A stretch of 64,000 nt of DNA from Saprospiraceae bacterium (GTDB lineage Bacteria; Bacteroidota; Bacteroidia; Chitinophagales; Saprospiraceae), in contig JAHDHW010000003.1 in assembly GCA_020631105.1 (NCBI GenBank), forward strand, positions 1 to 64,000, read 5' to 3'. The notes under the pieces are model-generated. The model worked only from the letters and a program-made list of their open reading frames with translations, had not been told where the DNA came from and made no database searches. Shown here in pieces: positions 1 through 64,000 of the stretch. The translations under genes were made by a program, and so were the position numbers. Every line of letters starts with the position of its first letter. Positions within the stretch are counted from its first letter, which is position 1.

Positions 1-104
1 TTGAAAATTGGCCACTCATTATACTTTAAACTAATTCGAGAAGAATGTTCAATACTAAATATTGAGAGTGTTAGAGCTTTTCGGTTTATTCAGAAGAAAA
101 AATC

Positions 105-1442
105 CTATCCCTGCGCCTTCCCAAAACGTCGCTTTCGATTCATATGCAAAACCCCTTTTTCAATGCCATCTGGAGTTAGTGGAAACATGCTGATAATTTG
201 TTGAAGCACATTGATGGTATATGAAGTGTCCCAAAAACGATCATCAATGGGATTGAGCCAGATGCAGCGTTTGAATCGATCATTCAGCTGTTGCCAATTT
301 TGGATACTATCCTTGCTTAATTCATAGGATGCCATATCTGCGTCGCCGATAATGAACACCGCATAATTTTTATCCAGCTTGCAGATTTTATCAATGGGTT
401 CAAATTCAGTAGATGATCTTGCGGGGCCGGAATAGGCACCGCCGTAGATCGTATTGTGATAATAGTAAGTTTTTAGGTCGTGGGTAAACCGGCGTTTCAT
501 TTTAGAGAACAGCTTCGTAACTGTTTTGATGTATGGAGACATGGACCATCCACCGTTATCAATTAGCAATAGTACTTGAACTTTTTGATCCACCTTATCT
601 TTTTGATGAGGGAGGAAAATACCACCGGATTTTACGCCTTCTTTGATAGTGGTCGGGATATCTAAATATTGTTGTACAGATTCTTCTTCGATTCCTTTGA
701 GAATAGATAAGGCGACATCAATGTTGTCATCAGAAAGAGTTACCTTTTTGTCTACCGGGAAGAAATTACGATCATTCATTACTTTACGAGCCATCTTTCC
801 ACCTCCACTACCGCCAACCCGAACGCCTCCGGCTGCTGCACCATTATTACCATAGGGTGAAGTGCCTCCACTACCGACCCAATGATTTCCACCAGTATGT
901 CTTTCCTTTTGTTGAGCAAGTACTCTTTTCATACGCTCCAACAACTCTTCAAGCGGAATGTCGGAATAATCAACCATGTCATTTAGTTCACCATTTGACT
1001 GGGTAGAAGGATCACTCGTGTCTTCCAGGTCAGGATTATCCTTGTTTAGAATATCTTGCCCAGAAAGGATGTTCTTGATATCGTAGGTCGTGAGGTGAAC
1101 TTCATTTAGGAATTGCTCGATACGGTCGTCAATTTCGGGAGCATCTACGAGGATATCATCAAAGCGCTTTTTCTGCCAGGCTTTAAATGCTTCGCTTCTG
1201 GCGATAGCACTATTCAAAGATTCACCGGGTTTAATTTCAATGTCCAGAAAGTATTGATAGAAGGCTACCGTAAAAGGACCTATATCTTTTTGTTCATTAG
1301 TCACCAGAACTTTGAGTACGCTGTATAAGTCCCCGATCGTATTGACCAGTCCTCGTTCCATACTTTTTTTGAGTAAAAGTAATGTGCGGACATCTCCCTG
1401 GAGATTATTGTCTTTTAAGTATTGCGGTAGACTACTAAACAC
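105..1442 (-). CDS. VWA-domain (CoxE-like) protein, partner of MoxR ATPase
   Basis: 445-aa ORF with VWA-like LLLIDNGGWSMSPY and FIIGDADMASYEL segments; GTG start overlaps the 3' end of the upstream MoxR gene by 8 nt. Confidence 0.75.
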   Translation of the reverse strand: MFSSLPQYLKDNNLQGDVRTLLLLKKSMERGLVNTIGDLYSVLKVLVTNEQKDIGPFTVAFYQYFLDIEIKPGESLNSAIARSEAFKAWQKKRFDDILVDAPEIDDRIEQFLNEVHLTTYDIKNILSGQDILNKDNPDLEDTSDPSTQSNGELNDMVDYSDIPLEELLERMKRVLAQQKERHTGGNHWVGSGGTSPYGNNGAAAGGVRVGGSGGGKMARKVMNDRNFFPVDKKVTLSDDNIDVALSILKGIEEESVQQYLDIPTTIKEGVKSGGIFLPHQKDKVDQKVQVLLLIDNGGWSMSPYIKTVTKLFSKMKRRFTHDLKTYYYHNTIYGGAYSGPARSSTEFEPIDKICKLDKNYAVFIIGDADMASYELSKDSIQNWQQLNDRFKRCIWLNPIDDRFWDTSYTINVLQQIISMFPLTPDGIEKGVLHMNRKRRFGKAQG

Positions 1443-2310
1443 GGAACTGGCTTTTTATTTTTTTGAGATCCTTTTGGGACTTGATTAAAATGCCAAGGCC
1501 TTCTTTATTGCTGATTTTTTTGAGTGCATCGTCTAAGGAAAAGCTCTTTAAGTATTTTAACCAGTGCAGCATTTCACGAGTTGCCGGAGATCGCTCTAAC
1601 CCTAAACCTCTGAGTTGGTAAAAAAGACTCAGGGTTTTTTCTAATAACTTTCCTTCAATATTGGGGAAGTGTTTTCTTACGATGGTTTCCATTAATTCCG
1701 GATCCGGAAAGCTGATGTAGTGGTATACACAACGCCCTTTAAATGCAGTAGGTAACTCTTGCTCTCGGTTACTGGTGATCACAATGGCTGGCATATCTGC
1801 TTCAGAGACTTCAATAACTTTTCCCGACTCCGGTAAAACAAATTGCCGATGACTCAGGGCAAATAGCAAATCGTTTGGAAACTCTCTTGGCGCTTTATCG
1901 ATTTCATCAATCAACAAAACAGAGTTGGGATGACTGAAAGCATTGGCACCAGGGCCCATGATAATGTAGTCATCTAATTGTTCTGTTTTACGACCACCAC
2001 TTTTGAGTAGTTCTAAACCTTGAGCACTTCGCTGAGCATTGAGTACTTCGACTTGAGAATCCCTTAAGTATTTTACGTGATCAAACTTCGCAACAAATTG
2101 CTCTACATTACTTTTTGACCCGGCAGGATAAGTAAAAAGAGGTAGGCCCTGATCTTTGGCGTATTGGATTGGTAGTTCTGTTTTTCCAGTTCCTGGTTCG
2201 CCTTCTATTAGCAGTGGCATACCTAAAACTCTTGCGATATGAAATGCCTGAGCTAGCTCTGCATCGCAAAGGTACTGATCTGATCCCGTCCAAATATTTG
2301 TTTGTGCCAT
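1435..2310 (-). CDS. MoxR-family AAA+ ATPase
   Basis: Walker A GEPGTGKT, Walker B VLLIDEIDKA, sensor ITSNREQELP. Confidence 0.9.
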   Translation of the reverse strand: MAQTNIWTGSDQYLCDAELAQAFHIARVLGMPLLIEGEPGTGKTELPIQYAKDQGLPLFTYPAGSKSNVEQFVAKFDHVKYLRDSQVEVLNAQRSAQGLELLKSGGRKTEQLDDYIIMGPGANAFSHPNSVLLIDEIDKAPREFPNDLLFALSHRQFVLPESGKVIEVSEADMPAIVITSNREQELPTAFKGRCVYHYISFPDPELMETIVRKHFPNIEGKLLEKTLSLFYQLRGLGLERSPATREMLHWLKYLKSFSLDDALKKISNKEGLGILIKSQKDLKKIKSQFRV

Positions 2311-2664
2311 GAAAGATTATCTGTTAGTGGTCTAATATAGTTGATAAGCTTTTAAATAGCGACGCTTAGCCACAGGATCTAAAAGCTATACTTGTAAACG
2401 GGCTTAATGTATGAAAAGATGTGAAATTATAGGCAGATTGACAGAATTAATGATCTTTAGCTACTACTCTTTGGAAAGTATTTTAAGAAGTTGTTCAATA
2501 ATTCTAAATATTATAAAGTAATCTGGAGCTTCAGAGGAATATAAAATGTAACCTAATAAACACATTAGAGTATTAGAATAAATTAATACATAAAATTAAA
2601 CACGACACATTTTTTTGTTATACCTTTTAATTAGTATAGCACGTTTTATTAAAATCTTTGTCAG

Positions 2665-3288
2665 ATGAATACCCTGTACTTTAAGTGTATATTTCTTTTG
2701 AGCTTATGTTTTGCAAGCCAAAGTGTTTTAGCAGAAAAACCTGGAAAAGACTTTTTAATAACCTTAAATGGCTCTAAGCTGACAGGGATTATTAAGGATA
2801 TCGTCCTTACAAAAGAAAATTCACAGATCTCCTTTGAAAATGATTTTGGCGACACGTACACAGTTCGTCCCGAAACCATTTACGGTTTTGCGGTACAAGA
2901 AGTAAGCACAACAGTATTTTACGAAAGTAAGGCTTTGGATGGAGTATGGTGGTTTGTACAGATTCAAAAGAAAGGTAGTGCATTGAGTATGTTCACGAGT
3001 ACAGAAAGGAAATTACAATTCACTAATCCTAATGAACCGCCTCTTATTGTAGAAGAAAAAAATCCACAGGTTTGGTTACAATTTGAAGGGGAGCAACCAT
3101 TTAAAGTTTACCGTTTTACCTATAAAGGATTGCTCCGAAAGAAAATGAAATCCTACCCCGATTTAGTTAGAAGAATTGGGAAGAGAGGATTTCGATACAA
3201 CAACCTATCAGAGATCGTAGATCTCTATAATCGATTTCATGAGAAAGAGAATACTAAGTTTTCACCTGCCGAATTAGGAGGCCATTAA
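2665..3288 (+). CDS. hypothetical secreted protein
   Basis: 207-aa ORF with N-terminal signal peptide (FLLSLCFASQSVLAEK). Confidence 0.7.
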   Translation: MNTLYFKCIFLLSLCFASQSVLAEKPGKDFLITLNGSKLTGIIKDIVLTKENSQISFENDFGDTYTVRPETIYGFAVQEVSTTVFYESKALDGVWWFVQIQKKGSALSMFTSTERKLQFTNPNEPPLIVEEKNPQVWLQFEGEQPFKVYRFTYKGLLRKKMKSYPDLVRRIGKRGFRYNNLSEIVDLYNRFHEKENTKFSPAELGGH

Positions 3289-3293
3289 AAGGA

Positions 3294-4301
3294 TCACTTG
3301 CCTTGCAATATAACCTCTAATTGATTAACCATTTCAGGGGACCCGGCGAAAAAAGGAGTGCGTTGATGAAGCTCCTTAGGAGAAAGGTCTAAAATTCTCG
3401 TTGATCCATTCGTGGCAGCACCTCCTGCCTGTTCTACCAAAAAAGCCATTGGATTGCACTCATATAATAATCTAAGTTTACCATTAGGAAGGTTAGAACT
3501 TGCAGGATACATATAAATACCACCTTTTAAAAGGTTTCGATGAAAATCAGCAATCATAGAACCTATGTAACGACCGGTGTAGGGGCGATTGGTTTTCGAA
3601 TCTATAGATTTACAATACTTAATATAAGATTGGACTTCAGGAGAGAAGTATTCATATTGGCCTTCATTAATACTGTATATATTACCGGTTTTGGGGATTT
3701 TAATATTAGGGTGCGATAGATAAAAAACACCAACAGAAGGGTCATAGGTGAATCCGTTTACACCATTTCCGGTTGTAAAAACCAACATAGTTGATGATCC
3801 AAAAATTACATACCCAGCAACAACCTGCTGTTTCCCCTCTTGCAAAAAATCCTTTGTTGTGGCCGGAGTGCCTATTTTACTTACTCGCCGGTAGATGGCA
3901 AAAATCGTCCCTATAGAAACGTTCACTTCAATGTTGGAAGAACCATCGATGGGGTCTATCAGAACGACATATTTTCCATTTTGACCAACTTCGTTCTCAA
4001 AAATGATAGATCGATCCTCTTCTTCCGAAGCAATGCCACATACTTCATTCCTTGCTTTTAATGCATTAATAAAAAGCTCATTTGCGTAGAGATCTAATTT
4101 CTTTTGATCTTCTCCTTGTATGTTCTCTGTTCCCATACCTCCAAGAATATCATCTACTAGCCCTGCTTTATTAATTTGACTATTTAGCACTTTGGTGGCT
4201 AAGCGAATAGCACTTAATAAACGGCTAAGTTCTCCTTTAGCATAAGGAAAATCTGCTTGTTTTTGAATTATAAATTCCCCGAGGGTTATAATTTTGTTCA
4301 T
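3294..4301 (-). CDS. fbp: class I fructose-1,6-bisphosphatase
   Basis: [23 protein letters not shown] and [35 protein letters not shown] motifs. Confidence 0.95.
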
Positions 4302-4378
4302 AATTTGATTTGACTTTTTACAAAAAACAAGTGAAAGCTTTTAGAGCTAAAGGAAAAGTGATATTTTTAAGCTAACAG

Positions 4379-4392
4379 ATTGGTTAACCAAT
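4379..4392. promoter_or_regulatory. candidate FadR/GntR operator, perfect palindrome ATTGGTTAACCAAT
   Basis: 14-bp perfect palindrome centred 40 bp upstream of the copy 1 ATG; overlapped by a second palindrome CCAATT-GCG-AATTGG (4388-4402). Confidence 0.65.
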
Positions 4393-4425
4393 TGCGAATT
4401 GGATAAAAGTAAGATATTTTACCGT

Positions 4426-5157
4426 ATGAAGAACCCGAATGTGCTTAGTAATTTTCAAGAAATAAGAATAGAGTCACCTGTTGATAAGATCATCAGACAG
4501 ATACGAGAATTAATTACTTCCGGGCAATTAAAGCCTGGGGATAAATTACCTCCAGAGCGAAAATTAGCAGAAAAACTAGGCGTTGGTAGAAGTAACGTTC
4601 GGGATGCGATTAAAAAACTAGAGTTTTACGGAATACTAAGAACCCTTCCTCAGAGTGGGACTATAGTTGCAGGTATGGGGATTTCGGCCTTGGAAGGATT
4701 GATCTCAGATGTCTTGAAAATAGAGAATAGCGACTTTATTTCTCTGGTAGAGACAAGGGTGCTAATGGAAACGGAATCTGCAAAGCTAGCAGCAATGAGA
4801 AGAACGGATCAGGATATTGAAGATATCAAAGAGGCATTAGAAGCATATGAACGTAAAGTGAAGCAAAACGAACAGGCAGTAGAAGAGGATTTAATGTTTC
4901 ACCTTAAAATTGCAGAAGCAAGTAAGAATATGGTATTGAAAACACTAATGCTCATAATTACTCCTGACATAATAAATAATTTCATCCAACTTGATATTTG
5001 TAAAGACGGACGAACACGTCTTGATGCATTGAATGAGCATAATATTATTTTAGACCATATCATCGCGCAAAAACCAGAAGAAGCTGCGGAAGCGATGAGA
5101 TTACATCTAAAAGATGTTTTTGATTATAGCCAAAGTTTGAGGGAGCAACAGAAATAG
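4426..5157 (+). CDS. GntR family regulator, FadR subfamily (copy 1)
   Basis: N-terminal winged HTH (LKPGDKLPPERKLAEKLGVGRSNVRDAIKKLEFYGIL) plus FCD-type C-terminal domain. The track start at 4399 is a TTG; ATG 4426 aligns with the start of copy 2. Confidence 0.92.
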   Translation: MKNPNVLSNFQEIRIESPVDKIIRQIRELITSGQLKPGDKLPPERKLAEKLGVGRSNVRDAIKKLEFYGILRTLPQSGTIVAGMGISALEGLISDVLKIENSDFISLVETRVLMETESAKLAAMRRTDQDIEDIKEALEAYERKVKQNEQAVEEDLMFHLKIAEASKNMVLKTLMLIITPDIINNFIQLDICKDGRTRLDALNEHNIILDHIIAQKPEEAAEAMRLHLKDVFDYSQSLREQQK

Positions 5158-5572
5158 AACAAGTACAGAAAAAAATAGTGTATTAAATTTTTTAAACGAA
5201 CGATTAAAAGCTCCTTAGTCTGAAATAAAAGACTTGCCCCTCTTTTGTCATCTAAGACAGGTTACAAAAATCCTTTCAACTAGTTTAGTTCAATTATCCC
5301 CGGTCACATTATTTATTGAAGGTTGAGTTGCCCAACTTTGGAATACTTGTCGGTAAACAAGTGTTTGCGCTTGAAATTCTTGTATCCGAAGGCCAAATGG
5401 AGACCGTATTTATTCTAAATAGGAAAAGAACTTTATTCTAACTCTTATTATGCTCCTAAAGGTTGAATTAAAGGGTTATAAATAAAAATCCCAACTTGAT
5501 TTCGAAATTTTATAAAAAAACAGTAAATATTTTTGTAGATAAAGGAAAAGTTATATTTTTGTTTTTGTAAAA

Positions 5573-5597
5573 TTGGTTAACCAAAAACCAGTTAACC
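5573..5597. promoter_or_regulatory. candidate FadR/GntR operator TTGGTTAACCAA plus a second AGTTAACC core
   Basis: Perfect palindrome 5573-5584 at the same distance from the ATG as in copy 1; second GTTAAC core at 5591-5596, 15 bp further on. Confidence 0.65.
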
Positions 5598-5618
5598 AAA
5601 AGTAAGAAGATTTACCGT

Positions 5619-6350
5619 ATGAAGAACCCGAATGTGCTTAGTAATTTTCAAGAAATAAGAATAGAGTCACCTGTTGATAAGATCATCAGACAGATACGAG
5701 AATTAATTACTTCCGGGCAATTAAAGCCTGGGGATAAATTACCTCCAGAGCGAAAATTAGCAGAAAAACTAGGCGTTGGTAGAAGTAACGTTCGGGATGC
5801 GATTAAAAAACTAGAGTTTTACGGAATACTAAGAACCCTTCCTCAGAGTGGGACTATAGTTGCAGGTATGGGGATTTCGGCCTTGGAAGGATTGATCTCA
5901 GATGTCTTGAAAATAGAGAATAGCGACTTTATTTCTCTGGTAGAGACAAGAGTGCTAATGGAAACGGAATCTGCAAAACATGCAGCGATGAGAAGAACAG
6001 ATCAGGACATAGAAGATATCAAAGAGGCGTTAGAAGCATATGAGCATAAAGTGAAATTAAATCAACAAGCAGTAGAAGAGGATTTAATGTTTCATTTGAA
6101 AATCGCAGAGGCAAGTAAGAATACCGTATTGAAAACACTAATGCTGATTATTACCCCTGATATTATTAATAATTTCATCACACTTGATATTTGTGTAGAC
6201 GGACGGACGCGTCGTGATGCATTGGATGAACACAATGTTATTTTAAAACATATCATTGCGCAAGAACCAGAAGAAGCTGCGGAGGCAATGCGATTACACC
6301 TAAAAGATGTTTTTGATTATAGCCAAAGTTTGAGGAGTTCGCAGAAATAG
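5619..6350 (+). CDS. GntR family regulator, FadR subfamily (copy 2)
   Basis: 243 aa, near-identical paralogue of 4426..5157. Confidence 0.93.
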   Translation: MKNPNVLSNFQEIRIESPVDKIIRQIRELITSGQLKPGDKLPPERKLAEKLGVGRSNVRDAIKKLEFYGILRTLPQSGTIVAGMGISALEGLISDVLKIENSDFISLVETRVLMETESAKHAAMRRTDQDIEDIKEALEAYEHKVKLNQQAVEEDLMFHLKIAEASKNTVLKTLMLIITPDIINNFITLDICVDGRTRRDALDEHNVILKHIIAQEPEEAAEAMRLHLKDVFDYSQSLRSSQK

Positions 6351-6643
6351 AATAATTATAGAATTAAGAATAGTGTATTAAACTTTATAAATAAACAATC
6401 AAAAAGACCCTAGTATGAAACAAAAAGTCCGACCACCAAGCTAGTCACGCTTTTGTAATCTTATAGAGCTTGCAAAAGTCCTTTCAGGTAGTTTAGTTCA
6501 ATTATCCCTGTTCACATTATTTGTCAAAAGCTGAGTTGCTCAACTTTGACGTGAAGGGTTAATGTTATAACTAAACGATTTAAGTAATTAAAAAGGCCCA
6601 CCCAGACAGTGAGCCCAAAAAAGTAAATATTAAATATTAAATT

Positions 6644-9600
6644 ATGATACCAAAATTAACAAATTATCTCAACAAGTCATTCTGGAGTTCGCTCTTGATG
6701 GTTTTGTTGCTAGGATTACCTTCTCTCTTGCAAGGAAGCACGAGTACTGAAGCTTTTAAACCAATCACAGGAGTAGTAACTTCTAGTGATGAAGGCCTAC
6801 CCTTAATCGGAGTTACAATTACAGTAAAAGGAACTTCTACGGGTACAATTACAGATGTAAACGGAAATTATACGATTGATGTTGAAGAAGGAGCAATACT
6901 AGTATTTAGTTATACAGGATATAAAAATCAGGAAATAGTCGTTGATTCAAAAACAACTTATGACATCGTTTTAGAAGGAGATGTTTCTCTATTAGACGAA
7001 ATCGTAGTTGTTGGTTACGGTGTTCGTAAGAAATCACACAATACGGGTGCAATTGCACAAGTGGGTGGAGCTGACGTTGCAGCTATTCAGGCCGCTCGGG
7101 TTGATGATGCTTTAGCAGGGAAATTAGCTGGAGTCTTAATTCAAAATCAAGATGGAGCACCTGGTGCAGATCCAAAGATTCAAATTAGGGCTGCATCATC
7201 TATCTCAGGCGATTCCAATCCTCTAATCGTTGTTGATGGTTATCCTATTTCAGGTAGCTTAGCAACGGTTAATCCAAATGATATTGAAAGCCTGGAAGTG
7301 TTAAAAGATGCTGCTTCGGCTGCTATCTATGGATCTCGAGGTGCAAACGGGGTTATTCTGGTTACCACCAAAACGGGGAAATCAGGTAAAGCTAGTTTTA
7401 GCTACGATGCTTATGTGAGTACCTCCAGCAGATATGTTAGAGATAATATTAATCCAACAGCTGGAGAGTGGGCCAATACGGTAGAAAATAATATCGCGAA
7501 TGGGACTTTTAATGTTTCTGAAGTTGAACCTGGGATATTAGATTATAGATTAAATGCACTTAAAAACTCACCGGACGTTGTTGCTGTAGAAGATTGGCTA
7601 TTCCGAAACGGAAATGCTATGAGCCATAACTTTAGCATGAGTGGAGGGACAGATGATGTAAATTATTTCGCTTCAATTGGATATTTAGATGCAGAGGGTA
7701 TTGTGATTACTCAAGGGTTTGAAAGATATAATGCACGATTGAATGTCAATGCTAAACTGGGAGATAAATTCAAAACCGGATTAAATTTCAATGGTTTTGT
7801 ATCAGATAGAGATATCGTGGGTCATGACCAAAGAGACCTTTTGAGAGCTTATAGCGTTCATCCTATTTATCATACAGCAGCATCTATTGCTTTCGTTCAA
7901 CAGTTAGATCAACAAGCGCAATCTTTGGGCTTATCTGCTTTTGATAATGGTTTCAGAGGTGGCGATGCACCTTGGAATAATAGTATTTATACATTAGAGC
8001 CTGGCATGACTGCACAGGATTGGCATTACGGAAGAAGTGGTAACGGTATTGGTGGATCAGGAGATGCGGGCCCTGCTACAAAACTAGATAACACGGACCG
8101 ATGGCAAAAAACATTCTTCGGAAATATTAGCTCTTATTTACAATACAGCATTATAGATGGTTTGGATATCAAAACTGTCCTAGGTGGAGATATCAGAGAT
8201 ACTCGAGATTTTTATTCCAGATCATTGGAGTTTGATTCTAGAGCGCGTACTACTCAAACGAACTTAGATCAAACGGATGTGAAAAGATCTTCAGTGTTAA
8301 GTGAAACAACATTGAACTATACGAAGCAAATAGACAAACATGACATTGGTGCAGTAGCGGGTGTAGAGTTTCAGAATTTCTACATCAGTGGAATCGCTTT
8401 AGATGCTACGAATATACCATTTGGTCAGCCTTTAAATTATGCATTATTAGATCCTGCAGATATTGCGGTTTCAGAAAGAGATGAGACTATTTCGAGAAGA
8501 AGTGTATTTGGAAGAATTAATTATGCGTATGACAATCGATATTTAGCATCTATTTCGGTAAGAAGAGATGGTGATTCTCGCTTTGGAGCAAATAATAGAT
8601 TTGAAACTTTTCCAGCATTTTCTGTAGGGTGGAATTTCCATAATGAGCCTTTTTATAATTCAGATTTTTTGACAGATGTAAAATTTCGATTTAGCCGTGG
8701 ATCTTTAGGAACTACTGCATTTTTAGGAGCTTATAGTTCACTTAGTTTGTTAAATCCACAAGCGTCTATTTTTGGAAATGCATTTTTGATCCCATCAGAT
8801 ATTGCAAACCCAAATTTAACCTGGCAAACAAACACAGAGACCAACCTAGGATTTAACTTAGGCTTCTTAAATAACCGTTTTACATTTGGTTTAGACTACT
8901 ACACATCTGATATTGAAGATATCTTAATTCGTCAGAGTGTCTCTGAAGTATTAGGTACTACTTCTATCGCACTTAACTCTGGTGATGTAACAAGTTCAGG
9001 TTTAGAACTGGAACTAGGTGCTGCTGTGATTAACACAGGTGCTTTCCGATGGAACATTAGCGCTAACCTTTCCACAGTAAATACTGAAATTACAGATCTA
9101 GGAGACCTTACAGAATTGGCTCCTACAATTTATGGACAGAGTGGTCGAGGTCCTGTATTTAGAAATTATGTAGGTGGAGAGATAGGTGAAATGTGGGGAT
9201 TAGAAACTACCGGTGAAGTTGAAATGCAATACCTTTCAAATCCATTGGAATTCCCTGGCCAACAGAGTGGATACAGTTATGTTGTTGATCAAAACGGTGA
9301 CGGTGTAATTGATAGAACAAGAACAGTTGCAGAAGGTGGAGACTTAGTCAAAATAGGACAAAATACTCCTGACTTCTACTTCGGGTTCAATACTCAGGTG
9401 ACGTACAAAGAATTTGATCTCTCTTTACAATTTCAAGGAGCTCAGGGCGCTGAAGTTTATAATATTGACCCACTTTATTACGGATCACAATGGGGTCGAT
9501 CTTTACAAGCTAATTTTGATGCAGATGGTGATGGTAAGGCTGATCACAATGGACAATTCTATGGACGTAATAGAGACCAGGCTGATGCGATGATTCAAGA

Positions 9601-9865
9601 TGCATCTTATCTAGCATTGAGAAACATGACTATAGGATATACACTTGACTCAGGACTTGCTAATAAAGTAGGTTTAGGTTCTGTGAGATTATATGTTGCA
9701 GCGACTAACTTATTATATCTAATGGGAGATGATTATACATCGTTTAACCCAGAAGGTGTAGAGATCACAAACGGCGGCTATTTAGGACCAACAACATATG
9801 GAGTACAAGTAGGTGCAAGCCCGGTTGTAAGAAGTTTCACATTCGGTGCAAATGTTAACTTTTAA
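6644..9865 (+). CDS. susC: SusC/RagA family TonB-linked outer membrane protein
   Basis: Carboxypeptidase-D-like plug extension (ITGVVTSSDEGLPLIGVTITVKGTSTGTITDVNGNY), TonB-box-like EIVVVGYG, SusC plug, beta-barrel. Confidence 0.95.
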   Translation: MIPKLTNYLNKSFWSSLLMVLLLGLPSLLQGSTSTEAFKPITGVVTSSDEGLPLIGVTITVKGTSTGTITDVNGNYTIDVEEGAILVFSYTGYKNQEIVVDSKTTYDIVLEGDVSLLDEIVVVGYGVRKKSHNTGAIAQVGGADVAAIQAARVDDALAGKLAGVLIQNQDGAPGADPKIQIRAASSISGDSNPLIVVDGYPISGSLATVNPNDIESLEVLKDAASAAIYGSRGANGVILVTTKTGKSGKASFSYDAYVSTSSRYVRDNINPTAGEWANTVENNIANGTFNVSEVEPGILDYRLNALKNSPDVVAVEDWLFRNGNAMSHNFSMSGGTDDVNYFASIGYLDAEGIVITQGFERYNARLNVNAKLGDKFKTGLNFNGFVSDRDIVGHDQRDLLRAYSVHPIYHTAASIAFVQQLDQQAQSLGLSAFDNGFRGGDAPWNNSIYTLEPGMTAQDWHYGRSGNGIGGSGDAGPATKLDNTDRWQKTFFGNISSYLQYSIIDGLDIKTVLGGDIRDTRDFYSRSLEFDSRARTTQTNLDQTDVKRSSVLSETTLNYTKQIDKHDIGAVAGVEFQNFYISGIALDATNIPFGQPLNYALLDPADIAVSERDETISRRSVFGRINYAYDNRYLASISVRRDGDSRFGANNRFETFPAFSVGWNFHNEPFYNSDFLTDVKFRFSRGSLGTTAFLGAYSSLSLLNPQASIFGNAFLIPSDIANPNLTWQTNTETNLGFNLGFLNNRFTFGLDYYTSDIEDILIRQSVSEVLGTTSIALNSGDVTSSGLELELGAAVINTGAFRWNISANLSTVNTEITDLGDLTELAPTIYGQSGRGPVFRNYVGGEIGEMWGLETTGEVEMQYLSNPLEFPGQQSGYSYVVDQNGDGVIDRTRTVAEGGDLVKIGQNTPDFYFGFNTQVTYKEFDLSLQFQGAQGAEVYNIDPLYYGSQWGRSLQANFDADGDGKADHNGQFYGRNRDQADAMIQDASYLALRNMTIGYTLDSGLANKVGLGSVRLYVAATNLLYLMGDDYTSFNPEGVEITNGGYLGPTTYGVQVGASPVVRSFTFGANVNF

Positions 9866-9878
9866 TGAACTAAGCGAC

Positions 9879-9931
9879 GACAAAGTTATTCATGAATTCT
9901 TTTGAAAAAATGACTCATGAATAACGCTGTC
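9879..9931 (+). repeat. susC-susD intergenic stem-loop
   Basis: GACA-aa-GTTATTCATGA / 19-nt loop / TCATGAATAAC-gc-TGTC: 11-bp perfect stem plus a further 4 bp across a 2x2 internal loop. Confidence 0.75.
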
Positions 9932-9967
9932 AAGCTACTTCAATACTAAATTTTAAATAATAAAATA

Positions 9968-11281
9968 ATGAAAGTATTATATATCATATTAGGGGTAGTG
10001 CTGTTTATGACAGCATGTGATAATGACCTCGAGCAATTTCCAACCAATATCGCGAGTTCAGAATCCTTGACAGATTATGATGGCGTTTTAAATGCTGCAT
10101 ATTTCTACCAACACTCATCGGCTACACCGATGGCTGTAATGGGCGACTTTAGAGCGGATAACGCTTTAATGTTGGAAGCACCATATACGGATTTTGACGT
10201 ATTCGATGCTAATTTACCTTCGATGGGCGATCAGTTTTTCGGGCCTTTGTATTCAGGTTTATACAAGTCAATTTTAAGTGCGAATAACGTAATCGAAAAT
10301 TCTTTAAATGCTACTGAGGTTGCTGAAGCTAAATTTTTGCGCGGCTTATCTTACTTCAAATTAGTGAAAGTATTTGGTGACGTTACGGTAAACTTATCGG
10401 CTTCTCCAAGTACAACAGAAGGTTCTATTTTGGCTAGACAACGATCAGCTGATGTCTATAATAATGTGATCATTCCTGATTTACAAGATGCAGCGGCAGT
10501 TTTGAGTACGGATGTAGGAAGTGGAAGAGCATCTAAGTATGCAGCTCAGGGAATGCTAGGTAAGGTATACATGCAAATGGGGAATTTTAGTAGTGCTGAA
10601 GCACCGCTTGCAGCAGTTGTAAATGGAGCAGAAGCGGCAGGAATTAGCCTGCAAGAAAATTTTGCTGATATTTTTGGGGAAGCAAATGATCTGAATTCAG
10701 AAATCATATACGCAACTCAAATATCAAGTTCTATAAGTGATGAATATGGTTTTTCTGAGTTTTGGTCATGGTCTGGAGGACTTGATACAAAATCTCTTGA
10801 GCCATTAGATATGGATTTAGTGAATGCTTTTGAGGCAAGTCCGGGTGATTTAAGAAGAGCTGTAACTATTGATACCGCTACGATGGCATCTCCTAAATTT
10901 CCTCAGGCAGGAGGTCCTGATCATGATTGGATAGAACTAAGATTAGCGGATGTTATTCTTTTATATGCAGAGGCATTGAATGAGAACGGTTCGGACGCTG
11001 AGACAGTACTTGATTTATTGGACCCTATCCGAACAAGAGCAGGCTTAGAGCCTTTAGATCATACTGTGCTTAACAGCCAGGGTTTAGTTCGACAAGCTAT
11101 TCAGGATGAAAGAAGACTGGAGTTAGCTTTTGAAGGTCAGCGATGGTTTGATTTAGTTAGAACAGGTACCGTTGATGCTGAAATGGGACAAACGATTAGT
11201 AGTAACTATCATGTATTTCCGATTCCGGTTTCAGAGATACTATCTAGCTTTGGGGTAATTACACAAAACGAAGGTTACTAG
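9968..11281 (+). CDS. susD: SusD/RagB family nutrient-binding outer membrane lipoprotein
   Basis: Lipobox (LFMTACDN); SusD-like C-terminus (IRTRAGLEPLD...QDERRLELAFEGQRWFDLVRTG). Confidence 0.93.
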   Translation: MKVLYIILGVVLFMTACDNDLEQFPTNIASSESLTDYDGVLNAAYFYQHSSATPMAVMGDFRADNALMLEAPYTDFDVFDANLPSMGDQFFGPLYSGLYKSILSANNVIENSLNATEVAEAKFLRGLSYFKLVKVFGDVTVNLSASPSTTEGSILARQRSADVYNNVIIPDLQDAAAVLSTDVGSGRASKYAAQGMLGKVYMQMGNFSSAEAPLAAVVNGAEAAGISLQENFADIFGEANDLNSEIIYATQISSSISDEYGFSEFWSWSGGLDTKSLEPLDMDLVNAFEASPGDLRRAVTIDTATMASPKFPQAGGPDHDWIELRLADVILLYAEALNENGSDAETVLDLLDPIRTRAGLEPLDHTVLNSQGLVRQAIQDERRLELAFEGQRWFDLVRTGTVDAEMGQTISSNYHVFPIPVSEILSSFGVITQNEGY

Positions 11282-11301
11282 TTATAATTTATCAATAGGT
11301 T

Positions 11302-11327
11302 TTAGGAGCAACTATTGTTGCTCCTAA
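11302..11327 (+). terminator. terminator-like hairpin after susD
   Basis: TTAGGAGCAAC-TATT-GTTGCTCCTAA, perfect 11-bp stem. Confidence 0.6.
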
Positions 11328-11475
11328 TCCACCATTGAAGGATGTTGAAATTAGTGAGCCTTAGTGAAGTGAATTTTGCCAAAGGTGTTTTTGTAAATAA
11401 ACCAGTGACTGCAATCAACGGATGCTCATATTGTAAATGCACAGAAAACTAACTAACGAATAAATTAAATTTGGC

Positions 11476-11504
11476 TGGAGCAAGTAATAATAATATTTGC
11501 TCCA
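11476..11504 (+). repeat. second GGAGCAA stem-loop downstream of susD
   Basis: TGGAGCAA...TTGCTCCA, 8-bp stem with 13-nt loop; arm sequence shared with the hairpin at 11302-11327. Confidence 0.5.
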
Positions 11505-11669
11505 CCATATTTGCCCAATATGAGATAGGTTAAGGATTATATTTAAATTAAAATACGAAGTACAATTTTTTAATAATAATGCATTTTCAAATGGTATTAC
11601 GATTACCATAGAAATGCGCTAAGAATAAGTTTCATAAGTAAATTACGGGTATAAGTCAACAATACTCAT

Positions 11670-11689
11670 GGGGGGACTTTTGTCCCCCC
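11670..11689 (+). terminator. G/C-rich perfect hairpin upstream of the Nramp-fold transporter gene
   Basis: GGGGGGAC-TTTT-GTCCCCCC, perfect 8-bp stem. Confidence 0.55.
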
Positions 11690-11752
11690 AACCCAATTAT
11701 TTATTAAACAACTTTAGATAATCAAAACATCCTGATTCTTTTATTACAACTA

Positions 11753-13018
11753 ATGCCTAAAAGAGAATCCATATTGAGTAAAATTCTTCTTTTCCTTTTA
11801 GGGATAGGTCCTGGTATTTTTGCCATTGGCTATACTATAGGAACGGGAAGTGTTACGTCAATGATTGTGGCAGGGAGTAGTCATGGGATGCAGCTGCTCT
11901 GGGTCTTAGCGCTAAGTTGTTTGTTTTCATGGGTGCTTATGGAAGCTTATGGAAGGTACTATTTGGTAACTGGAGAGACAGCGTTATTTTCTTTTAAAAA
12001 ACATTTGAAATTAGGCCCTGTCATTTCAATTTTAATAATCATTGGAATCACCTTCGGGCAATGGAATTCTTTGATTGGGATATTAGGAATCTCAGCTAAT
12101 GCGATTGTTGAAACCCTGGCCCTTTTTGTTCCTTCAATCAAAGGTAATGAGTATTGGTGGGTTTTGGTGGTAGCAATTTTGGTTATTGCTGGGATGTATA
12201 CTTTGCTGTGGAAAGGAAGTTATTCTATCTTTGAAAAGATACTTGTATTTTTTGTCTCTTTAATGGGACTCTCTTTTTTCTTTTCCCTTTTTGTTGTTTT
12301 GCCTGACCCTGTTGAGGTATTAAATGGGTTTGTACCATCGATTCCAGAAGTAAAAGGAGGTAAAATGTTGGTGGCTGCATTTGTTGGGACCACCATGGCT
12401 GCGGCTACATTTATTTCCAGGCCACTCTTTATTCAAGGGAAAGGTTGGACCATAGATAATCTGAACGAACAACGAAAGGATGCACTTTGGGCTGCTGTTC
12501 TGATTTTTATTATTAGTGCATCAATTATGGCCGTAGCAATGGCTGCATTTTATCATGATGGTAAAGTGGTCAATAAAGTATTGGATATGGTTTATGCTCT
12601 TGAGCCTATCGCAGGAAGGTTTTCGATTGCGTTATTTTTTATGGGGACATTAGCGGCGGGCTTATCTTCAGTATTCCCTATTCTAATGATTGCACCTTTG
12701 ATGATTGCCGATTATCAACAAGGAAAACTAGATACATCTTCTAAACAATTTAAAATATTGACTGGCATCGCTTGTCTTATTGGATTGGCGGTTCCAATTT
12801 TTGGAGCAAACCCTATCCAAGCTCAAATATTAACACAAGTATTTAATGTCTTTGTGCTCCCTTTGGTAATTATTGGAATTATGATTCTAATCAATAGAAA
12901 AGATCTTATGGGAGTACAAAAAGCAGGGTATTTGTTAAACGCTGGGATGAGCCTGGCCTTACTTTTTGCTTGCATCATATCGTATAATGGAGTTTTAGCG
13001 ATCTGGGAAACAATATAA
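11753..13018 (+). CDS. Nramp-fold (divalent-metal-transporter-like) membrane protein, atypical
   Basis: 11-12 predicted TM segments, N-terminal GPGIFAIGYTIGTGSVTSM resembling Nramp TM1 but without DPGN; TM6-like GTTMAAATFISRPLFIQGK without an MPH motif. Confidence 0.7.
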   Translation: MPKRESILSKILLFLLGIGPGIFAIGYTIGTGSVTSMIVAGSSHGMQLLWVLALSCLFSWVLMEAYGRYYLVTGETALFSFKKHLKLGPVISILIIIGITFGQWNSLIGILGISANAIVETLALFVPSIKGNEYWWVLVVAILVIAGMYTLLWKGSYSIFEKILVFFVSLMGLSFFFSLFVVLPDPVEVLNGFVPSIPEVKGGKMLVAAFVGTTMAAATFISRPLFIQGKGWTIDNLNEQRKDALWAAVLIFIISASIMAVAMAAFYHDGKVVNKVLDMVYALEPIAGRFSIALFFMGTLAAGLSSVFPILMIAPLMIADYQQGKLDTSSKQFKILTGIACLIGLAVPIFGANPIQAQILTQVFNVFVLPLVIIGIMILINRKDLMGVQKAGYLLNAGMSLALLFACIISYNGVLAIWETI

Positions 13019-13079
13019 TTTAGTATTGCGATTGCACACTCTTTAAAAGTGTTAAGAGAAAGGATTGAAATCAAAAAAC

Positions 13080-15119
13080 ATGAATAAAAATATTATTACT
13101 GTACTAATTGCATTTATAGGATTGAGTATTTGCTTGGTGCTAAATAGCTGTTCCAATGTTGACAATGATTCTAATAAAAAAGAAGATCAAAAAACTATTT
13201 ACCCAAGTAATGTGATTGCATTCTTTGAGCAGTGGAATTTAATTTTAGGGGATGGTTCAAATGCTGGTCAAGCTGTCAATGTGGAGCATAAAGATTTTTT
13301 CTATGCTGCAAATGATGGTGAAAACGATTGGGTAGTTTTTAAAACGCCTAACGCAGGGAACACTCATGGAACCTCAAATAATACAAGAACAGAATTAGCG
13401 CAGTTGAAAAAATGGTCTCCTATGACTGATGCTAAAATGGAAGCTACGCTTAAGGTAGTAAACGTATCCACTACTGGTGATGCCAGAGTAGCGTCTACAT
13501 ACTCTGTAGTCATTGGGCAGATTCATAGCGCAGACGGTCATGAGAATGAACCGCTTAAAATATTTTACAAAAAATTCCCTGGACATAGTAAAGGCTCTGT
13601 CTTTTGGAACTATGAAATCAATACAGCAGGCGATGATAATTCTGGAAGATGGGATTATTCCTACCCCATTTGGGGTTATGATTTCTCTGTAGTTGGGACT
13701 GGAGAAAATGATTTTCCACCAGAACCAGAAGACGGAATTGAATTAGGAGAAGAAATAACTTACGAAGTAGAAATTAAGGATGGGATTATGAACCTTAAAT
13801 TCACTAGTGAGGGCCATGAAACGAAAACCTTTACTAAAAACCTGATCACTTCTGAATACGCAAAACGCTCAGACATTCCGGAGCAAGTTGAGAATTTGTT
13901 TGTACCTATAGGTCAAGATGGTGTGGAGCGTGAAAATGCTTATACCGAAGAAGGATTATTTTTTAAACTTGGGTGTTACAACCAAACAAACGGAAAAGAT
14001 CCTAAAGTAAATAAAGTCTGGTGCTCTGGCGCCGAAACACATGGTGGGGATATTCAAAAACAATATGCGGATGGAAATTACGCTGAAGTTTGGTTTAAAT
14101 CAGCAAGCATCTCAGTCAGTGATGATGCTATATCAAACGCAGGATATTTCCAGGCTAATGATGGCTTAAGCAAAAAAGTAGTTTACCCTAATGAGGTTAT
14201 ACCTTTTATGGATAAATTTAAAATGTTGATGGGAGACGGAACAAATGTGGAAGACCTTACGGAATTTGAACACAAAGATTTTTTCTATACCGTCATTGAT
14301 GGCACTAGACGGTGGGTAGTCTACAAAACACCTAATTCAGGAGTAACTTCAAAAAACTCCAGCAATACTAGAACGGAGTTACACGAGAAAAGAGATTGGG
14401 TACCTGAGCAAGGAGGAAAGCTCACGGGTACCTGTAAAGTCATGCAGGTCTCTACCTCAGGTGACGCCAGAGTTGCCGCGTCTTACTCAACAGTAGTTGG
14501 GCAGATACATAGTGGCGAAGGACACGAAAATGAACCCTTAAAAATATTTTACAAAAAATTCCCGGGGCATACGAAAGGGTCCGTCTTTTGGAATTATGAA
14601 ATCAATACCGCAGGTGATGATAACTCTGGAAGATGGGATTACTCTAGTGCAGTTTGGGGCTATGATATGTCAGTCATTGGAACAAGCAAAGAGGACTACC
14701 CTGCTGAACCAACAGACGGAATAGAATTAGGTGAAGAGTTTAGTTATGAAGTGAATGTATATAAAGGTATCATGTATCTTACTTTTGAGAGTGAAGGCCA
14801 TGAAACAAAAACCTTTACTAAAAACTTGATCGAATCTGAATACACCAACCCCTCAGATCTTCCTGATCAAGTTAAAAAACTATTCGTACCAATTGGACAA
14901 GATGGAACCGAACGTGCTACGGCCTATAAAGGAGAATTGAATTATTTCAAACAAGGAGCTTATAACCAAACCAATGGAAAAGCTCCTGAAACAAATATGG
15001 TCTGGTGTGCAGGTGCAGAAACCTATGGCGGAGATATAGCTAAACAATATGAAAATGGTTGCTATACAGAGGTTTGGTTTAGAGAAGCTACTGTTGGCCC
15101 AGGGACAGCACCGAAATAG
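13080..15119 (+). CDS. tandem-domain polysaccharide lyase family 7 (alginate lyase) lipoprotein
   Basis: Lipobox LVLNSCSN; two homologous domains, each with PL7-like R-T-E-L, (V)xGQIH and YFK/FFK-x-G-x-YNQ motifs. ATG 13080 preferred over the TTG at 13065. Confidence 0.85.
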   Translation: MNKNIITVLIAFIGLSICLVLNSCSNVDNDSNKKEDQKTIYPSNVIAFFEQWNLILGDGSNAGQAVNVEHKDFFYAANDGENDWVVFKTPNAGNTHGTSNNTRTELAQLKKWSPMTDAKMEATLKVVNVSTTGDARVASTYSVVIGQIHSADGHENEPLKIFYKKFPGHSKGSVFWNYEINTAGDDNSGRWDYSYPIWGYDFSVVGTGENDFPPEPEDGIELGEEITYEVEIKDGIMNLKFTSEGHETKTFTKNLITSEYAKRSDIPEQVENLFVPIGQDGVERENAYTEEGLFFKLGCYNQTNGKDPKVNKVWCSGAETHGGDIQKQYADGNYAEVWFKSASISVSDDAISNAGYFQANDGLSKKVVYPNEVIPFMDKFKMLMGDGTNVEDLTEFEHKDFFYTVIDGTRRWVVYKTPNSGVTSKNSSNTRTELHEKRDWVPEQGGKLTGTCKVMQVSTSGDARVAASYSTVVGQIHSGEGHENEPLKIFYKKFPGHTKGSVFWNYEINTAGDDNSGRWDYSSAVWGYDMSVIGTSKEDYPAEPTDGIELGEEFSYEVNVYKGIMYLTFESEGHETKTFTKNLIESEYTNPSDLPDQVKKLFVPIGQDGTERATAYKGELNYFKQGAYNQTNGKAPETNMVWCAGAETYGGDIAKQYENGCYTEVWFREATVGPGTAPK

Positions 15120-15172
15120 TATGAAAAATAGAATTATTAGATCTATAAAATTTTAAGTAAAAAATAAAAAAC

Positions 15173-15514
15173 ATGGTAAAAGCATCTAAAGAATTCTTCT
15201 TCCAGGAAGAACAAGAATGGGAACAAGTAGACCCATTACTTCGCAGACAAATTCATGGTTATGATGATAAAATAATGCTGGTCATTGCTGATTTCAAAGC
15301 AGGTGGTGTAGGCCAGTTGCATAATCACCATCATTCTCAGGTAACCTATGTCGAAAGTGGTGAGTTTGAAATGACGATTGGCGATGAAGTTAAAACGATT
15401 AAAGGTGGAGACTCCTACTATATCCCTCCTATGGTGATGCATGGATGCACATGTATAAAGGCTGGGAAATTAATAGATGTCTTTAGTCCAATGAGAGAAG
15501 ATTTTTTAGAGTAA
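15173..15514 (+). CDS. kdgF: cupin-domain protein, KdgF-like
   Basis: Cupin motif GQLHNHHHSQVTYVESGEFEMTIG...YYIPPMVMHGCTC; position in the uronate locus. Confidence 0.8.
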   Translation: MVKASKEFFFQEEQEWEQVDPLLRRQIHGYDDKIMLVIADFKAGGVGQLHNHHHSQVTYVESGEFEMTIGDEVKTIKGGDSYYIPPMVMHGCTCIKAGKLIDVFSPMREDFLE

Positions 15515-15541
15515 GAAATACACATAACGAAAAACCGAATC

Positions 15542-16828
15542 ATGAAATTTAAAGGATTAAGATGGTGGGTCATAGGACTGATTGCTTTAGCTGCTGTTAT
15601 CAATTATATTGATAGGCAAGCTTTTTCAGTGTTATGGGAGTCAAGTATCGGAGAGGAAATGTATCCAGACCTAAATGCAGACGAAAGAGCAGAGATATAT
15701 GCTAAAATCGGAACAGCCTTTATTTTAGCTTATGCTTTTGGGCAAATGCTTTTTGGGCGGATATTTGATAAACTCGGAACCCGAATAGGTTTTGTACTTT
15801 CCTTAGGATTTTGGTCTCTGGCAACGGCAATGCATGCCTTTGCAAAAGGACTGGTAAGCTTCTCTGCAATGAGAGTTTTACTTGGCTTATCGGAGGCTGG
15901 TAACTGGCCCGGGGCCGCCAAAGGAAATGCAGAATGGTTTCCAACTGATGAACGAGCTGTTGCTCAAGGTATATTTAATTTTGGAGCCTCTTTTGGCGCT
16001 ATGATATCTATTCCAGTAATTGCTATCTTAGCATTAAATTATTCCTGGCAAACAATATTTATCATGATCGGGGTCGCTGGTCTTTTATGGCTTATCCCTT
16101 GGTGGATAATGGTCAAAGCACCACCTAAGGAACACCCATGGTTAACACAAAAAGAAAAAGATTATATTCTAGGAGGCCAACAAAATGAAAGCCTTGATAA
16201 TGCAGATGAAAAAAGCCAAAGTATTGGTCAGATTTTAAGCAAGAAAGAAAGCTGGGGGGTAATAATCGCTTCTGCAGCTATTGATCCAATCTGGTGGTTA
16301 TTTGTTATTTGGATACCTAACTATTTAACTCAGGTATATGACATGGATGTTAAGGGTATTGCAATCTACGGATGGGTGCCTTTCTTCGGAGCAATGCTTG
16401 GTGCTTGGTTTGGAGGTTTAATAGCAAAATATTTTTTCAACAAAGGGTGGGATGTCAATAAAGTACGAAAGACGACCATCGCAATAGGCTGTGCCATTAT
16501 GTTACCATCATTATTGGCGATGAGTTCTCCGGGGTCTCCTGTAATTGCTGTCATTATTATGGCCGTCATCCTTTTTGGTTTTCAAACCGCAATTGGTAAT
16601 ATTCAAACCTTGCCAAGTGATTTGTTAAGTGGAAAGTCTGTTGGAACATTATCTGGACTTTCGGGTATGGCTGCAAAATTGGCTGCAGCTGGTCTTACAA
16701 GAGTTGTCCCTATAATTGTAGTAAGCTTTAATTACTCAGCGGTATTTATCATTGGTGCCATTCTAGTGACAATAGTAATCGCTAGTATTTGGCTTTTATG
16801 TCCTAGAATCGAACCAATAAAAAATTAA
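15542..16828 (+). CDS. MFS transporter, hexuronate (ExuT)-like
   Basis: 12-TM MFS; AVINYIDRQAFSVL and LLGLSEAGNWPGAAKGNAEWFPTDERAVAQGIFNFGASFGAMI motifs typical of ACS-family uronate transporters. Confidence 0.88.
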   Translation: MKFKGLRWWVIGLIALAAVINYIDRQAFSVLWESSIGEEMYPDLNADERAEIYAKIGTAFILAYAFGQMLFGRIFDKLGTRIGFVLSLGFWSLATAMHAFAKGLVSFSAMRVLLGLSEAGNWPGAAKGNAEWFPTDERAVAQGIFNFGASFGAMISIPVIAILALNYSWQTIFIMIGVAGLLWLIPWWIMVKAPPKEHPWLTQKEKDYILGGQQNESLDNADEKSQSIGQILSKKESWGVIIASAAIDPIWWLFVIWIPNYLTQVYDMDVKGIAIYGWVPFFGAMLGAWFGGLIAKYFFNKGWDVNKVRKTTIAIGCAIMLPSLLAMSSPGSPVIAVIIMAVILFGFQTAIGNIQTLPSDLLSGKSVGTLSGLSGMAAKLAAAGLTRVVPIIVVSFNYSAVFIIGAILVTIVIASIWLLCPRIEPIKN

Positions 16829-16846
16829 AAAATTAAATAAATAATT

Positions 16847-17605
16847 ATGAATAGTAAGAAAGTAGCTATTGTAACTGGCGCCACCACAGGTATTGGTTTC
16901 GCAGTAGCAAAAAGATTAGGAAAAGACGGATTTAGTATAGCCCTAAACGGGATTAATGACGAAGAAGGAGCTCAAAGAGTCGAAGAACTCAAAGCAGAAG
17001 GTATCGATGCAGAATACTTTGGGTTTGATGTTACCAAAGAAGATGCGGTAACTGAAAATATCGTCCGAATCGGTGAAAAACATGGAAAAATTGACGTGCT
17101 CGTAAATAACGCCGGTGGCCTGGGAGGAAGATCCAGGTTTGAAGATATGACTACAGAGTTTTACAGATTTGTCATGGCATTAAACTTAGACTCTGTATTT
17201 TTTGCTTCAAGAGCAGCAATACCATTCCTTAAAAAAGGAGATAATCCAACGATTATTAATTACACCTCGAATGCAGGTTGGAATGCCGGAGGACCAGGTG
17301 CTGGAATTTACGGAACCTCCAAAGCTGGCGTTCATACCATTACCAGAGCACTTGCAAAAGATTTGGCGGAGTATGGCATCAGAGTAAATGCAGTTTCACC
17401 AGGTACAATTGACACTGATTTTCACAAGCAAATTAAATCAACGAAACCAGAAGTCTTTGCTTCCTGGGCGAATAATATTATGCTAAAAAGATTAGGCCAG
17501 CCAGAAGATGTCGCTGGTGTAGTTTCTTTCTTAGCCAGTAAAGATGCATCTTTCCTAACTGCAGAAACAATCCAGGTAGGTGGGGGTCAAGCTTTAGGAA
17601 TCTAA
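16847..17605 (+). CDS. SDR family oxidoreductase (candidate DEH reductase)
   Basis: TGATTGIG cofactor motif, NNAG, YGTSKAG; locus context. Confidence 0.85.
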   Translation: MNSKKVAIVTGATTGIGFAVAKRLGKDGFSIALNGINDEEGAQRVEELKAEGIDAEYFGFDVTKEDAVTENIVRIGEKHGKIDVLVNNAGGLGGRSRFEDMTTEFYRFVMALNLDSVFFASRAAIPFLKKGDNPTIINYTSNAGWNAGGPGAGIYGTSKAGVHTITRALAKDLAEYGIRVNAVSPGTIDTDFHKQIKSTKPEVFASWANNIMLKRLGQPEDVAGVVSFLASKDASFLTAETIQVGGGQALGI

Positions 17606-17631
17606 TTTTAAAACCTATTCAAAAAACTGTC

Positions 17632-18387
17632 ATGAGTAAATTTAAAGGAAAGGTAGCCGTAGTCACCGGAGGAGGTAGAGATATTGGCCGTGCAATATCA
17701 GTCAAATTAGCAAGAGAAGGAGCCAAAGTAGTAGTAAATTATAATAGTTCTAGAGCCGGAGCTAAAGCAACGGTAGAAGAGATAGAATCTTTCGGAGGAA
17801 AAGCAATCGCAGTGAAGGCTGATGTATCCAAATTGAGAAGCATCAAAAGTTTAAAGACGAAAACAGTTAAAGCTTTTGGTAAAAAGGTTGACATCCTGGT
17901 CAATAATGCCGGAGGGCTTTTTGCTCGTAAAACATTGCAAGAGTTAGATGAAGATTTCTATGACCTGGTCATGAACGTGAATTTTAAATCTACCGTTTTC
18001 GTAATGCAGGTGTTCGAACCTTTAATGGGGAAAGGCTCCTCTATTATTAACCTTTCTTCTTTGGCAGCTAGAGATGGCGGTGGTGGCGGATCTTCCTTAT
18101 ATGCATCTTCTAAAGGAGCGACCACAACCTTTACCAGAGCCATGGCAAAAGAACTTGGACCTAAAGGTATCAGAGTAAATGCAGTATGTCCAGGTTTAAT
18201 TGGTACCAAGTTTCATGATGATTTCACAAAAGATGAAATTCGAAAAATGGTTGCCGGAAAAACGCCTGTGAGAAGAGAAGGTAGAGCAGATGAGGTGGCA
18301 GACTTAGTAGCTTACTTAGCTTCTGCCGAAAGCTCGTTTGTCACAGGAGCTAACTTCGACATCAATGGTGGATTAGCTTTTTCTTAA
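17632..18387 (+). CDS. SDR family oxidoreductase (candidate DEH reductase)
   Basis: TGGGRDIG cofactor motif, NNAG, YASSKGA; locus context. Confidence 0.85.
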   Translation: MSKFKGKVAVVTGGGRDIGRAISVKLAREGAKVVVNYNSSRAGAKATVEEIESFGGKAIAVKADVSKLRSIKSLKTKTVKAFGKKVDILVNNAGGLFARKTLQELDEDFYDLVMNVNFKSTVFVMQVFEPLMGKGSSIINLSSLAARDGGGGGSSLYASSKGATTTFTRAMAKELGPKGIRVNAVCPGLIGTKFHDDFTKDEIRKMVAGKTPVRREGRADEVADLVAYLASAESSFVTGANFDINGGLAFS

Positions 18388-18430
18388 ATCCACTCCTATT
18401 TTAAATATTGACGTTTAACTATTATATCTA

Positions 18431-19468
18431 ATGAAAAAAGTAGTAACCTTCGGAGAGATCATGCTCCGACTGACACCCCCTAGCCTAAAGCGGTTCTCAC
18501 AAGCAAATTCATTTGATGTTATTTATGGCGGTGGCGAAAGTAACGTAGCGGTGTCTCTTGCTAACTATGGAGTACCAGTGGAGTTTGTTACCCGTTTACC
18601 TCAAAATGATATCGGGGAGTGTGCCTTGATGGAAATGCGGAAACGAGGCGTAGGAACACAACAAATCATTCGCGGTGGTGAACGATTAGGAATTTACTTC
18701 CTGGAGATCGGTGCGGTTAGCCGTGGGAGTAAAGTGGTCTATGATAGAGCACATTCAGCAATGTCAACCATTGAAGCTGGGATGATTGATTGGGAAGAAG
18801 TATTTAAAGACGCAGGATGGTTTCATTGGACAGGTATTACACCAGCGATTTCTCAAGGTGCCGCAGATGCTTGCCTGGAAGCGATTCAAATGGCGAATAA
18901 AATGGGCGTTACCGTTTCAACCGACTTAAACTATCGCAAAAAATTATGGAAATACGGCAAAGAACCTGGAGAAGTAATGCCAGAGCTCGTTGCTGGTTGT
19001 GATATAATCTTAGGGAATGAAGAAGATGCTGAAAAGCACTTCGGGTTACACCCCGAAGGACTTGATGTTACTGCTGGTCATGAAGTGGATGCCAAATCCT
19101 ATCTGTCAGTACTTCAACAACTAATGAAAATGTTTCCCCGTGCAAAGAAAGTTATCACAACTTTAAGAGGCTCGATTAGTGCTTCGCATAATACATGGTC
19201 CGGTGTTTTATACGATGGCAAGACTTTGTATGAAGCACCAACGTATCAAATTACCCATATTGTTGATCGTGTAGGAGGAGGAGATAGTTTTATGGGTGGC
19301 TTGATTTACGGGCTGTTACAATATCCGGAGGATGATCAAAATGCATTGAACTTTGCAGTTGCTGCATCCTGCTTGAAACATACCATTTACGGTGACGCCA
19401 ATTTAGCAACAATAGATGAGGTCGAAAAACTTATGAGTGGAGACGCCAGCGGTAGAGTTGCTAGATAG
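18431..19468 (+). CDS. kdgK: 2-keto-3-deoxygluconate kinase (PfkB family)
   Basis: MKKVVTFGEIMLRLTPP...GGGESNVAVSLANYG; C-terminal VDRVGGGDSFMGGLIYGL. Confidence 0.92.
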   Translation: MKKVVTFGEIMLRLTPPSLKRFSQANSFDVIYGGGESNVAVSLANYGVPVEFVTRLPQNDIGECALMEMRKRGVGTQQIIRGGERLGIYFLEIGAVSRGSKVVYDRAHSAMSTIEAGMIDWEEVFKDAGWFHWTGITPAISQGAADACLEAIQMANKMGVTVSTDLNYRKKLWKYGKEPGEVMPELVAGCDIILGNEEDAEKHFGLHPEGLDVTAGHEVDAKSYLSVLQQLMKMFPRAKKVITTLRGSISASHNTWSGVLYDGKTLYEAPTYQITHIVDRVGGGDSFMGGLIYGLLQYPEDDQNALNFAVAASCLKHTIYGDANLATIDEVEKLMSGDASGRVAR

Positions 19469-19498
19469 TGAGTAGATAATTATTAAAAAATAATTAAG

Positions 19499-19527
19499 GA
19501 GTTAAGAAAGTCAGATTTTCTTAACTC
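19499..19527 (+). terminator. terminator-like hairpin between kdgK and kdgA
   Basis: GAGTTAAGAAA-gtcagat-TTTCTTAACTC, 11-bp perfect stem followed by TTTAATTTTCTTT. Confidence 0.65.
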
Positions 19528-19563
19528 TTTAATTTTCTTTACCCTCCTTAATGAATTTATATA

Positions 19564-20235
19564 ATGGCAAGATTTACAAGAATACAAGTTGCTCAAAAGA
19601 TGTCGGAACAAGGGCTTGTTCCTCTTTTTTATCATTCTGATTTAGAAGTTTGCAAAAAGGTGATTTCTGCCTGCTATCATGGTGGCGCACGCTTACTGGA
19701 GTTTACCAATCGCGGGGATTATGCCCATGAAGTTTTTGGTGAATTGAATAAGTACTGTGCAAAAGAACTACCGGAGATGATACTAGGCGTCGGATCAATC
19801 ACCGATGGTGGAACGGCTTCCTTATTCATGCAATTAGGAGCCAACTTTATTGTCTCCGCTTCCATTCGAAAAGATGTGGCTATAGCCTGTAACCGAAGAA
19901 AGGTATTGTATAGTCCGGGATGCGGTACGCTGACAGAAGTAGGCGAAGCCGAAGAACTAGGTTGCGAAGTGGTAAAACTCTTCCCGGGGAGTGTCTACGG
20001 GCCAGGTTTTATTAAGGCTATTCGCGGGCCACAGCCTTGGACAAACGTAATGCCTACCGGCGGAGTATCTCCAGATTATGATAATCTAAAAACGTGGATC
20101 GATGCTGGCGCCTATTGTGTCGGAATGGGATCTAAGTTGATGCTAAAAGATGCACAAGGGAATTTCGACTTTGTAGGTATAGAGAAAATATGCCGACAAA
20201 CGCTGGCTTCTATTCAAGAAATCAGAAATGCCTGA
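19564..20235 (+). CDS. kdgA: KDPG / 4-hydroxy-2-oxoglutarate aldolase
   Basis: EFTNRG catalytic Glu region, CEVVKLFPG Schiff-base Lys, PTGGV. Confidence 0.93.
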   Translation: MARFTRIQVAQKMSEQGLVPLFYHSDLEVCKKVISACYHGGARLLEFTNRGDYAHEVFGELNKYCAKELPEMILGVGSITDGGTASLFMQLGANFIVSASIRKDVAIACNRRKVLYSPGCGTLTEVGEAEELGCEVVKLFPGSVYGPGFIKAIRGPQPWTNVMPTGGVSPDYDNLKTWIDAGAYCVGMGSKLMLKDAQGNFDFVGIEKICRQTLASIQEIRNA

Positions 20236-20270
20236 TTTATAGAAATTTTAGTGCGCCCTTTTTCCATCCT

Positions 20271-20312
20271 AAAAAATGTTAGATGTTTATCTTTGAATAT
20301 CTAACATTTTTT
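20271..20312. terminator. Rho-independent terminator (bidirectional)
   Basis: AAAAAATGTTAGAT-14 nt-ATCTAACATTTTTT. Confidence 0.8.
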
Positions 20313-20350
20313 TATTTATGAACTCATAAATATTCAGACCTAATATATTA

Positions 20351-21211
20351 ATGATGGAAACAACTAAATTAATACTTCCCCTTCTTCTTTTAAGCCTTTT
20401 CGCTTGCACTAATAAGAATACAAATGCTCTTGCCGGTGATACGACTTATCCAAAGATTACGAAAGAATCAGACTATTGGAAAGACGCTCAATTGGTTTGG
20501 AGCGATGAATTTGAAGGGGATGAAATATCAAGGGACAACTGGAAATTTGAAACCGGCGCGCACGGTTGGGGAAATAATGAATGGCAAAATTATGTTGCCG
20601 ATAAGAATGTTGAAGTCAGCGATGGAACGCTCAAAGTAATCGCAAAAAAAGAAGGCAAGGGGCAGCAAGTCGGAGATTATACTTCGACCCGTTTGAACAG
20701 CAAAAAATCATTTCTTTATGGCCGAATGGAAATTCGTGCAAAAATCCCGACCTTAAAAGGGAATGGGATTTGGCCTGCCCTTTGGATGCTCGGAGAAAAC
20801 ATTAGTACTGTTGGTTGGCCCAATTGCGGAGAAATTGACATCATGGAGTATGTAAGTTATGATCCCGACCATATTCATTTTTCTATCCATAGCGTAGCGA
20901 ACAATCATATGAACGGAACCCAGGTCACCTCTGGACCTTTACTCCTAAAAACTATCGATGAAGCCTTTCATAATTATGGCGTTTTATGGACGCCGGATTG
21001 TATGAAGTTTTATATCGATGATGTCGATAATGTAAAACTGACCTTCTACAGACCAGATAATTATAATGCGGATAACTGGCCTTTTGATAAGCCGTTTTAT
21101 TTTCTGATCAATATTGCTGTCGGAGGTAACTGGGGAGGACTCAAAGGTGTCGACGATAGCATCTTCCCGGCAACCATGGAAGTCGACTACGTCAGGGTTT
21201 ACCAGAAGTAA
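20351..21211 (+). CDS. GH16 family glycoside hydrolase lipoprotein (laminarinase-like)
   Basis: Catalytic motif GEIDIMEYV (ExDxxE), lipobox SLFACTN, WPALWMLG. Confidence 0.92.
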   Translation: MMETTKLILPLLLLSLFACTNKNTNALAGDTTYPKITKESDYWKDAQLVWSDEFEGDEISRDNWKFETGAHGWGNNEWQNYVADKNVEVSDGTLKVIAKKEGKGQQVGDYTSTRLNSKKSFLYGRMEIRAKIPTLKGNGIWPALWMLGENISTVGWPNCGEIDIMEYVSYDPDHIHFSIHSVANNHMNGTQVTSGPLLLKTIDEAFHNYGVLWTPDCMKFYIDDVDNVKLTFYRPDNYNADNWPFDKPFYFLINIAVGGNWGGLKGVDDSIFPATMEVDYVRVYQK

Positions 21212-21388
21212 GGCTTAAATAATTATTCGCAAGTCAAACAGCCTCTGAAATGGGAGCGGCTGTAGGCAGGAAGTTATATTCGGTCGATTAGAGGACTATA
21301 AACTGTTCCTTTTCCTTAGCAATTTTTGAGAGAGGTAGACAATTAAGTATATTTAGTGCCTGTTCATAACTTTTATCAAAACATACCA

Positions 21389-24300
21389 ATGAAGAAGATT
21401 TCCCTAACCTTAATGGCTATACTCTTTTTATGTGCCAATATACTCAATGCACAAAAAAAGAAAACAGTCCAAAAACAACCGCTTGATTCTATTTCTATTA
21501 GTGGCTTACAATGGCGGGCCGTTGGTCCGGCTCTCACCTCCGGAAGAATAGCAGACATTGCCTTACATCCGGATAACCCATTCGTTTATTACGTAGCAAC
21601 CGCCTCTGGCGGAGTCTGGAAAACCATCAATAACGGCTTAACCTACCAACCGATATTTGATAGCCAGGGCTCTTATTCCATTGGATGCATAACGCTTGAT
21701 CCGAATAATCCTAACGTAGTCTGGGTGGGTACTGGCGAAAATAATAACCAGCGATCTGTCTCCTACGGAGATGGAGTTTATAAATCTATCGACGGTGGAA
21801 AATCCTGGAAACATATGGGCCTTAAAAATTCCGAGCATATCGGAAAGATTATCGTTCATCCAGAAAATTCCGATGTGGTTTTTGTAGCCGCTATCGGTCC
21901 CTTATGGAGCAAAGGTGGCGATCGTGGTTTGTATAAGTCCGTCGATGGTGGAGCAAATTGGGAAACTGTACTGGAAGTAGACGAACACACAGGAGTAAAC
22001 GATTTGGTCATGGACCCAAGAAATCCAGATGTCCTTTACGCGTCTACTTTACAGCGAAGAAGACACGTCTATACTTATGTTGGTGGAGGACCAGGTTCGG
22101 GTATGCACAAAAGTACAGACGGAGGAGCAAACTGGACCAAAATCAATAATGGCTTACCTACTGTGGAATTGGGAAGAATTGGTTTGAGTATTTCTCCGGC
22201 TGATCCTGAGATTATTTATGCAATCGTAGAAGCTGCCGATCGCAAAGGTGGATTCTATAGAACAACTAATCGCGGTGCTAGCTGGGAGAAGCGTAGTAGC
22301 TACGCTAGTAGTGGTAATTATTATCAGGAAATCATTGCTGACCCGATTGAACCCAATACCGTTTATTCTATGAACACCTGGTTACAGGTTTCTCATGATG
22401 GCGGAAAATCATTTAAAAACGCCGGAGAAGATACCAAGCACGTAGACAACCATAGTATGTGGATTGATCCAAATAATAATCAACATTGGTTGGTAGGATG
22501 TGATGGCGGGATCTACGAAACTTTTGATGCCGCTAAGCATTGGGACTTCAAAGAAAATTTACCAGTTACCCAGTTTTACAAAGTAGCAGTAGATAATGAT
22601 CTTCCTTTTTATAATATCTACGGAGGTACACAAGATAACTTTAGTATCGGAGGTCCTGCAAGGGTGAACACCGGACACGGTATAACCAATCAGGATTGGT
22701 TTATCACTCACGGTGGAGATGGCTTTGAAACACAAATCGATCCGGATAATCCTGATATCATTTATGCACAATCTCAATACGGAGTACTCGTCCGTTACGA
22801 TCGTAAAAGTGGTGAGGAGTTAGGAATTCAACCCAAAGCTCGAAAAGGAGAGGATGCTTATCGTTGGAACTGGGATGCGCCGCTTGCTGTAAGTAAGCAC
22901 GCTAAAGGCCGTATATATTTTGCGGCGAATAAAGTATTTAAATCTGATGATTATGGTAATAGCTGGGAGGTGATTAGCGAGGATTTATCCAGACAACTGG
23001 ATCGGAATAAGCTCAAAGTATATGATCGGGTACTCAGTATGGATGCAGTGATGAAAAATGGATCTACATCCCCTTACGGAACCATCGTCGCTTTATCGGA
23101 ATCTCCTATCGATGCCCAACTAATAGCAATTGGTACCGATGATGGCTTGATCCATATCACAGAAGATGGCGGCAATAGCTGGAGAAAGATTGATAACATA
23201 GCCGGCGCTCCTAAGCAATCTTATGTCAATAGTGTTTACCTCTCCCGTCATAATGCCAATGTAATTTATGCAGCTTTTAATCATCATAAATACGGAGACT
23301 TTAAACCTTACATCTTTAAATCTTCAGACAAAGGAAAAAGCTGGACGTCGATTAACAGTAACTTACCGGAACGAGGTTCTGTATATGCCATTGAAGAAGA
23401 TCATGTTGACTCAGGCTTGATTTTTTGCGGGACCGAATTCGGCGCATATTTTTCACCGGATGCTGGCGGACGCTGGAAAAAACTGAGCGGAGGATTACCG
23501 ACTATTGCCGTTCGAGATATTGCCATTCAGGAACGAGAAAATGATCTTGTACTAGGAACTTTCGGTAGAGGATTTTACGTGATGGATGATTATACCCCAC
23601 TTCGAAAAATCGAAAACGAAGATATGCCGATTGCCCCAACTATTTATCCTGTCCGGGATGCACTGGCCTGGGAAGAAAGTTTGCCACTAGGCCTACCGGG
23701 TAAATCATTCCAAGGGGATAATTATTATAGCGCAACGAACCTAGGTCCGGAAGCGATCATCACATATTATTATGATGATAAGTATCAATCGCTAAAAGAT
23801 AAGCGAAAGAAAAAAGAAAAAGCTTTAATCAAAAAAGAAAAGGATACTCCTTATCCAACGTATGATGAGTTGCAAGCAGAAAGAGAAGAGGTAAAACCAG
23901 AACTGCTTTTTACCATCAAAGATGACGCGGGGACGATCGTTAAAAAGATTACCAAAAAACCTGCGAAAGGCTTGCAAAGACTTCATTGGGATATGCGGTA
24001 TAATTATCAAAACCCGATTAGCTTGCGGAAGCCTTCTTTTTATAATCCCTTTGCAAGTAAGCGAGAAGGGACACTAGTTGATCCGGGACGCTACACGGTC
24101 GAACTACATCTTTTAAAGGGAGATGAATTACAACGAATCGTGGAGCCCGTAGCATTTAATGTTGTGCCTTTGAATAATACCGTGATGCCTGCTGAAAACC
24201 GTTCGGAAAAAGTGGCTTTCCAAAAAGAAGTAGCAGCCCTGGCAGCGGATATCCGTGCGAGCCAACAAATGGTTTCGGAAATGAATAATAAACTTCGCCA

Positions 24301-24670
24301 TATCAAAGAAGCCATCAAACTGGCAGAGTCGCCAATGCTTGAGCTGAACAAAGCAGTGAGACAATTGGAAACGGATATTAAAGAAGTGAACAAGCAACTG
24401 TACGGTGATCCGATCAAGCGTCGCCTGGATATGGGGCAAACTCCTGGCCCTGCTTCGAGAGTAGAAGACATTGTGTATGAGCATAAGTATTCGACTTCAG
24501 CGCCAACCAAAACGCATCAGGATAGCTACGCAATTGCTAAAGAAGAATTTGCACCGATCAAGAAAATGATCATAAAATTGTATAAAGAAGATATCGCCAA
24601 ACTGGAGAAAATGTTGGACCGGGCTGGTGCACCGTATACGCCGGGGCGAATACTGAACAATGAAGAGTAA
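21389..24670 (+). CDS. BNR/sortilin-like (VPS10) beta-propeller protein
   Basis: Repeated YKSIDGGKSW / HKSTDGGANW / ITEDGGNSW motifs; signal peptide after ATG 21389 (track start 21356 is GTG). Confidence 0.85.
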   Translation: MKKISLTLMAILFLCANILNAQKKKTVQKQPLDSISISGLQWRAVGPALTSGRIADIALHPDNPFVYYVATASGGVWKTINNGLTYQPIFDSQGSYSIGCITLDPNNPNVVWVGTGENNNQRSVSYGDGVYKSIDGGKSWKHMGLKNSEHIGKIIVHPENSDVVFVAAIGPLWSKGGDRGLYKSVDGGANWETVLEVDEHTGVNDLVMDPRNPDVLYASTLQRRRHVYTYVGGGPGSGMHKSTDGGANWTKINNGLPTVELGRIGLSISPADPEIIYAIVEAADRKGGFYRTTNRGASWEKRSSYASSGNYYQEIIADPIEPNTVYSMNTWLQVSHDGGKSFKNAGEDTKHVDNHSMWIDPNNNQHWLVGCDGGIYETFDAAKHWDFKENLPVTQFYKVAVDNDLPFYNIYGGTQDNFSIGGPARVNTGHGITNQDWFITHGGDGFETQIDPDNPDIIYAQSQYGVLVRYDRKSGEELGIQPKARKGEDAYRWNWDAPLAVSKHAKGRIYFAANKVFKSDDYGNSWEVISEDLSRQLDRNKLKVYDRVLSMDAVMKNGSTSPYGTIVALSESPIDAQLIAIGTDDGLIHITEDGGNSWRKIDNIAGAPKQSYVNSVYLSRHNANVIYAAFNHHKYGDFKPYIFKSSDKGKSWTSINSNLPERGSVYAIEEDHVDSGLIFCGTEFGAYFSPDAGGRWKKLSGGLPTIAVRDIAIQERENDLVLGTFGRGFYVMDDYTPLRKIENEDMPIAPTIYPVRDALAWEESLPLGLPGKSFQGDNYYSATNLGPEAIITYYYDDKYQSLKDKRKKKEKALIKKEKDTPYPTYDELQAEREEVKPELLFTIKDDAGTIVKKITKKPAKGLQRLHWDMRYNYQNPISLRKPSFYNPFASKREGTLVDPGRYTVELHLLKGDELQRIVEPVAFNVVPLNNTVMPAENRSEKVAFQKEVAALAADIRASQQMVSEMNNKLRHIKEAIKLAESPMLELNKAVRQLETDIKEVNKQLYGDPIKRRLDMGQTPGPASRVEDIVYEHKYSTSAPTKTHQDSYAIAKEEFAPIKKMIIKLYKEDIAKLEKMLDRAGAPYTPGRILNNEE

Positions 24671-24911
24671 TTAGTCTTAAGTTTTTGTTTTTATTATTTC
24701 GCTGATATCCCGATAGTCATCAGGATGTGCGCAGAAATGGGAGCCTTTGCAAATGGGTTGGAAAACTTATAGAGCAGGTTCCCGTTTTTTGTTTGCGGGA
24801 AGGGAAGGGATGTTTTGACTCAAGGATAATTTACTCAGCGAACGAATCCTGATATTTGCAATAATGAATAATCAGGAGAAGGATCAGCGAATAAAAAAAA
24901 TACTTCTGGGT

Positions 24912-26342
24912 TTACTTGATCGTTAGTTCCCCAAAATTGGAGTTAATAGCCAGGATCTTTCCACTGTTTTGCTTTTGGTTATAAGCAGTTAAAGTTCGGG
25001 TCTTACCCGCTGTGGTATCGCTGATCACCTGGAGCTCGTTAGGAAGAGCGATAAAATTTTTCCCTTTTCCATTATACCTTACATCAATCGGAATCTTAGC
25101 GAGATTGATTAAGGCCGACCCAAAATCTACGGTCAACTCCAGGTCTTTCAAGCTATCTTCGAGTTTGTTTATTTCGAGGTTGCCATAAGCACTTTTGAAC
25201 CAGCCAGAGCTAAGGAGGGTACCGATATAAATATCGGTACCTTGTGCGTCGAGTGCAATTTTCGTAGCTTTTTCAATGGTGATTTGATTACAGTGATTTA
25301 AAGACAAATGACCATCCTCCCAGTGGTTTACATACACTGGTGCATAGGATGCAGAGATATCTGTATCTGCACCATTGATGGTCTTCGCAGACAGTGTTGC
25401 ATAATTCAAATCCGCATTCATATTTATGGTGTTGTCTGCCAGGGATACTTCACCGTATCGAACATCCAGATTTAATTTTGCCTTCTTCGGCATTTTAATA
25501 CGAATCGTCTTTTTAACCTTAGAATTGTCCTGATTGAAGTAATCAAAATTTTCAAACTGCTCGAAGTTCATTCCTTCTATTTGCTCTTCGAGTTTTCGGG
25601 TCATCTCTTCCAGTTTCCCTTTGTTTTCTTTTTCCCATTTTTCGACCGATTCCTCAAGCTCTTTTGTTTGTTCGCTTAGCTTGCGTTCCATTTCTTCAAA
25701 CTCCTCTGACTTTCCATCTAGGTTTACTTCTATTTCTTTGGACCATTGATCAATGTCATCCATCCACTGCTCTACCTCTTGCTTGGTGATATTTGTATTA
25801 TACTTATCGTTTAATTTTTTTAGATAAGCGTCTGGATCTTTTTCGTATTTATTACCATCAAAATTGATGTGCCCACCGAAAGGAGACTCGGGAAGATCAT
25901 CTAAATTCATGTCTTCTAACATATCCGAAACGATGACATCTATATTGCCCAGGTCGAGTTCGCCTAGTTGGATGTTAAGCTCTTCCATGTTCAGGTCAAG
26001 GTCCTGTAAGTTTAAATCAAGCTGGAAGTTTTCGAAGTCAAAGTCAAAGCTGGGGTTGGACTCAATTTCAATTTTATTATTAGTCCCCGAGGCGGAGAAA
26101 TCCCACTTCTTAAAGGACTCCTCTATGTTCTCTTCTGTTTCCATGACGAAAGTAATCTCGACTTCGTTTTTGTCCCAGGTTTCGAATTCTACATTTGTAT
26201 GAGAGCTGCTGATGTGAATCGTCACATCATTATCAACAGTAAATTTTTCAGTATGCTTTTTAGTGTTTTGCGCTTCTACATTACTTAAGAAAAGGAAGGT
26301 AACAGCGATAAGACTAAATATTACTCGATGAATCTTTATCAT
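24912..26342 (-). CDS. secreted DUF4097-like protein with acidic/Leu-rich central segment, last gene of the sigma operon
   Basis: Signal peptide; N-terminal beta-rich and C-terminal beta-helix-like segments; LDLNLQDLDLNMEELNIQLGELDLGNIDVI; overlaps the upstream ORF. Confidence 0.7.
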   Translation of the reverse strand: MIKIHRVIFSLIAVTFLFLSNVEAQNTKKHTEKFTVDNDVTIHISSSHTNVEFETWDKNEVEITFVMETEENIEESFKKWDFSASGTNNKIEIESNPSFDFDFENFQLDLNLQDLDLNMEELNIQLGELDLGNIDVIVSDMLEDMNLDDLPESPFGGHINFDGNKYEKDPDAYLKKLNDKYNTNITKQEVEQWMDDIDQWSKEIEVNLDGKSEEFEEMERKLSEQTKELEESVEKWEKENKGKLEEMTRKLEEQIEGMNFEQFENFDYFNQDNSKVKKTIRIKMPKKAKLNLDVRYGEVSLADNTINMNADLNYATLSAKTINGADTDISASYAPVYVNHWEDGHLSLNHCNQITIEKATKIALDAQGTDIYIGTLLSSGWFKSAYGNLEINKLEDSLKDLELTVDFGSALINLAKIPIDVRYNGKGKNFIALPNELQVISDTTAGKTRTLTAYNQKQNSGKILAINSNFGELTIK

Positions 26343-27024
26343 GATTTTCTTTTTTTAATTGATTTAAATTCTTTTTCAATCGTTGCAATAATTGCAACCT
26401 CATTTTAAGATTTTCGATCAATGCAGTGATCGTCATATCATTAACCCCGATAGTGTTAAGTTCCTTGGTCAGATTTTCATATTCTTGACCAAGTTCTTTT
26501 ACTTTCTCTAAGTAGGCATCTACCATTTCTTGTTCATCCGGGGTTACTTTTAAGTTGGCCAACTCTGCATTAATGGATGAGATGAAATATGTTTCTACCT
26601 TCTTAAGGTCAGGTGATAAGTCAGCTAATGTTAGCTTAGTTTTTTTATTGGATTGACTTGGACTAACGTTTTGTTTAGGGCTAGCTTTGGTCAGGAGTTC
26701 TTGTTTGGGCACTACGGTCTCTTCTATTGGCTTAATGTCGGGTGCAGTAGAGGAATCAACTGGAGCAGGTGACTCAACAATTGCATCGCCATTGATTTCT
26801 GCCGGTGCTGAATCTTTTAGGATAGAATAAGCTACCCAGGCCAGACAGATAAATAGTACAGACGCGGCAGCTAATTGTAGCCAGACCGGGATCAGTCGTC
26901 TTTCTGGTTTTTGCGGTAATGACTTTTCCAGCTTTTGCAGAAAGCGACCTTCATGCCCCTTGGGTAAAGAAGGAGATGTTTGGTTCCTTTCCCGCTCAAA
27001 CAAATCTCTAATATCCTGAGCCAT
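26314..27024 (-). CDS. single-TM membrane protein, probable anti-sigma partner
   Basis: One TM segment (LAAASVLFICLAWVAYSIL), overlaps the 3' end of the sigma factor gene. Confidence 0.6.
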   Translation of the reverse strand: MAQDIRDLFERERNQTSPSLPKGHEGRFLQKLEKSLPQKPERRLIPVWLQLAAASVLFICLAWVAYSILKDSAPAEINGDAIVESPAPVDSSTAPDIKPIEETVVPKQELLTKASPKQNVSPSQSNKKTKLTLADLSPDLKKVETYFISSINAELANLKVTPDEQEMVDAYLEKVKELGQEYENLTKELNTIGVNDMTITALIENLKMRLQLLQRLKKNLNQLKKENHDKDSSSNI

Positions 27025-27562
27025 AATGCTGTTGTTTTAAAAGTATTTTTAATTTTTGTTTCCCTCTCCTCAATTGTGTTCTGGAAGCAATAATGCTGAT
27101 ATCCAGAATCTGTGAAATTTCCTCGTGGCTATACCCTTCGATCAGGTATAACATGATCACTCGTTTGTATTTGTCTGGAAGACTTAAGATGACTTTTTTT
27201 ATTTCATCTATAGTGACAGAGTCTTCTACTTCCCAGTTGTTGTCTTCGTCCGGAATATCAATATCAATTTCTCGCTCAAACTGAATACTCCTTTTTTTTA
27301 GTTTGAGATTATCAAGACATTTATTGATTACGATTTTTTTTAGCCATGCTCCAAAAGTTACTTCTCCTTTATATTGCCCAATCTTCTGAAAGGCATTGAT
27401 AAAAGCTTCCTGCATGGCATCCTCCGCATCTTGAGCGTTATTCATCAATCGATTTGCAATTATGAACATGCCCTTACAATATTGCTGGTACAGTTGAAAC
27501 TGTGCTTCCCGATCGTTTTGTCGACATTGTTCAATAAGTTGTTGAGAGATGCTACTGTTCAT
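27008..27562 (-). CDS. RNA polymerase sigma factor, sigma-70/ECF
   Basis: Region 2 (DAEDAMQEAFINAFQKIGQYKGEVTFGAWLKKIVINKCLD) and region 4 (LPDKYKRVIMLYLIEGYSHEEISQILDIS). Confidence 0.92.
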   Translation of the reverse strand: MNSSISQQLIEQCRQNDREAQFQLYQQYCKGMFIIANRLMNNAQDAEDAMQEAFINAFQKIGQYKGEVTFGAWLKKIVINKCLDNLKLKKRSIQFEREIDIDIPDEDNNWEVEDSVTIDEIKKVILSLPDKYKRVIMLYLIEGYSHEEISQILDISIIASRTQLRRGKQKLKILLKQQHYGSGY

Positions 27563-27829
27563 TTATGTTTTTCGAAGCTTATTTATCCTAAAGACGACGC
27601 AGTATTTCAAGCGTTGCAAAAAATAATAATTTTAATCTGTTCTTTTTATTTAGCGGGTCTTTAAGGCATAAAAGGTTTTATTCTCTTCGAGGTACGGAAT
27701 TATTCCGAACATCTTTAGTTTGTATTTGTATTAATGATCAGCGAAAAAAGAAAATATACCTATGCGACTTCAGTCTAAAGAACTAGCTTTGTCGCAATTA
27801 CAGAAAACGAACATACTAGCAGCCTAAGA

Positions 27830-28687
27830 ATGAGAGCGATTTTATTTTTCACAATTACGGCGATCTTTTGGGGCTTGAATTTTCATTTGGCAAAGATAAT
27901 GTTGAATGAAGTGCGATTTATCGAGGCAGGTTTTTGGCGTTATTTCTTTGGTGTCCTTCCTTTATTAGTATTAGCCTACAAAGGATTACCCTCTTTGAAG
28001 ATCATACAGGAACAGTTCAAAGGAATTTTTTTAGTTGGATTTGTGTGTTTATTCGGATTTAACTTATTCTTCTTTTTGGGGCTGATGAATAGTCCGGCTA
28101 TTAATGGCGCCTTAATCGTTAGTTTAACGCCTGCGCTGACAATTCTTTTTTCAAATAGAATTTTAAAGACACCTTTAGAGCGAATGCAATTGCTCGGAGT
28201 AGGAATCTCATTAATAGGAGTACTGTATCTTATTCTGAAAGGAAATTTCAGCAGTTTAGCGCAAATTGAGTTCAGTAAAAGCGATTTATTGCTTTTGGTC
28301 TCCAGTTCCTTTTTTGCATTACAAAATGTCTGGGTTAAAAAGTATGCGGGGGTTATATCCAATAGGAATTTTACTTTTTTGACTAATCTGATCTGTATGT
28401 TAAGCTTTCTTTTGATCTTGCCATTTATTGGAATGGAGCCTGTTTTGAGCCATTCAGCTGTTTTTTGGCTATCTGCAATTGGGATTGGTTTCTTCGGGAC
28501 AGCAGTCGCTTATTTTCTCTGGAATGCCGGAATTAAGCTGACCAGTGCCAATCAGGCAGGGGTATTTATTAACGTTGTTCCGTTTTCTACAGCAATTTTT
28601 TCAGTAATCCTTGGAGAGCAATTATTTTCCTACCATTTAATAAGTGGCATATGTATTGTCTTGGGAATCTTTGTAATGCGAAGATAA
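27830..28687 (+). CDS. EamA/DMT family transporter
   Basis: 10-TM architecture; ITAIFWGLNFHLAKIML...GFWRYFFGVLPLL. Confidence 0.88.
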   Translation: MRAILFFTITAIFWGLNFHLAKIMLNEVRFIEAGFWRYFFGVLPLLVLAYKGLPSLKIIQEQFKGIFLVGFVCLFGFNLFFFLGLMNSPAINGALIVSLTPALTILFSNRILKTPLERMQLLGVGISLIGVLYLILKGNFSSLAQIEFSKSDLLLLVSSSFFALQNVWVKKYAGVISNRNFTFLTNLICMLSFLLILPFIGMEPVLSHSAVFWLSAIGIGFFGTAVAYFLWNAGIKLTSANQAGVFINVVPFSTAIFSVILGEQLFSYHLISGICIVLGIFVMRR

Positions 28688-28866
28688 ATAGACCTAAAAG
28701 AAGCACTATCTCCCTCCTTCAAAGGTTAAGTTTCTCAATTAATCCTAATTTTTTTTCCTTACAAACAATAAACGAACTGTTAAGAAAGTTTTAATACCGA
28801 ACTTTTTGAAGAACGGAAAACGTATTTTTTAACCTTTAGATCTGCAGTTGCAGAACTTTTTAAACC

Positions 28867-29109
28867 TTGTCTATGACGCAAAAGTTTACACAAAATGATC
28901 TTATCAGGTTTATTTACAAAGAGACATCCGTAAGAGAAACCCTGGCCATCCGGGAAGCATTGAATGCTGATTTTGACTTGTTTGTTGAGTATCAAAAGCT
29001 TTATCAGGCTTATCAACAACTTCCGAAGGTTACTTTTAGCCCTTCCAAATCAACGATTCAAGATATCCTGCAATACAGCCACCGTTCAGCCCTACCGGCA
29101 TACAGATAG
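28867..29109 (+). CDS. small conserved-looking hypothetical protein
   Basis: 80-aa ORF (TQNDLIRFIYKETSVRETLAIREALNADFDLFVEYQKLYQAY) followed by a terminator hairpin. Confidence 0.65.
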   Translation: MSMTQKFTQNDLIRFIYKETSVRETLAIREALNADFDLFVEYQKLYQAYQQLPKVTFSPSKSTIQDILQYSHRSALPAYR

Positions 29110-29137
29110 TCGACTTTAAAGATTTACCTGGACACAT

Positions 29138-29169
29138 AGCCCTTAATGGTTTTTTAACTATTAAGGGCT
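29138..29169 (+). terminator. Rho-independent terminator
   Basis: AGCCCTTAAT...ATTAAGGGCT followed by TTTTG. Confidence 0.75.
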
Positions 29170-29330
29170 TTTGTTTTGCCTTTGGCGGTCTAAAAGATAC
29201 CGTTGATTTCGTATAGAATACTGCGAGCTACAAAAAAATAAGAATTGTCAGGCCCCTTTTTGTAATGCGTATATTTAGCGGTAAATTGGCTAGGTGAAAC
29301 AAAAGATAAAACTTTTTGTAAAATAAATTC

Positions 29331-29395
29331 AACAAAAGTTGTTTGATAAAAACAAAAAGTTTATTTTTGTTTTGCAATAAAACAAAGTTGTTTTA
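29331..29395 (+). promoter_or_regulatory. recA promoter region with three nested inverted repeats
   Basis: AACAA-aag-TTGTT (29331-29343); AAAACAAAAA-gttta-TTTTTGTTTT (29349-29373); TAAAACAA-ag-TTGTTTTA (29378-29395). TATTTTTG (29362-29369) fits the Bacteroidota -7 element TAnnTTTG. Confidence 0.5.
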
Positions 29396-29537
29396 AAAAC
29401 GCACTTTATCATTTTATATTATCATAAGTGTAAGTAAGGACAGACTGAAAAATTTCCAACTGATTGTTCTAAATTAATAAGTCTATCTCCAAGAGATAAT
29501 CTCCCTAAAAGTCGCACTTAAATTAAATTACGGAATA

Positions 29538-30614
29538 ATGTCAAGTAAAAATCAAGAAGCAAAATTAAAAGCACTTCAACTAACTGTTGATCGTTTGGAA
29601 AAAACCTACGGGAAAGGTGTCGTCATGAAAATGGGCGACAAACAGGTCGTCGAAATAGATACTATCCCTACTGGTTCACTTAGTCTTGATGTCGCTTTAG
29701 GTATCAATGGATTCGCAAAAGGTCGAATTGTTGAAATCTACGGCCCAGAATCTTCTGGAAAAACGACTCTAGCGATCCACGCTATCGCTGAATGTCAAAA
29801 GAATGGCGGAATCGCTGCATTTATTGATGCGGAGCACGCTTTTGACCGATTTTATGCAGAAGGTCTTGGAGTGGATACGGATAACTTGTTGATTTCTCAA
29901 CCTGATAATGGTGAACAAGCACTTGAAATTACAGAAAACCTTATTCGCTCAGGTGCGATTGATATTATTGTAATTGATTCTGTTGCAGCACTTGTACCAC
30001 GAAGTGAGATTGAAGGAGAGATGGGAGATTCGAAAATGGGATTACAAGCTCGTTTGATGTCTCAGGCGATGCGTAAATTAACTTCTACAATTGGTCAAAC
30101 AGGAACTTGCTGTATCTTTATTAATCAACTTCGGGAGAAGATTGGTGTAATGTTCGGTAACCCGGAAACGACTACTGGTGGTAACGCTTTGAAGTTCTAT
30201 GCTTCTCAACGACTTGATATTCGTAAGAGTGGATCTGCGATTAAAGATAAAGAAGGAAATGTTGTTGGTAACCACGTTAAGGTTAAGGTAGTAAAGAACA
30301 AACTTGCACCTCCTTTCCGTATTGCTGAGTTTGATATTATGTACGGAGAAGGTATCTCTAAGACTGGAGAGATCGTTGACCTAGGAGTTGACCAGGGCAT
30401 TATCAAGAAAAGCGGTGCCTGGTACAGCTATGATGACGCGAAGATTGCACAAGGTCGAGAAGCTGCAAAGCAATTCTTCATGGATAATCCGGAAGTAGCT
30501 CTTGAGGTAGAAAGAATGATCAAGGATAGAATTAATGGCATAGAAGAGCCGGTGAAAGAAAAAGCACCAGTAGAAGAAGCCTTAGCCGCTTCTGAAAATG
30601 GCAAAGAAAAATAA
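29538..30614 (+). CDS. recA: RecA recombinase
   Basis: [79 protein letters not shown]. Confidence 0.98.
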
Positions 30615-30644
30615 ATCCTCCAAAGTAGGATTTGTTTATAAATA

Positions 30645-30679
30645 AAAAGCCCTTTCGCATTATGTGTGAAAGGGCTTTT
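30645..30679 (+). terminator. recA terminator
   Basis: AAAAGCCCTTTC-gcattatgtgt-GAAAGGGCTTTT. Confidence 0.85.
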
Positions 30680-30899
30680 CTGTTTTTATTATTCGCTGGT
30701 AGTATCTCTTCGCAATGCGAGCGAGATACTACCCTTTGATAAACATATCTTTCGCTTCTAAAAAGGTTGATAGACTTACACTTTTATCTACTGTTTAACT
30801 AGTATTCCTTATTGGAAATTTTTATCCTTATTTTTGAACAAAGGATGTAAACAAATATGTTTATAACCTCAGAGGACTCTACCAAATAAAAAGATCAAT

Positions 30900-32222
30900 A
30901 TGAATAATGAATCTCCGCGAGTATGTATAATTGGTGCCGGATGCTCCGGAATAACAGCTATTAAGAACTTGGTTCAGGCAGGCGTGAAAGAAGTAGTTTG
31001 TTATGAGCAAAACGATCAAGTAGGAGGAAACTGGATTTTTACTCAAAAAGTAGCACATAGCAGTGTTTGTGAAACAACACATATTATTAGTTCGAAAACC
31101 ATGTCCGCTTACGAAGGCTACCCAATGCCGGATGATTATCCCGATTATCCTTCACATCGACAGGTGTTGGCATATTTTCAAGCCTATGCCAGGGACTTTG
31201 GTTTATTAGAGTATATTCAGTTTAACACTAAGGTGGCAAAAGTAGAGAAGCAGGGAGATGAAAAATGGACGGTTCAGCTAGAGAGCGGAAAACAGGAAAC
31301 CTTTGATTATCTACTCATTGCGAATGGCCATCACTCGGTCCCGCGTAACCCAGAATTTAAAGAGGCTTTTACTGGAAAGTATTTACACTCACATGAGTTT
31401 AAGAATAATCAGGGCTTTGAAAATGAAAAAGTACTTGTCGTTGGGGCCGGTAATTCTGCCTGTGACTGTGCGGTAGAGATTAGCCGCGTTGCAGAACAAG
31501 TGGATATTAGTATACGAACTGCACAACATATTATCCCGAAATTTTTCTTAGGCCGTCCATCGGATACCTTTAATGGGAATATGGTTTGGTTGCCAAGATT
31601 CATTCAAAAACCACTACTAAGCTTAGCACTAAAAATTCAAGTTGGAGATTATCGATCCTATGGTTTGGAAAGACCCAAGCATCATGTGATTGAAGCACAT
31701 CCAACATTAAACTCAGAGCTGCTGTATAAAATCAGACACGGTAAGGTCAACCCAAAAAGAGGGATTAAAAAGGTAGAAGGTAAAAAAGTAACCTTCTTAA
31801 ACGGAACAACAGAAGAGTATGATACTATGGTTGCTGCGACTGGTTATCAGATTGCGACTCCTTTCTTTGATCGGGAATTTCTGGATTACTCTGAGAGTGA
31901 TCGGGTACCATTATATCTGAGAATGTTCCACCCGGAACATCCGACCTTATTGTTTATTGGTCTATGTCAACCTCAGGGAGCAGTCTGGCCACTGAGTGAT
32001 GCACAATCAAAAATCGCAGGCAATTATATTGCAGGAAGATGGCAATTTCCGCAGAACATTAAGCAATTAGCAGAAAAAGATTCTGATCAAATAGAACGAG
32101 AATTCTTACAACGTAAACGACACACAGTCGAAGTACACTATCATCAATATCTAAAGCAATTACAAAGACAAGTCCCTAAAGGTGCTCCATCTTGGAAAGA
32201 GGCTACGCCTCTTCCAGGTTAA
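30900..32222 (+). CDS. flavin-containing monooxygenase-like protein
   Basis: GAGCSG FAD motif, FTGKYLHSHEF (FxGxxxHxxxF), GAGNSACD NADPH motif. Confidence 0.88.
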   Translation: MNNESPRVCIIGAGCSGITAIKNLVQAGVKEVVCYEQNDQVGGNWIFTQKVAHSSVCETTHIISSKTMSAYEGYPMPDDYPDYPSHRQVLAYFQAYARDFGLLEYIQFNTKVAKVEKQGDEKWTVQLESGKQETFDYLLIANGHHSVPRNPEFKEAFTGKYLHSHEFKNNQGFENEKVLVVGAGNSACDCAVEISRVAEQVDISIRTAQHIIPKFFLGRPSDTFNGNMVWLPRFIQKPLLSLALKIQVGDYRSYGLERPKHHVIEAHPTLNSELLYKIRHGKVNPKRGIKKVEGKKVTFLNGTTEEYDTMVAATGYQIATPFFDREFLDYSESDRVPLYLRMFHPEHPTLLFIGLCQPQGAVWPLSDAQSKIAGNYIAGRWQFPQNIKQLAEKDSDQIEREFLQRKRHTVEVHYHQYLKQLQRQVPKGAPSWKEATPLPG

Positions 32223-34581
32223 CAGTAATACGTAATGCTTTAAGGCCTTCAGCTCCTTGTAACTTGTCCAATTCAAGATCTTCAACCTCCGGCAAAATGT
32301 AATTTTTTTGCTTGAGGTATTCGATATACTCCATATATTCCAACTTATCTTTTTCTTGTAGATAAACGATTGCTACTTTGCCGGCGACCGTTAATCTTTC
32401 TCCTGTTCCTTTAATAACAGCCTTGTCAATTCGTTTCTTTAAAATCTCATATCGGACATTATAAGAACCATCAACATCGAATTGCTTTTCATCCATCCGG
32501 AATCGAATACTAAGCGGATTATTATAAACAAAGAGTAATTGAGCAGTTTTTAGTGGGACGGGTAATTTGCCAGATAAATTTTCAACCAAGCGTGTGATAT
32601 CACAGGAATTGACTAATTGCCAAATTCTAAAATTTTTGAGGAAGAAAGGACTGAAACCACCGTCTTTAAGTAAAGCCTCCCCTAAGTATATGTTATATTC
32701 AACACCATCCGTTTTATACTTCTCAAAATAGTGAGGCAAAACCTTTTGCATTTTATGGTCATCCTTTTCCATAAAGTGACTAATCGCAGAGTTTAACTGA
32801 CTTACACTTTGCTCGTAGGCTTTACGTTGCTTATAGATAATGTTTAAGTTATCATCAAGTTCGTTGAGATAATTATCATAAGGCTCCTTAGAAAGATATG
32901 GGTGTCGATTGTATAATTGTTCAAGAAGCGGATGAATTTCATTAGTCAATAACTCTACAATTAAAGATTCATCGCTGGAAATGAACTCGCTTGAGATTCG
33001 ATCCAAAATGTTACCTACCTTAATAATATAGGCATCCATTAAATGGAACGGAAGTTCACTATCCCAGGTCTTCATTAAAGAGATTACACGTTCTAGGTTT
33101 TCTGCCAGGTCGGCCTGAATAGATTCATTTCTCAATTTGGAAGAACCAACAATATCAGCTTGTCCATAAAGCGGATAAATATCACTAAAGACTATGGGGT
33201 CTATCGATCCATCAAAATTTGGGAGCGTGCGTCTGATTTCATAGTTCGTTGCTACTTCTTCAAACTTCCACTTTACACTACTGTGGATCGACGTAAATTG
33301 CTGTTGAATAAAGTGATTAATCATGTTGTCCAACTCCTGCATATATTTATCAGAACCTAAAGACATTAAATCAAAAAATTCTTTTAACTGCAATAAAGTT
33401 AGGGCATTAAATTTCATCGCATTCGGAATACCAATTTCCAAAATCGAACTTAATTCACCATCACGATCAAAAAGAGGCATTAGGATTAATCCTTTTATTC
33501 CTTTATTTAACAGACTCTGGATGACCGGCGAAGACTTATCATCCATTTGACTCAAGTCATCAAATAGAATAGGGTCTTTAGCAGTAAATGCTCTTTCGTA
33601 AATACTTGGATTTTTTTCATCCCCTTTAATAAATGAGATGTCATTAGTCTCCAATAAACTATAAGATTGCCCTTGAAAAAACTTGGCAAAGGTGATCATC
33701 ACCATACCAATTTCAAGCGCCGGAATCTGGAGATAATTTCGAAGTTGTTGCTCGAGAAATGGTAAAAAATGATCAGGGCCCATTTCTTCATCCGTAAGGG
33801 TAACTTTGTTTTTAAGAAGGGACATAGTCTCCATACCTGTTACATCATAGAAGGTCCCAATTACAAACCCGATAAATTTGAAATTCTCAGGCGGGAAAGC
33901 ATCTAGCCAAAGTGATTCATCATAGATATTGTTGAGCAGTTTACTGATTTTCTTCTTACTTAATTTCTTAAGTGGTTGGAGTGGAATAGCCTCGACAAAA
34001 TCATTTTTGATTTGTATCTCAAAATGCTTTTCCAAGCCGGACTTAACATTTTTGAAGGTAACTATCCGGGCATGAGGGTCGTTAATTTCTATATTATAAA
34101 ACTTCTTTAAAAGAAAAGCTCCTGCACGAATAATAGAGGTAATCATATTCTCTTTATGAGCAAGGTCAAGCTTGATCATCCAATCTCCTGTATTGAATAA
34201 TTCTATAGTTGCAGGGGTTTGGAAGTATAGAGATTTCTTAAAGGGAGATCCAATAAAACTCTTTTGCTGATTCAAAAACATATAAGGAAACATCCCACCA
34301 AGAATATTTTGCAGATGTTCGTCGTCCATTTCTTTAAGCTTCTCTCCATTTAATTCCGTGAGGAAAGCGGCCGTTTTATACATGGGTGAAATAGCCGTTT
34401 TTGTATAAGAACAATCAGCATGTGAGAGTGCGCTAAGTTTATTAAGATAAGGCTCGAAGCTCAGTTCCGAGACATATGGAAAGTTATTCATCTTCTTGAG
34501 ATATTCCATAAAAGTCTGTGTCGGAATGTATTCCTGATTGAAAAAATCGCTTTGACCGATTGGACTAGCCGTCTTATTCAT
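32203..34581 (-). CDS. GAF-domain-like large hypothetical protein
   Basis: 792-aa ORF; central GAF-like segment (IYERAFTAKDPILFDDL...GIKGLILMPLFDRDGELSSILEIG). Confidence 0.65.
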   Translation of the reverse strand: MNKTASPIGQSDFFNQEYIPTQTFMEYLKKMNNFPYVSELSFEPYLNKLSALSHADCSYTKTAISPMYKTAAFLTELNGEKLKEMDDEHLQNILGGMFPYMFLNQQKSFIGSPFKKSLYFQTPATIELFNTGDWMIKLDLAHKENMITSIIRAGAFLLKKFYNIEINDPHARIVTFKNVKSGLEKHFEIQIKNDFVEAIPLQPLKKLSKKKISKLLNNIYDESLWLDAFPPENFKFIGFVIGTFYDVTGMETMSLLKNKVTLTDEEMGPDHFLPFLEQQLRNYLQIPALEIGMVMITFAKFFQGQSYSLLETNDISFIKGDEKNPSIYERAFTAKDPILFDDLSQMDDKSSPVIQSLLNKGIKGLILMPLFDRDGELSSILEIGIPNAMKFNALTLLQLKEFFDLMSLGSDKYMQELDNMINHFIQQQFTSIHSSVKWKFEEVATNYEIRRTLPNFDGSIDPIVFSDIYPLYGQADIVGSSKLRNESIQADLAENLERVISLMKTWDSELPFHLMDAYIIKVGNILDRISSEFISSDESLIVELLTNEIHPLLEQLYNRHPYLSKEPYDNYLNELDDNLNIIYKQRKAYEQSVSQLNSAISHFMEKDDHKMQKVLPHYFEKYKTDGVEYNIYLGEALLKDGGFSPFFLKNFRIWQLVNSCDITRLVENLSGKLPVPLKTAQLLFVYNNPLSIRFRMDEKQFDVDGSYNVRYEILKKRIDKAVIKGTGERLTVAGKVAIVYLQEKDKLEYMEYIEYLKQKNYILPEVEDLELDKLQGAEGLKALRITVNLEEA

Positions 34582-34887
34582 GTCTTATTATTTTACACTC
34601 AAATGAATGAGCAGAAGTTTTATTAACCTTATTATGTTGAAAAAACCATCAAAGAGCCCTAAAAGTTTTACATAAGATACGTAATTCTATAAGTAAAGGA
34701 TTGGCAAGAGCTGTTTTAGAGGTTAAAGAAGCGTAAAAATTAAGCGACTTTAAGGTGTGAATTCGATTATAATGAAATTTTTTTCATGGATGAACCAACT
34801 ACCTTTTAACAATTGGGCTCTTTGAATTGACACATAAAATATAAAGCGACCAATCTTAGGTCTATTTCAAAGTTTAACACAAGATTT

Positions 34888-37380
34888 ATGAGGAATGCAA
34901 TACTATTGCTACTGATGATTTTATGCCTTGACTTAAGCGCTCAGCAAGAAGACTTAGGAGAATCAACCACCTACGAGATTGGAAACGTAAAAGTAATCGG
35001 TGCAGTGCATAGCGATCCCGAAGCAATCATTGCAGTTAGTGGACTTAAGGTGGGAAGTAAAATAGATATTCCCGGAATAAAAATTAATAAAGCTATGAAG
35101 GCACTCTGGGATCTGCAGTTATTCCAGGATCTCGAAATTCGGCAAGCAAAAGTTATTGAAGATGTAGTTTTTCTCGAAATTGAAATTCTGGAACTGCCGA
35201 GACTCGGTGAATTTAGCCTCAAAGGAATCAAAAAGTCAGAAGAGGAATATCTACTTAAAGAAGTCGCTAAAGTTATACACAAAGGACGGATACTTACAAA
35301 GTATAAAGAGCAGCAAGCCAAAGAGGTAATTACAAATTATTACGACGATAAAGGATATCCGGATGCTGTGATTTTTACTAAGAAGAAAAATGATACTAGG
35401 TTTCAAAATACTATTAACCTAGAATTCGATATTGATAAGAGAAAGAAGGTCAAAATTTTACAAATCAGTTTTGCGGGCAACGAAAATATTTCAACAAGAA
35501 AACTGAAAAAATTGATGACGTTCACCAATGAAAAAAAGCGACTGTTCAAAAAGTCATTGTTGACCGAAGAAGGATTTAATGAAGATAAAAAAGCGATCAT
35601 CTATTACTATCAAACCAAAGGGTTTCTTGATGCGCAGATTATTGCTGATAGTGCTTGGGTGAACGAGGAAAATGATTGGTGCATCCATTTGATCATAGAC
35701 GAAGGCCTAAAGTATAATATTAAAAATATCGTTTGGGAAGGTAACTCGGTCTACCCTGATGAAGTGCTACAAGCTGTTCTGGATATAAAAAAAGGAGATG
35801 TGTATGATCCACACTTATTAGAACAACGCTTGCAGTTTAGTCCTGATGGAAGAGATATAAGTGCCATTTATATGGATAACGGATACTTGTTTTTTAAAAT
35901 AGAATCAGAAGAAACGAGTATTGTAGACGATTCAATTTCGCTAAGAATAAAAATTCAGGAAGGACCAATTGCAACAATTGGAAAAGTGAGTATTAAGGGA
36001 AATACCGTAACCAAAGAAGAAGTAATTCGACGAGAGATTCGAACACTTCCGGGGGATCGCTTTAGTCGTGCTGCTGTAATTCGAAGTCAGCGAGAAATTA
36101 TTAACCTTGGATTTTTTAACCCTGAAACGATCGATATGAACACCACCGTTCATCCCGAAACGGGAACAGTCGATCTGGAGTATATCGTAGAAGAAAAATC
36201 TAGTGATCAGTTCGAACTTTCTGCAGGCTGGGATCCGGCTTCCAATCAGTTGATAGGGACACTAGGACTTAGTTTTAATAATATTTCCATGAATAATCTA
36301 TTTGATCCGTCCGCATGGAACCCTTTTCCCCGCGGTGATGGTCAGCGGTTTTCTATTCGCTTACAAAGTACTGGTAAGCAATACCAATCATACAATTTTT
36401 CTTTTTCCGATCCATGGCTTGGCGGAAAGAAACCGACTAATCTCACCGTTGGGGGATTTTTTACGAATCGAAGATTTGACACAGATGAAGGGGTTACTCA
36501 ACGATTTAATATTCTTGGATTATCTGGAAATGTAAGTACACGGCTACAATGGCCTGATGATAATTTTGTGTCTTCAACTAGCTTACATTTTAATCGAATC
36601 ACTCTGGATGATTGGTCAGTCGATGGATTCCAACTGGAAGATGGTACACCAGTTTCGGATGGAGTATTTAATAATTTTTATATAAAACAAACTTTTTCCA
36701 GACATACCTTAAATCATCCAGTATTCCCAACAAGAGGTTCTAATATATCATGGTCAATACAGTTTACACCACCATATTCTCTTTTTAATGGTTCCGATCC
36801 TAAAGTAGAAAGTCCGGCAGAAACCTATAAGTGGCTAGAGTATTATAAGACGAGATTTAGTGCGGAAGCCTATCAGTCGCTCGGCAAAAAGTTAGTGCTT
36901 AAAGGTTCTGCAAAACTCGGATTAGTCGGAGCTTATAATAATGAAATTGGCCTTTCTCCTTTTGAGCGATTTTGGTTTGGAGGGAATGGTCTGGATGCGC
37001 AACAAGGATTTACGGGCATTGACCTTATTAGTATGAGAGGCTATAACGCCACCTCTGATTTTCCGGTTAATGAAAACGGAGGGGCAACATTTTTTCAAAA
37101 ATATTCCGCAGAGTTACGGTATCCAATTGTACAAAGTGCTGCCTCTACTATTTACCTAACGGGCTTTGTAGAAGCAGGAAATGCATGGAATGACCTTGAT
37201 AAGGTTAATCCATTTGATCTTAAAAAATCAGCGGGATTGGGCCTGAGAATTCATCTGCCCATGTTTGGCTTAATAGGATTTGATTATGGGATAGGATTTG
37301 ACAAGACGCCCACAGGTGAGGGAGGATATCTTTCTCGCTATGGCAGGATTAATCTTGTGTTAGGGTTCGAACCTGATTAG
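34888..37380 (+). CDS. bamA: BamA/Omp85 outer membrane assembly factor
   Basis: Repeated POTRA segments and surface-antigen barrel ending in a GLIGFDYGIGFD...GRINLVLGFEPD-type C-terminus. Confidence 0.92.
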   Translation: MRNAILLLLMILCLDLSAQQEDLGESTTYEIGNVKVIGAVHSDPEAIIAVSGLKVGSKIDIPGIKINKAMKALWDLQLFQDLEIRQAKVIEDVVFLEIEILELPRLGEFSLKGIKKSEEEYLLKEVAKVIHKGRILTKYKEQQAKEVITNYYDDKGYPDAVIFTKKKNDTRFQNTINLEFDIDKRKKVKILQISFAGNENISTRKLKKLMTFTNEKKRLFKKSLLTEEGFNEDKKAIIYYYQTKGFLDAQIIADSAWVNEENDWCIHLIIDEGLKYNIKNIVWEGNSVYPDEVLQAVLDIKKGDVYDPHLLEQRLQFSPDGRDISAIYMDNGYLFFKIESEETSIVDDSISLRIKIQEGPIATIGKVSIKGNTVTKEEVIRREIRTLPGDRFSRAAVIRSQREIINLGFFNPETIDMNTTVHPETGTVDLEYIVEEKSSDQFELSAGWDPASNQLIGTLGLSFNNISMNNLFDPSAWNPFPRGDGQRFSIRLQSTGKQYQSYNFSFSDPWLGGKKPTNLTVGGFFTNRRFDTDEGVTQRFNILGLSGNVSTRLQWPDDNFVSSTSLHFNRITLDDWSVDGFQLEDGTPVSDGVFNNFYIKQTFSRHTLNHPVFPTRGSNISWSIQFTPPYSLFNGSDPKVESPAETYKWLEYYKTRFSAEAYQSLGKKLVLKGSAKLGLVGAYNNEIGLSPFERFWFGGNGLDAQQGFTGIDLISMRGYNATSDFPVNENGGATFFQKYSAELRYPIVQSAASTIYLTGFVEAGNAWNDLDKVNPFDLKKSAGLGLRIHLPMFGLIGFDYGIGFDKTPTGEGGYLSRYGRINLVLGFEPD

Positions 37381-37411
37381 AAACTCCCCAAAGATAAAGA
37401 ACAAGGAAGGC

Positions 37412-37445
37412 GAAGCATCTCCGGCAAATGAGCTGGGGGTGCTTC
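37412..37445 (+). terminator. bamA terminator
   Basis: GAAGCATCTCC...GGGGGTGCTTC (11 bp with G-U pairs) followed by TGTTTTT. Confidence 0.7.
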
Positions 37446-37564
37446 TGTTTTTGGAAATTAAGGATCTTTGATACAATCTAAAATAACTTCTATGCAACCT
37501 GGATCGTTAATTATAGTTAACAGAACAGACATGAGAGTTAAAATCTCATTATTTTTAATTCAAT

Positions 37565-39031
37565 ATGAAAAAGCGAAAAAACAGATTGCCCTTGTTTTTA
37601 ACCCTTGGTAGCCTATTATTGCTACTCATCTTTCAGGGGGTCTGGCTTCAGAGTTGCTATCAACAAGAAGAGGAAGATCTTAGAGAACGAGCAGATGAGG
37701 TGTTTTTGGACGCAGTCCGTGGTATCGAAGATGCGATCTTACGTGACATGGTAATGGACCCTGTTGATTTTTTTTGTGACGATAGTACTTCGATCTCTGA
37801 TCTCACGGTCGCTTTTGGCTTGAACATGGATTCTGTTCAAAACTTCATCGCTTCTGCCGAAGATTTTTCGAAAAGAATTGCCTTACAAAACGAAGGCCCC
37901 TTAGATCCTTCTGACTTTCACATCCGAACAGATCGACGAAAAAATAAAAAAGATCGAACCTTTGGTTCGCTGACTTTCTTTATGGCAATGACGGATGATA
38001 GTGATTACTATGAGCCATTTTTGGAAAATTGTGAAGAAAACGATCAGACCTTACTTCTCTTAGATAATGAACTACAAAAAACGCTTCCTTCAGCTGATTT
38101 ACCAATAGGGCATAAACTGGCATTATTGCACGATGGTGAAGCCCGACAACCAGGCTTCTATTCAACAACTCAAACAGATATCTTGAGAGGAGGAAGTTAT
38201 GCTTTGTTTTTTCCAGAGTATCAATTATATCTTTTACAACGAATTCTGCCACAGATCCTATTTTCAGCTCTACTGTTTAGCGTGATCCTATTAAGCTTTT
38301 ATGTTATCTGGCAAAGTCTTGAAAAGCAGCGGCGACTAACAGATCTAAAGAACGATTTTATTAGCAATGTTACTCATGAACTCAAAACACCAATCACAAC
38401 CGTTGGTGTGGCAATCGAAGCAATGAGTAGTTTTAATGCTATGGATAACCCTGCCAGAACCAAAGAATATCTAGAAATATCTAAGCATGAGTTAGATCGC
38501 CTCACCATTCTTGTCGATAAGGTGTTAAAGATGTCACTTTTCGAAAAGCAAGCTCCAGAGTTGAAGATTGAGTATTTAGACCTAAAGATACTAACTCAGG
38601 AAATCCTGGAAAGTATGAAACTGCAATTCGAAAAATTTACGGCGAAAGTTGATCTTAAAGCACTTGGTAACTCTTTTCAACTAGAAGGCGATAGAATCCA
38701 TTTGACATCTGTTATCTATAATTTAATTGACAATGCACTTAAATATAGTCCTGGCCATCCTCATATTGAACTTTGCTTGAAAGAAGAGCCGAATCAGATT
38801 TGTTTTGAGGTAAAAGATAAAGGAATAGGTATCCCTAAGGTGTATTTAGATAAAATATTTGACCAGTTCTTTCGCGTTCCGAATGGAGATCAGCATGACA
38901 TAAAAGGACATGGACTAGGCTTAAGTTATGTTGCAGGAGTTATTCAAAAACATCGTGGCGATATTGAAGTTGATAGTATCTTGAATCAAGGAACTCAATT
39001 TACCATACGAATACCTAAGAAATATGCATAA
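37565..39031 (+). CDS. sensor histidine kinase
   Basis: Two TM segments, H-box FISNVTHELKTPITTV, N/G boxes (NLIDNALKYSP, GIGIPK, GHGLGLSYV). Confidence 0.93.
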   Translation: MKKRKNRLPLFLTLGSLLLLLIFQGVWLQSCYQQEEEDLRERADEVFLDAVRGIEDAILRDMVMDPVDFFCDDSTSISDLTVAFGLNMDSVQNFIASAEDFSKRIALQNEGPLDPSDFHIRTDRRKNKKDRTFGSLTFFMAMTDDSDYYEPFLENCEENDQTLLLLDNELQKTLPSADLPIGHKLALLHDGEARQPGFYSTTQTDILRGGSYALFFPEYQLYLLQRILPQILFSALLFSVILLSFYVIWQSLEKQRRLTDLKNDFISNVTHELKTPITTVGVAIEAMSSFNAMDNPARTKEYLEISKHELDRLTILVDKVLKMSLFEKQAPELKIEYLDLKILTQEILESMKLQFEKFTAKVDLKALGNSFQLEGDRIHLTSVIYNLIDNALKYSPGHPHIELCLKEEPNQICFEVKDKGIGIPKVYLDKIFDQFFRVPNGDQHDIKGHGLGLSYVAGVIQKHRGDIEVDSILNQGTQFTIRIPKKYA

Positions 39032-39716
39032 AACGAAAATTCTTTACGTTGAAGACGAGTTGTACTTAGGAAAGATTGTGAAAGAAAGCTTAGAGAGTCG
39101 GGATTTCGAAGTCAAAATGCTAAGCGATGGACTTAATATTTTGCCTATTCTCGAAAGTTTTCAACCTCATATATGTGTTCTAGATGTGATGCTCCCAAAG
39201 AAGGATGGTTTTACTATTGGGCAAGAGGTACGAGAAAAAAGGCCAGAGCTTCCAATCATCTATCTTACTGCAAAAAATCAACTTGCTGATGTTGTAAAAG
39301 GCTTTAATTCAGGAGGGAATGATTATGTTAAAAAGCCCTTCAGTATGGAGGAGCTCATCCTGAGAATCAATAATATATTGAACTTATCTAAGCAACAAAC
39401 TAGCGCAAATACAAACGATCAGGGTATCGCAATTGGCAGCCTAAAGTTTTTACCTAAAAAATATGAACTCCATTTTAATGGGGAAGTTCGTAAACTAAGT
39501 AATCGAGAAGCACAGTTGTTGCATATCTTTGCTAATCACCAAAATCAATCCATTGGTAGAAAGGAAATCCTGATGGAAGTTTGGGGAGATGACTCTATCT
39601 TTAACTCTCGAAATCTTGATGTTTATATCAAAAAGATTAGGGGATATTTCAAATCAGATAGTCATCTGGAAATAGTTACACTCAAAGGTTATGGATACCA
39701 TTTTGTTGTAGGGTGA
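39024..39716 (+). CDS. OmpR-family response regulator
   Basis: Receiver (CVLDVMLPKKDGF, YLTAKNQ, KPFSMEEL) plus winged-helix effector; overlaps the kinase gene by 8 nt. Confidence 0.94.
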   Translation: MHKTKILYVEDELYLGKIVKESLESRDFEVKMLSDGLNILPILESFQPHICVLDVMLPKKDGFTIGQEVREKRPELPIIYLTAKNQLADVVKGFNSGGNDYVKKPFSMEELILRINNILNLSKQQTSANTNDQGIAIGSLKFLPKKYELHFNGEVRKLSNREAQLLHIFANHQNQSIGRKEILMEVWGDDSIFNSRNLDVYIKKIRGYFKSDSHLEIVTLKGYGYHFVVG

Positions 39717-39968
39717 AAACTATTGTAACAATAAAAATACATTTTTTTGCAATGATATCGTGACCTTGGCTCGCATGTCAAATAAAATGGCAAATTTGTT
39801 GTATAGATACTAGTATTGCAGTATGAGCTGAATATTTGAAGCTCATAATAGGGATTGGTGTCTTCAATCCTTTAATTAACCTCTCGTTCCCATATAAGTA
39901 TATTTTTGAATTACCCGCTCTCAGGTGAATAACAAACAGAACTGTTACTAAAGAAAGCTCCTGAGAAA

Positions 39969-42266
39969 ATGAAATTGACACTCCTTTGCATTTTAATGCT
40001 AACATCCTTTGGTAGTTTGCATTCGCAGATTGTAACTACTTATGCTGGTATCCCTGATTCTGTTGGATACACAGATGGCCCTATTGAATCTTCTACTTTT
40101 AATAATCCGCACGGTATAGCTGTTGGGACAGATGGTACCATTTATATTGCTGATCGGTTTAATCATACCATTCGAAAAATAGGTACAGATGGAATAGTCT
40201 CAACGATAGCGGGACAAGCCGGGCTTAGCGGAGACCTTGATGGATCAGGGGCAGAAGCGCTATTTTATGAACCATGGGGGATTACTGTTGATAACTCAGA
40301 TAATATATTTGTTGCGGATACCCGAAATAATAAAATTAGAAAAATAAGTCCTGAGGGGAATGTCACAACCTATGCTGGCACAGGTTCATATGGTATTTCT
40401 AGTGGACCGGGGAATGTATCTACCTTTGGTTTTCCTACAGGAATTGATGTTGATAGTGATGGCAATGTTTACGTCGCAGACCATAATACCCATATCATCC
40501 GCCGAATTAGTATTTCTGGATTCGTTACGACGATTGCCGGAACACCGTATATACTAGGAGATGTAGATGGAGCAGCTAATGCTGCATCCTTTAATCGCCC
40601 TTACGGATTAACGGTTGATCAGGAAGGTAATATTTATGTAGCAGATGAATGGAATCATAAAATCCGGAAAATTTCAACAGATGGTATAGTCAGTACGGTT
40701 GCAGGGGAAGGATCAGAGGGGGATTCTGATGGAATAGGTGAGGATGCTGAATTCAGATTTCCCTGGGATATTACGATTGATGATGACGGAGATTTATATG
40801 TTGCAGATGGCTTTAATTATGCGATTAGAAAAATCGTTCTTGGAAATGAAAATGTCGTTACTACCTATGCAGGAACTTTAGGGACTGCGGGAGCCTTTGA
40901 TGGATATGGAAATGGTGCAAGGTTCGTAAGCACTACGGGGATTGCTTATTCTGCTTATCAGGATGAAATATTTGTAGCAGATGCCTATAATGATATTATC
41001 CGTAGGGTAACAGACATCAACCACGAGTTGGAGGTGCAATTAGTAGAAGGAGCTGTACTGGACTGCCCTGAGAATAATATCCGGATTGAAGTATCACCTA
41101 AAGTCTTTGAAGCTTATGAATATTACATAAACGGCGACTTAGTTGAGCTCTCTCAGGAACCTTTTTTCGAAACCACTCATCCTGACGGAGGTACCCATCA
41201 AATACGGATAATTCCATACTATGATTTAATACCTGGAAATAAAGCAGAATTTGAATTTGAAAGATATGAAGTAGAACAAGCGACAATACAAGCCGCTTCG
41301 GAATTAATATTCTTTGAAGGAGATTCTGTTGAACTTCAGGCTAATGAAGGAGTAGAATACTTTTGGTCTACCGGCGAGACTACACGAGATATTATGGTCA
41401 ACACGTCGCAGGAAGTTACAGTTGAAGTCATTGATGATAATGGTTGCGCTTCACAATCAGCAGTAACAGAAGTAGAGGTTACACCTATCCCCCCTGTGAT
41501 CAATGCGGTACTTAATGGTCCAGTATCCTTTTGTCTCAGCCAAAATATTTCCCTTAGCACTAATTACTCAAGTGAGCTACAATGGTATTTGGATGGAGAG
41601 GCTATACAGGATGCTACAGAAGTAAACTATTTCCCTCTCCAAAGCGGACTCTATCAAGTCGAACATACCTTAGAAAATGGCTTAACGATTATTTCGGAAC
41701 CTGTGGAAGTAGAAGTTATTTCTAGTCCTATTCTTGATTTCTCGGCAAATAATATTGTTAGACCACTGGACCGGATAGAAATAGCGAACACAAGTGAGAA
41801 TGTAACAGATGTTTCCTGGATACTCACCAATGGTACAGAGCAGTTTACTTCTTCTGAATTTAATCCAATTTTTGAATTAGAGACCTCTGGAGAATATGAT
41901 TTAACGCTGATTGGTGAAAACGGGAATACGGGGTGCTTAGATACGCTAAATAAAGAAGAGTATATAAAAGTACTAAGTGAATCAGATTTACCGGATGACG
42001 TTTTCGTCGCTAATATCTTTACCCCCAATAATGATGGAAATAATGACATCCTTTTTGCAAGAGGAAAGGATTTGGTTAGCCTTGACTTCATGGTTTATGA
42101 CCAGCAAGGACAGTTAGTTTTTAGGTCAACGGACAAGCAAATTGGATGGGATGGAAGGATAAAGGGCAGTGACCCAATAAGTGCAAACTATCATTTTGTG
42201 CTTAAATATATCAATCGATTTGGTACTTCAAAAGCATTGAAAGGAAAGGTTGTTTTACTACGATAA
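39969..42266 (+). CDS. NHL-repeat beta-propeller protein with T9SS type-B C-terminal domain
   Basis: Repeated GI.VD..GN.YVAD..NH.IRKI..G.VST.AG; C-terminus FTPNNDGNNDILF...GWDGRIKGSDPISANYHFVLKY. Confidence 0.9.
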   Translation: MKLTLLCILMLTSFGSLHSQIVTTYAGIPDSVGYTDGPIESSTFNNPHGIAVGTDGTIYIADRFNHTIRKIGTDGIVSTIAGQAGLSGDLDGSGAEALFYEPWGITVDNSDNIFVADTRNNKIRKISPEGNVTTYAGTGSYGISSGPGNVSTFGFPTGIDVDSDGNVYVADHNTHIIRRISISGFVTTIAGTPYILGDVDGAANAASFNRPYGLTVDQEGNIYVADEWNHKIRKISTDGIVSTVAGEGSEGDSDGIGEDAEFRFPWDITIDDDGDLYVADGFNYAIRKIVLGNENVVTTYAGTLGTAGAFDGYGNGARFVSTTGIAYSAYQDEIFVADAYNDIIRRVTDINHELEVQLVEGAVLDCPENNIRIEVSPKVFEAYEYYINGDLVELSQEPFFETTHPDGGTHQIRIIPYYDLIPGNKAEFEFERYEVEQATIQAASELIFFEGDSVELQANEGVEYFWSTGETTRDIMVNTSQEVTVEVIDDNGCASQSAVTEVEVTPIPPVINAVLNGPVSFCLSQNISLSTNYSSELQWYLDGEAIQDATEVNYFPLQSGLYQVEHTLENGLTIISEPVEVEVISSPILDFSANNIVRPLDRIEIANTSENVTDVSWILTNGTEQFTSSEFNPIFELETSGEYDLTLIGENGNTGCLDTLNKEEYIKVLSESDLPDDVFVANIFTPNNDGNNDILFARGKDLVSLDFMVYDQQGQLVFRSTDKQIGWDGRIKGSDPISANYHFVLKYINRFGTSKALKGKVVLLR

Positions 42267-42305
42267 CAACCATTTAATTCACCACGGCTAATTTTACCCG
42301 AAGTT

Positions 42306-43250
42306 ATGAGAACACTAATTACAAGAACAATATTTTTACTATTATTTTTGGTTGTCCTTCATGAGAAAAGTAATGCTCAAGAAAACCGCTTCGCACAAGA
42401 AGAAATAATTTTACGTGCTTTGGCACCATCCTCTCTTGGGGCGATAGAAGAAAATAATGGGCAACTACAAGCAAGTTATCGTTCGCGTTGGGACCAGGAT
42501 ACGCCATATCGGGATATGTTTTTAGCATATCAATACCGATTAAAAGAGTTTACACTGGGTGGTAAGCTGATGCAGAATGATGCAGGAGTTGCTTCCCTGG
42601 CGGTTGCAAAGTTAACGCTTGACTTAGCCTATCAAAAAATATTGAACCGCTCCGGAGATCGATTTAGCTTTGGGGCCAGTGCCGGAGTAGTACAAAATCG
42701 TATGCTTAGCGGTCAATTGAAATTTGATTCACAATACAATGAAAATACTGGATTTCAAGAAGAGTATAACAGTGGGGAGACCCTTATGCTCGACAATCAA
42801 ATCAATCCAATTTTTGACGCCGGATTTTCTTTTCAGAAATTTTTCTTTGCATCGGACTTAACGCTCGGGCTGTCAGCCCAAAACCTGACGCGATACAGAC
42901 AACAATTCTTAAGCGAAGCGGTCAATACTCCTCGGACCTATAATGCTTATGCTAGATATAATATCGAACTAGCGGATGAAATAGGAGCGGGAGTATTTAT
43001 ACATTACCAGTATTATGCGGGGATTCATGTGCCTTTGGTACTTGTTCAGGGCCGCTATTTGATTGACGATGAAATCGAAATTAGTGCAGGTCTTGGTAAG
43101 CGATTATATAACACGGCTTTAGTGACAGCAGGTATGAAATGGAAAGGACTGGGCGTAAACTTGAGTTATGAGATGGGAGCAGAAAAAAACTTATTAGCGA
43201 ATCAGATTTTTGAAGTGGGTGTATCCTACCAATTGAAGATTGAGTATTAG
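42306..43250 (+). CDS. PorP/SprF family type IX secretion membrane protein
   Basis: Secreted barrel-like protein with PorP-type sequence (AYQYRLKEFTLGGKLMQNDAG...), directly downstream of a type-B CTD protein. Confidence 0.85.
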   Translation: MRTLITRTIFLLLFLVVLHEKSNAQENRFAQEEIILRALAPSSLGAIEENNGQLQASYRSRWDQDTPYRDMFLAYQYRLKEFTLGGKLMQNDAGVASLAVAKLTLDLAYQKILNRSGDRFSFGASAGVVQNRMLSGQLKFDSQYNENTGFQEEYNSGETLMLDNQINPIFDAGFSFQKFFFASDLTLGLSAQNLTRYRQQFLSEAVNTPRTYNAYARYNIELADEIGAGVFIHYQYYAGIHVPLVLVQGRYLIDDEIEISAGLGKRLYNTALVTAGMKWKGLGVNLSYEMGAEKNLLANQIFEVGVSYQLKIEY

Positions 43251-43445
43251 GACGGTTCAAAAGAATTCTAAACTTTTAGAAAATAGCCAAGATTGAATCT
43301 GGAATTTCCAATTTTGAATAAAAATCACTTATCGATAATTCCGTCTAACTGCTTATGGATCATGTAAACCTAAAAACTAATCTTCATTCAATATTATTTT
43401 ATTCGAGATTCAATATTCTTTCAAACAACCCTGTTCGAGTATTGA

Positions 43446-43883
43446 TTATTTACTGGCTTCAACTACATTTTTTAATCTGCGAAGATCCGCCATTTGTTGT
43501 TTCTTCATCTGACCTTTCATAAAAAAAGAAAAGAGGTTAAAGATTGCGGGCTTTAACCGGACATGGGTATTCGTTACGACTCGGGTACCTCCACCTAAAT
43601 TAAGGAATTTAAACTCAAGATCAGTCTCCATATTTTTATGAGAAAGGTGAGTCTTAAAGGACTTTTCCGGAATGATATCCAAAACCCTTTCTTGTACCTC
43701 TAATTTACCTGCACTGTCTTTGTAGATGTGAGTCGCCGTACTACCCTTTCCACGGTTTCTGCCTTTTTTAGGTTGATAAGTCTCAAAGCCATCTACCCAA
43801 CGATGCAAATGTTTTGAACTTACCGTGAATCGGTATACTTCCTTGATACTTCGATTAATCTCTATACTGGAACTAAACTTCAT
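43446..43883 (-). CDS. SRPBCC / polyketide-cyclase-like protein
   Basis: 145 aa; N-terminal SSSIEINRSIKEVYRFTVSSKHLHRW typical of START/SRPBCC. Confidence 0.75.
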   Translation of the reverse strand: MKFSSSIEINRSIKEVYRFTVSSKHLHRWVDGFETYQPKKGRNRGKGSTATHIYKDSAGKLEVQERVLDIIPEKSFKTHLSHKNMETDLEFKFLNLGGGTRVVTNTHVRLKPAIFNLFSFFMKGQMKKQQMADLRRLKNVVEASK

Positions 43884-44100
43884 GTTGACAATAAATTAGA
43901 CTACAAGTTAAAAGGACTTATTTTAATACAAAAGTAAATCGCAAAAGTTGATCTAAGGTTTTCTGCTTTGCCTGGAATTTTCTTTTTATTCACCGATAAT
44001 ACCTGATAAGCCTTCGTAGGGAAAACGAGCAAGATAGATTCCAAAGTAAGGATACATCGCGCGCGAACCACCGTTGGATCCAGGATGTAACTCCGTGAAT

Positions 44101-44137
44101 AAAAAAAGCGAAGACCTCTGTGTAAAGATCCTCGCTT
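44101..44137 (-). terminator. infB terminator (minus strand)
   Basis: Minus strand AAGCGAGGATC-TTTACACAG-AGG..CTTCGCTT stem with G-U pairs followed by TTTTTTTATT. Confidence 0.75.
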
Positions 44138-44171
44138 ATAAAAGTTTCTAGTTTATATCCTTGAAGATGGA

Positions 44172-47114
44172 TCAACCATCGTAAGTTTGTTTTACTTCAA
44201 CAATCTCATAACCTTCGATTACATCATCCGGTTTGATATCGTTGAAATTCTTGATACTAATACCACACTCCATTCCATTTCTAACTTCTTTAACATCATC
44301 CTTGAAGCGCTTAAGCGAAGAAATTTCACCAACAGCACCTTCCTTCGTAGGGAAAATAACGATTCCATTACGGATAAGGCGAACTTTAGTATTACGAGTG
44401 ATCTTGCCTTCTTCTACAAGACAACCGGCAATGGTACCAACCTTACTGATTTTGTAAGTTTCTTGTACACGTACTTGCGCGATAATCTTCTCTTCTTTAG
44501 TTGGCTCCAACATTCCTTCGATCGCCATCTTAATCTCTTCGATTGCTTCGTAGATAATAGAATATCCTTTGATTTGTACACCTTCACGCTCTGCTAATTT
44601 ACGAGCTCCGAGTGATGGACGAACCTGGAAACCAATGATGATCGCATCAGAAGCCGATGCAAGCAATACGTCAGACTCAATGATTTGTCCAACCGCTTTA
44701 TGAATAACATTAACCTGTACAGTCTCGATTGATAATTTGATCAAGGAATCTGAAAGTGCCTCAATAGAACCATCCACATCACCTTTAACGATAAGATTAA
44801 GTTCTTTAAAGGTACCTAATGCAAGACGACGACCAATCTCATCTAAGCTAATACGTTTGTTTGCTCGGTTGGCTTGCTCACGAGAAATTTGAGCTCGTTT
44901 CGATGCAATTCTTCTTGCTTCCGGTTCATTCTCTGTTTCTTTAAATTTCTCACCTGCTTGTGGTGCACCACTAAGCCCAAGTACAAGGACAGGAGTTGAA
45001 GGCCCTGCATCTTTTACTTTTTTACCTCGCTCATTAAACATAGCTTTTACCTTTCCGGAATATTCACCAGCTACTAAAGGATCTCCAACGTGGAGTGTAC
45101 CTGTTTGTACTAACATCTTCGTTACATATCCCCGACCTTTATCGAGAGATGCCTCCAGGATAGTACCTGTTGACATACGATCAGGATTAGCTTTCAGCTC
45201 AAGCATTTCTGCCTGAAGTAAAACCTTCTCCAGAAGTTCATCAATATTTTGTCCGGTCTTTGCCGAGATATCTTGAGATTGATATTCTCCACCCCACTCT
45301 TCAACTAACAAGTTCATGTTAGCAAGTTCTTGCTTAATCCGCTCAGGTTGAGCTCCCGCTTTATCAATCTTATTGATTGCAAAAACGATTGGAACACCTG
45401 CTGCTTGTGCGTGGCTAATGGCTTCTTTCGTTTGAGGCATTATATTATCGTCAGCAGAGATAATAACGATTGCAACGTCAGTTACTTTCGCACCACGTGC
45501 CCGCATCGCAGTAAAGGCCTCGTGACCAGGAGTATCCAGGAAGGTAATACGTTTGTTGTCTTCACCTACATTTACTTCGTAGGCTCCGATGTGCTGTGTA
45601 ATACCACCGGCTTCTCCTTCAGCTACTTTTGCATTTCGAATATAATCCAGCAAAGATGTTTTACCATGATCAACGTGACCCATAACAGTTACGATAGGTG
45701 CACGAGGTACTAAATCTTCCGGATCATCGATAATCTCTTCTTCCTCCTCGACTTGTTCTTCTGCGCTGATAAACTCTACCTCATGTCCAAACTCTTCCGC
45801 AACAAGCTCAATAATCTCTGCATCAAGTCGCTGATTAATCGAAACGATTACACCAAGATTCATACAAGTGGTGATTACATCCGTAACGGAGACATCCATA
45901 AGACTTGCAAGTTCAGAAACAGATACAAACTCTGTCACCTGTAATTTGCCAGTCTCCTTTTCTGCTTCGATCAATTCTTGTTTCTCCCTTAATCGATCTC
46001 TGTTATCTCTACGAAGTTTTTGACGCTTACGTTTATTCCCTCCGGAGAGTCGCGCCATTGTCTGTTTGATCTTTTCCTCAATCTCTTTCTGGCTGACCTC
46101 TTTAACATCGTCTCTGGTTGGTTTTCTTCCGCCGCCGCTTCTATTATTGTTGCCGCCTCTGTTGTTGTTACCACCGCCGCCGCTTCCGCTGCCGCCACTG
46201 CCAATGGATACTTTTTTACGTCTTCTTTTTCTACGACGTGGAGCATCGTCACTTCCAGAATTCCCTGTGGATTGAGTATCTGATTTTCCTTGAGCAGCTG
46301 GTTTTTTCTCTGGCTCAACTTTTTTCTTCTTTTTAGCCGGCTTTTTAAGCTTATCCGTGTCAATTTTTCCAAGAATCTTAAGTCCTTTCAACTGCGGTGC
46401 TTCAGCACGAACTGTTTTCGGAGCATTTGGATTCTCTTTGGTATAATCGACAGGAGCCGGTGCTTCTTTTATAGGTTCCTCTGCCGGGGTTTCCTTTTTA
46501 GGGGCAGCTTTTGGTGCTTCACTTACTGGAGCGACTTTTTCTTCTGCCTTAGGTTTGGGTTCTGGCTTAGGAGTAGGAGCCGGTGCTTCTTTTTTCTTTG
46601 GTTTCTTTTTTAAGTCTTCTAAGTCGATTTTACCTTTGATAGTAAGGCCAACCTTTGGAGATTCCTCGATGTTTTCCTCTTCTGCTTTTACTTCGGGTTC
46701 TGCTTTTACTTCAGGCTCTACAACCTCTTCTTCGACAGCTTGAGGTTCTGGCTCAGGAGCAACAACCTCCTCGGGTTCAGGTATAGGCTCAGGTTCCTGC
46801 ACAACCACTTCAGGTTCTGGCTCAGGTTCTGGCGTTTCTGTTACGGGTGGAGTAGCTGGGCTAGGAGGAGTAAAAGGCGGTGGAGTTTGTTCAGCCTGTT
46901 TGTTAGCCGGACGTGTACCAATGATGATTTGGTCCGCTTGCTCTTTGATGTCCATTGAACCACGGAATTCTTTCGTGAGCTCATTGATCATCTCATCGGA
47001 GACCTTTGCTGTAGGCTTGTTTTCGATGTCAAAGCCGTTATCGACTAAGAAATCTACTATTGTAGATGTACCTACGTTTAACTCTTTTGCTATCTTAATA
47101 AGACGTTTGGCCAT
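44172..47114 (-). CDS. infB: translation initiation factor IF-2
   Basis: [40 protein letters not shown]; Pro/Glu- and Gly/Asn-rich N-terminal region. Confidence 0.98.
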
Positions 47115-47378
47115 TAATTACTTTTTGGACTTCTGTTTGAATCTTAGATAGACAAAAGCTTTTCCGATAAGAGAAATCAATTCTATTGGTTACATAACTT
47201 AGTTAACAGTTTTGTGAACAAATTAAACTCATCTAAAAAAAGCTTTGTCAAGAGAAGATATACCTTCTCCTAAATTTGGCGCAAAGTTAAGGGAAAACTA
47301 ACTCATTCGCACCATAAACATTTCATTTAATGCGTAAAAACGGAGCTTTAGTTCCGTTTATATCTTTTTTATTGGGCA

Positions 47379-47413
47379 AAAACAGCATATCTAACTTATT
47401 AGTATGCTGTTTT
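47379..47413 (-). terminator. terminator downstream of nusA (minus strand)
   Basis: AAAACAGCATA...TATGCTGTTTT, 11-bp stem, T-rich on the minus strand. Confidence 0.7.
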
Positions 47414-47423
47414 GCCTTAATTT

Positions 47424-48668
47424 TTACTGTTGATCTTCAAACTCTGAACGAAGAATATTCAATACGTCATCGACTGTTTCTTCCTCAAGATCTGTTCGAC
47501 GAATAAGCTCATCACGGCTTAATTCTAAAACACTACGAGCAGAATCACATCCGATATTCTTTAAAGAATCGATGATCCAGCTTTCGATCTCATCTGCAAA
47601 TTCTTCTAAATCGACATCATCAATTTCCATTTCATCATTATTTCTAAAGACGTCGATTTCAAAACCAGTTAACTTTGACGCTAACTTAATATTCGTACCT
47701 CCTTTACCAATAGCCAAGGATACTTGATCAGGTTCTAAGTAAACCGCTGCACGCATATCGTCTAAGTCAAGATCTATTGAACTAACCTTAGCTGGCGTAA
47801 GCGAACGTTGAATAAAAAGTTGATGGTTATTCGTAAAGTTGACAATGTCAATGTTTTCATTTTTTAACTCCCGAACAATACCATGAATCCGCGAACCCTT
47901 CATACCTACACAGGCACCTACAGGATCAATACGATCATCATAGGACTCAACCGCAACTTTCGCACGTTCACCAGGCATTCGGACAATTTTCTTAACGGTA
48001 ATCAAACCATCCTCAATCTCCGGTACTTCTTGTTCAAGCAATTTCTCTAAGAATGTATTGTCTGTACGAGATACGATAACCACTGGAGTATTGTTTTTCA
48101 TTTCAACCTTACGGATGATACCTCGTACCATGTCTCCTTTACGGAAAAAATCACCTCGGATCATTTCATTACGAGGCATGATTAATTCATTACCAGTTGC
48201 ATCGTCAATTACAAGAATTTCTCGCTTTAAAATCTGATGAACTTCTCCAACTACAATCTCTCCTACTCGATCAACGTAGCTCTTGTAAACATCATCTTTT
48301 TCGAGCTCCATAATTCTGGAGATCAAAGTTTGTCGAGCGGCCATAATAGCACGACGGCCAAAATCTTCAAGATGTAACTGCTCGTAACATTCTTCTCCGA
48401 TTTCATAATCCTCATCGATGCTCAATGCTTCTGAAATGGAGATTTGGCTACGGTCATCTAGTACTTCACCATCTGGGACAATCTCCCGAACACGCCACAA
48501 CTCAAGGTCACCTTTTGTAGTGTTGACGATCACATCAAAATTTTCGTCAGATCCGAATTTTTTACGAATCAAAGTTCGGAATACATCTTCCAAAACGCGA
48601 ACCATCGTCGGACGGTCAATATTCTTTCCGGATTTAAAATCCGAGAAAGTTTCAACTAAGTTCATCAT
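47424..48668 (-). CDS. nusA: transcription termination/antitermination factor NusA
   Basis: S1/KH organisation (DPVGACVGMKGSRIHGIVRELKNENIDIV; AIGKGGTNIKLASKLTG). Confidence 0.97.
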   Translation of the reverse strand: MMNLVETFSDFKSGKNIDRPTMVRVLEDVFRTLIRKKFGSDENFDVIVNTTKGDLELWRVREIVPDGEVLDDRSQISISEALSIDEDYEIGEECYEQLHLEDFGRRAIMAARQTLISRIMELEKDDVYKSYVDRVGEIVVGEVHQILKREILVIDDATGNELIMPRNEMIRGDFFRKGDMVRGIIRKVEMKNNTPVVIVSRTDNTFLEKLLEQEVPEIEDGLITVKKIVRMPGERAKVAVESYDDRIDPVGACVGMKGSRIHGIVRELKNENIDIVNFTNNHQLFIQRSLTPAKVSSIDLDLDDMRAAVYLEPDQVSLAIGKGGTNIKLASKLTGFEIDVFRNNDEMEIDDVDLEEFADEIESWIIDSLKNIGCDSARSVLELSRDELIRRTDLEEETVDDVLNILRSEFEDQQ

Positions 48669-48721
48669 GACTTAAAAGAGTTTAGATTTTATTTAGGGCG
48701 CAACACTTTTGTTGCGATAGT

Positions 48722-49201
48722 TTATTTGTTAAATGAAATTTTGACAACTGCTTTTTCAATATTGTCAAAATTAATTTCATGCGTAAGGACCTTAGATACT
48801 TTTTTCTTTCCTTCCTTAACTCTTGTTTTTTCTTCTAAAAAGATAGCATCATCATCTAATCGAACTAGCGTACCAGTAAATTTCTGACCTTCGGAAGTTT
48901 TTACTTCCATTTTGCGGCCAATGTTCTTAGGGTATTGCCGCTTAAATTGTAGAGGTCGTCCTATACCTGGCGAAGAAACCTCTAAGGTGTACTTTTCTCC
49001 CATCCACTTATTCTCTTCAATATGGTGCTCAAGGTATCTACTTAGTCTTTGACATTTTTTAAATGTCATACTCGAGTCGCTGTCTACAAATGCTTCCAGC
49101 TTCGAGTTATTATGATTAACCTCCACCACAAAACAATCATCAAAATCTTCTTCTTGGAATTTTTCGTTGAGAAGTTCGATAATTTGTTCTTTTATATCCA
49201 T
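48722..49201 (-). CDS. rimP: ribosome maturation factor RimP
   Basis: YTLEVSSPGIGRPLQFKRQYPKNIGRKMEV; upstream of nusA. Confidence 0.93.
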   Translation of the reverse strand: MDIKEQIIELLNEKFQEEDFDDCFVVEVNHNNSKLEAFVDSDSSMTFKKCQRLSRYLEHHIEENKWMGEKYTLEVSSPGIGRPLQFKRQYPKNIGRKMEVKTSEGQKFTGTLVRLDDDAIFLEEKTRVKEGKKKVSKVLTHEINFDNIEKAVVKISFNK

Positions 49202-49403
49202 TCAAAAAAGGGTCATGTACTAAAAATAAAAAGAGGGAACTGTTGCGTTCCCTCTCCGATTTTACTAGAAAGTTGCACAAATATACGGCTTTTTGTTCGA
49301 CAATGCAATAGGCAAGATTTCCTGCAAAACTCATCGATAAAAAGCCTATTCTCTAAACCCTGCTTATGTATCTTTGTTTCGTATATACACAAACTCATAG
49401 AAG

Positions 49404-50546
49404 ATGAATATTGATAAACTCTTAGATAAGGCATTGAAGCTTGAATGGCTCACGATTGATGAAGGGGTATACCTTTTTGAAAATGCACCAACTACTGAAT
49501 TAATGTATGTTGGAAATCAGATGCGTCAGCATCATGTACCTAATAATACGGTAACCTGGATAATTGACCGCAACTCAAACACCACTAATGTGTGTATTGC
49601 AAATTGTAAGTTTTGCAATTTTTATCGCCGACCAGGCCATGAAGAGTCTTACATCACTTCTATTGAGGAATACAAAAAGAAAATAGAAGAGACTTTCGCT
49701 TACGGAGGAGAACAGCTTTTGCTACAAGGAGGGCATCATCCGGATTTGGGTTTGCAGTATTATGTTGATTTATTCAAAGAGCTCAAATCCTTATACCCTA
49801 ACTTGAAATTACATGCTCTCGGGCCACCGGAGATTGCTCATATAACCAAGTTAGAAGGGACAAATCATACTGATGTTTTAGCTGCTTTACAAGAAGCTGG
49901 CCTGGACTCATTACCCGGAGCAGGCGCAGAAATTTTAAATGATCGTGTACGGCGATTAATTTCTAAAGGAAAGTGTAGCGGTAAAGAATGGCTTGATGTT
50001 ATGCGCGCAGCACATCAGTTAAATATGACCACTTCTGCAACTATGATGTTTGGTCATATCGAAACGAATCGGGAACGAATGGAGCACTTTGCGGATATTC
50101 GACAGGTACAATCAGAGAAACCTGAAGGAGCTAAAGGTTTTATTGCTTTTATTCCCTGGCCATTTCAAGACGAAGATACCATCCTTAAGAAAATCAAACG
50201 CGCAAGAAATAACTGTACAGGGGATGAGTATTTACGGATGATCGCAATGAGTAGAATCATGTTGCCGAATATTACAAATATCCAGGCCTCATGGTTAACC
50301 GTCGGAAAACCTACGGCACAGTTATGTTTACATGCAGGTGCAAATGACTTTGGTAGTATCATGATCGAAGAGAATGTAGTATCTGCAGCAGGTGCAGCTT
50401 TCCGATTCACCGCAAATGGAATCCAGGAAGCAATTAAAGAGGCGGGATACACACCTCAACTGCGCAACCAACAGTACGAATATCGAGAATTGCCAAAGGA
50501 CATTAAACAACAAGAGCTTGATCGTTCAACTATGATTGTCGACTAA
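49404..50546 (+). CDS. mqnC: cyclic dehypoxanthinyl futalosine synthase (radical SAM)
   Basis: NTTNVCIANCKFCNFYRRPGHEESY (CxxxCxxC); GEQLLLQGGHHPDLGLQYY. Confidence 0.93.
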   Translation: MNIDKLLDKALKLEWLTIDEGVYLFENAPTTELMYVGNQMRQHHVPNNTVTWIIDRNSNTTNVCIANCKFCNFYRRPGHEESYITSIEEYKKKIEETFAYGGEQLLLQGGHHPDLGLQYYVDLFKELKSLYPNLKLHALGPPEIAHITKLEGTNHTDVLAALQEAGLDSLPGAGAEILNDRVRRLISKGKCSGKEWLDVMRAAHQLNMTTSATMMFGHIETNRERMEHFADIRQVQSEKPEGAKGFIAFIPWPFQDEDTILKKIKRARNNCTGDEYLRMIAMSRIMLPNITNIQASWLTVGKPTAQLCLHAGANDFGSIMIEENVVSAAGAAFRFTANGIQEAIKEAGYTPQLRNQQYEYRELPKDIKQQELDRSTMIVD

Positions 50547-50571
50547 GTGCTCAAACCTACAAAATCAAACC

Positions 50572-51393
50572 ATGCTATATGACGATATTCAGGAAACGGT
50601 AGCTTTCCTGCAGTCCAAAACAAATACTCAACCAGAATATGGAATTGTCCTTGGAACGGGGCTCGGTAACTTAACGGATGATATAGAAGTGGATGCTGTG
50701 ATTGATTATAAGTCAATTCCTCACTTCCCTGTGTCTACGGTACAGAGTCATAAAGGCCAACTTATATTTGGGAAATTAGCGGGAAAAAATATCGTTGCTT
50801 TAGCCGGGCGCTTTCATTATTATGAAGGATACAGCATGAAAGAGGTGACCTTTCCAATCCGTGTACTAAAGTTTTTAGGGATTAAGCGAATTATAATTTC
50901 TAATGTCTCTGGTAGTACGAATGCTGCTTACGAAGCGGGGGATATTGTTTTTATTAAAGATCATATCAATCTACAACCAGAAAATCCTTTGCGAGGGATT
51001 AATGATGAGCGCCTGGGGCCAAGGTTTCCGGATATGTTGGATACCTATGACAGGGCACTCAATAAAGAAGCCTTACAGATTGCTGAGACACACGACATCC
51101 GGGCTCATGAGGGTGTTTATGTAGGCTTGCAAGGGCCAAACCTGGAGACTCCTGCTGAGTATAATTTCTTAAACCGTATTGGTGGCGATGTAGTTGGGAT
51201 GTCAACGGTACCAGAGGTTATTGTAGCAAAGCATATGAGTTTGCCAGTATTTGTAGTATCAGTAGTGTCCAATAAGTGTTTTCCTATTGATGCAATTACA
51301 AAAACAACCTTAGAATCCGTTGTCCAACTCGCCAATGAAGTTGAACCTAAGATGCGACTGATTGTTAAAAAGATTCTGGAACGCTTACCTTAA
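50572..51393 (+). CDS. purine-nucleoside phosphorylase
   Basis: GIVLGTGLGNL, GRFHYYEGYSMKEVTFPIRV, SNVSGSTN; ATG 50572 preferred over the TTG at 50536. Confidence 0.92.
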   Translation: MLYDDIQETVAFLQSKTNTQPEYGIVLGTGLGNLTDDIEVDAVIDYKSIPHFPVSTVQSHKGQLIFGKLAGKNIVALAGRFHYYEGYSMKEVTFPIRVLKFLGIKRIIISNVSGSTNAAYEAGDIVFIKDHINLQPENPLRGINDERLGPRFPDMLDTYDRALNKEALQIAETHDIRAHEGVYVGLQGPNLETPAEYNFLNRIGGDVVGMSTVPEVIVAKHMSLPVFVVSVVSNKCFPIDAITKTTLESVVQLANEVEPKMRLIVKKILERLP

Positions 51394-51483
51394 GATAACG
51401 ACTATCTTTTGGTAAATTTGTTGGCCTTAAAACTAAAATAGTCGATCTACAAACTCCGACAAGCACGCTGCTGCACAATATCT

Positions 51484-54351
51484 ATGGCGAAAATAAAAAA
51501 GAAAAAAACGAGTAATGGACACGCAAAAAATCTTGAAAATGACTTCATAGAAGTCATTGGTGCGCGCGTGCATAATCTGAAAGATGTCGATGTAAAAATC
51601 CCTAGAAATAAATTAGTGGTGATTACGGGAATTAGCGGAAGTGGTAAATCATCGTTGGCCTTCGATACAATTTATGCAGAAGGGCAAAGGCGTTATATGG
51701 AGACTTTTACTTCCTATGCACGGCAGTTTATCGGGAATATGGAACGCCCCGATGTAGAGAAAATTACTGGTCTGTCTCCTGTGATTAGTATTGAACAAAA
51801 AACCACAGGACGAAATCCTCGCTCTACTGTTGGAACAATTACGGAGGTTTACGATTTCTTGCGATTACTATATGCAAGGATTGGCGAAGCTTACTCTCAT
51901 CTCACAGGCAAGAAGATGGTGCGTTATAATGAAGATCAAATGATCGAACACATCTTCACCAATTTCAAAAACAAAAGGATTTTATTATTAGCCCCCCTAG
52001 TACGGTCCCGGAAAGGACATTATCGTGAATTGTTTGATAGCGTTCGCAAGCAAGGGTATACAAAAGTGAGAGTCGATGGAAAGATCATCGATATCAAACC
52101 CGGTATGCAGGTAGATCGTTATAAGGTACATGATATCGAAGTTGTAGTAGATCGAATTAAAGTTTCTGCTGATCGCAAGGAAAGACTGACCACTAGTCTT
52201 CAAACGGCCCTCCGTTCAGGTAATGGGTTAATTTTTGTCATGGAGCATGATACAGAGGATGTTTATCCATATAGTAAGCACCTGATGGACCCAGAAACTG
52301 GGCTTTCGTATGAAGAACCTTCACCAAATGCTTTTTCATTTAACTCTCCATACGGCGCATGCCCTACTTGTAAAGGTTTAGGGAAACTGCCCAAGGTTGA
52401 CCTGGGTAAAGTTATCCCTGATGATTCGAAAAGCATAAATGATCAAGGGATTGCACCCTTTGGGGAGGTGAGGGATAATATGACCTTTAAGCAGCTTCGT
52501 GCAGTTGCTAAAAAATACAAATTCACTTTTGCAACGCCTGTAAAAGAAATCCCTAAAAAGGCACTAGATATTATCCTTTACGGAGGGGACGAAACTTTCG
52601 ATGTTAAGATCAATTATAAACATGACTATGTATATAACTTAGCCAACGAAGGTATTTTTAATATGTTGGAGCGCTGGTACAGTGAATCAAGTTCGGATAA
52701 AATCAGAAGATGGTCCGAGGAGTTTATGACCGTAGATGTATGTCCGGATTGCGAAGGTGCCCGACTGAAAAAGGAATCCCTACACTTTAAATTAGGGGAG
52801 AAAAACATTTCTGTACTCGCGCAAATGGATGTTTCCGATCTGGCGGAATGGATGTATGAATTGGATAAACACCTTTCGGAGCGACAAAAGGTAATCGCAA
52901 AAGATATACTCAAGGAAATACGTCTCCGCTTAGGTTTTCTTTTGCACGTAGGCCTAGATTATTTAACCCTAGACCGTCCTGCCCGGACACTTTCCGGAGG
53001 CGAAGCTCAGCGAATAAGACTTGCTACTCAGATTGGTTCACAACTTACGGGGATTACCTATATCCTGGATGAGCCTAGTATTGGGTTGCACCAACGGGAT
53101 AACCAACGCTTAATAGAAGCACTTAAGGATTTATCCGATATCGGGAATACCGTTTTAGTAGTTGAGCATGATAAAGACATTATGTTGGCTTCGGACTACC
53201 TGATTGACCTTGGACCAGGAGCCGGAAAGCATGGAGGGACATTAGTAGGGGAAGGAATACCGAAAGATTTTCTAAAAAATAAGACGCTTACTTCCGCTTA
53301 TTTAAAGAATAAAGTATCTATTGAAATCCCTGAAAAGCGAAGGAAGGGGAATGGTAAGTTTTTGGAATTGAAAGGAGCAGTAGGTAACAATTTGAATAAA
53401 GTAAGCATCAAGATTCCACTCGGGACGCTCACATGTATAACCGGAGTTTCAGGAAGCGGCAAATCTACTTTAATTAATGAGACCTTATATCCAATTTTGA
53501 GGCAATACTTTTATAAGAGCCGTCAGAAGCCATTGGTATATGACAAGATCATAGGGATAGATAATGTGGATAAAGTAATTGAAATAGACCAGTCTCCAAT
53601 TGGCCGTACGCCACGCTCAAATCCAGCTACCTATACCGGAGTATTTACAGATATTCGAAAAATATTTTCTGAACTGCCAGAAGCAAAAATCCGTGGATAT
53701 AAGCCTGGCCGGTTTTCTTTTAATGTCAAAGGTGGGAGATGTCAGGTTTGTGAAGGAGCGGGCAAACGAATTATCGAAATGAACTTTCTCCCTGATGTGG
53801 CAGTAGATTGCGAAAATTGTATGGGGCGGCGCTATAACCGTGAAACATTGGAGATCTTATATAAAGGGAAATCGATCAACGATGTACTTAATATGACGGT
53901 AGAAGAAGCCGTTCTTTTCTTTGAAAAAATTCCTAATATTTATCGGAAAACTAAAACGCTTTTGGATGTGGGTTTGGGCTACATTACGCTAGGGCAACAG
54001 GCAACAACACTTTCCGGAGGCGAAGCTCAGCGAGTAAAACTAGCAGAAGAACTTTCGAAAAGGGATACAGGAAACACAATCTATATCTTGGATGAGCCAA
54101 CTACAGGTTTGCATTTTCAGGACATTCAACACTTTCTGAGTGTTATTAATAAACTCGTTGAAAAAGGGAATACCGTACTGATCATCGAACATAACCTCGA
54201 CGTAATCAAGGTGGCAGATTATATCATTGATATGGGGCCGGAAGGAGGCAGGGGAGGTGGCAAAGTCGTTGCTCAAGGTACGCCGGAGAAGGTGGCTAAA
54301 AGTAAAAAAAGTTATACTGGCCAGTTTTTGGAGAAAGAACTGGAGCTGTAA
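51484..54351 (+). CDS. uvrA: excinuclease ABC subunit A
   Basis: GISGSGKSSLAFDTIYAEGQRRYMETF; two LSGGEAQR signatures; second zinc finger CQVCEGAG...CENCMGRRY. Confidence 0.98.
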   Translation: MAKIKKKKTSNGHAKNLENDFIEVIGARVHNLKDVDVKIPRNKLVVITGISGSGKSSLAFDTIYAEGQRRYMETFTSYARQFIGNMERPDVEKITGLSPVISIEQKTTGRNPRSTVGTITEVYDFLRLLYARIGEAYSHLTGKKMVRYNEDQMIEHIFTNFKNKRILLLAPLVRSRKGHYRELFDSVRKQGYTKVRVDGKIIDIKPGMQVDRYKVHDIEVVVDRIKVSADRKERLTTSLQTALRSGNGLIFVMEHDTEDVYPYSKHLMDPETGLSYEEPSPNAFSFNSPYGACPTCKGLGKLPKVDLGKVIPDDSKSINDQGIAPFGEVRDNMTFKQLRAVAKKYKFTFATPVKEIPKKALDIILYGGDETFDVKINYKHDYVYNLANEGIFNMLERWYSESSSDKIRRWSEEFMTVDVCPDCEGARLKKESLHFKLGEKNISVLAQMDVSDLAEWMYELDKHLSERQKVIAKDILKEIRLRLGFLLHVGLDYLTLDRPARTLSGGEAQRIRLATQIGSQLTGITYILDEPSIGLHQRDNQRLIEALKDLSDIGNTVLVVEHDKDIMLASDYLIDLGPGAGKHGGTLVGEGIPKDFLKNKTLTSAYLKNKVSIEIPEKRRKGNGKFLELKGAVGNNLNKVSIKIPLGTLTCITGVSGSGKSTLINETLYPILRQYFYKSRQKPLVYDKIIGIDNVDKVIEIDQSPIGRTPRSNPATYTGVFTDIRKIFSELPEAKIRGYKPGRFSFNVKGGRCQVCEGAGKRIIEMNFLPDVAVDCENCMGRRYNRETLEILYKGKSINDVLNMTVEEAVLFFEKIPNIYRKTKTLLDVGLGYITLGQQATTLSGGEAQRVKLAEELSKRDTGNTIYILDEPTTGLHFQDIQHFLSVINKLVEKGNTVLIIEHNLDVIKVADYIIDMGPEGGRGGGKVVAQGTPEKVAKSKKSYTGQFLEKELEL

Positions 54352-54373
54352 ATACAGCTCTTGAAGATAAAAC

Positions 54374-54416
54374 AAAAACTCCCGGACATGATTATATAGA
54401 TTGTTCGGGAGTTTTT
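54374..54416 (+). terminator. uvrA terminator
   Basis: AAAAACTCCCGGAC...GTTCGGGAGTTTTTG. Confidence 0.85.
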
Positions 54417-54684
54417 GTTTGATATTTTGGCCTTATCAGTAAAATAGACCCCAAAATAAGGTCGTTTTTGCTTCGAACTTGCCCTATAACTTAAATTAAT
54501 GCATTCTTCACCAAACAATCTTTCACAATTCCAATTCTAGTCGTAGCTTTGTATCTCCAAAAGGTGTTTAGCCTGCTTTTCTTTTGAATGTCGGGAGAGT
54601 AAGCGATGGATAATAATTACTGGAAATCGACTTCAAAAAGAGGCAAAATTTATTATTTTTAAGCAAACAATCAAGGAGGCACCT

Positions 54685-56217
54685 ATGAGAAATATTGTAA
54701 ATAGCGCTTTCAACTGGTACTACAAGCTTCGGTATAAGGAGATTGAGCGTATTCTCAATAATCCACATACGGCTCAGGCAGAAATTTTTCAGACGCTTAT
54801 TAGCTCAGCCAAAAATACTGAGTTTGGACGTTTACATGGATTCGGGTCTATCCGAACCCCTAAGCAATTTCGCGATCAGGTGCCTGTTCAAAATTATGAC
54901 TCTCTCAAACCATACATTCAAAGAATGATGGAAGGAGAAAAAGATATTCTCTGGCCCGGTCGGGTTGAGATGTATTCCAAATCTTCAGGTACGACAAGTG
55001 ATAAAAGTAAATTCATCCCCGTCTCTCAGGTGAATTTTGACGAATGCCACATCAAGGGTACCTGGGATACGATGACGATTATCTATGATCAGATTCCGGA
55101 TTGTACCATATTCTCCGGTAAGAACTTCATCATGGCGGGTAACCATTCGGTTTATAAGCCAGGGTCGAAAACTATTTACGGAGATGTGTCCGCCTTGATG
55201 ATAAAGAATATGCCTAAGATCGCAAAGCCTTTCTTAGAGCCGGAGCTGGATATCGTCTTTCGGGATGATTGGGAATCAAAGATTGCTATGATGGCGGAGG
55301 TTGCCTGTCGGCCTGATATCGCACCAATGATCAAAATGATTGGCGGTGTGCCTACCTGGACAATTGTATTCTTCCGTCATATTCTAGAGCACTCCGGCAA
55401 ATCAAACATGTTAGAGGTGTGGCCAAATTTTGAGACCTACATTCATGGTGGCGTAAATATTGAACCTTACCGCGAGCAATTAGCTCAGCTCCTTCCGTCA
55501 GAACAAGTAAAATATTTTGAAGTCTATAATGCTTCTGAAGGCTACTTCGGTACGAAGTTGAAACTTGAAGATGATGACATGTTACTCTTAGTGAACAATG
55601 GGGTGTACTATGAATTTATCCCGATGGATCAATGGCATGAGGATGAACCTAAAGCCATTCCCCTAGAAGATGTCGAAGTGGGTAAAAATTATGCTTTAGT
55701 CATTAGCACCAATGCAGGACTCTGGCGTTATGTCATAGGAGATACCTTAACGTTTACTTCCATTAATCCATATAAAATAAAAATCACCGGACGAACTAAA
55801 CAATTTGTCAATGCCTTTGGTGAAGAGGTCATGGTATCCAATACAGATAAAGCAATCGCAGAGGCTTGTCAGGAAATGAATGCGATCGTTTCAGAATATA
55901 CAGTTGCTCCTATCTACTTTAAAAACTCTGGTAAAGGAGGGCACGAATGGTTGGTGGAGTTCGAAAAAGAACCAATTGACATTAAAGCATTCAATGCCTT
56001 ACTCGACCAAAAATTGCAGATGATTAATTCCGATTATGAAGCAAAACGCTATAAAGATATGGCACTTCAGGAATTAATGTTACGACGTTTACCGAAAGGG
56101 ACTTTTATGAGTTGGATGAAGCAGCGCGGAAAATTAGGTAATCAAAATAAGGTTCCTCGCCTGGCGAATAACAGACAGTATGTCGATGACATTTTGAACT
56201 TTATGTTAGAAGCGTAA
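54685..56217 (+). CDS. GH3 auxin-responsive-promoter family protein (acyl-adenylating superfamily)
   Basis: SKSSGTTSDKSKFIPVS ATP-binding motif, YNASEGYFG, LWRYVIGDTLTFTS, ITGRTKQFVNAFGEEVM. Confidence 0.88.
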   Translation: MRNIVNSAFNWYYKLRYKEIERILNNPHTAQAEIFQTLISSAKNTEFGRLHGFGSIRTPKQFRDQVPVQNYDSLKPYIQRMMEGEKDILWPGRVEMYSKSSGTTSDKSKFIPVSQVNFDECHIKGTWDTMTIIYDQIPDCTIFSGKNFIMAGNHSVYKPGSKTIYGDVSALMIKNMPKIAKPFLEPELDIVFRDDWESKIAMMAEVACRPDIAPMIKMIGGVPTWTIVFFRHILEHSGKSNMLEVWPNFETYIHGGVNIEPYREQLAQLLPSEQVKYFEVYNASEGYFGTKLKLEDDDMLLLVNNGVYYEFIPMDQWHEDEPKAIPLEDVEVGKNYALVISTNAGLWRYVIGDTLTFTSINPYKIKITGRTKQFVNAFGEEVMVSNTDKAIAEACQEMNAIVSEYTVAPIYFKNSGKGGHEWLVEFEKEPIDIKAFNALLDQKLQMINSDYEAKRYKDMALQELMLRRLPKGTFMSWMKQRGKLGNQNKVPRLANNRQYVDDILNFMLEA

Positions 56218-56232
56218 CTCTTTTCTTTACAA

Positions 56233-58131
56233 CTATTGCTTAACCAGCTTTCCCGTCGAATAGGCTCCTGTTAGTGTCCTAAGCTGATATATGTATATAC
56301 CCTTTGTTGGTAATTCTGCTGCTGATAAAGGGATCGTGTTCTGCCCTTGTACCAGATCCATAGTTTTCTTTATTATTCGCCGACCGTCACCTGCCATGAT
56401 TACTAATGTACCCTTTGTTGATGCTGGCATTTCCACATTAAAGCTCGCAATGTTGTCGAAGGGATTAGGGACTATTTGCGTCTTTAAGGGTACATCGTTA
56501 AGCAGAGGTGATTGGATATCTAAAGAAAGGCCGATGATGTTTAAATCTTTGTCATAAGCTTCAGGGGAAAGCGTATTATTTATAAGTCGAAGTGCTGTGC
56601 TCAAGTTTCCAGGGCGTTTAGCCTCAAAGTATAAAGAAAATAAAACCTCGTCATCAACCTTAGTAACTTGTTCTCTAAGGTCTAGCCAACTTACTTTTAA
56701 ATAGCCGTCTTTTGCCTTGGATAAGCCTAAATTCTCTGACGCAAAATCTGATAAAACCCCTGAAGTACTATGTTCGAATTTTAATAGATCAGCATCGAAT
56801 TCAAGCTCAAATTGTAAACCACTGAGATACTGCAGATCATTTAATTTAAAGTCAATTTTGATTTTTTCTTCTGCATCAAATATTTGCTCGTTAATGAGTA
56901 AGCTACCTTTACTTCGGTCTTCTATTGATGGCGAGGTAAAAAGGCCTGGATCTGCTGATTTGTTTACATCACCGACTTTCATTCCGATATAGTTCAATTG
57001 AATATCTTCACTGTTGTTATTGATGTTAATGACTGAAGGGAATGTTGATTGGAACGGGTTACTTTCATTCTCAAAAACATAATCTTCAGGAATGAAACGC
57101 CAAGACGGGAGATTAGGAAACTGATCAATGTGGTCAAGAATTAATTGTCTGATTAATACAACATCGAAAATCGAAATATTCCCGGAGTTATTTACGTCCG
57201 CAGCAATTATCTTGTAAGGCGACCCTAGCTGCTCTAAACCAAGAATATGTTTTGCTATCAAAAGGGCATCAAAAGTACTTACGCCATTTCTGGGATTAAT
57301 ATTTTTACTTACGTTAACATTGCCGAATAAGGGAGTGGCAGAAATATCATAACAATTATTAGCTAAATACTCGTCGAGGCCAGGAATGGCTGTTAGTCCA
57401 AATTCAATAAAAACACTATCTATCGGGGTGGCACATTCGGTGCTTGCATTAATACAAATTTCAAAAGTTTCAGTAGGACAGGAGTTCAGGTTGTTTTGTA
57501 CTACGATATAAGTTGAGGTATAAGTCCAATTGCCAGCATTATCACTGACCCAAAAGTCCAGCGTTTGTGTACCTAGATGATCGCAGTTTAATGGAATTGA
57601 ACTAGTAGCTGCTACAGGCGGCGCTGTCTGACCAGGACCAAGAGCAGGCATATGTATAAGGAACTGCTCAATACCACAATTATCGAAACTGCCATTATCC
57701 AATAAGGTCGCTGTAAAATCAAACTCTTGAGATGAAGGCATATCAATCGCAAGTCCATTGAAAATACTTATGGTCGGAGCGATGCAATCTTTTACTTCAA
57801 ATAAATAAGAACAAGTAGCTGATGAATCGCAGTTATCCATGACTGTAAAGTCGATGGCATGAATACCTACGGGGTAATCATTAGAAACACTACTTGCCGT
57901 TCCAGAAAAATCAAGACTACCATTATTATCAAGATCTATCGTATAGCTAAAAGATAAATCACTAGTGACACATTGAGTAATTGCTTCTATACCTAACTGA
58001 ATAGAGGCAGATTCACAGGATGAATCCTCTAAGCAAAAGATTTGATCTTCACAGCTAGAGTTTAATGTGATTTGCGCGTATAAAAGGTTAGACAAAGAAA
58101 ATACCAGGCAAAGGGAAAGTAGTAGTCTCAT
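56233..58131 (-). CDS. secreted protein with dockerin-like and cohesin-like segments and T9SS type-A sorting domain
   Basis: NGVSTFDALLIAKHILG / NNSGNISIFDVVLIRQLIL duplicated dockerin-like motif; GLQFELEFDADLLKFEHSTSGVL cohesin-like; C-terminal IYIYQLRTLTGAYSTGKLVKQ. Confidence 0.85.
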   Translation of the reverse strand: MRLLLSLCLVFSLSNLLYAQITLNSSCEDQIFCLEDSSCESASIQLGIEAITQCVTSDLSFSYTIDLDNNGSLDFSGTASSVSNDYPVGIHAIDFTVMDNCDSSATCSYLFEVKDCIAPTISIFNGLAIDMPSSQEFDFTATLLDNGSFDNCGIEQFLIHMPALGPGQTAPPVAATSSIPLNCDHLGTQTLDFWVSDNAGNWTYTSTYIVVQNNLNSCPTETFEICINASTECATPIDSVFIEFGLTAIPGLDEYLANNCYDISATPLFGNVNVSKNINPRNGVSTFDALLIAKHILGLEQLGSPYKIIAADVNNSGNISIFDVVLIRQLILDHIDQFPNLPSWRFIPEDYVFENESNPFQSTFPSVININNNSEDIQLNYIGMKVGDVNKSADPGLFTSPSIEDRSKGSLLINEQIFDAEEKIKIDFKLNDLQYLSGLQFELEFDADLLKFEHSTSGVLSDFASENLGLSKAKDGYLKVSWLDLREQVTKVDDEVLFSLYFEAKRPGNLSTALRLINNTLSPEAYDKDLNIIGLSLDIQSPLLNDVPLKTQIVPNPFDNIASFNVEMPASTKGTLVIMAGDGRRIIKKTMDLVQGQNTIPLSAAELPTKGIYIYQLRTLTGAYSTGKLVKQ

Positions 58132-58225
58132 GGGAAAATGAATTTATGGTGAAAGAACTATCCGTTCTTTGGAAGAAGCAGAGGAATAAAATACAGGTTT
58201 CTAGAAAGAATAGCAAGGAAAAATT

Positions 58226-58252
58226 CCCCTCTCCTGGTCTAGGGGAGAGGGG
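58226..58252. repeat. strong GC-rich stem-loop (REP-like)
   Basis: CCCCTCTCC-tggtctagg-GGAGAGGGG in AT-rich intergenic DNA. Confidence 0.6.
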
Positions 58253-58769
58253 CTACATCCCAAAAACAGATTTGAGAAGAGTCCGTTGCCGAACTCTTTC
58301 GTTTTTGCAGTATGACTAGTCTTACTGCTGTTGATTCTACCCGTAGATAGAAATCATGAGATTACAACTGTTATAAAACAATTGACTCTTATTCAATCTT
58401 CTAGTGTCTAGAAGTAGATTTTGCAATAGTTAATTCTGCTGATAGATTTACATTTATGGGCAAACTCCCCTTTGCCATAAAGGTTATCAGCGCTGATTTT
58501 CTCAACGTAGTTTGCACTTCAAACAAGTGCGTTGAATATATAGGCTAGTTTTAACCGTTAAATGCGGCTAGCTGGTTCTTTAGCTTACGACCAAAGAGAT
58601 AAAATAAAAATAACGGTGATTGGGAATTAGTGAAGGTGATTGGGATGAGTGCAATTCAATACAAATTACAACTTTACAAATATAACGGTTTTATTCTATT
58701 AAAAGATACAGGCTAAGAGAAATTTTTAGAAATTTATTCTTTATCAACTTGCGTCAACTGAAGAATAAT

Positions 58770-59291
58770 ATGAATATCCGGACAACCTTAGAGGAAGATC
58801 ATTCAAAACCAACAATCATGGAGATTGTCGAGTATGTTGGTAGAAGTACTAAGAAGTTTGCAGAACTTATGGAATGTTTCTTTTGCGATACCAGCCGAAT
58901 CTCACATCATGCATCTTGGGCGGTAGGTTTTTGTGGATTGAAATATCCATCATTAATTATACCCTATCTGGATCAGATGCTGGATTATCTTGAGCAACCT
59001 GTCCATAATTCTATCCGAAGAAATACGGTGCGTATTATGGCGGAAATGGATCTGCCGGAAGAATTTTTAGGACGCGTTGCGGAAATATGTTTTAAGTTTT
59101 TGGATGACCCAAAGGAAGCAATCGCGGTTCGGGTGTTTTCAATGAGTGTACTATTCAATATAGTAAAAAAAGAACCGGAGTTGGCGAATGAGTTACGGAT
59201 CGTAATTGAAGATCATTACCCACACGGATCAGCGGGGTTTAAATCGAGAGGTAAAAAAATATTAAAGGCCCTTGCAAAATTTGAGGCATAA
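58770..59291 (+). CDS. HEAT-repeat-like hypothetical protein
   Basis: All-helical repeat pattern; ATG 58770 preferred over the TTG at 58749. Confidence 0.65.
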   Translation: MNIRTTLEEDHSKPTIMEIVEYVGRSTKKFAELMECFFCDTSRISHHASWAVGFCGLKYPSLIIPYLDQMLDYLEQPVHNSIRRNTVRIMAEMDLPEEFLGRVAEICFKFLDDPKEAIAVRVFSMSVLFNIVKKEPELANELRIVIEDHYPHGSAGFKSRGKKILKALAKFEA

Positions 59292-59292
59292 A

Positions 59293-59322
59293 AAAAGCCT
59301 GATGAATTTTCATCAGGCTTTT
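59293..59322. terminator. bidirectional terminator between convergent genes
   Basis: AAAAGCCTGATGAA-tt-TTCATCAGGCTTTT, 14-bp perfect arms. Confidence 0.85.
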
Positions 59323-59346
59323 CATTAAGCGTTACATTATAGGTGC

Positions 59347-60009
59347 TTATCCTTCACTACCTGCCTCAGCGCTTAGCTCAATATTAAGTGAAATATCATC
59401 ATGGATGATTTTATCAGCAGCAGTACCGATGATCCCTGAACCATATTTTACGTCCCAGTCTGTACGGTTGATTGTAAACTTAGGTGTAACAGCTGTAAGT
59501 TTGTCGCCCATTACGACAACATTCGCAGGAATGGTAATACTCTTTGTGATTCCTTTCAAAGTTAAATTACCAGTAATTGTATGCGTCACATCTTCACTTG
59601 AAGAAGGAGTTACAGAAACGATTGCAAATTTACCTGTTGCATGCTCGGCTACATTAAAGAAATCCGCAGATTGTAGGTGGCCAACAAGTTTTGCCTTACT
59701 TTCATCATCCAAATCCGCATTGGTGATACTTGCCATGTCAATTGTGAAATCTCCACTAGCGATGTTTCCGTCTTTAACATCAATATTACCGCCACTTACA
59801 GCAATTGTTCCATTATGTTGTCCGGTAACCTTAGTTCCTACCCAATAAACAGTTCCACTGGTAACATTATAAGTTTTTGCAGCAGCGGGAGCAGCAGCTT
59901 CTGTTTGAGCTTCCCCTACTTTGGCAGCCTCCCCTTCAGGAGTATTTTTACAAGCTACGATAAGTGTCATAGCTATCATTGCGATTAAAAGGTTTGATAA
60001 TACTTTCAT
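59347..60009 (-). CDS. YceI family lipoprotein
   Basis: Lipobox MTLIVACKN; YceI pattern (VYWVGTKVTGQHNGTIAVSGG...TGNLTLKGITKSITIPANV...INRTDWDVKYGSG). Confidence 0.92.
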   Translation of the reverse strand: MKVLSNLLIAMIAMTLIVACKNTPEGEAAKVGEAQTEAAAPAAAKTYNVTSGTVYWVGTKVTGQHNGTIAVSGGNIDVKDGNIASGDFTIDMASITNADLDDESKAKLVGHLQSADFFNVAEHATGKFAIVSVTPSSSEDVTHTITGNLTLKGITKSITIPANVVVMGDKLTAVTPKFTINRTDWDVKYGSGIIGTAADKIIHDDISLNIELSAEAGSEG

Positions 60010-60126
60010 TGTTCTAACAATTGTTTTGATTAATAATAAAAATGGATAAGACGCAAAGATACGTCATATTCTTTCATGAATAAGAATTGACAAAGTTAAT
60101 ATTCTGGGGTTAAATGGAAAGATCAG

Positions 60127-61011
60127 CTAGTTTAATAAATCTAAGAAGTCGATGGTCTCATCTAATGATTTGAGTACCTGGACATTTCCGCTTGAAGGAA
60201 CGTTTTGGGCCGCAACTTGATATCCGGATAATAATACCTTACAATCACTAAACATCGTAGATAACTTATCTACATACTTTTGAACGGGGCTTTTAGCATA
60301 AGTTTCAGTGATCATTGTAAAGATATAATCTGGCTTATGAATATTACAAGCATCGACTAGATCATTAATTGAGATATTTAGACCAAGATAATATACCTTA
60401 TGCTTTCGTGCTTTTAATAAATAATGCATAAACATAAGGCTAAGTTCTTGACTTTCTTTTTCTGGAAGGTAGATCAGGAATTTTTTGTTCTCATTACCCA
60501 GGGCAAAAGGCTCATTGTCAATTGCCGTTATAATTTTTTGACGGATAAGACAACTCATAAAACTTTCCTGTACCGGATTGATAGAACCCGTTAGCCAGAG
60601 TACTCCAAGTTTATCTAAAAAGGGGTAGATTACCTGTAGCATCGTCTGTTCAAATCCAAGTTGCTGGATGTTAGTAGAAATAATACGATCAAATTTGTAT
60701 TCATCCATTTCGATCATCGAAATGGTTAACGCATCGAGTTGAGTGCTATGCGTGAAGTTTACTTCAGAAATGGCAGCTACCTTTTCAGCAATCTCAGAAT
60801 CATCCATTTTGGCAATCTTTGAGATTTTTATGCCATTTCTGTTTAATAGCGCAATGTTCAACAACTTCTTAAGGTCGCCATCCTGATAATAACGGATGTT
60901 AGTATCTGTTCGCTCGGGCTTAATAATACCATAGCGTTGCTCCCATATCCGAATGGTATGTGCTTTGATGCCACACAATTTTTCCAAGTCTCTTATGGAG
61001 TAAATTGCCAC
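60127..61011 (-). CDS. MerR family regulator, CarH/LitR-like, with degenerate B12-binding domain
   Basis: MerR HTH (YSIRDLEKLCGIKAHTIRIWEQRYGIIKPERTDTNIRYY) plus C-terminal cobalamin-binding-like fold. Confidence 0.88.
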   Translation of the reverse strand: MAIYSIRDLEKLCGIKAHTIRIWEQRYGIIKPERTDTNIRYYQDGDLKKLLNIALLNRNGIKISKIAKMDDSEIAEKVAAISEVNFTHSTQLDALTISMIEMDEYKFDRIISTNIQQLGFEQTMLQVIYPFLDKLGVLWLTGSINPVQESFMSCLIRQKIITAIDNEPFALGNENKKFLIYLPEKESQELSLMFMHYLLKARKHKVYYLGLNISINDLVDACNIHKPDYIFTMITETYAKSPVQKYVDKLSTMFSDCKVLLSGYQVAAQNVPSSGNVQVLKSLDETIDFLDLLN

Positions 61012-61154
61012 TTTATAAAGATGTTTTATTACGTTTCATACGCTTGATCCATTATTAAATTTTACAAATAATGAGATTATCCACGTTTAAACAACATATC
61101 ATCAATAAAGTTTAGCTAAAACCAAAAACATAATAAGAGGCGCTATTTTGATAT

Positions 61155-61172
61155 AGCTCTGTAAATAGAGCT
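61155..61172 (+). terminator. orphan terminator-like hairpin
   Basis: AGCTCT-gtaaat-AGAGCT followed by TAATTTTTTCCTTTTT. Confidence 0.5.
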
Positions 61173-61414
61173 TAATTTTTTCCTTTTTAACTATCTTAGT
61201 CCCTTTTAAAATAGAGAGGTTTCAATTCTTTAACTTTAGTATTCTGAAAGAGAATTATACTAATAAGCGCACCTTGTTAGGTTTTTTGATGGTAAAACCC
61301 TTCTATTTTAGTCTTTAAATGACCTTAGCCCTCTTTTTTTAGCTTGGTAAGGTAATTTTAAAAATTATAGAATTAATTTCCCTAATTATTTTGTGAACAA
61401 AACAGAGAGAAATC

Positions 61415-64000
61415 ATGATGAACACCTTACTTTCCTCATATTCCATACTTCGAAACAAATATTTGACGCTAACGCTTCTTTTGTTTCTAGGGCTACAGAT
61501 TGGAGGTGCACAGACTTGTACATACACCTTAGAATTGTTTGATTCTTTTGGAGATGGTTGGAATGGTTCTACTTTGACAGTCGATATCAATGGTGCCGCT
61601 ACGGACTATACTTTTAATAGCGGAGGTGAAGCTACTTTTACTTTTACAGCCACGAGCAACGATCCTGTTACAGTATCTTATGCTCCGGGGTTTTTCGAAA
61701 ACGAGGTGACCTATAACATCCTTGATCCTAGTGGAAACATAATTTTTTCTGACGGACCTTTCCCAGTTGTTGGCGAAGTATTTACTTTTTTCGCTTGCCC
61801 AACCTGCCCAGGCCCCTTCTCCGTTAATATCGATGAAATAGGTGGTATTGATGCAGAAGTAAGCTGGAATCCTTCGGATTCAACAGGAATTTATACACTT
61901 GAGTATGGCCCTACAGGATTTATGTTAGGGACAGGTACTGCAATTATGACTACGGATACCTCAGCGGTACTTACCGACCTTCTTGAGAATACGGAGTATG
62001 ACTTTTATGTTTCTATTGCCTGCGATAATGGAGATACAAGTGCCATTATAGGGCCTACTACTTTTCAGACGATCTGGTTGATTGATGTAGGAGTAACAGA
62101 AATTCTTACACCACTTGATGCTTGTGGACTCGGCACTGAAAGCGTTGAAGTAACGCTAAAAAACTTCGGGGCTTTACCTCAATCTTTAATCACTTTTAAT
62201 TACGCGGTTAACGGAGTGAACGCAGGCGTTAGCCAACCAACGGATGGTTTTTATACAGGGGTTTTAAGTAATGATAGTACAGTGACCTTAGAGTTTGAAA
62301 CCATGTTCGACTTTTCTGTTGCAGGAGAGTATGAGATTGTAGCATGGACGGATTTGGAAGGAGATTCTAATAACGCAAATGATACTACAAAATATATAGT
62401 GACGAATATTCCTATTGTTACAGAGTTTCCGTATTTCATTGACTTTGAGACTTGGGATGGTGGCTGGAAAATTGATGAAGATGAATCGGAGAATTCAACC
62501 TGGGCGTTTGGAGAACCAATGGGAGAAGATATTACATCAGCGGCATCAGGAATAAATGCTTTTGTGACCAATTTAGAAGGTAATTATAACAATAACGAAC
62601 TTTCTTATATCGTATCCCCATGTTTTGATTTCTCTGGATTGACTGCTGATCCGGTAATTAACTTTTCATTGTACTATGATACGGAGACCAACTGGGATGG
62701 CGGCTGGTTAGAGTCAAGTACTGACGGAGGACAGACCTGGACAAAAGTAGGTGCAATGGGGACTGGAGTAAACTGGTACACCGTATTTAATACTACCCAG
62801 GATTTGGGTGATGTATGGGGTGGAAACTCTCAAGGGTGGATCAATGCGGAACATCCACTTGATGGCTTGGCCGGTTCATCTCAAGTACGACTCAGGTTTG
62901 CTTTTGATTCGGATGGTTCTGTTAATGGCTTTGACGGAATAGGAATTGATGATATCCTGATATCTCCAATCTTTGCGGATGATTTATCAGCTTTAACCGT
63001 CACCAATACAACTGATTCTGATTGTGGAAGCGAAATGGATATGGTTACAGTAGATATCAGAAATGCAGGAACTAACGCTCAAACAGGCTTCGATGTATCT
63101 TACCAGGTCAATGGAGGAGATGTAGTAACAGAAAATGTTGGAGCACTTTCGATTAACTCACAGGAGGTTGCTTCGTATACTTTTGATGCACCATTTGATT
63201 CTAAAGCCTTCGGCACTGATTTCGAAATCACTGCCTGGACTTCCTTAAGTAATGAATTAAACTTCTTAAACGATTCAACTACTTATGTGTTTTCTACGGC
63301 TGATTTCGAACAATTACCGATTGCTCTAGACTTTGAAGATAGTGTACTTCCGGAAGGCTGGGTGTTCAGTGATAATAATATCGGTAATGTTCATAATAAC
63401 GTATCGGTTGTAATTTATGATAATCTATATGGAGGTGACCAGGATTATGAGGTGACCACAGGTAATATCGGACCGATCAACCCGGATGATAGCTTAACTT
63501 ATGATTATCGCTATACAGACTGGAGTGCTGGTACCAACCCGACTACCTTAGGTGCAGGAGACCTTTTACTGGTCCAAATTTCAACAGATTGTGGAGAAAC
63601 ATTTGCTACAATCGATCAGGTAGATGCCTCCAATCATACGCCCTCAGCAGTGATGACCAACCGTACCGTTGATCTGAATCCTTACGCTGGAGAAATCGTT
63701 AAACTTAGATTTTTAGCCCTTTGGGGAACAGGAGATTATTGGATCGATATCGATAACATTAACATTATTGGCTGTCCAGGAGATTTTGGTTTGGATATTA
63801 CTACCAACTATGAATCTTCTGAAGGGGCCGGAGATGGCTCTATTATAATAGAACCAAGTAATGGAACCGCTCCATACACATACAACTGGAGTGATGCTAA
63901 TGCACCGAATGATATTGGCTCAGGAACTTATACTGTTACCATTACCGATGGCTTAGGCTGTGAAGATATAGTTGATATTGAATTAGGAGCCTGCCCGGCT
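61415..64000 (+). CDS. large secreted multidomain protein (T9SS-type, MAM-like segments, SprB-like repeat); 3' truncated by window
   Basis: Frame open from ATG 61415 to 64000 (862 codons, no stop): MMNTLLSSYSILRNKYLTLTLLLFLGLQIGGAQTCTYTLELFDSFGDGWNGS..., ending in the SprB-like GDGSIIIEPSNGTAPYTYNWSDANAPNDIGSGTYTVTITDGLGCEDIV. Absent from the ORF track because it has no stop codon in the window. Confidence 0.88.
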   Translation, partial: MMNTLLSSYSILRNKYLTLTLLLFLGLQIGGAQTCTYTLELFDSFGDGWNGSTLTVDINGAATDYTFNSGGEATFTFTATSNDPVTVSYAPGFFENEVTYNILDPSGNIIFSDGPFPVVGEVFTFFACPTCPGPFSVNIDEIGGIDAEVSWNPSDSTGIYTLEYGPTGFMLGTGTAIMTTDTSAVLTDLLENTEYDFYVSIACDNGDTSAIIGPTTFQTIWLIDVGVTEILTPLDACGLGTESVEVTLKNFGALPQSLITFNYAVNGVNAGVSQPTDGFYTGVLSNDSTVTLEFETMFDFSVAGEYEIVAWTDLEGDSNNANDTTKYIVTNIPIVTEFPYFIDFETWDGGWKIDEDESENSTWAFGEPMGEDITSAASGINAFVTNLEGNYNNNELSYIVSPCFDFSGLTADPVINFSLYYDTETNWDGGWLESSTDGGQTWTKVGAMGTGVNWYTVFNTTQDLGDVWGGNSQGWINAEHPLDGLAGSSQVRLRFAFDSDGSVNGFDGIGIDDILISPIFADDLSALTVTNTTDSDCGSEMDMVTVDIRNAGTNAQTGFDVSYQVNGGDVVTENVGALSINSQEVASYTFDAPFDSKAFGTDFEITAWTSLSNELNFLNDSTTYVFSTADFEQLPIALDFEDSVLPEGWVFSDNNIGNVHNNVSVVIYDNLYGGDQDYEVTTGNIGPINPDDSLTYDYRYTDWSAGTNPTTLGAGDLLLVQISTDCGETFATIDQVDASNHTPSAVMTNRTVDLNPYAGEIVKLRFLALWGTGDYWIDIDNINIIGCPGDFGLDITTNYESSEGAGDGSIIIEPSNGTAPYTYNWSDANAPNDIGSGTYTVTITDGLGCEDIVDIELGACPA

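Follow-up and report, generated by a model that had tools for sequence, protein, structure and literature searches.

Metal import is the textbook role of Nramp proteins, and annotation pipelines label even distant relatives as divalent metal transporters. Three classes are distinguished by motifs in TM1 and TM6: NRAMP has DxxN with A/CxxM, NRAT has DxxN with AxxT and NRMT has DxxG with TxxA/T (PMC8806188). Nramp-related proteins that have neither DPGN nor MPH form a diverse, paraphyletic but recognised group (PMC12873925). C. glutamicum needs PxpT (cg1142), an Nramp-family protein 50% identical to B. subtilis YcsG, in order to grow on 5-oxoproline, as confirmed by complementation (PMC13274462). 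However, YcsG has been reported to be a Mn importer that raises cellular Mn (PMC10448178). The organic-acid role of PxpT and YcsG is therefore contested, and the loss of DPGN alone does not exclude metals. A gene labelled 'Nramp, metal-ion transporter' is present in the alginolytic systems of Alteromonas sp. 76-1, where it was named but not studied for function (PMC6431674); by its annotation it resembles the gene analysed here in lying inside an alginate locus. In the open-licence full-text literature we found no study of what Nramp-fold proteins do in loci for alginate or other polysaccharides. The original prediction for our gene, made from the DNA sequence, was of an undescribed function. 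Given the Alteromonas label and the recognised group of motif-less proteins, both already known, this was slightly too strong.

The window is the whole stretch of 64,000 nucleotides that was analysed, from a Saprospiraceae bacterium. The gene lies between those for the SusD-like lipoprotein and the PL7 lyase, as had been predicted, and within a full alginate and uronate operon (Table 1). Alginate is a sugar polymer of brown seaweed. From SusC/SusD through to KDPG aldolase the locus looks like a complete alginate-to-KDPG operon, with two GntR/FCD regulator genes in tandem upstream. The MFS gene of the same operon presumably serves uronate uptake, but its product belongs to a different fold and family, and it is present in many alginate loci that have no Nramp-related gene. 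The PL7 protein contains two tandem alginate-lyase domains of similar sequence. The gap of 471 nt between the SusD and transporter genes contains a perfect, strong hairpin at 11669-11690 (GGGGGGAC-TTTT-GTCCCCCC). The region has a folding z of −3.2, and no T tract follows directly. A terminator scan of the gap found no site, and the hairpin may serve in the processing or stability of the mRNA.

Table 1. Features of the alginate locus and of the Nramp-related protein, in window coordinates
Feature	Coordinates	Strand	Basis or remark
GntR/FCD regulator	4399..5157	+	
Second GntR/FCD regulator, in tandem with the first, upstream of the operon	5619..6350	+	
SusC-like TonB-dependent receptor	6644..9865	+	read from sequence
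SusD-like lipoprotein	9968..11281	+	
Nramp-related (LeuT-fold) transporter gene, the subject of this study	11753..13018	+	ORF of 421 aa
TM1 unwound segment GYTIGTGSVTS, residues 26-36, replacing DPGN	11828..11860	+	alignment
TM6 segment GTTMAAATFISRP, residues 212-224, replacing ..VMPH....H	12386..12424	+	alignment
Codon of invariant R223, at DraNramp H237	12419-12421	+	alignment
Alginate lyase PL7 (ATG 13080; listed ORF from TTG 13065)	13080..15119	+	PF08787, 2 stretches
Cupin, KdgF-like	15173..15514	+	
MFS transporter (galactonate/hexuronate type), second inner-membrane carrier of the locus	15542..16828	+	
SDR oxidoreductase (DEH-reductase candidate)	16847..17605	+	
SDR oxidoreductase	17632..18387	+	
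PfkB-family KDG kinase	18431..19468	+	
KDPG aldolase	19564..20235	+	NF005499, 363 bits

The 421-aa protein matches the Pfam Nramp family (PF01566) with 205.3 bits against a cut-off of 29.8. It also scores 96 bits against NCBIfam NF037982 'Nramp family divalent metal transporter', where the cut-off is 50, so automated annotation would name it a metal transporter. The closest reference sequences of the PDB are BfraNramp, EleNRMT and DraNramp (E = 4e-14 to 8e-10). An AlphaFold2 model was calculated from an alignment of 46 sequences, comprising the window protein and 45 orthologues that are 56-84% identical to it, and has a mean pLDDT of 83.7 and a pTM of 0.85. Foldseek comparison of the model with the PDB put DraNramp, EleNRMT and BfraNramp at the top with target-normalised TM-scores of 0.79-0.84 (0.81-0.84 for the best matches), apart from one lower-ranked exception, and other LeuT-fold carriers such as ApcT at lower ranks. 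Judged by the model, this is a true Nramp-fold protein. The likeness to Nramp is thus not confined to the N-terminus, where it had been noted for TM1, but holds for the whole fold.

The metal site is quite different. In alignment with DraNramp the TM1 residues D56, P57 and N59 are replaced by G30, T31 and S33, and M230, P231, H232 and H237 of TM6 by A216, A217, A218 and R223. The positions of the proton pathway in TM3 and TM9 have also changed, with E134, D131, R352 and R353 becoming I110, L107, K331 and Q332. Q378, corresponding to Q362 in the window protein, is the only metal-site residue retained. The protein therefore resembles canonical Nramp/MntH proteins such as DraNramp and BfraNramp in its fold, overall topology and this one glutamine, but differs at D56, N59, M230, P231, H232, H237, E134 and D131, all of which are replaced. 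Where SLC11/MntH has DxxN with A/CxxM-P-H it has GxxS with TxxA-A-A, and so the TM1 aspartate common to NRAMP, NRAT and NRMT is absent. The replacement of DPGN and of Met-Pro-His had been predicted with exactly these motifs; one refinement is that M215 stands beside the canonical Met position, one residue ahead of it. We also considered whether a slip of register might bring M215 into the metal site, but no register restores the Asp and Asn of TM1. The changes in both ligands and proton-path residues support the original prediction that Mn or Fe is not moved by the canonical mechanism.

The replacements are themselves strongly conserved. In all 46 aligned sequences G26, T28, G30, T31, G32, S33 and T35 are invariant in TM1, and T213, T214, M215, A216, T219, F220 and R223 in TM6. 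Elsewhere the same is true of Q103 in TM3 and of Q358 and Q362 in TM10. Such invariance rules out chance or decay as the origin of the GTGS motif. On the evidence of the alignment, the GTGS site is a different conserved site and not a broken one.

We placed the protein among its relatives in a tree calculated by a quick method, with SH-aLRT support and with long branches flagged. The GTGS proteins (groups A and B, 77 rows) come together with a support of 99, separate both from the reference proteins DraNramp, BfraNramp and EleNRMT and from a group of PxpT-like proteins with the motifs GPGT and VVPYN. The position of the window protein relative to Nramp and NRMT, raised as a check with the original prediction, is thus in a GTGS branch outside the reference branch. 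Within A there are two groups, A1 (35 rows including the window protein, support 95) and A2 (24 rows, support 92). Row L106 falls outside both, and L046, labelled A by the script, is a B-type protein. TM6 positions 218 and 222 are Ala/Ser in A1 and Pro/Val in A2, and this difference tracks the type of locus; from the sequences these are candidate specificity residues. A1 proteins are found in Saprospiraceae, Lewinellaceae, Flavobacteriaceae and one Cyclobacteriaceae MAG, and A2 proteins in Cyclobacterium and its relatives, Prolixibacteraceae, Latescibacterota, Planctomycetota and Verrucomicrobiota.

NRMT shares with the window protein the Nramp fold (TM-score of 0.81 to EleNRMT by target length) and TxxA in TM6, seen here as T213..A216. 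However, NRMT keeps the TM1 Asp in DxxG where the window protein has GxxS (G30..S33), and the tree places the latter apart from the reference branch. PxpT and YcsG are similar to the window protein in having the Nramp fold and in being encoded in an operon degrading the presumed organic-acid substrate, and the PxpT-like proteins of Bacteroidota that we examined likewise have no DPGN. The genome of the window has such a paralogue (GPGT / VVPYN; G000:C86:8551-9786, L130), directly upstream of pxpABC-type 5-oxoprolinase genes, and the same gene order occurs in the PxpT-type loci examined with flanks elsewhere in Bacteroidota. Yet the window protein is only ~27% identical to it, has GTGS / MAAA....R in place of GPGT / VVPYN....H and lies on a separate branch of the tree. 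The combination of a pxpA/B/C neighbour with GPGT and VVPYN is not seen at the window gene. A search of the window's own genome for a canonical DPGN Nramp found none. A PxpT-like Nramp with TM1 GPGT was also observed on a Haloferax lucentense plasmid (L226:5941-10777), with genes for hydantoinase/oxoprolinase A and B directly after it, again an organic-acid or amide setting. None of the plasmid matches inspected when seeking Alteromonas homologues came from an alginate locus.

We then compared the gene neighbourhoods of A1 and A2 over a range of 10 kb, using profiles built from the loci themselves. Assignment to A1 or A2 was made by the TM6 motif and is independent of gene context, and the counts exclude one duplicate A1 locus. 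PL7, PL17 or PL6 lyase genes were present in 35/44 A1 loci but in 0/33 of the A2 set, which comprises A2 and three unassigned A loci found by the same searches as A1 (Fisher 7.8e-14). Including KdgF, KDGK and KDPG aldolase with the lyases gives 41/44 for A1 and 1/33 for A2 (Fisher 4.4e-17); related genomes are not independent, so both p values overstate the evidence, while the shortness of many contigs could bias the counts in one direction only, downward. The contrast holds over several Bacteroidota families. Two genomes outside the count, G711 and G434, also fit the association of A1 with alginate; G506/L237 was excluded as an out-of-sample case, being apparently the same contig as L070 (both 216,754 bases). 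The original prediction would have been undermined had the gene not been associated with uronate loci elsewhere. The association was tested and is clearly present, in 41 of the 44 A1 loci against one of 33.

The placement of the A1 gene in alginate loci is conserved well beyond one genome and recurs in dozens of marine bacteria. It has a same-strand neighbour upstream in 43/44 loci and downstream in 39/44, with median gaps of 95 and 62 nt. In Saprospiraceae it is located at the lyase end of the operon, adjoining SusD and PL genes, and in several Flavobacteriaceae it is the last gene, 3-4 nt after KDPG aldolase. In an even sample of 396 Bacteroidota genomes, a close relative of the alginate MFS was found in 6/6 of those with A1 and in 29/396 overall (Fisher 9e-8), and 26/44 A1 loci have the MFS within 10 kb. 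The idea that the Nramp-related protein substitutes for the MFS only where that is missing is unsupported, since both co-occur. Of the 29 MFS-containing genomes in the sample, 23 have no A1 gene, which is therefore accessory and not required for growth on alginate in general.

The other GTGS relatives have different neighbours. Genes near A2 encode, among others, MR/MLE sugar-acid dehydratases, HpcH/HpaI aldolase, and DGOK with KDPG aldolase, together with sulfatases, BNR proteins, alpha-L-fucosidases and TIM barrels of sugar-isomerase type. In Cyclobacterium and Lunatibacter (L078, L080-L082, L085-L088, L090, L094, L109) the A2 gene is divergent from genes for two amidohydrolases, a PLP enzyme and a RidA-like protein, with EgtB/EgtD-like genes further out in most Cyclobacterium loci. 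In six loci (L097, L103, L104, L105, L111, L116) a protein of ~550-590 aa, cluster c35, is encoded directly upstream of the transporter, and in 5/6 of these a member of the HpcH/HpaI aldolase cluster is downstream. Two members of c35 were scanned and gave no Pfam match; c35 is likely a partner enzyme family of the A2 transporter. Clade B genes are found near GH2, GH20, TIM-barrel sugar-isomerase-type and glucosamine isomerase-like genes.

A clade B-like protein (GYSIGTGSITTM, 36.5% identity) is present in 547/5,426 complete E. coli genomes (~10%), where its gene lies between CoA-transferase/enoyl-CoA hydratase and flavoprotein genes. In strain SK1144 (L227:7072-8301) it shares an operon with CoA-transferase, enoyl-CoA hydratase, FAD oxidoreductase and a LacI regulator. 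The E. coli homologue is annotated as a divalent metal transporter. In CP054241.1 (L224:7980-9259), an 834-kb record called a plasmid although it carries chromosomal genes, dnaB and alr among them, the homologue is split into two frames; it is intact in other E. coli genomes. The GTGS branch thus reaches through Bacteroidota, Planctomycetota, Latescibacterota and Verrucomicrobiota to about a tenth of E. coli genomes, and carbohydrate or organic-acid catabolism is one common setting of its genes.

Taking these observations together, we think that the protein is probably an inner-membrane importer of an alginate-derived uronate, acting beside the MFS of the locus, with a probability of about two in three. 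That the substrate is a uronate, that transport is inward and how it is coupled are all things that we infer. The original proposal was of uptake, with alginate oligomers, uronates or a counter-ion as the cargo; a role in uptake is supported, and four points favor a uronate over a counter-ion: the acidic ligand is lost, the Arg of TM6 is invariant, the relatives have a sugar-acid context and PxpT provides an example. The protein would be a secondary transporter in which the Nramp version of the LeuT fold now serves organic acids instead of cations. SusC and SusD would carry oligomers through the outer membrane, and the lyases would then cut them. The transporter would import an unsaturated or keto uronate, which could be DEH, unsaturated or saturated mannuronate or guluronate, or a very short oligouronate, and KdgF, the SDRs, KDG kinase and KDPG aldolase would finish it in the cytoplasm. 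It might complement the MFS, perhaps with another uronate or another affinity.

The sugar acid might be held between the unwound TM1 (T28, T31, S33, T35) and TM6 (T213, T214, T219), with polar contacts to Q103 of TM3 and Q358/Q362 of TM10. R223 of TM6b could contact the carboxylate, either within the pocket or along the exit path. It aligns with DraNramp H237, which is found on TM6b beneath the metal site (PMC6398981), so R223 may belong to the exit path and not to the binding site. The transport cycle would be the ordinary alternating access of the LeuT fold. The proton path of canonical Nramp is gone, so coupling would use another route or none; Na+ at a TM1/TM8 site is a possible coupling ion. 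Whether the whole GTGS branch (A1, A2 and B) consists of sugar-acid or organic-acid carriers we regard as evenly balanced.

The protein could still be a carrier of cations (Mg, Ca, Mn or monovalent), handling alginate counter-ions or supplying metal to the enzymes of the pathway. The match to NF037982 points that way, as do the location of M215 next to the canonical Met position, the apparent lack of a DPGN Nramp in the genome and the reported import of Mn by YcsG (PMC10448178). The TxxA of TM6 also resembles that half of the NRMT Mg motif (PMC8806188). Yet the TM1 Asp of NRAMP, NRAT and NRMT is Gly in every member, E134 has become Ile or Leu and TM6 has its invariant Arg. Moreover the loci of A2 and clade B serve sugars other than alginate, so an explanation based on gel counter-ions does not extend to the relatives and is down-weighted. 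We therefore consider cation transport unlikely.

Slightly less likely is export, either of a uronate or keto intermediate such as DEH that is toxic or in surplus, or of an end product. DEH is chemically reactive (PMC6868183), most A1 loci already have the MFS for import, and the final position of the gene after KDPG aldolase in several Flavobacteriaceae would suit an exporter. But the characterised relatives PxpT and YcsG act as uptake systems, and the Saprospiraceae gene sits at the lyase end of its operon beside SusD and PL genes. Import of a small non-sugar co-nutrient or compatible solute linked to algal growth would agree with the accessory distribution of A1 and with the non-sugar organic-acid context of the E. 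coli homologue. It is nevertheless the least probable of these readings, given the tight operons with lyases and KDG/KDPG enzymes over Saprospiraceae, Flavobacteriaceae and the Cyclobacteriaceae MAG, and the near absence of such genes around A2.

The protein is new within the Nramp-related group, and is not a new fold or system. If uronate import is correct, bacteria that live on alginate possess a second uronate importer that has so far gone unrecognised. If the whole GTGS branch carries sugar acids and organic acids, its members would represent the first carbohydrate transporters with an Nramp fold, and the name of divalent metal transporter that public annotation gives them would be wrong. 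The branch also helps in weighing the conflict between metal and organic acid for YcsG. The A1/A2 split would then provide a natural comparison for the residues of specificity, and the Nramp superfamily would show one fold moving between metal ions and organic acids.
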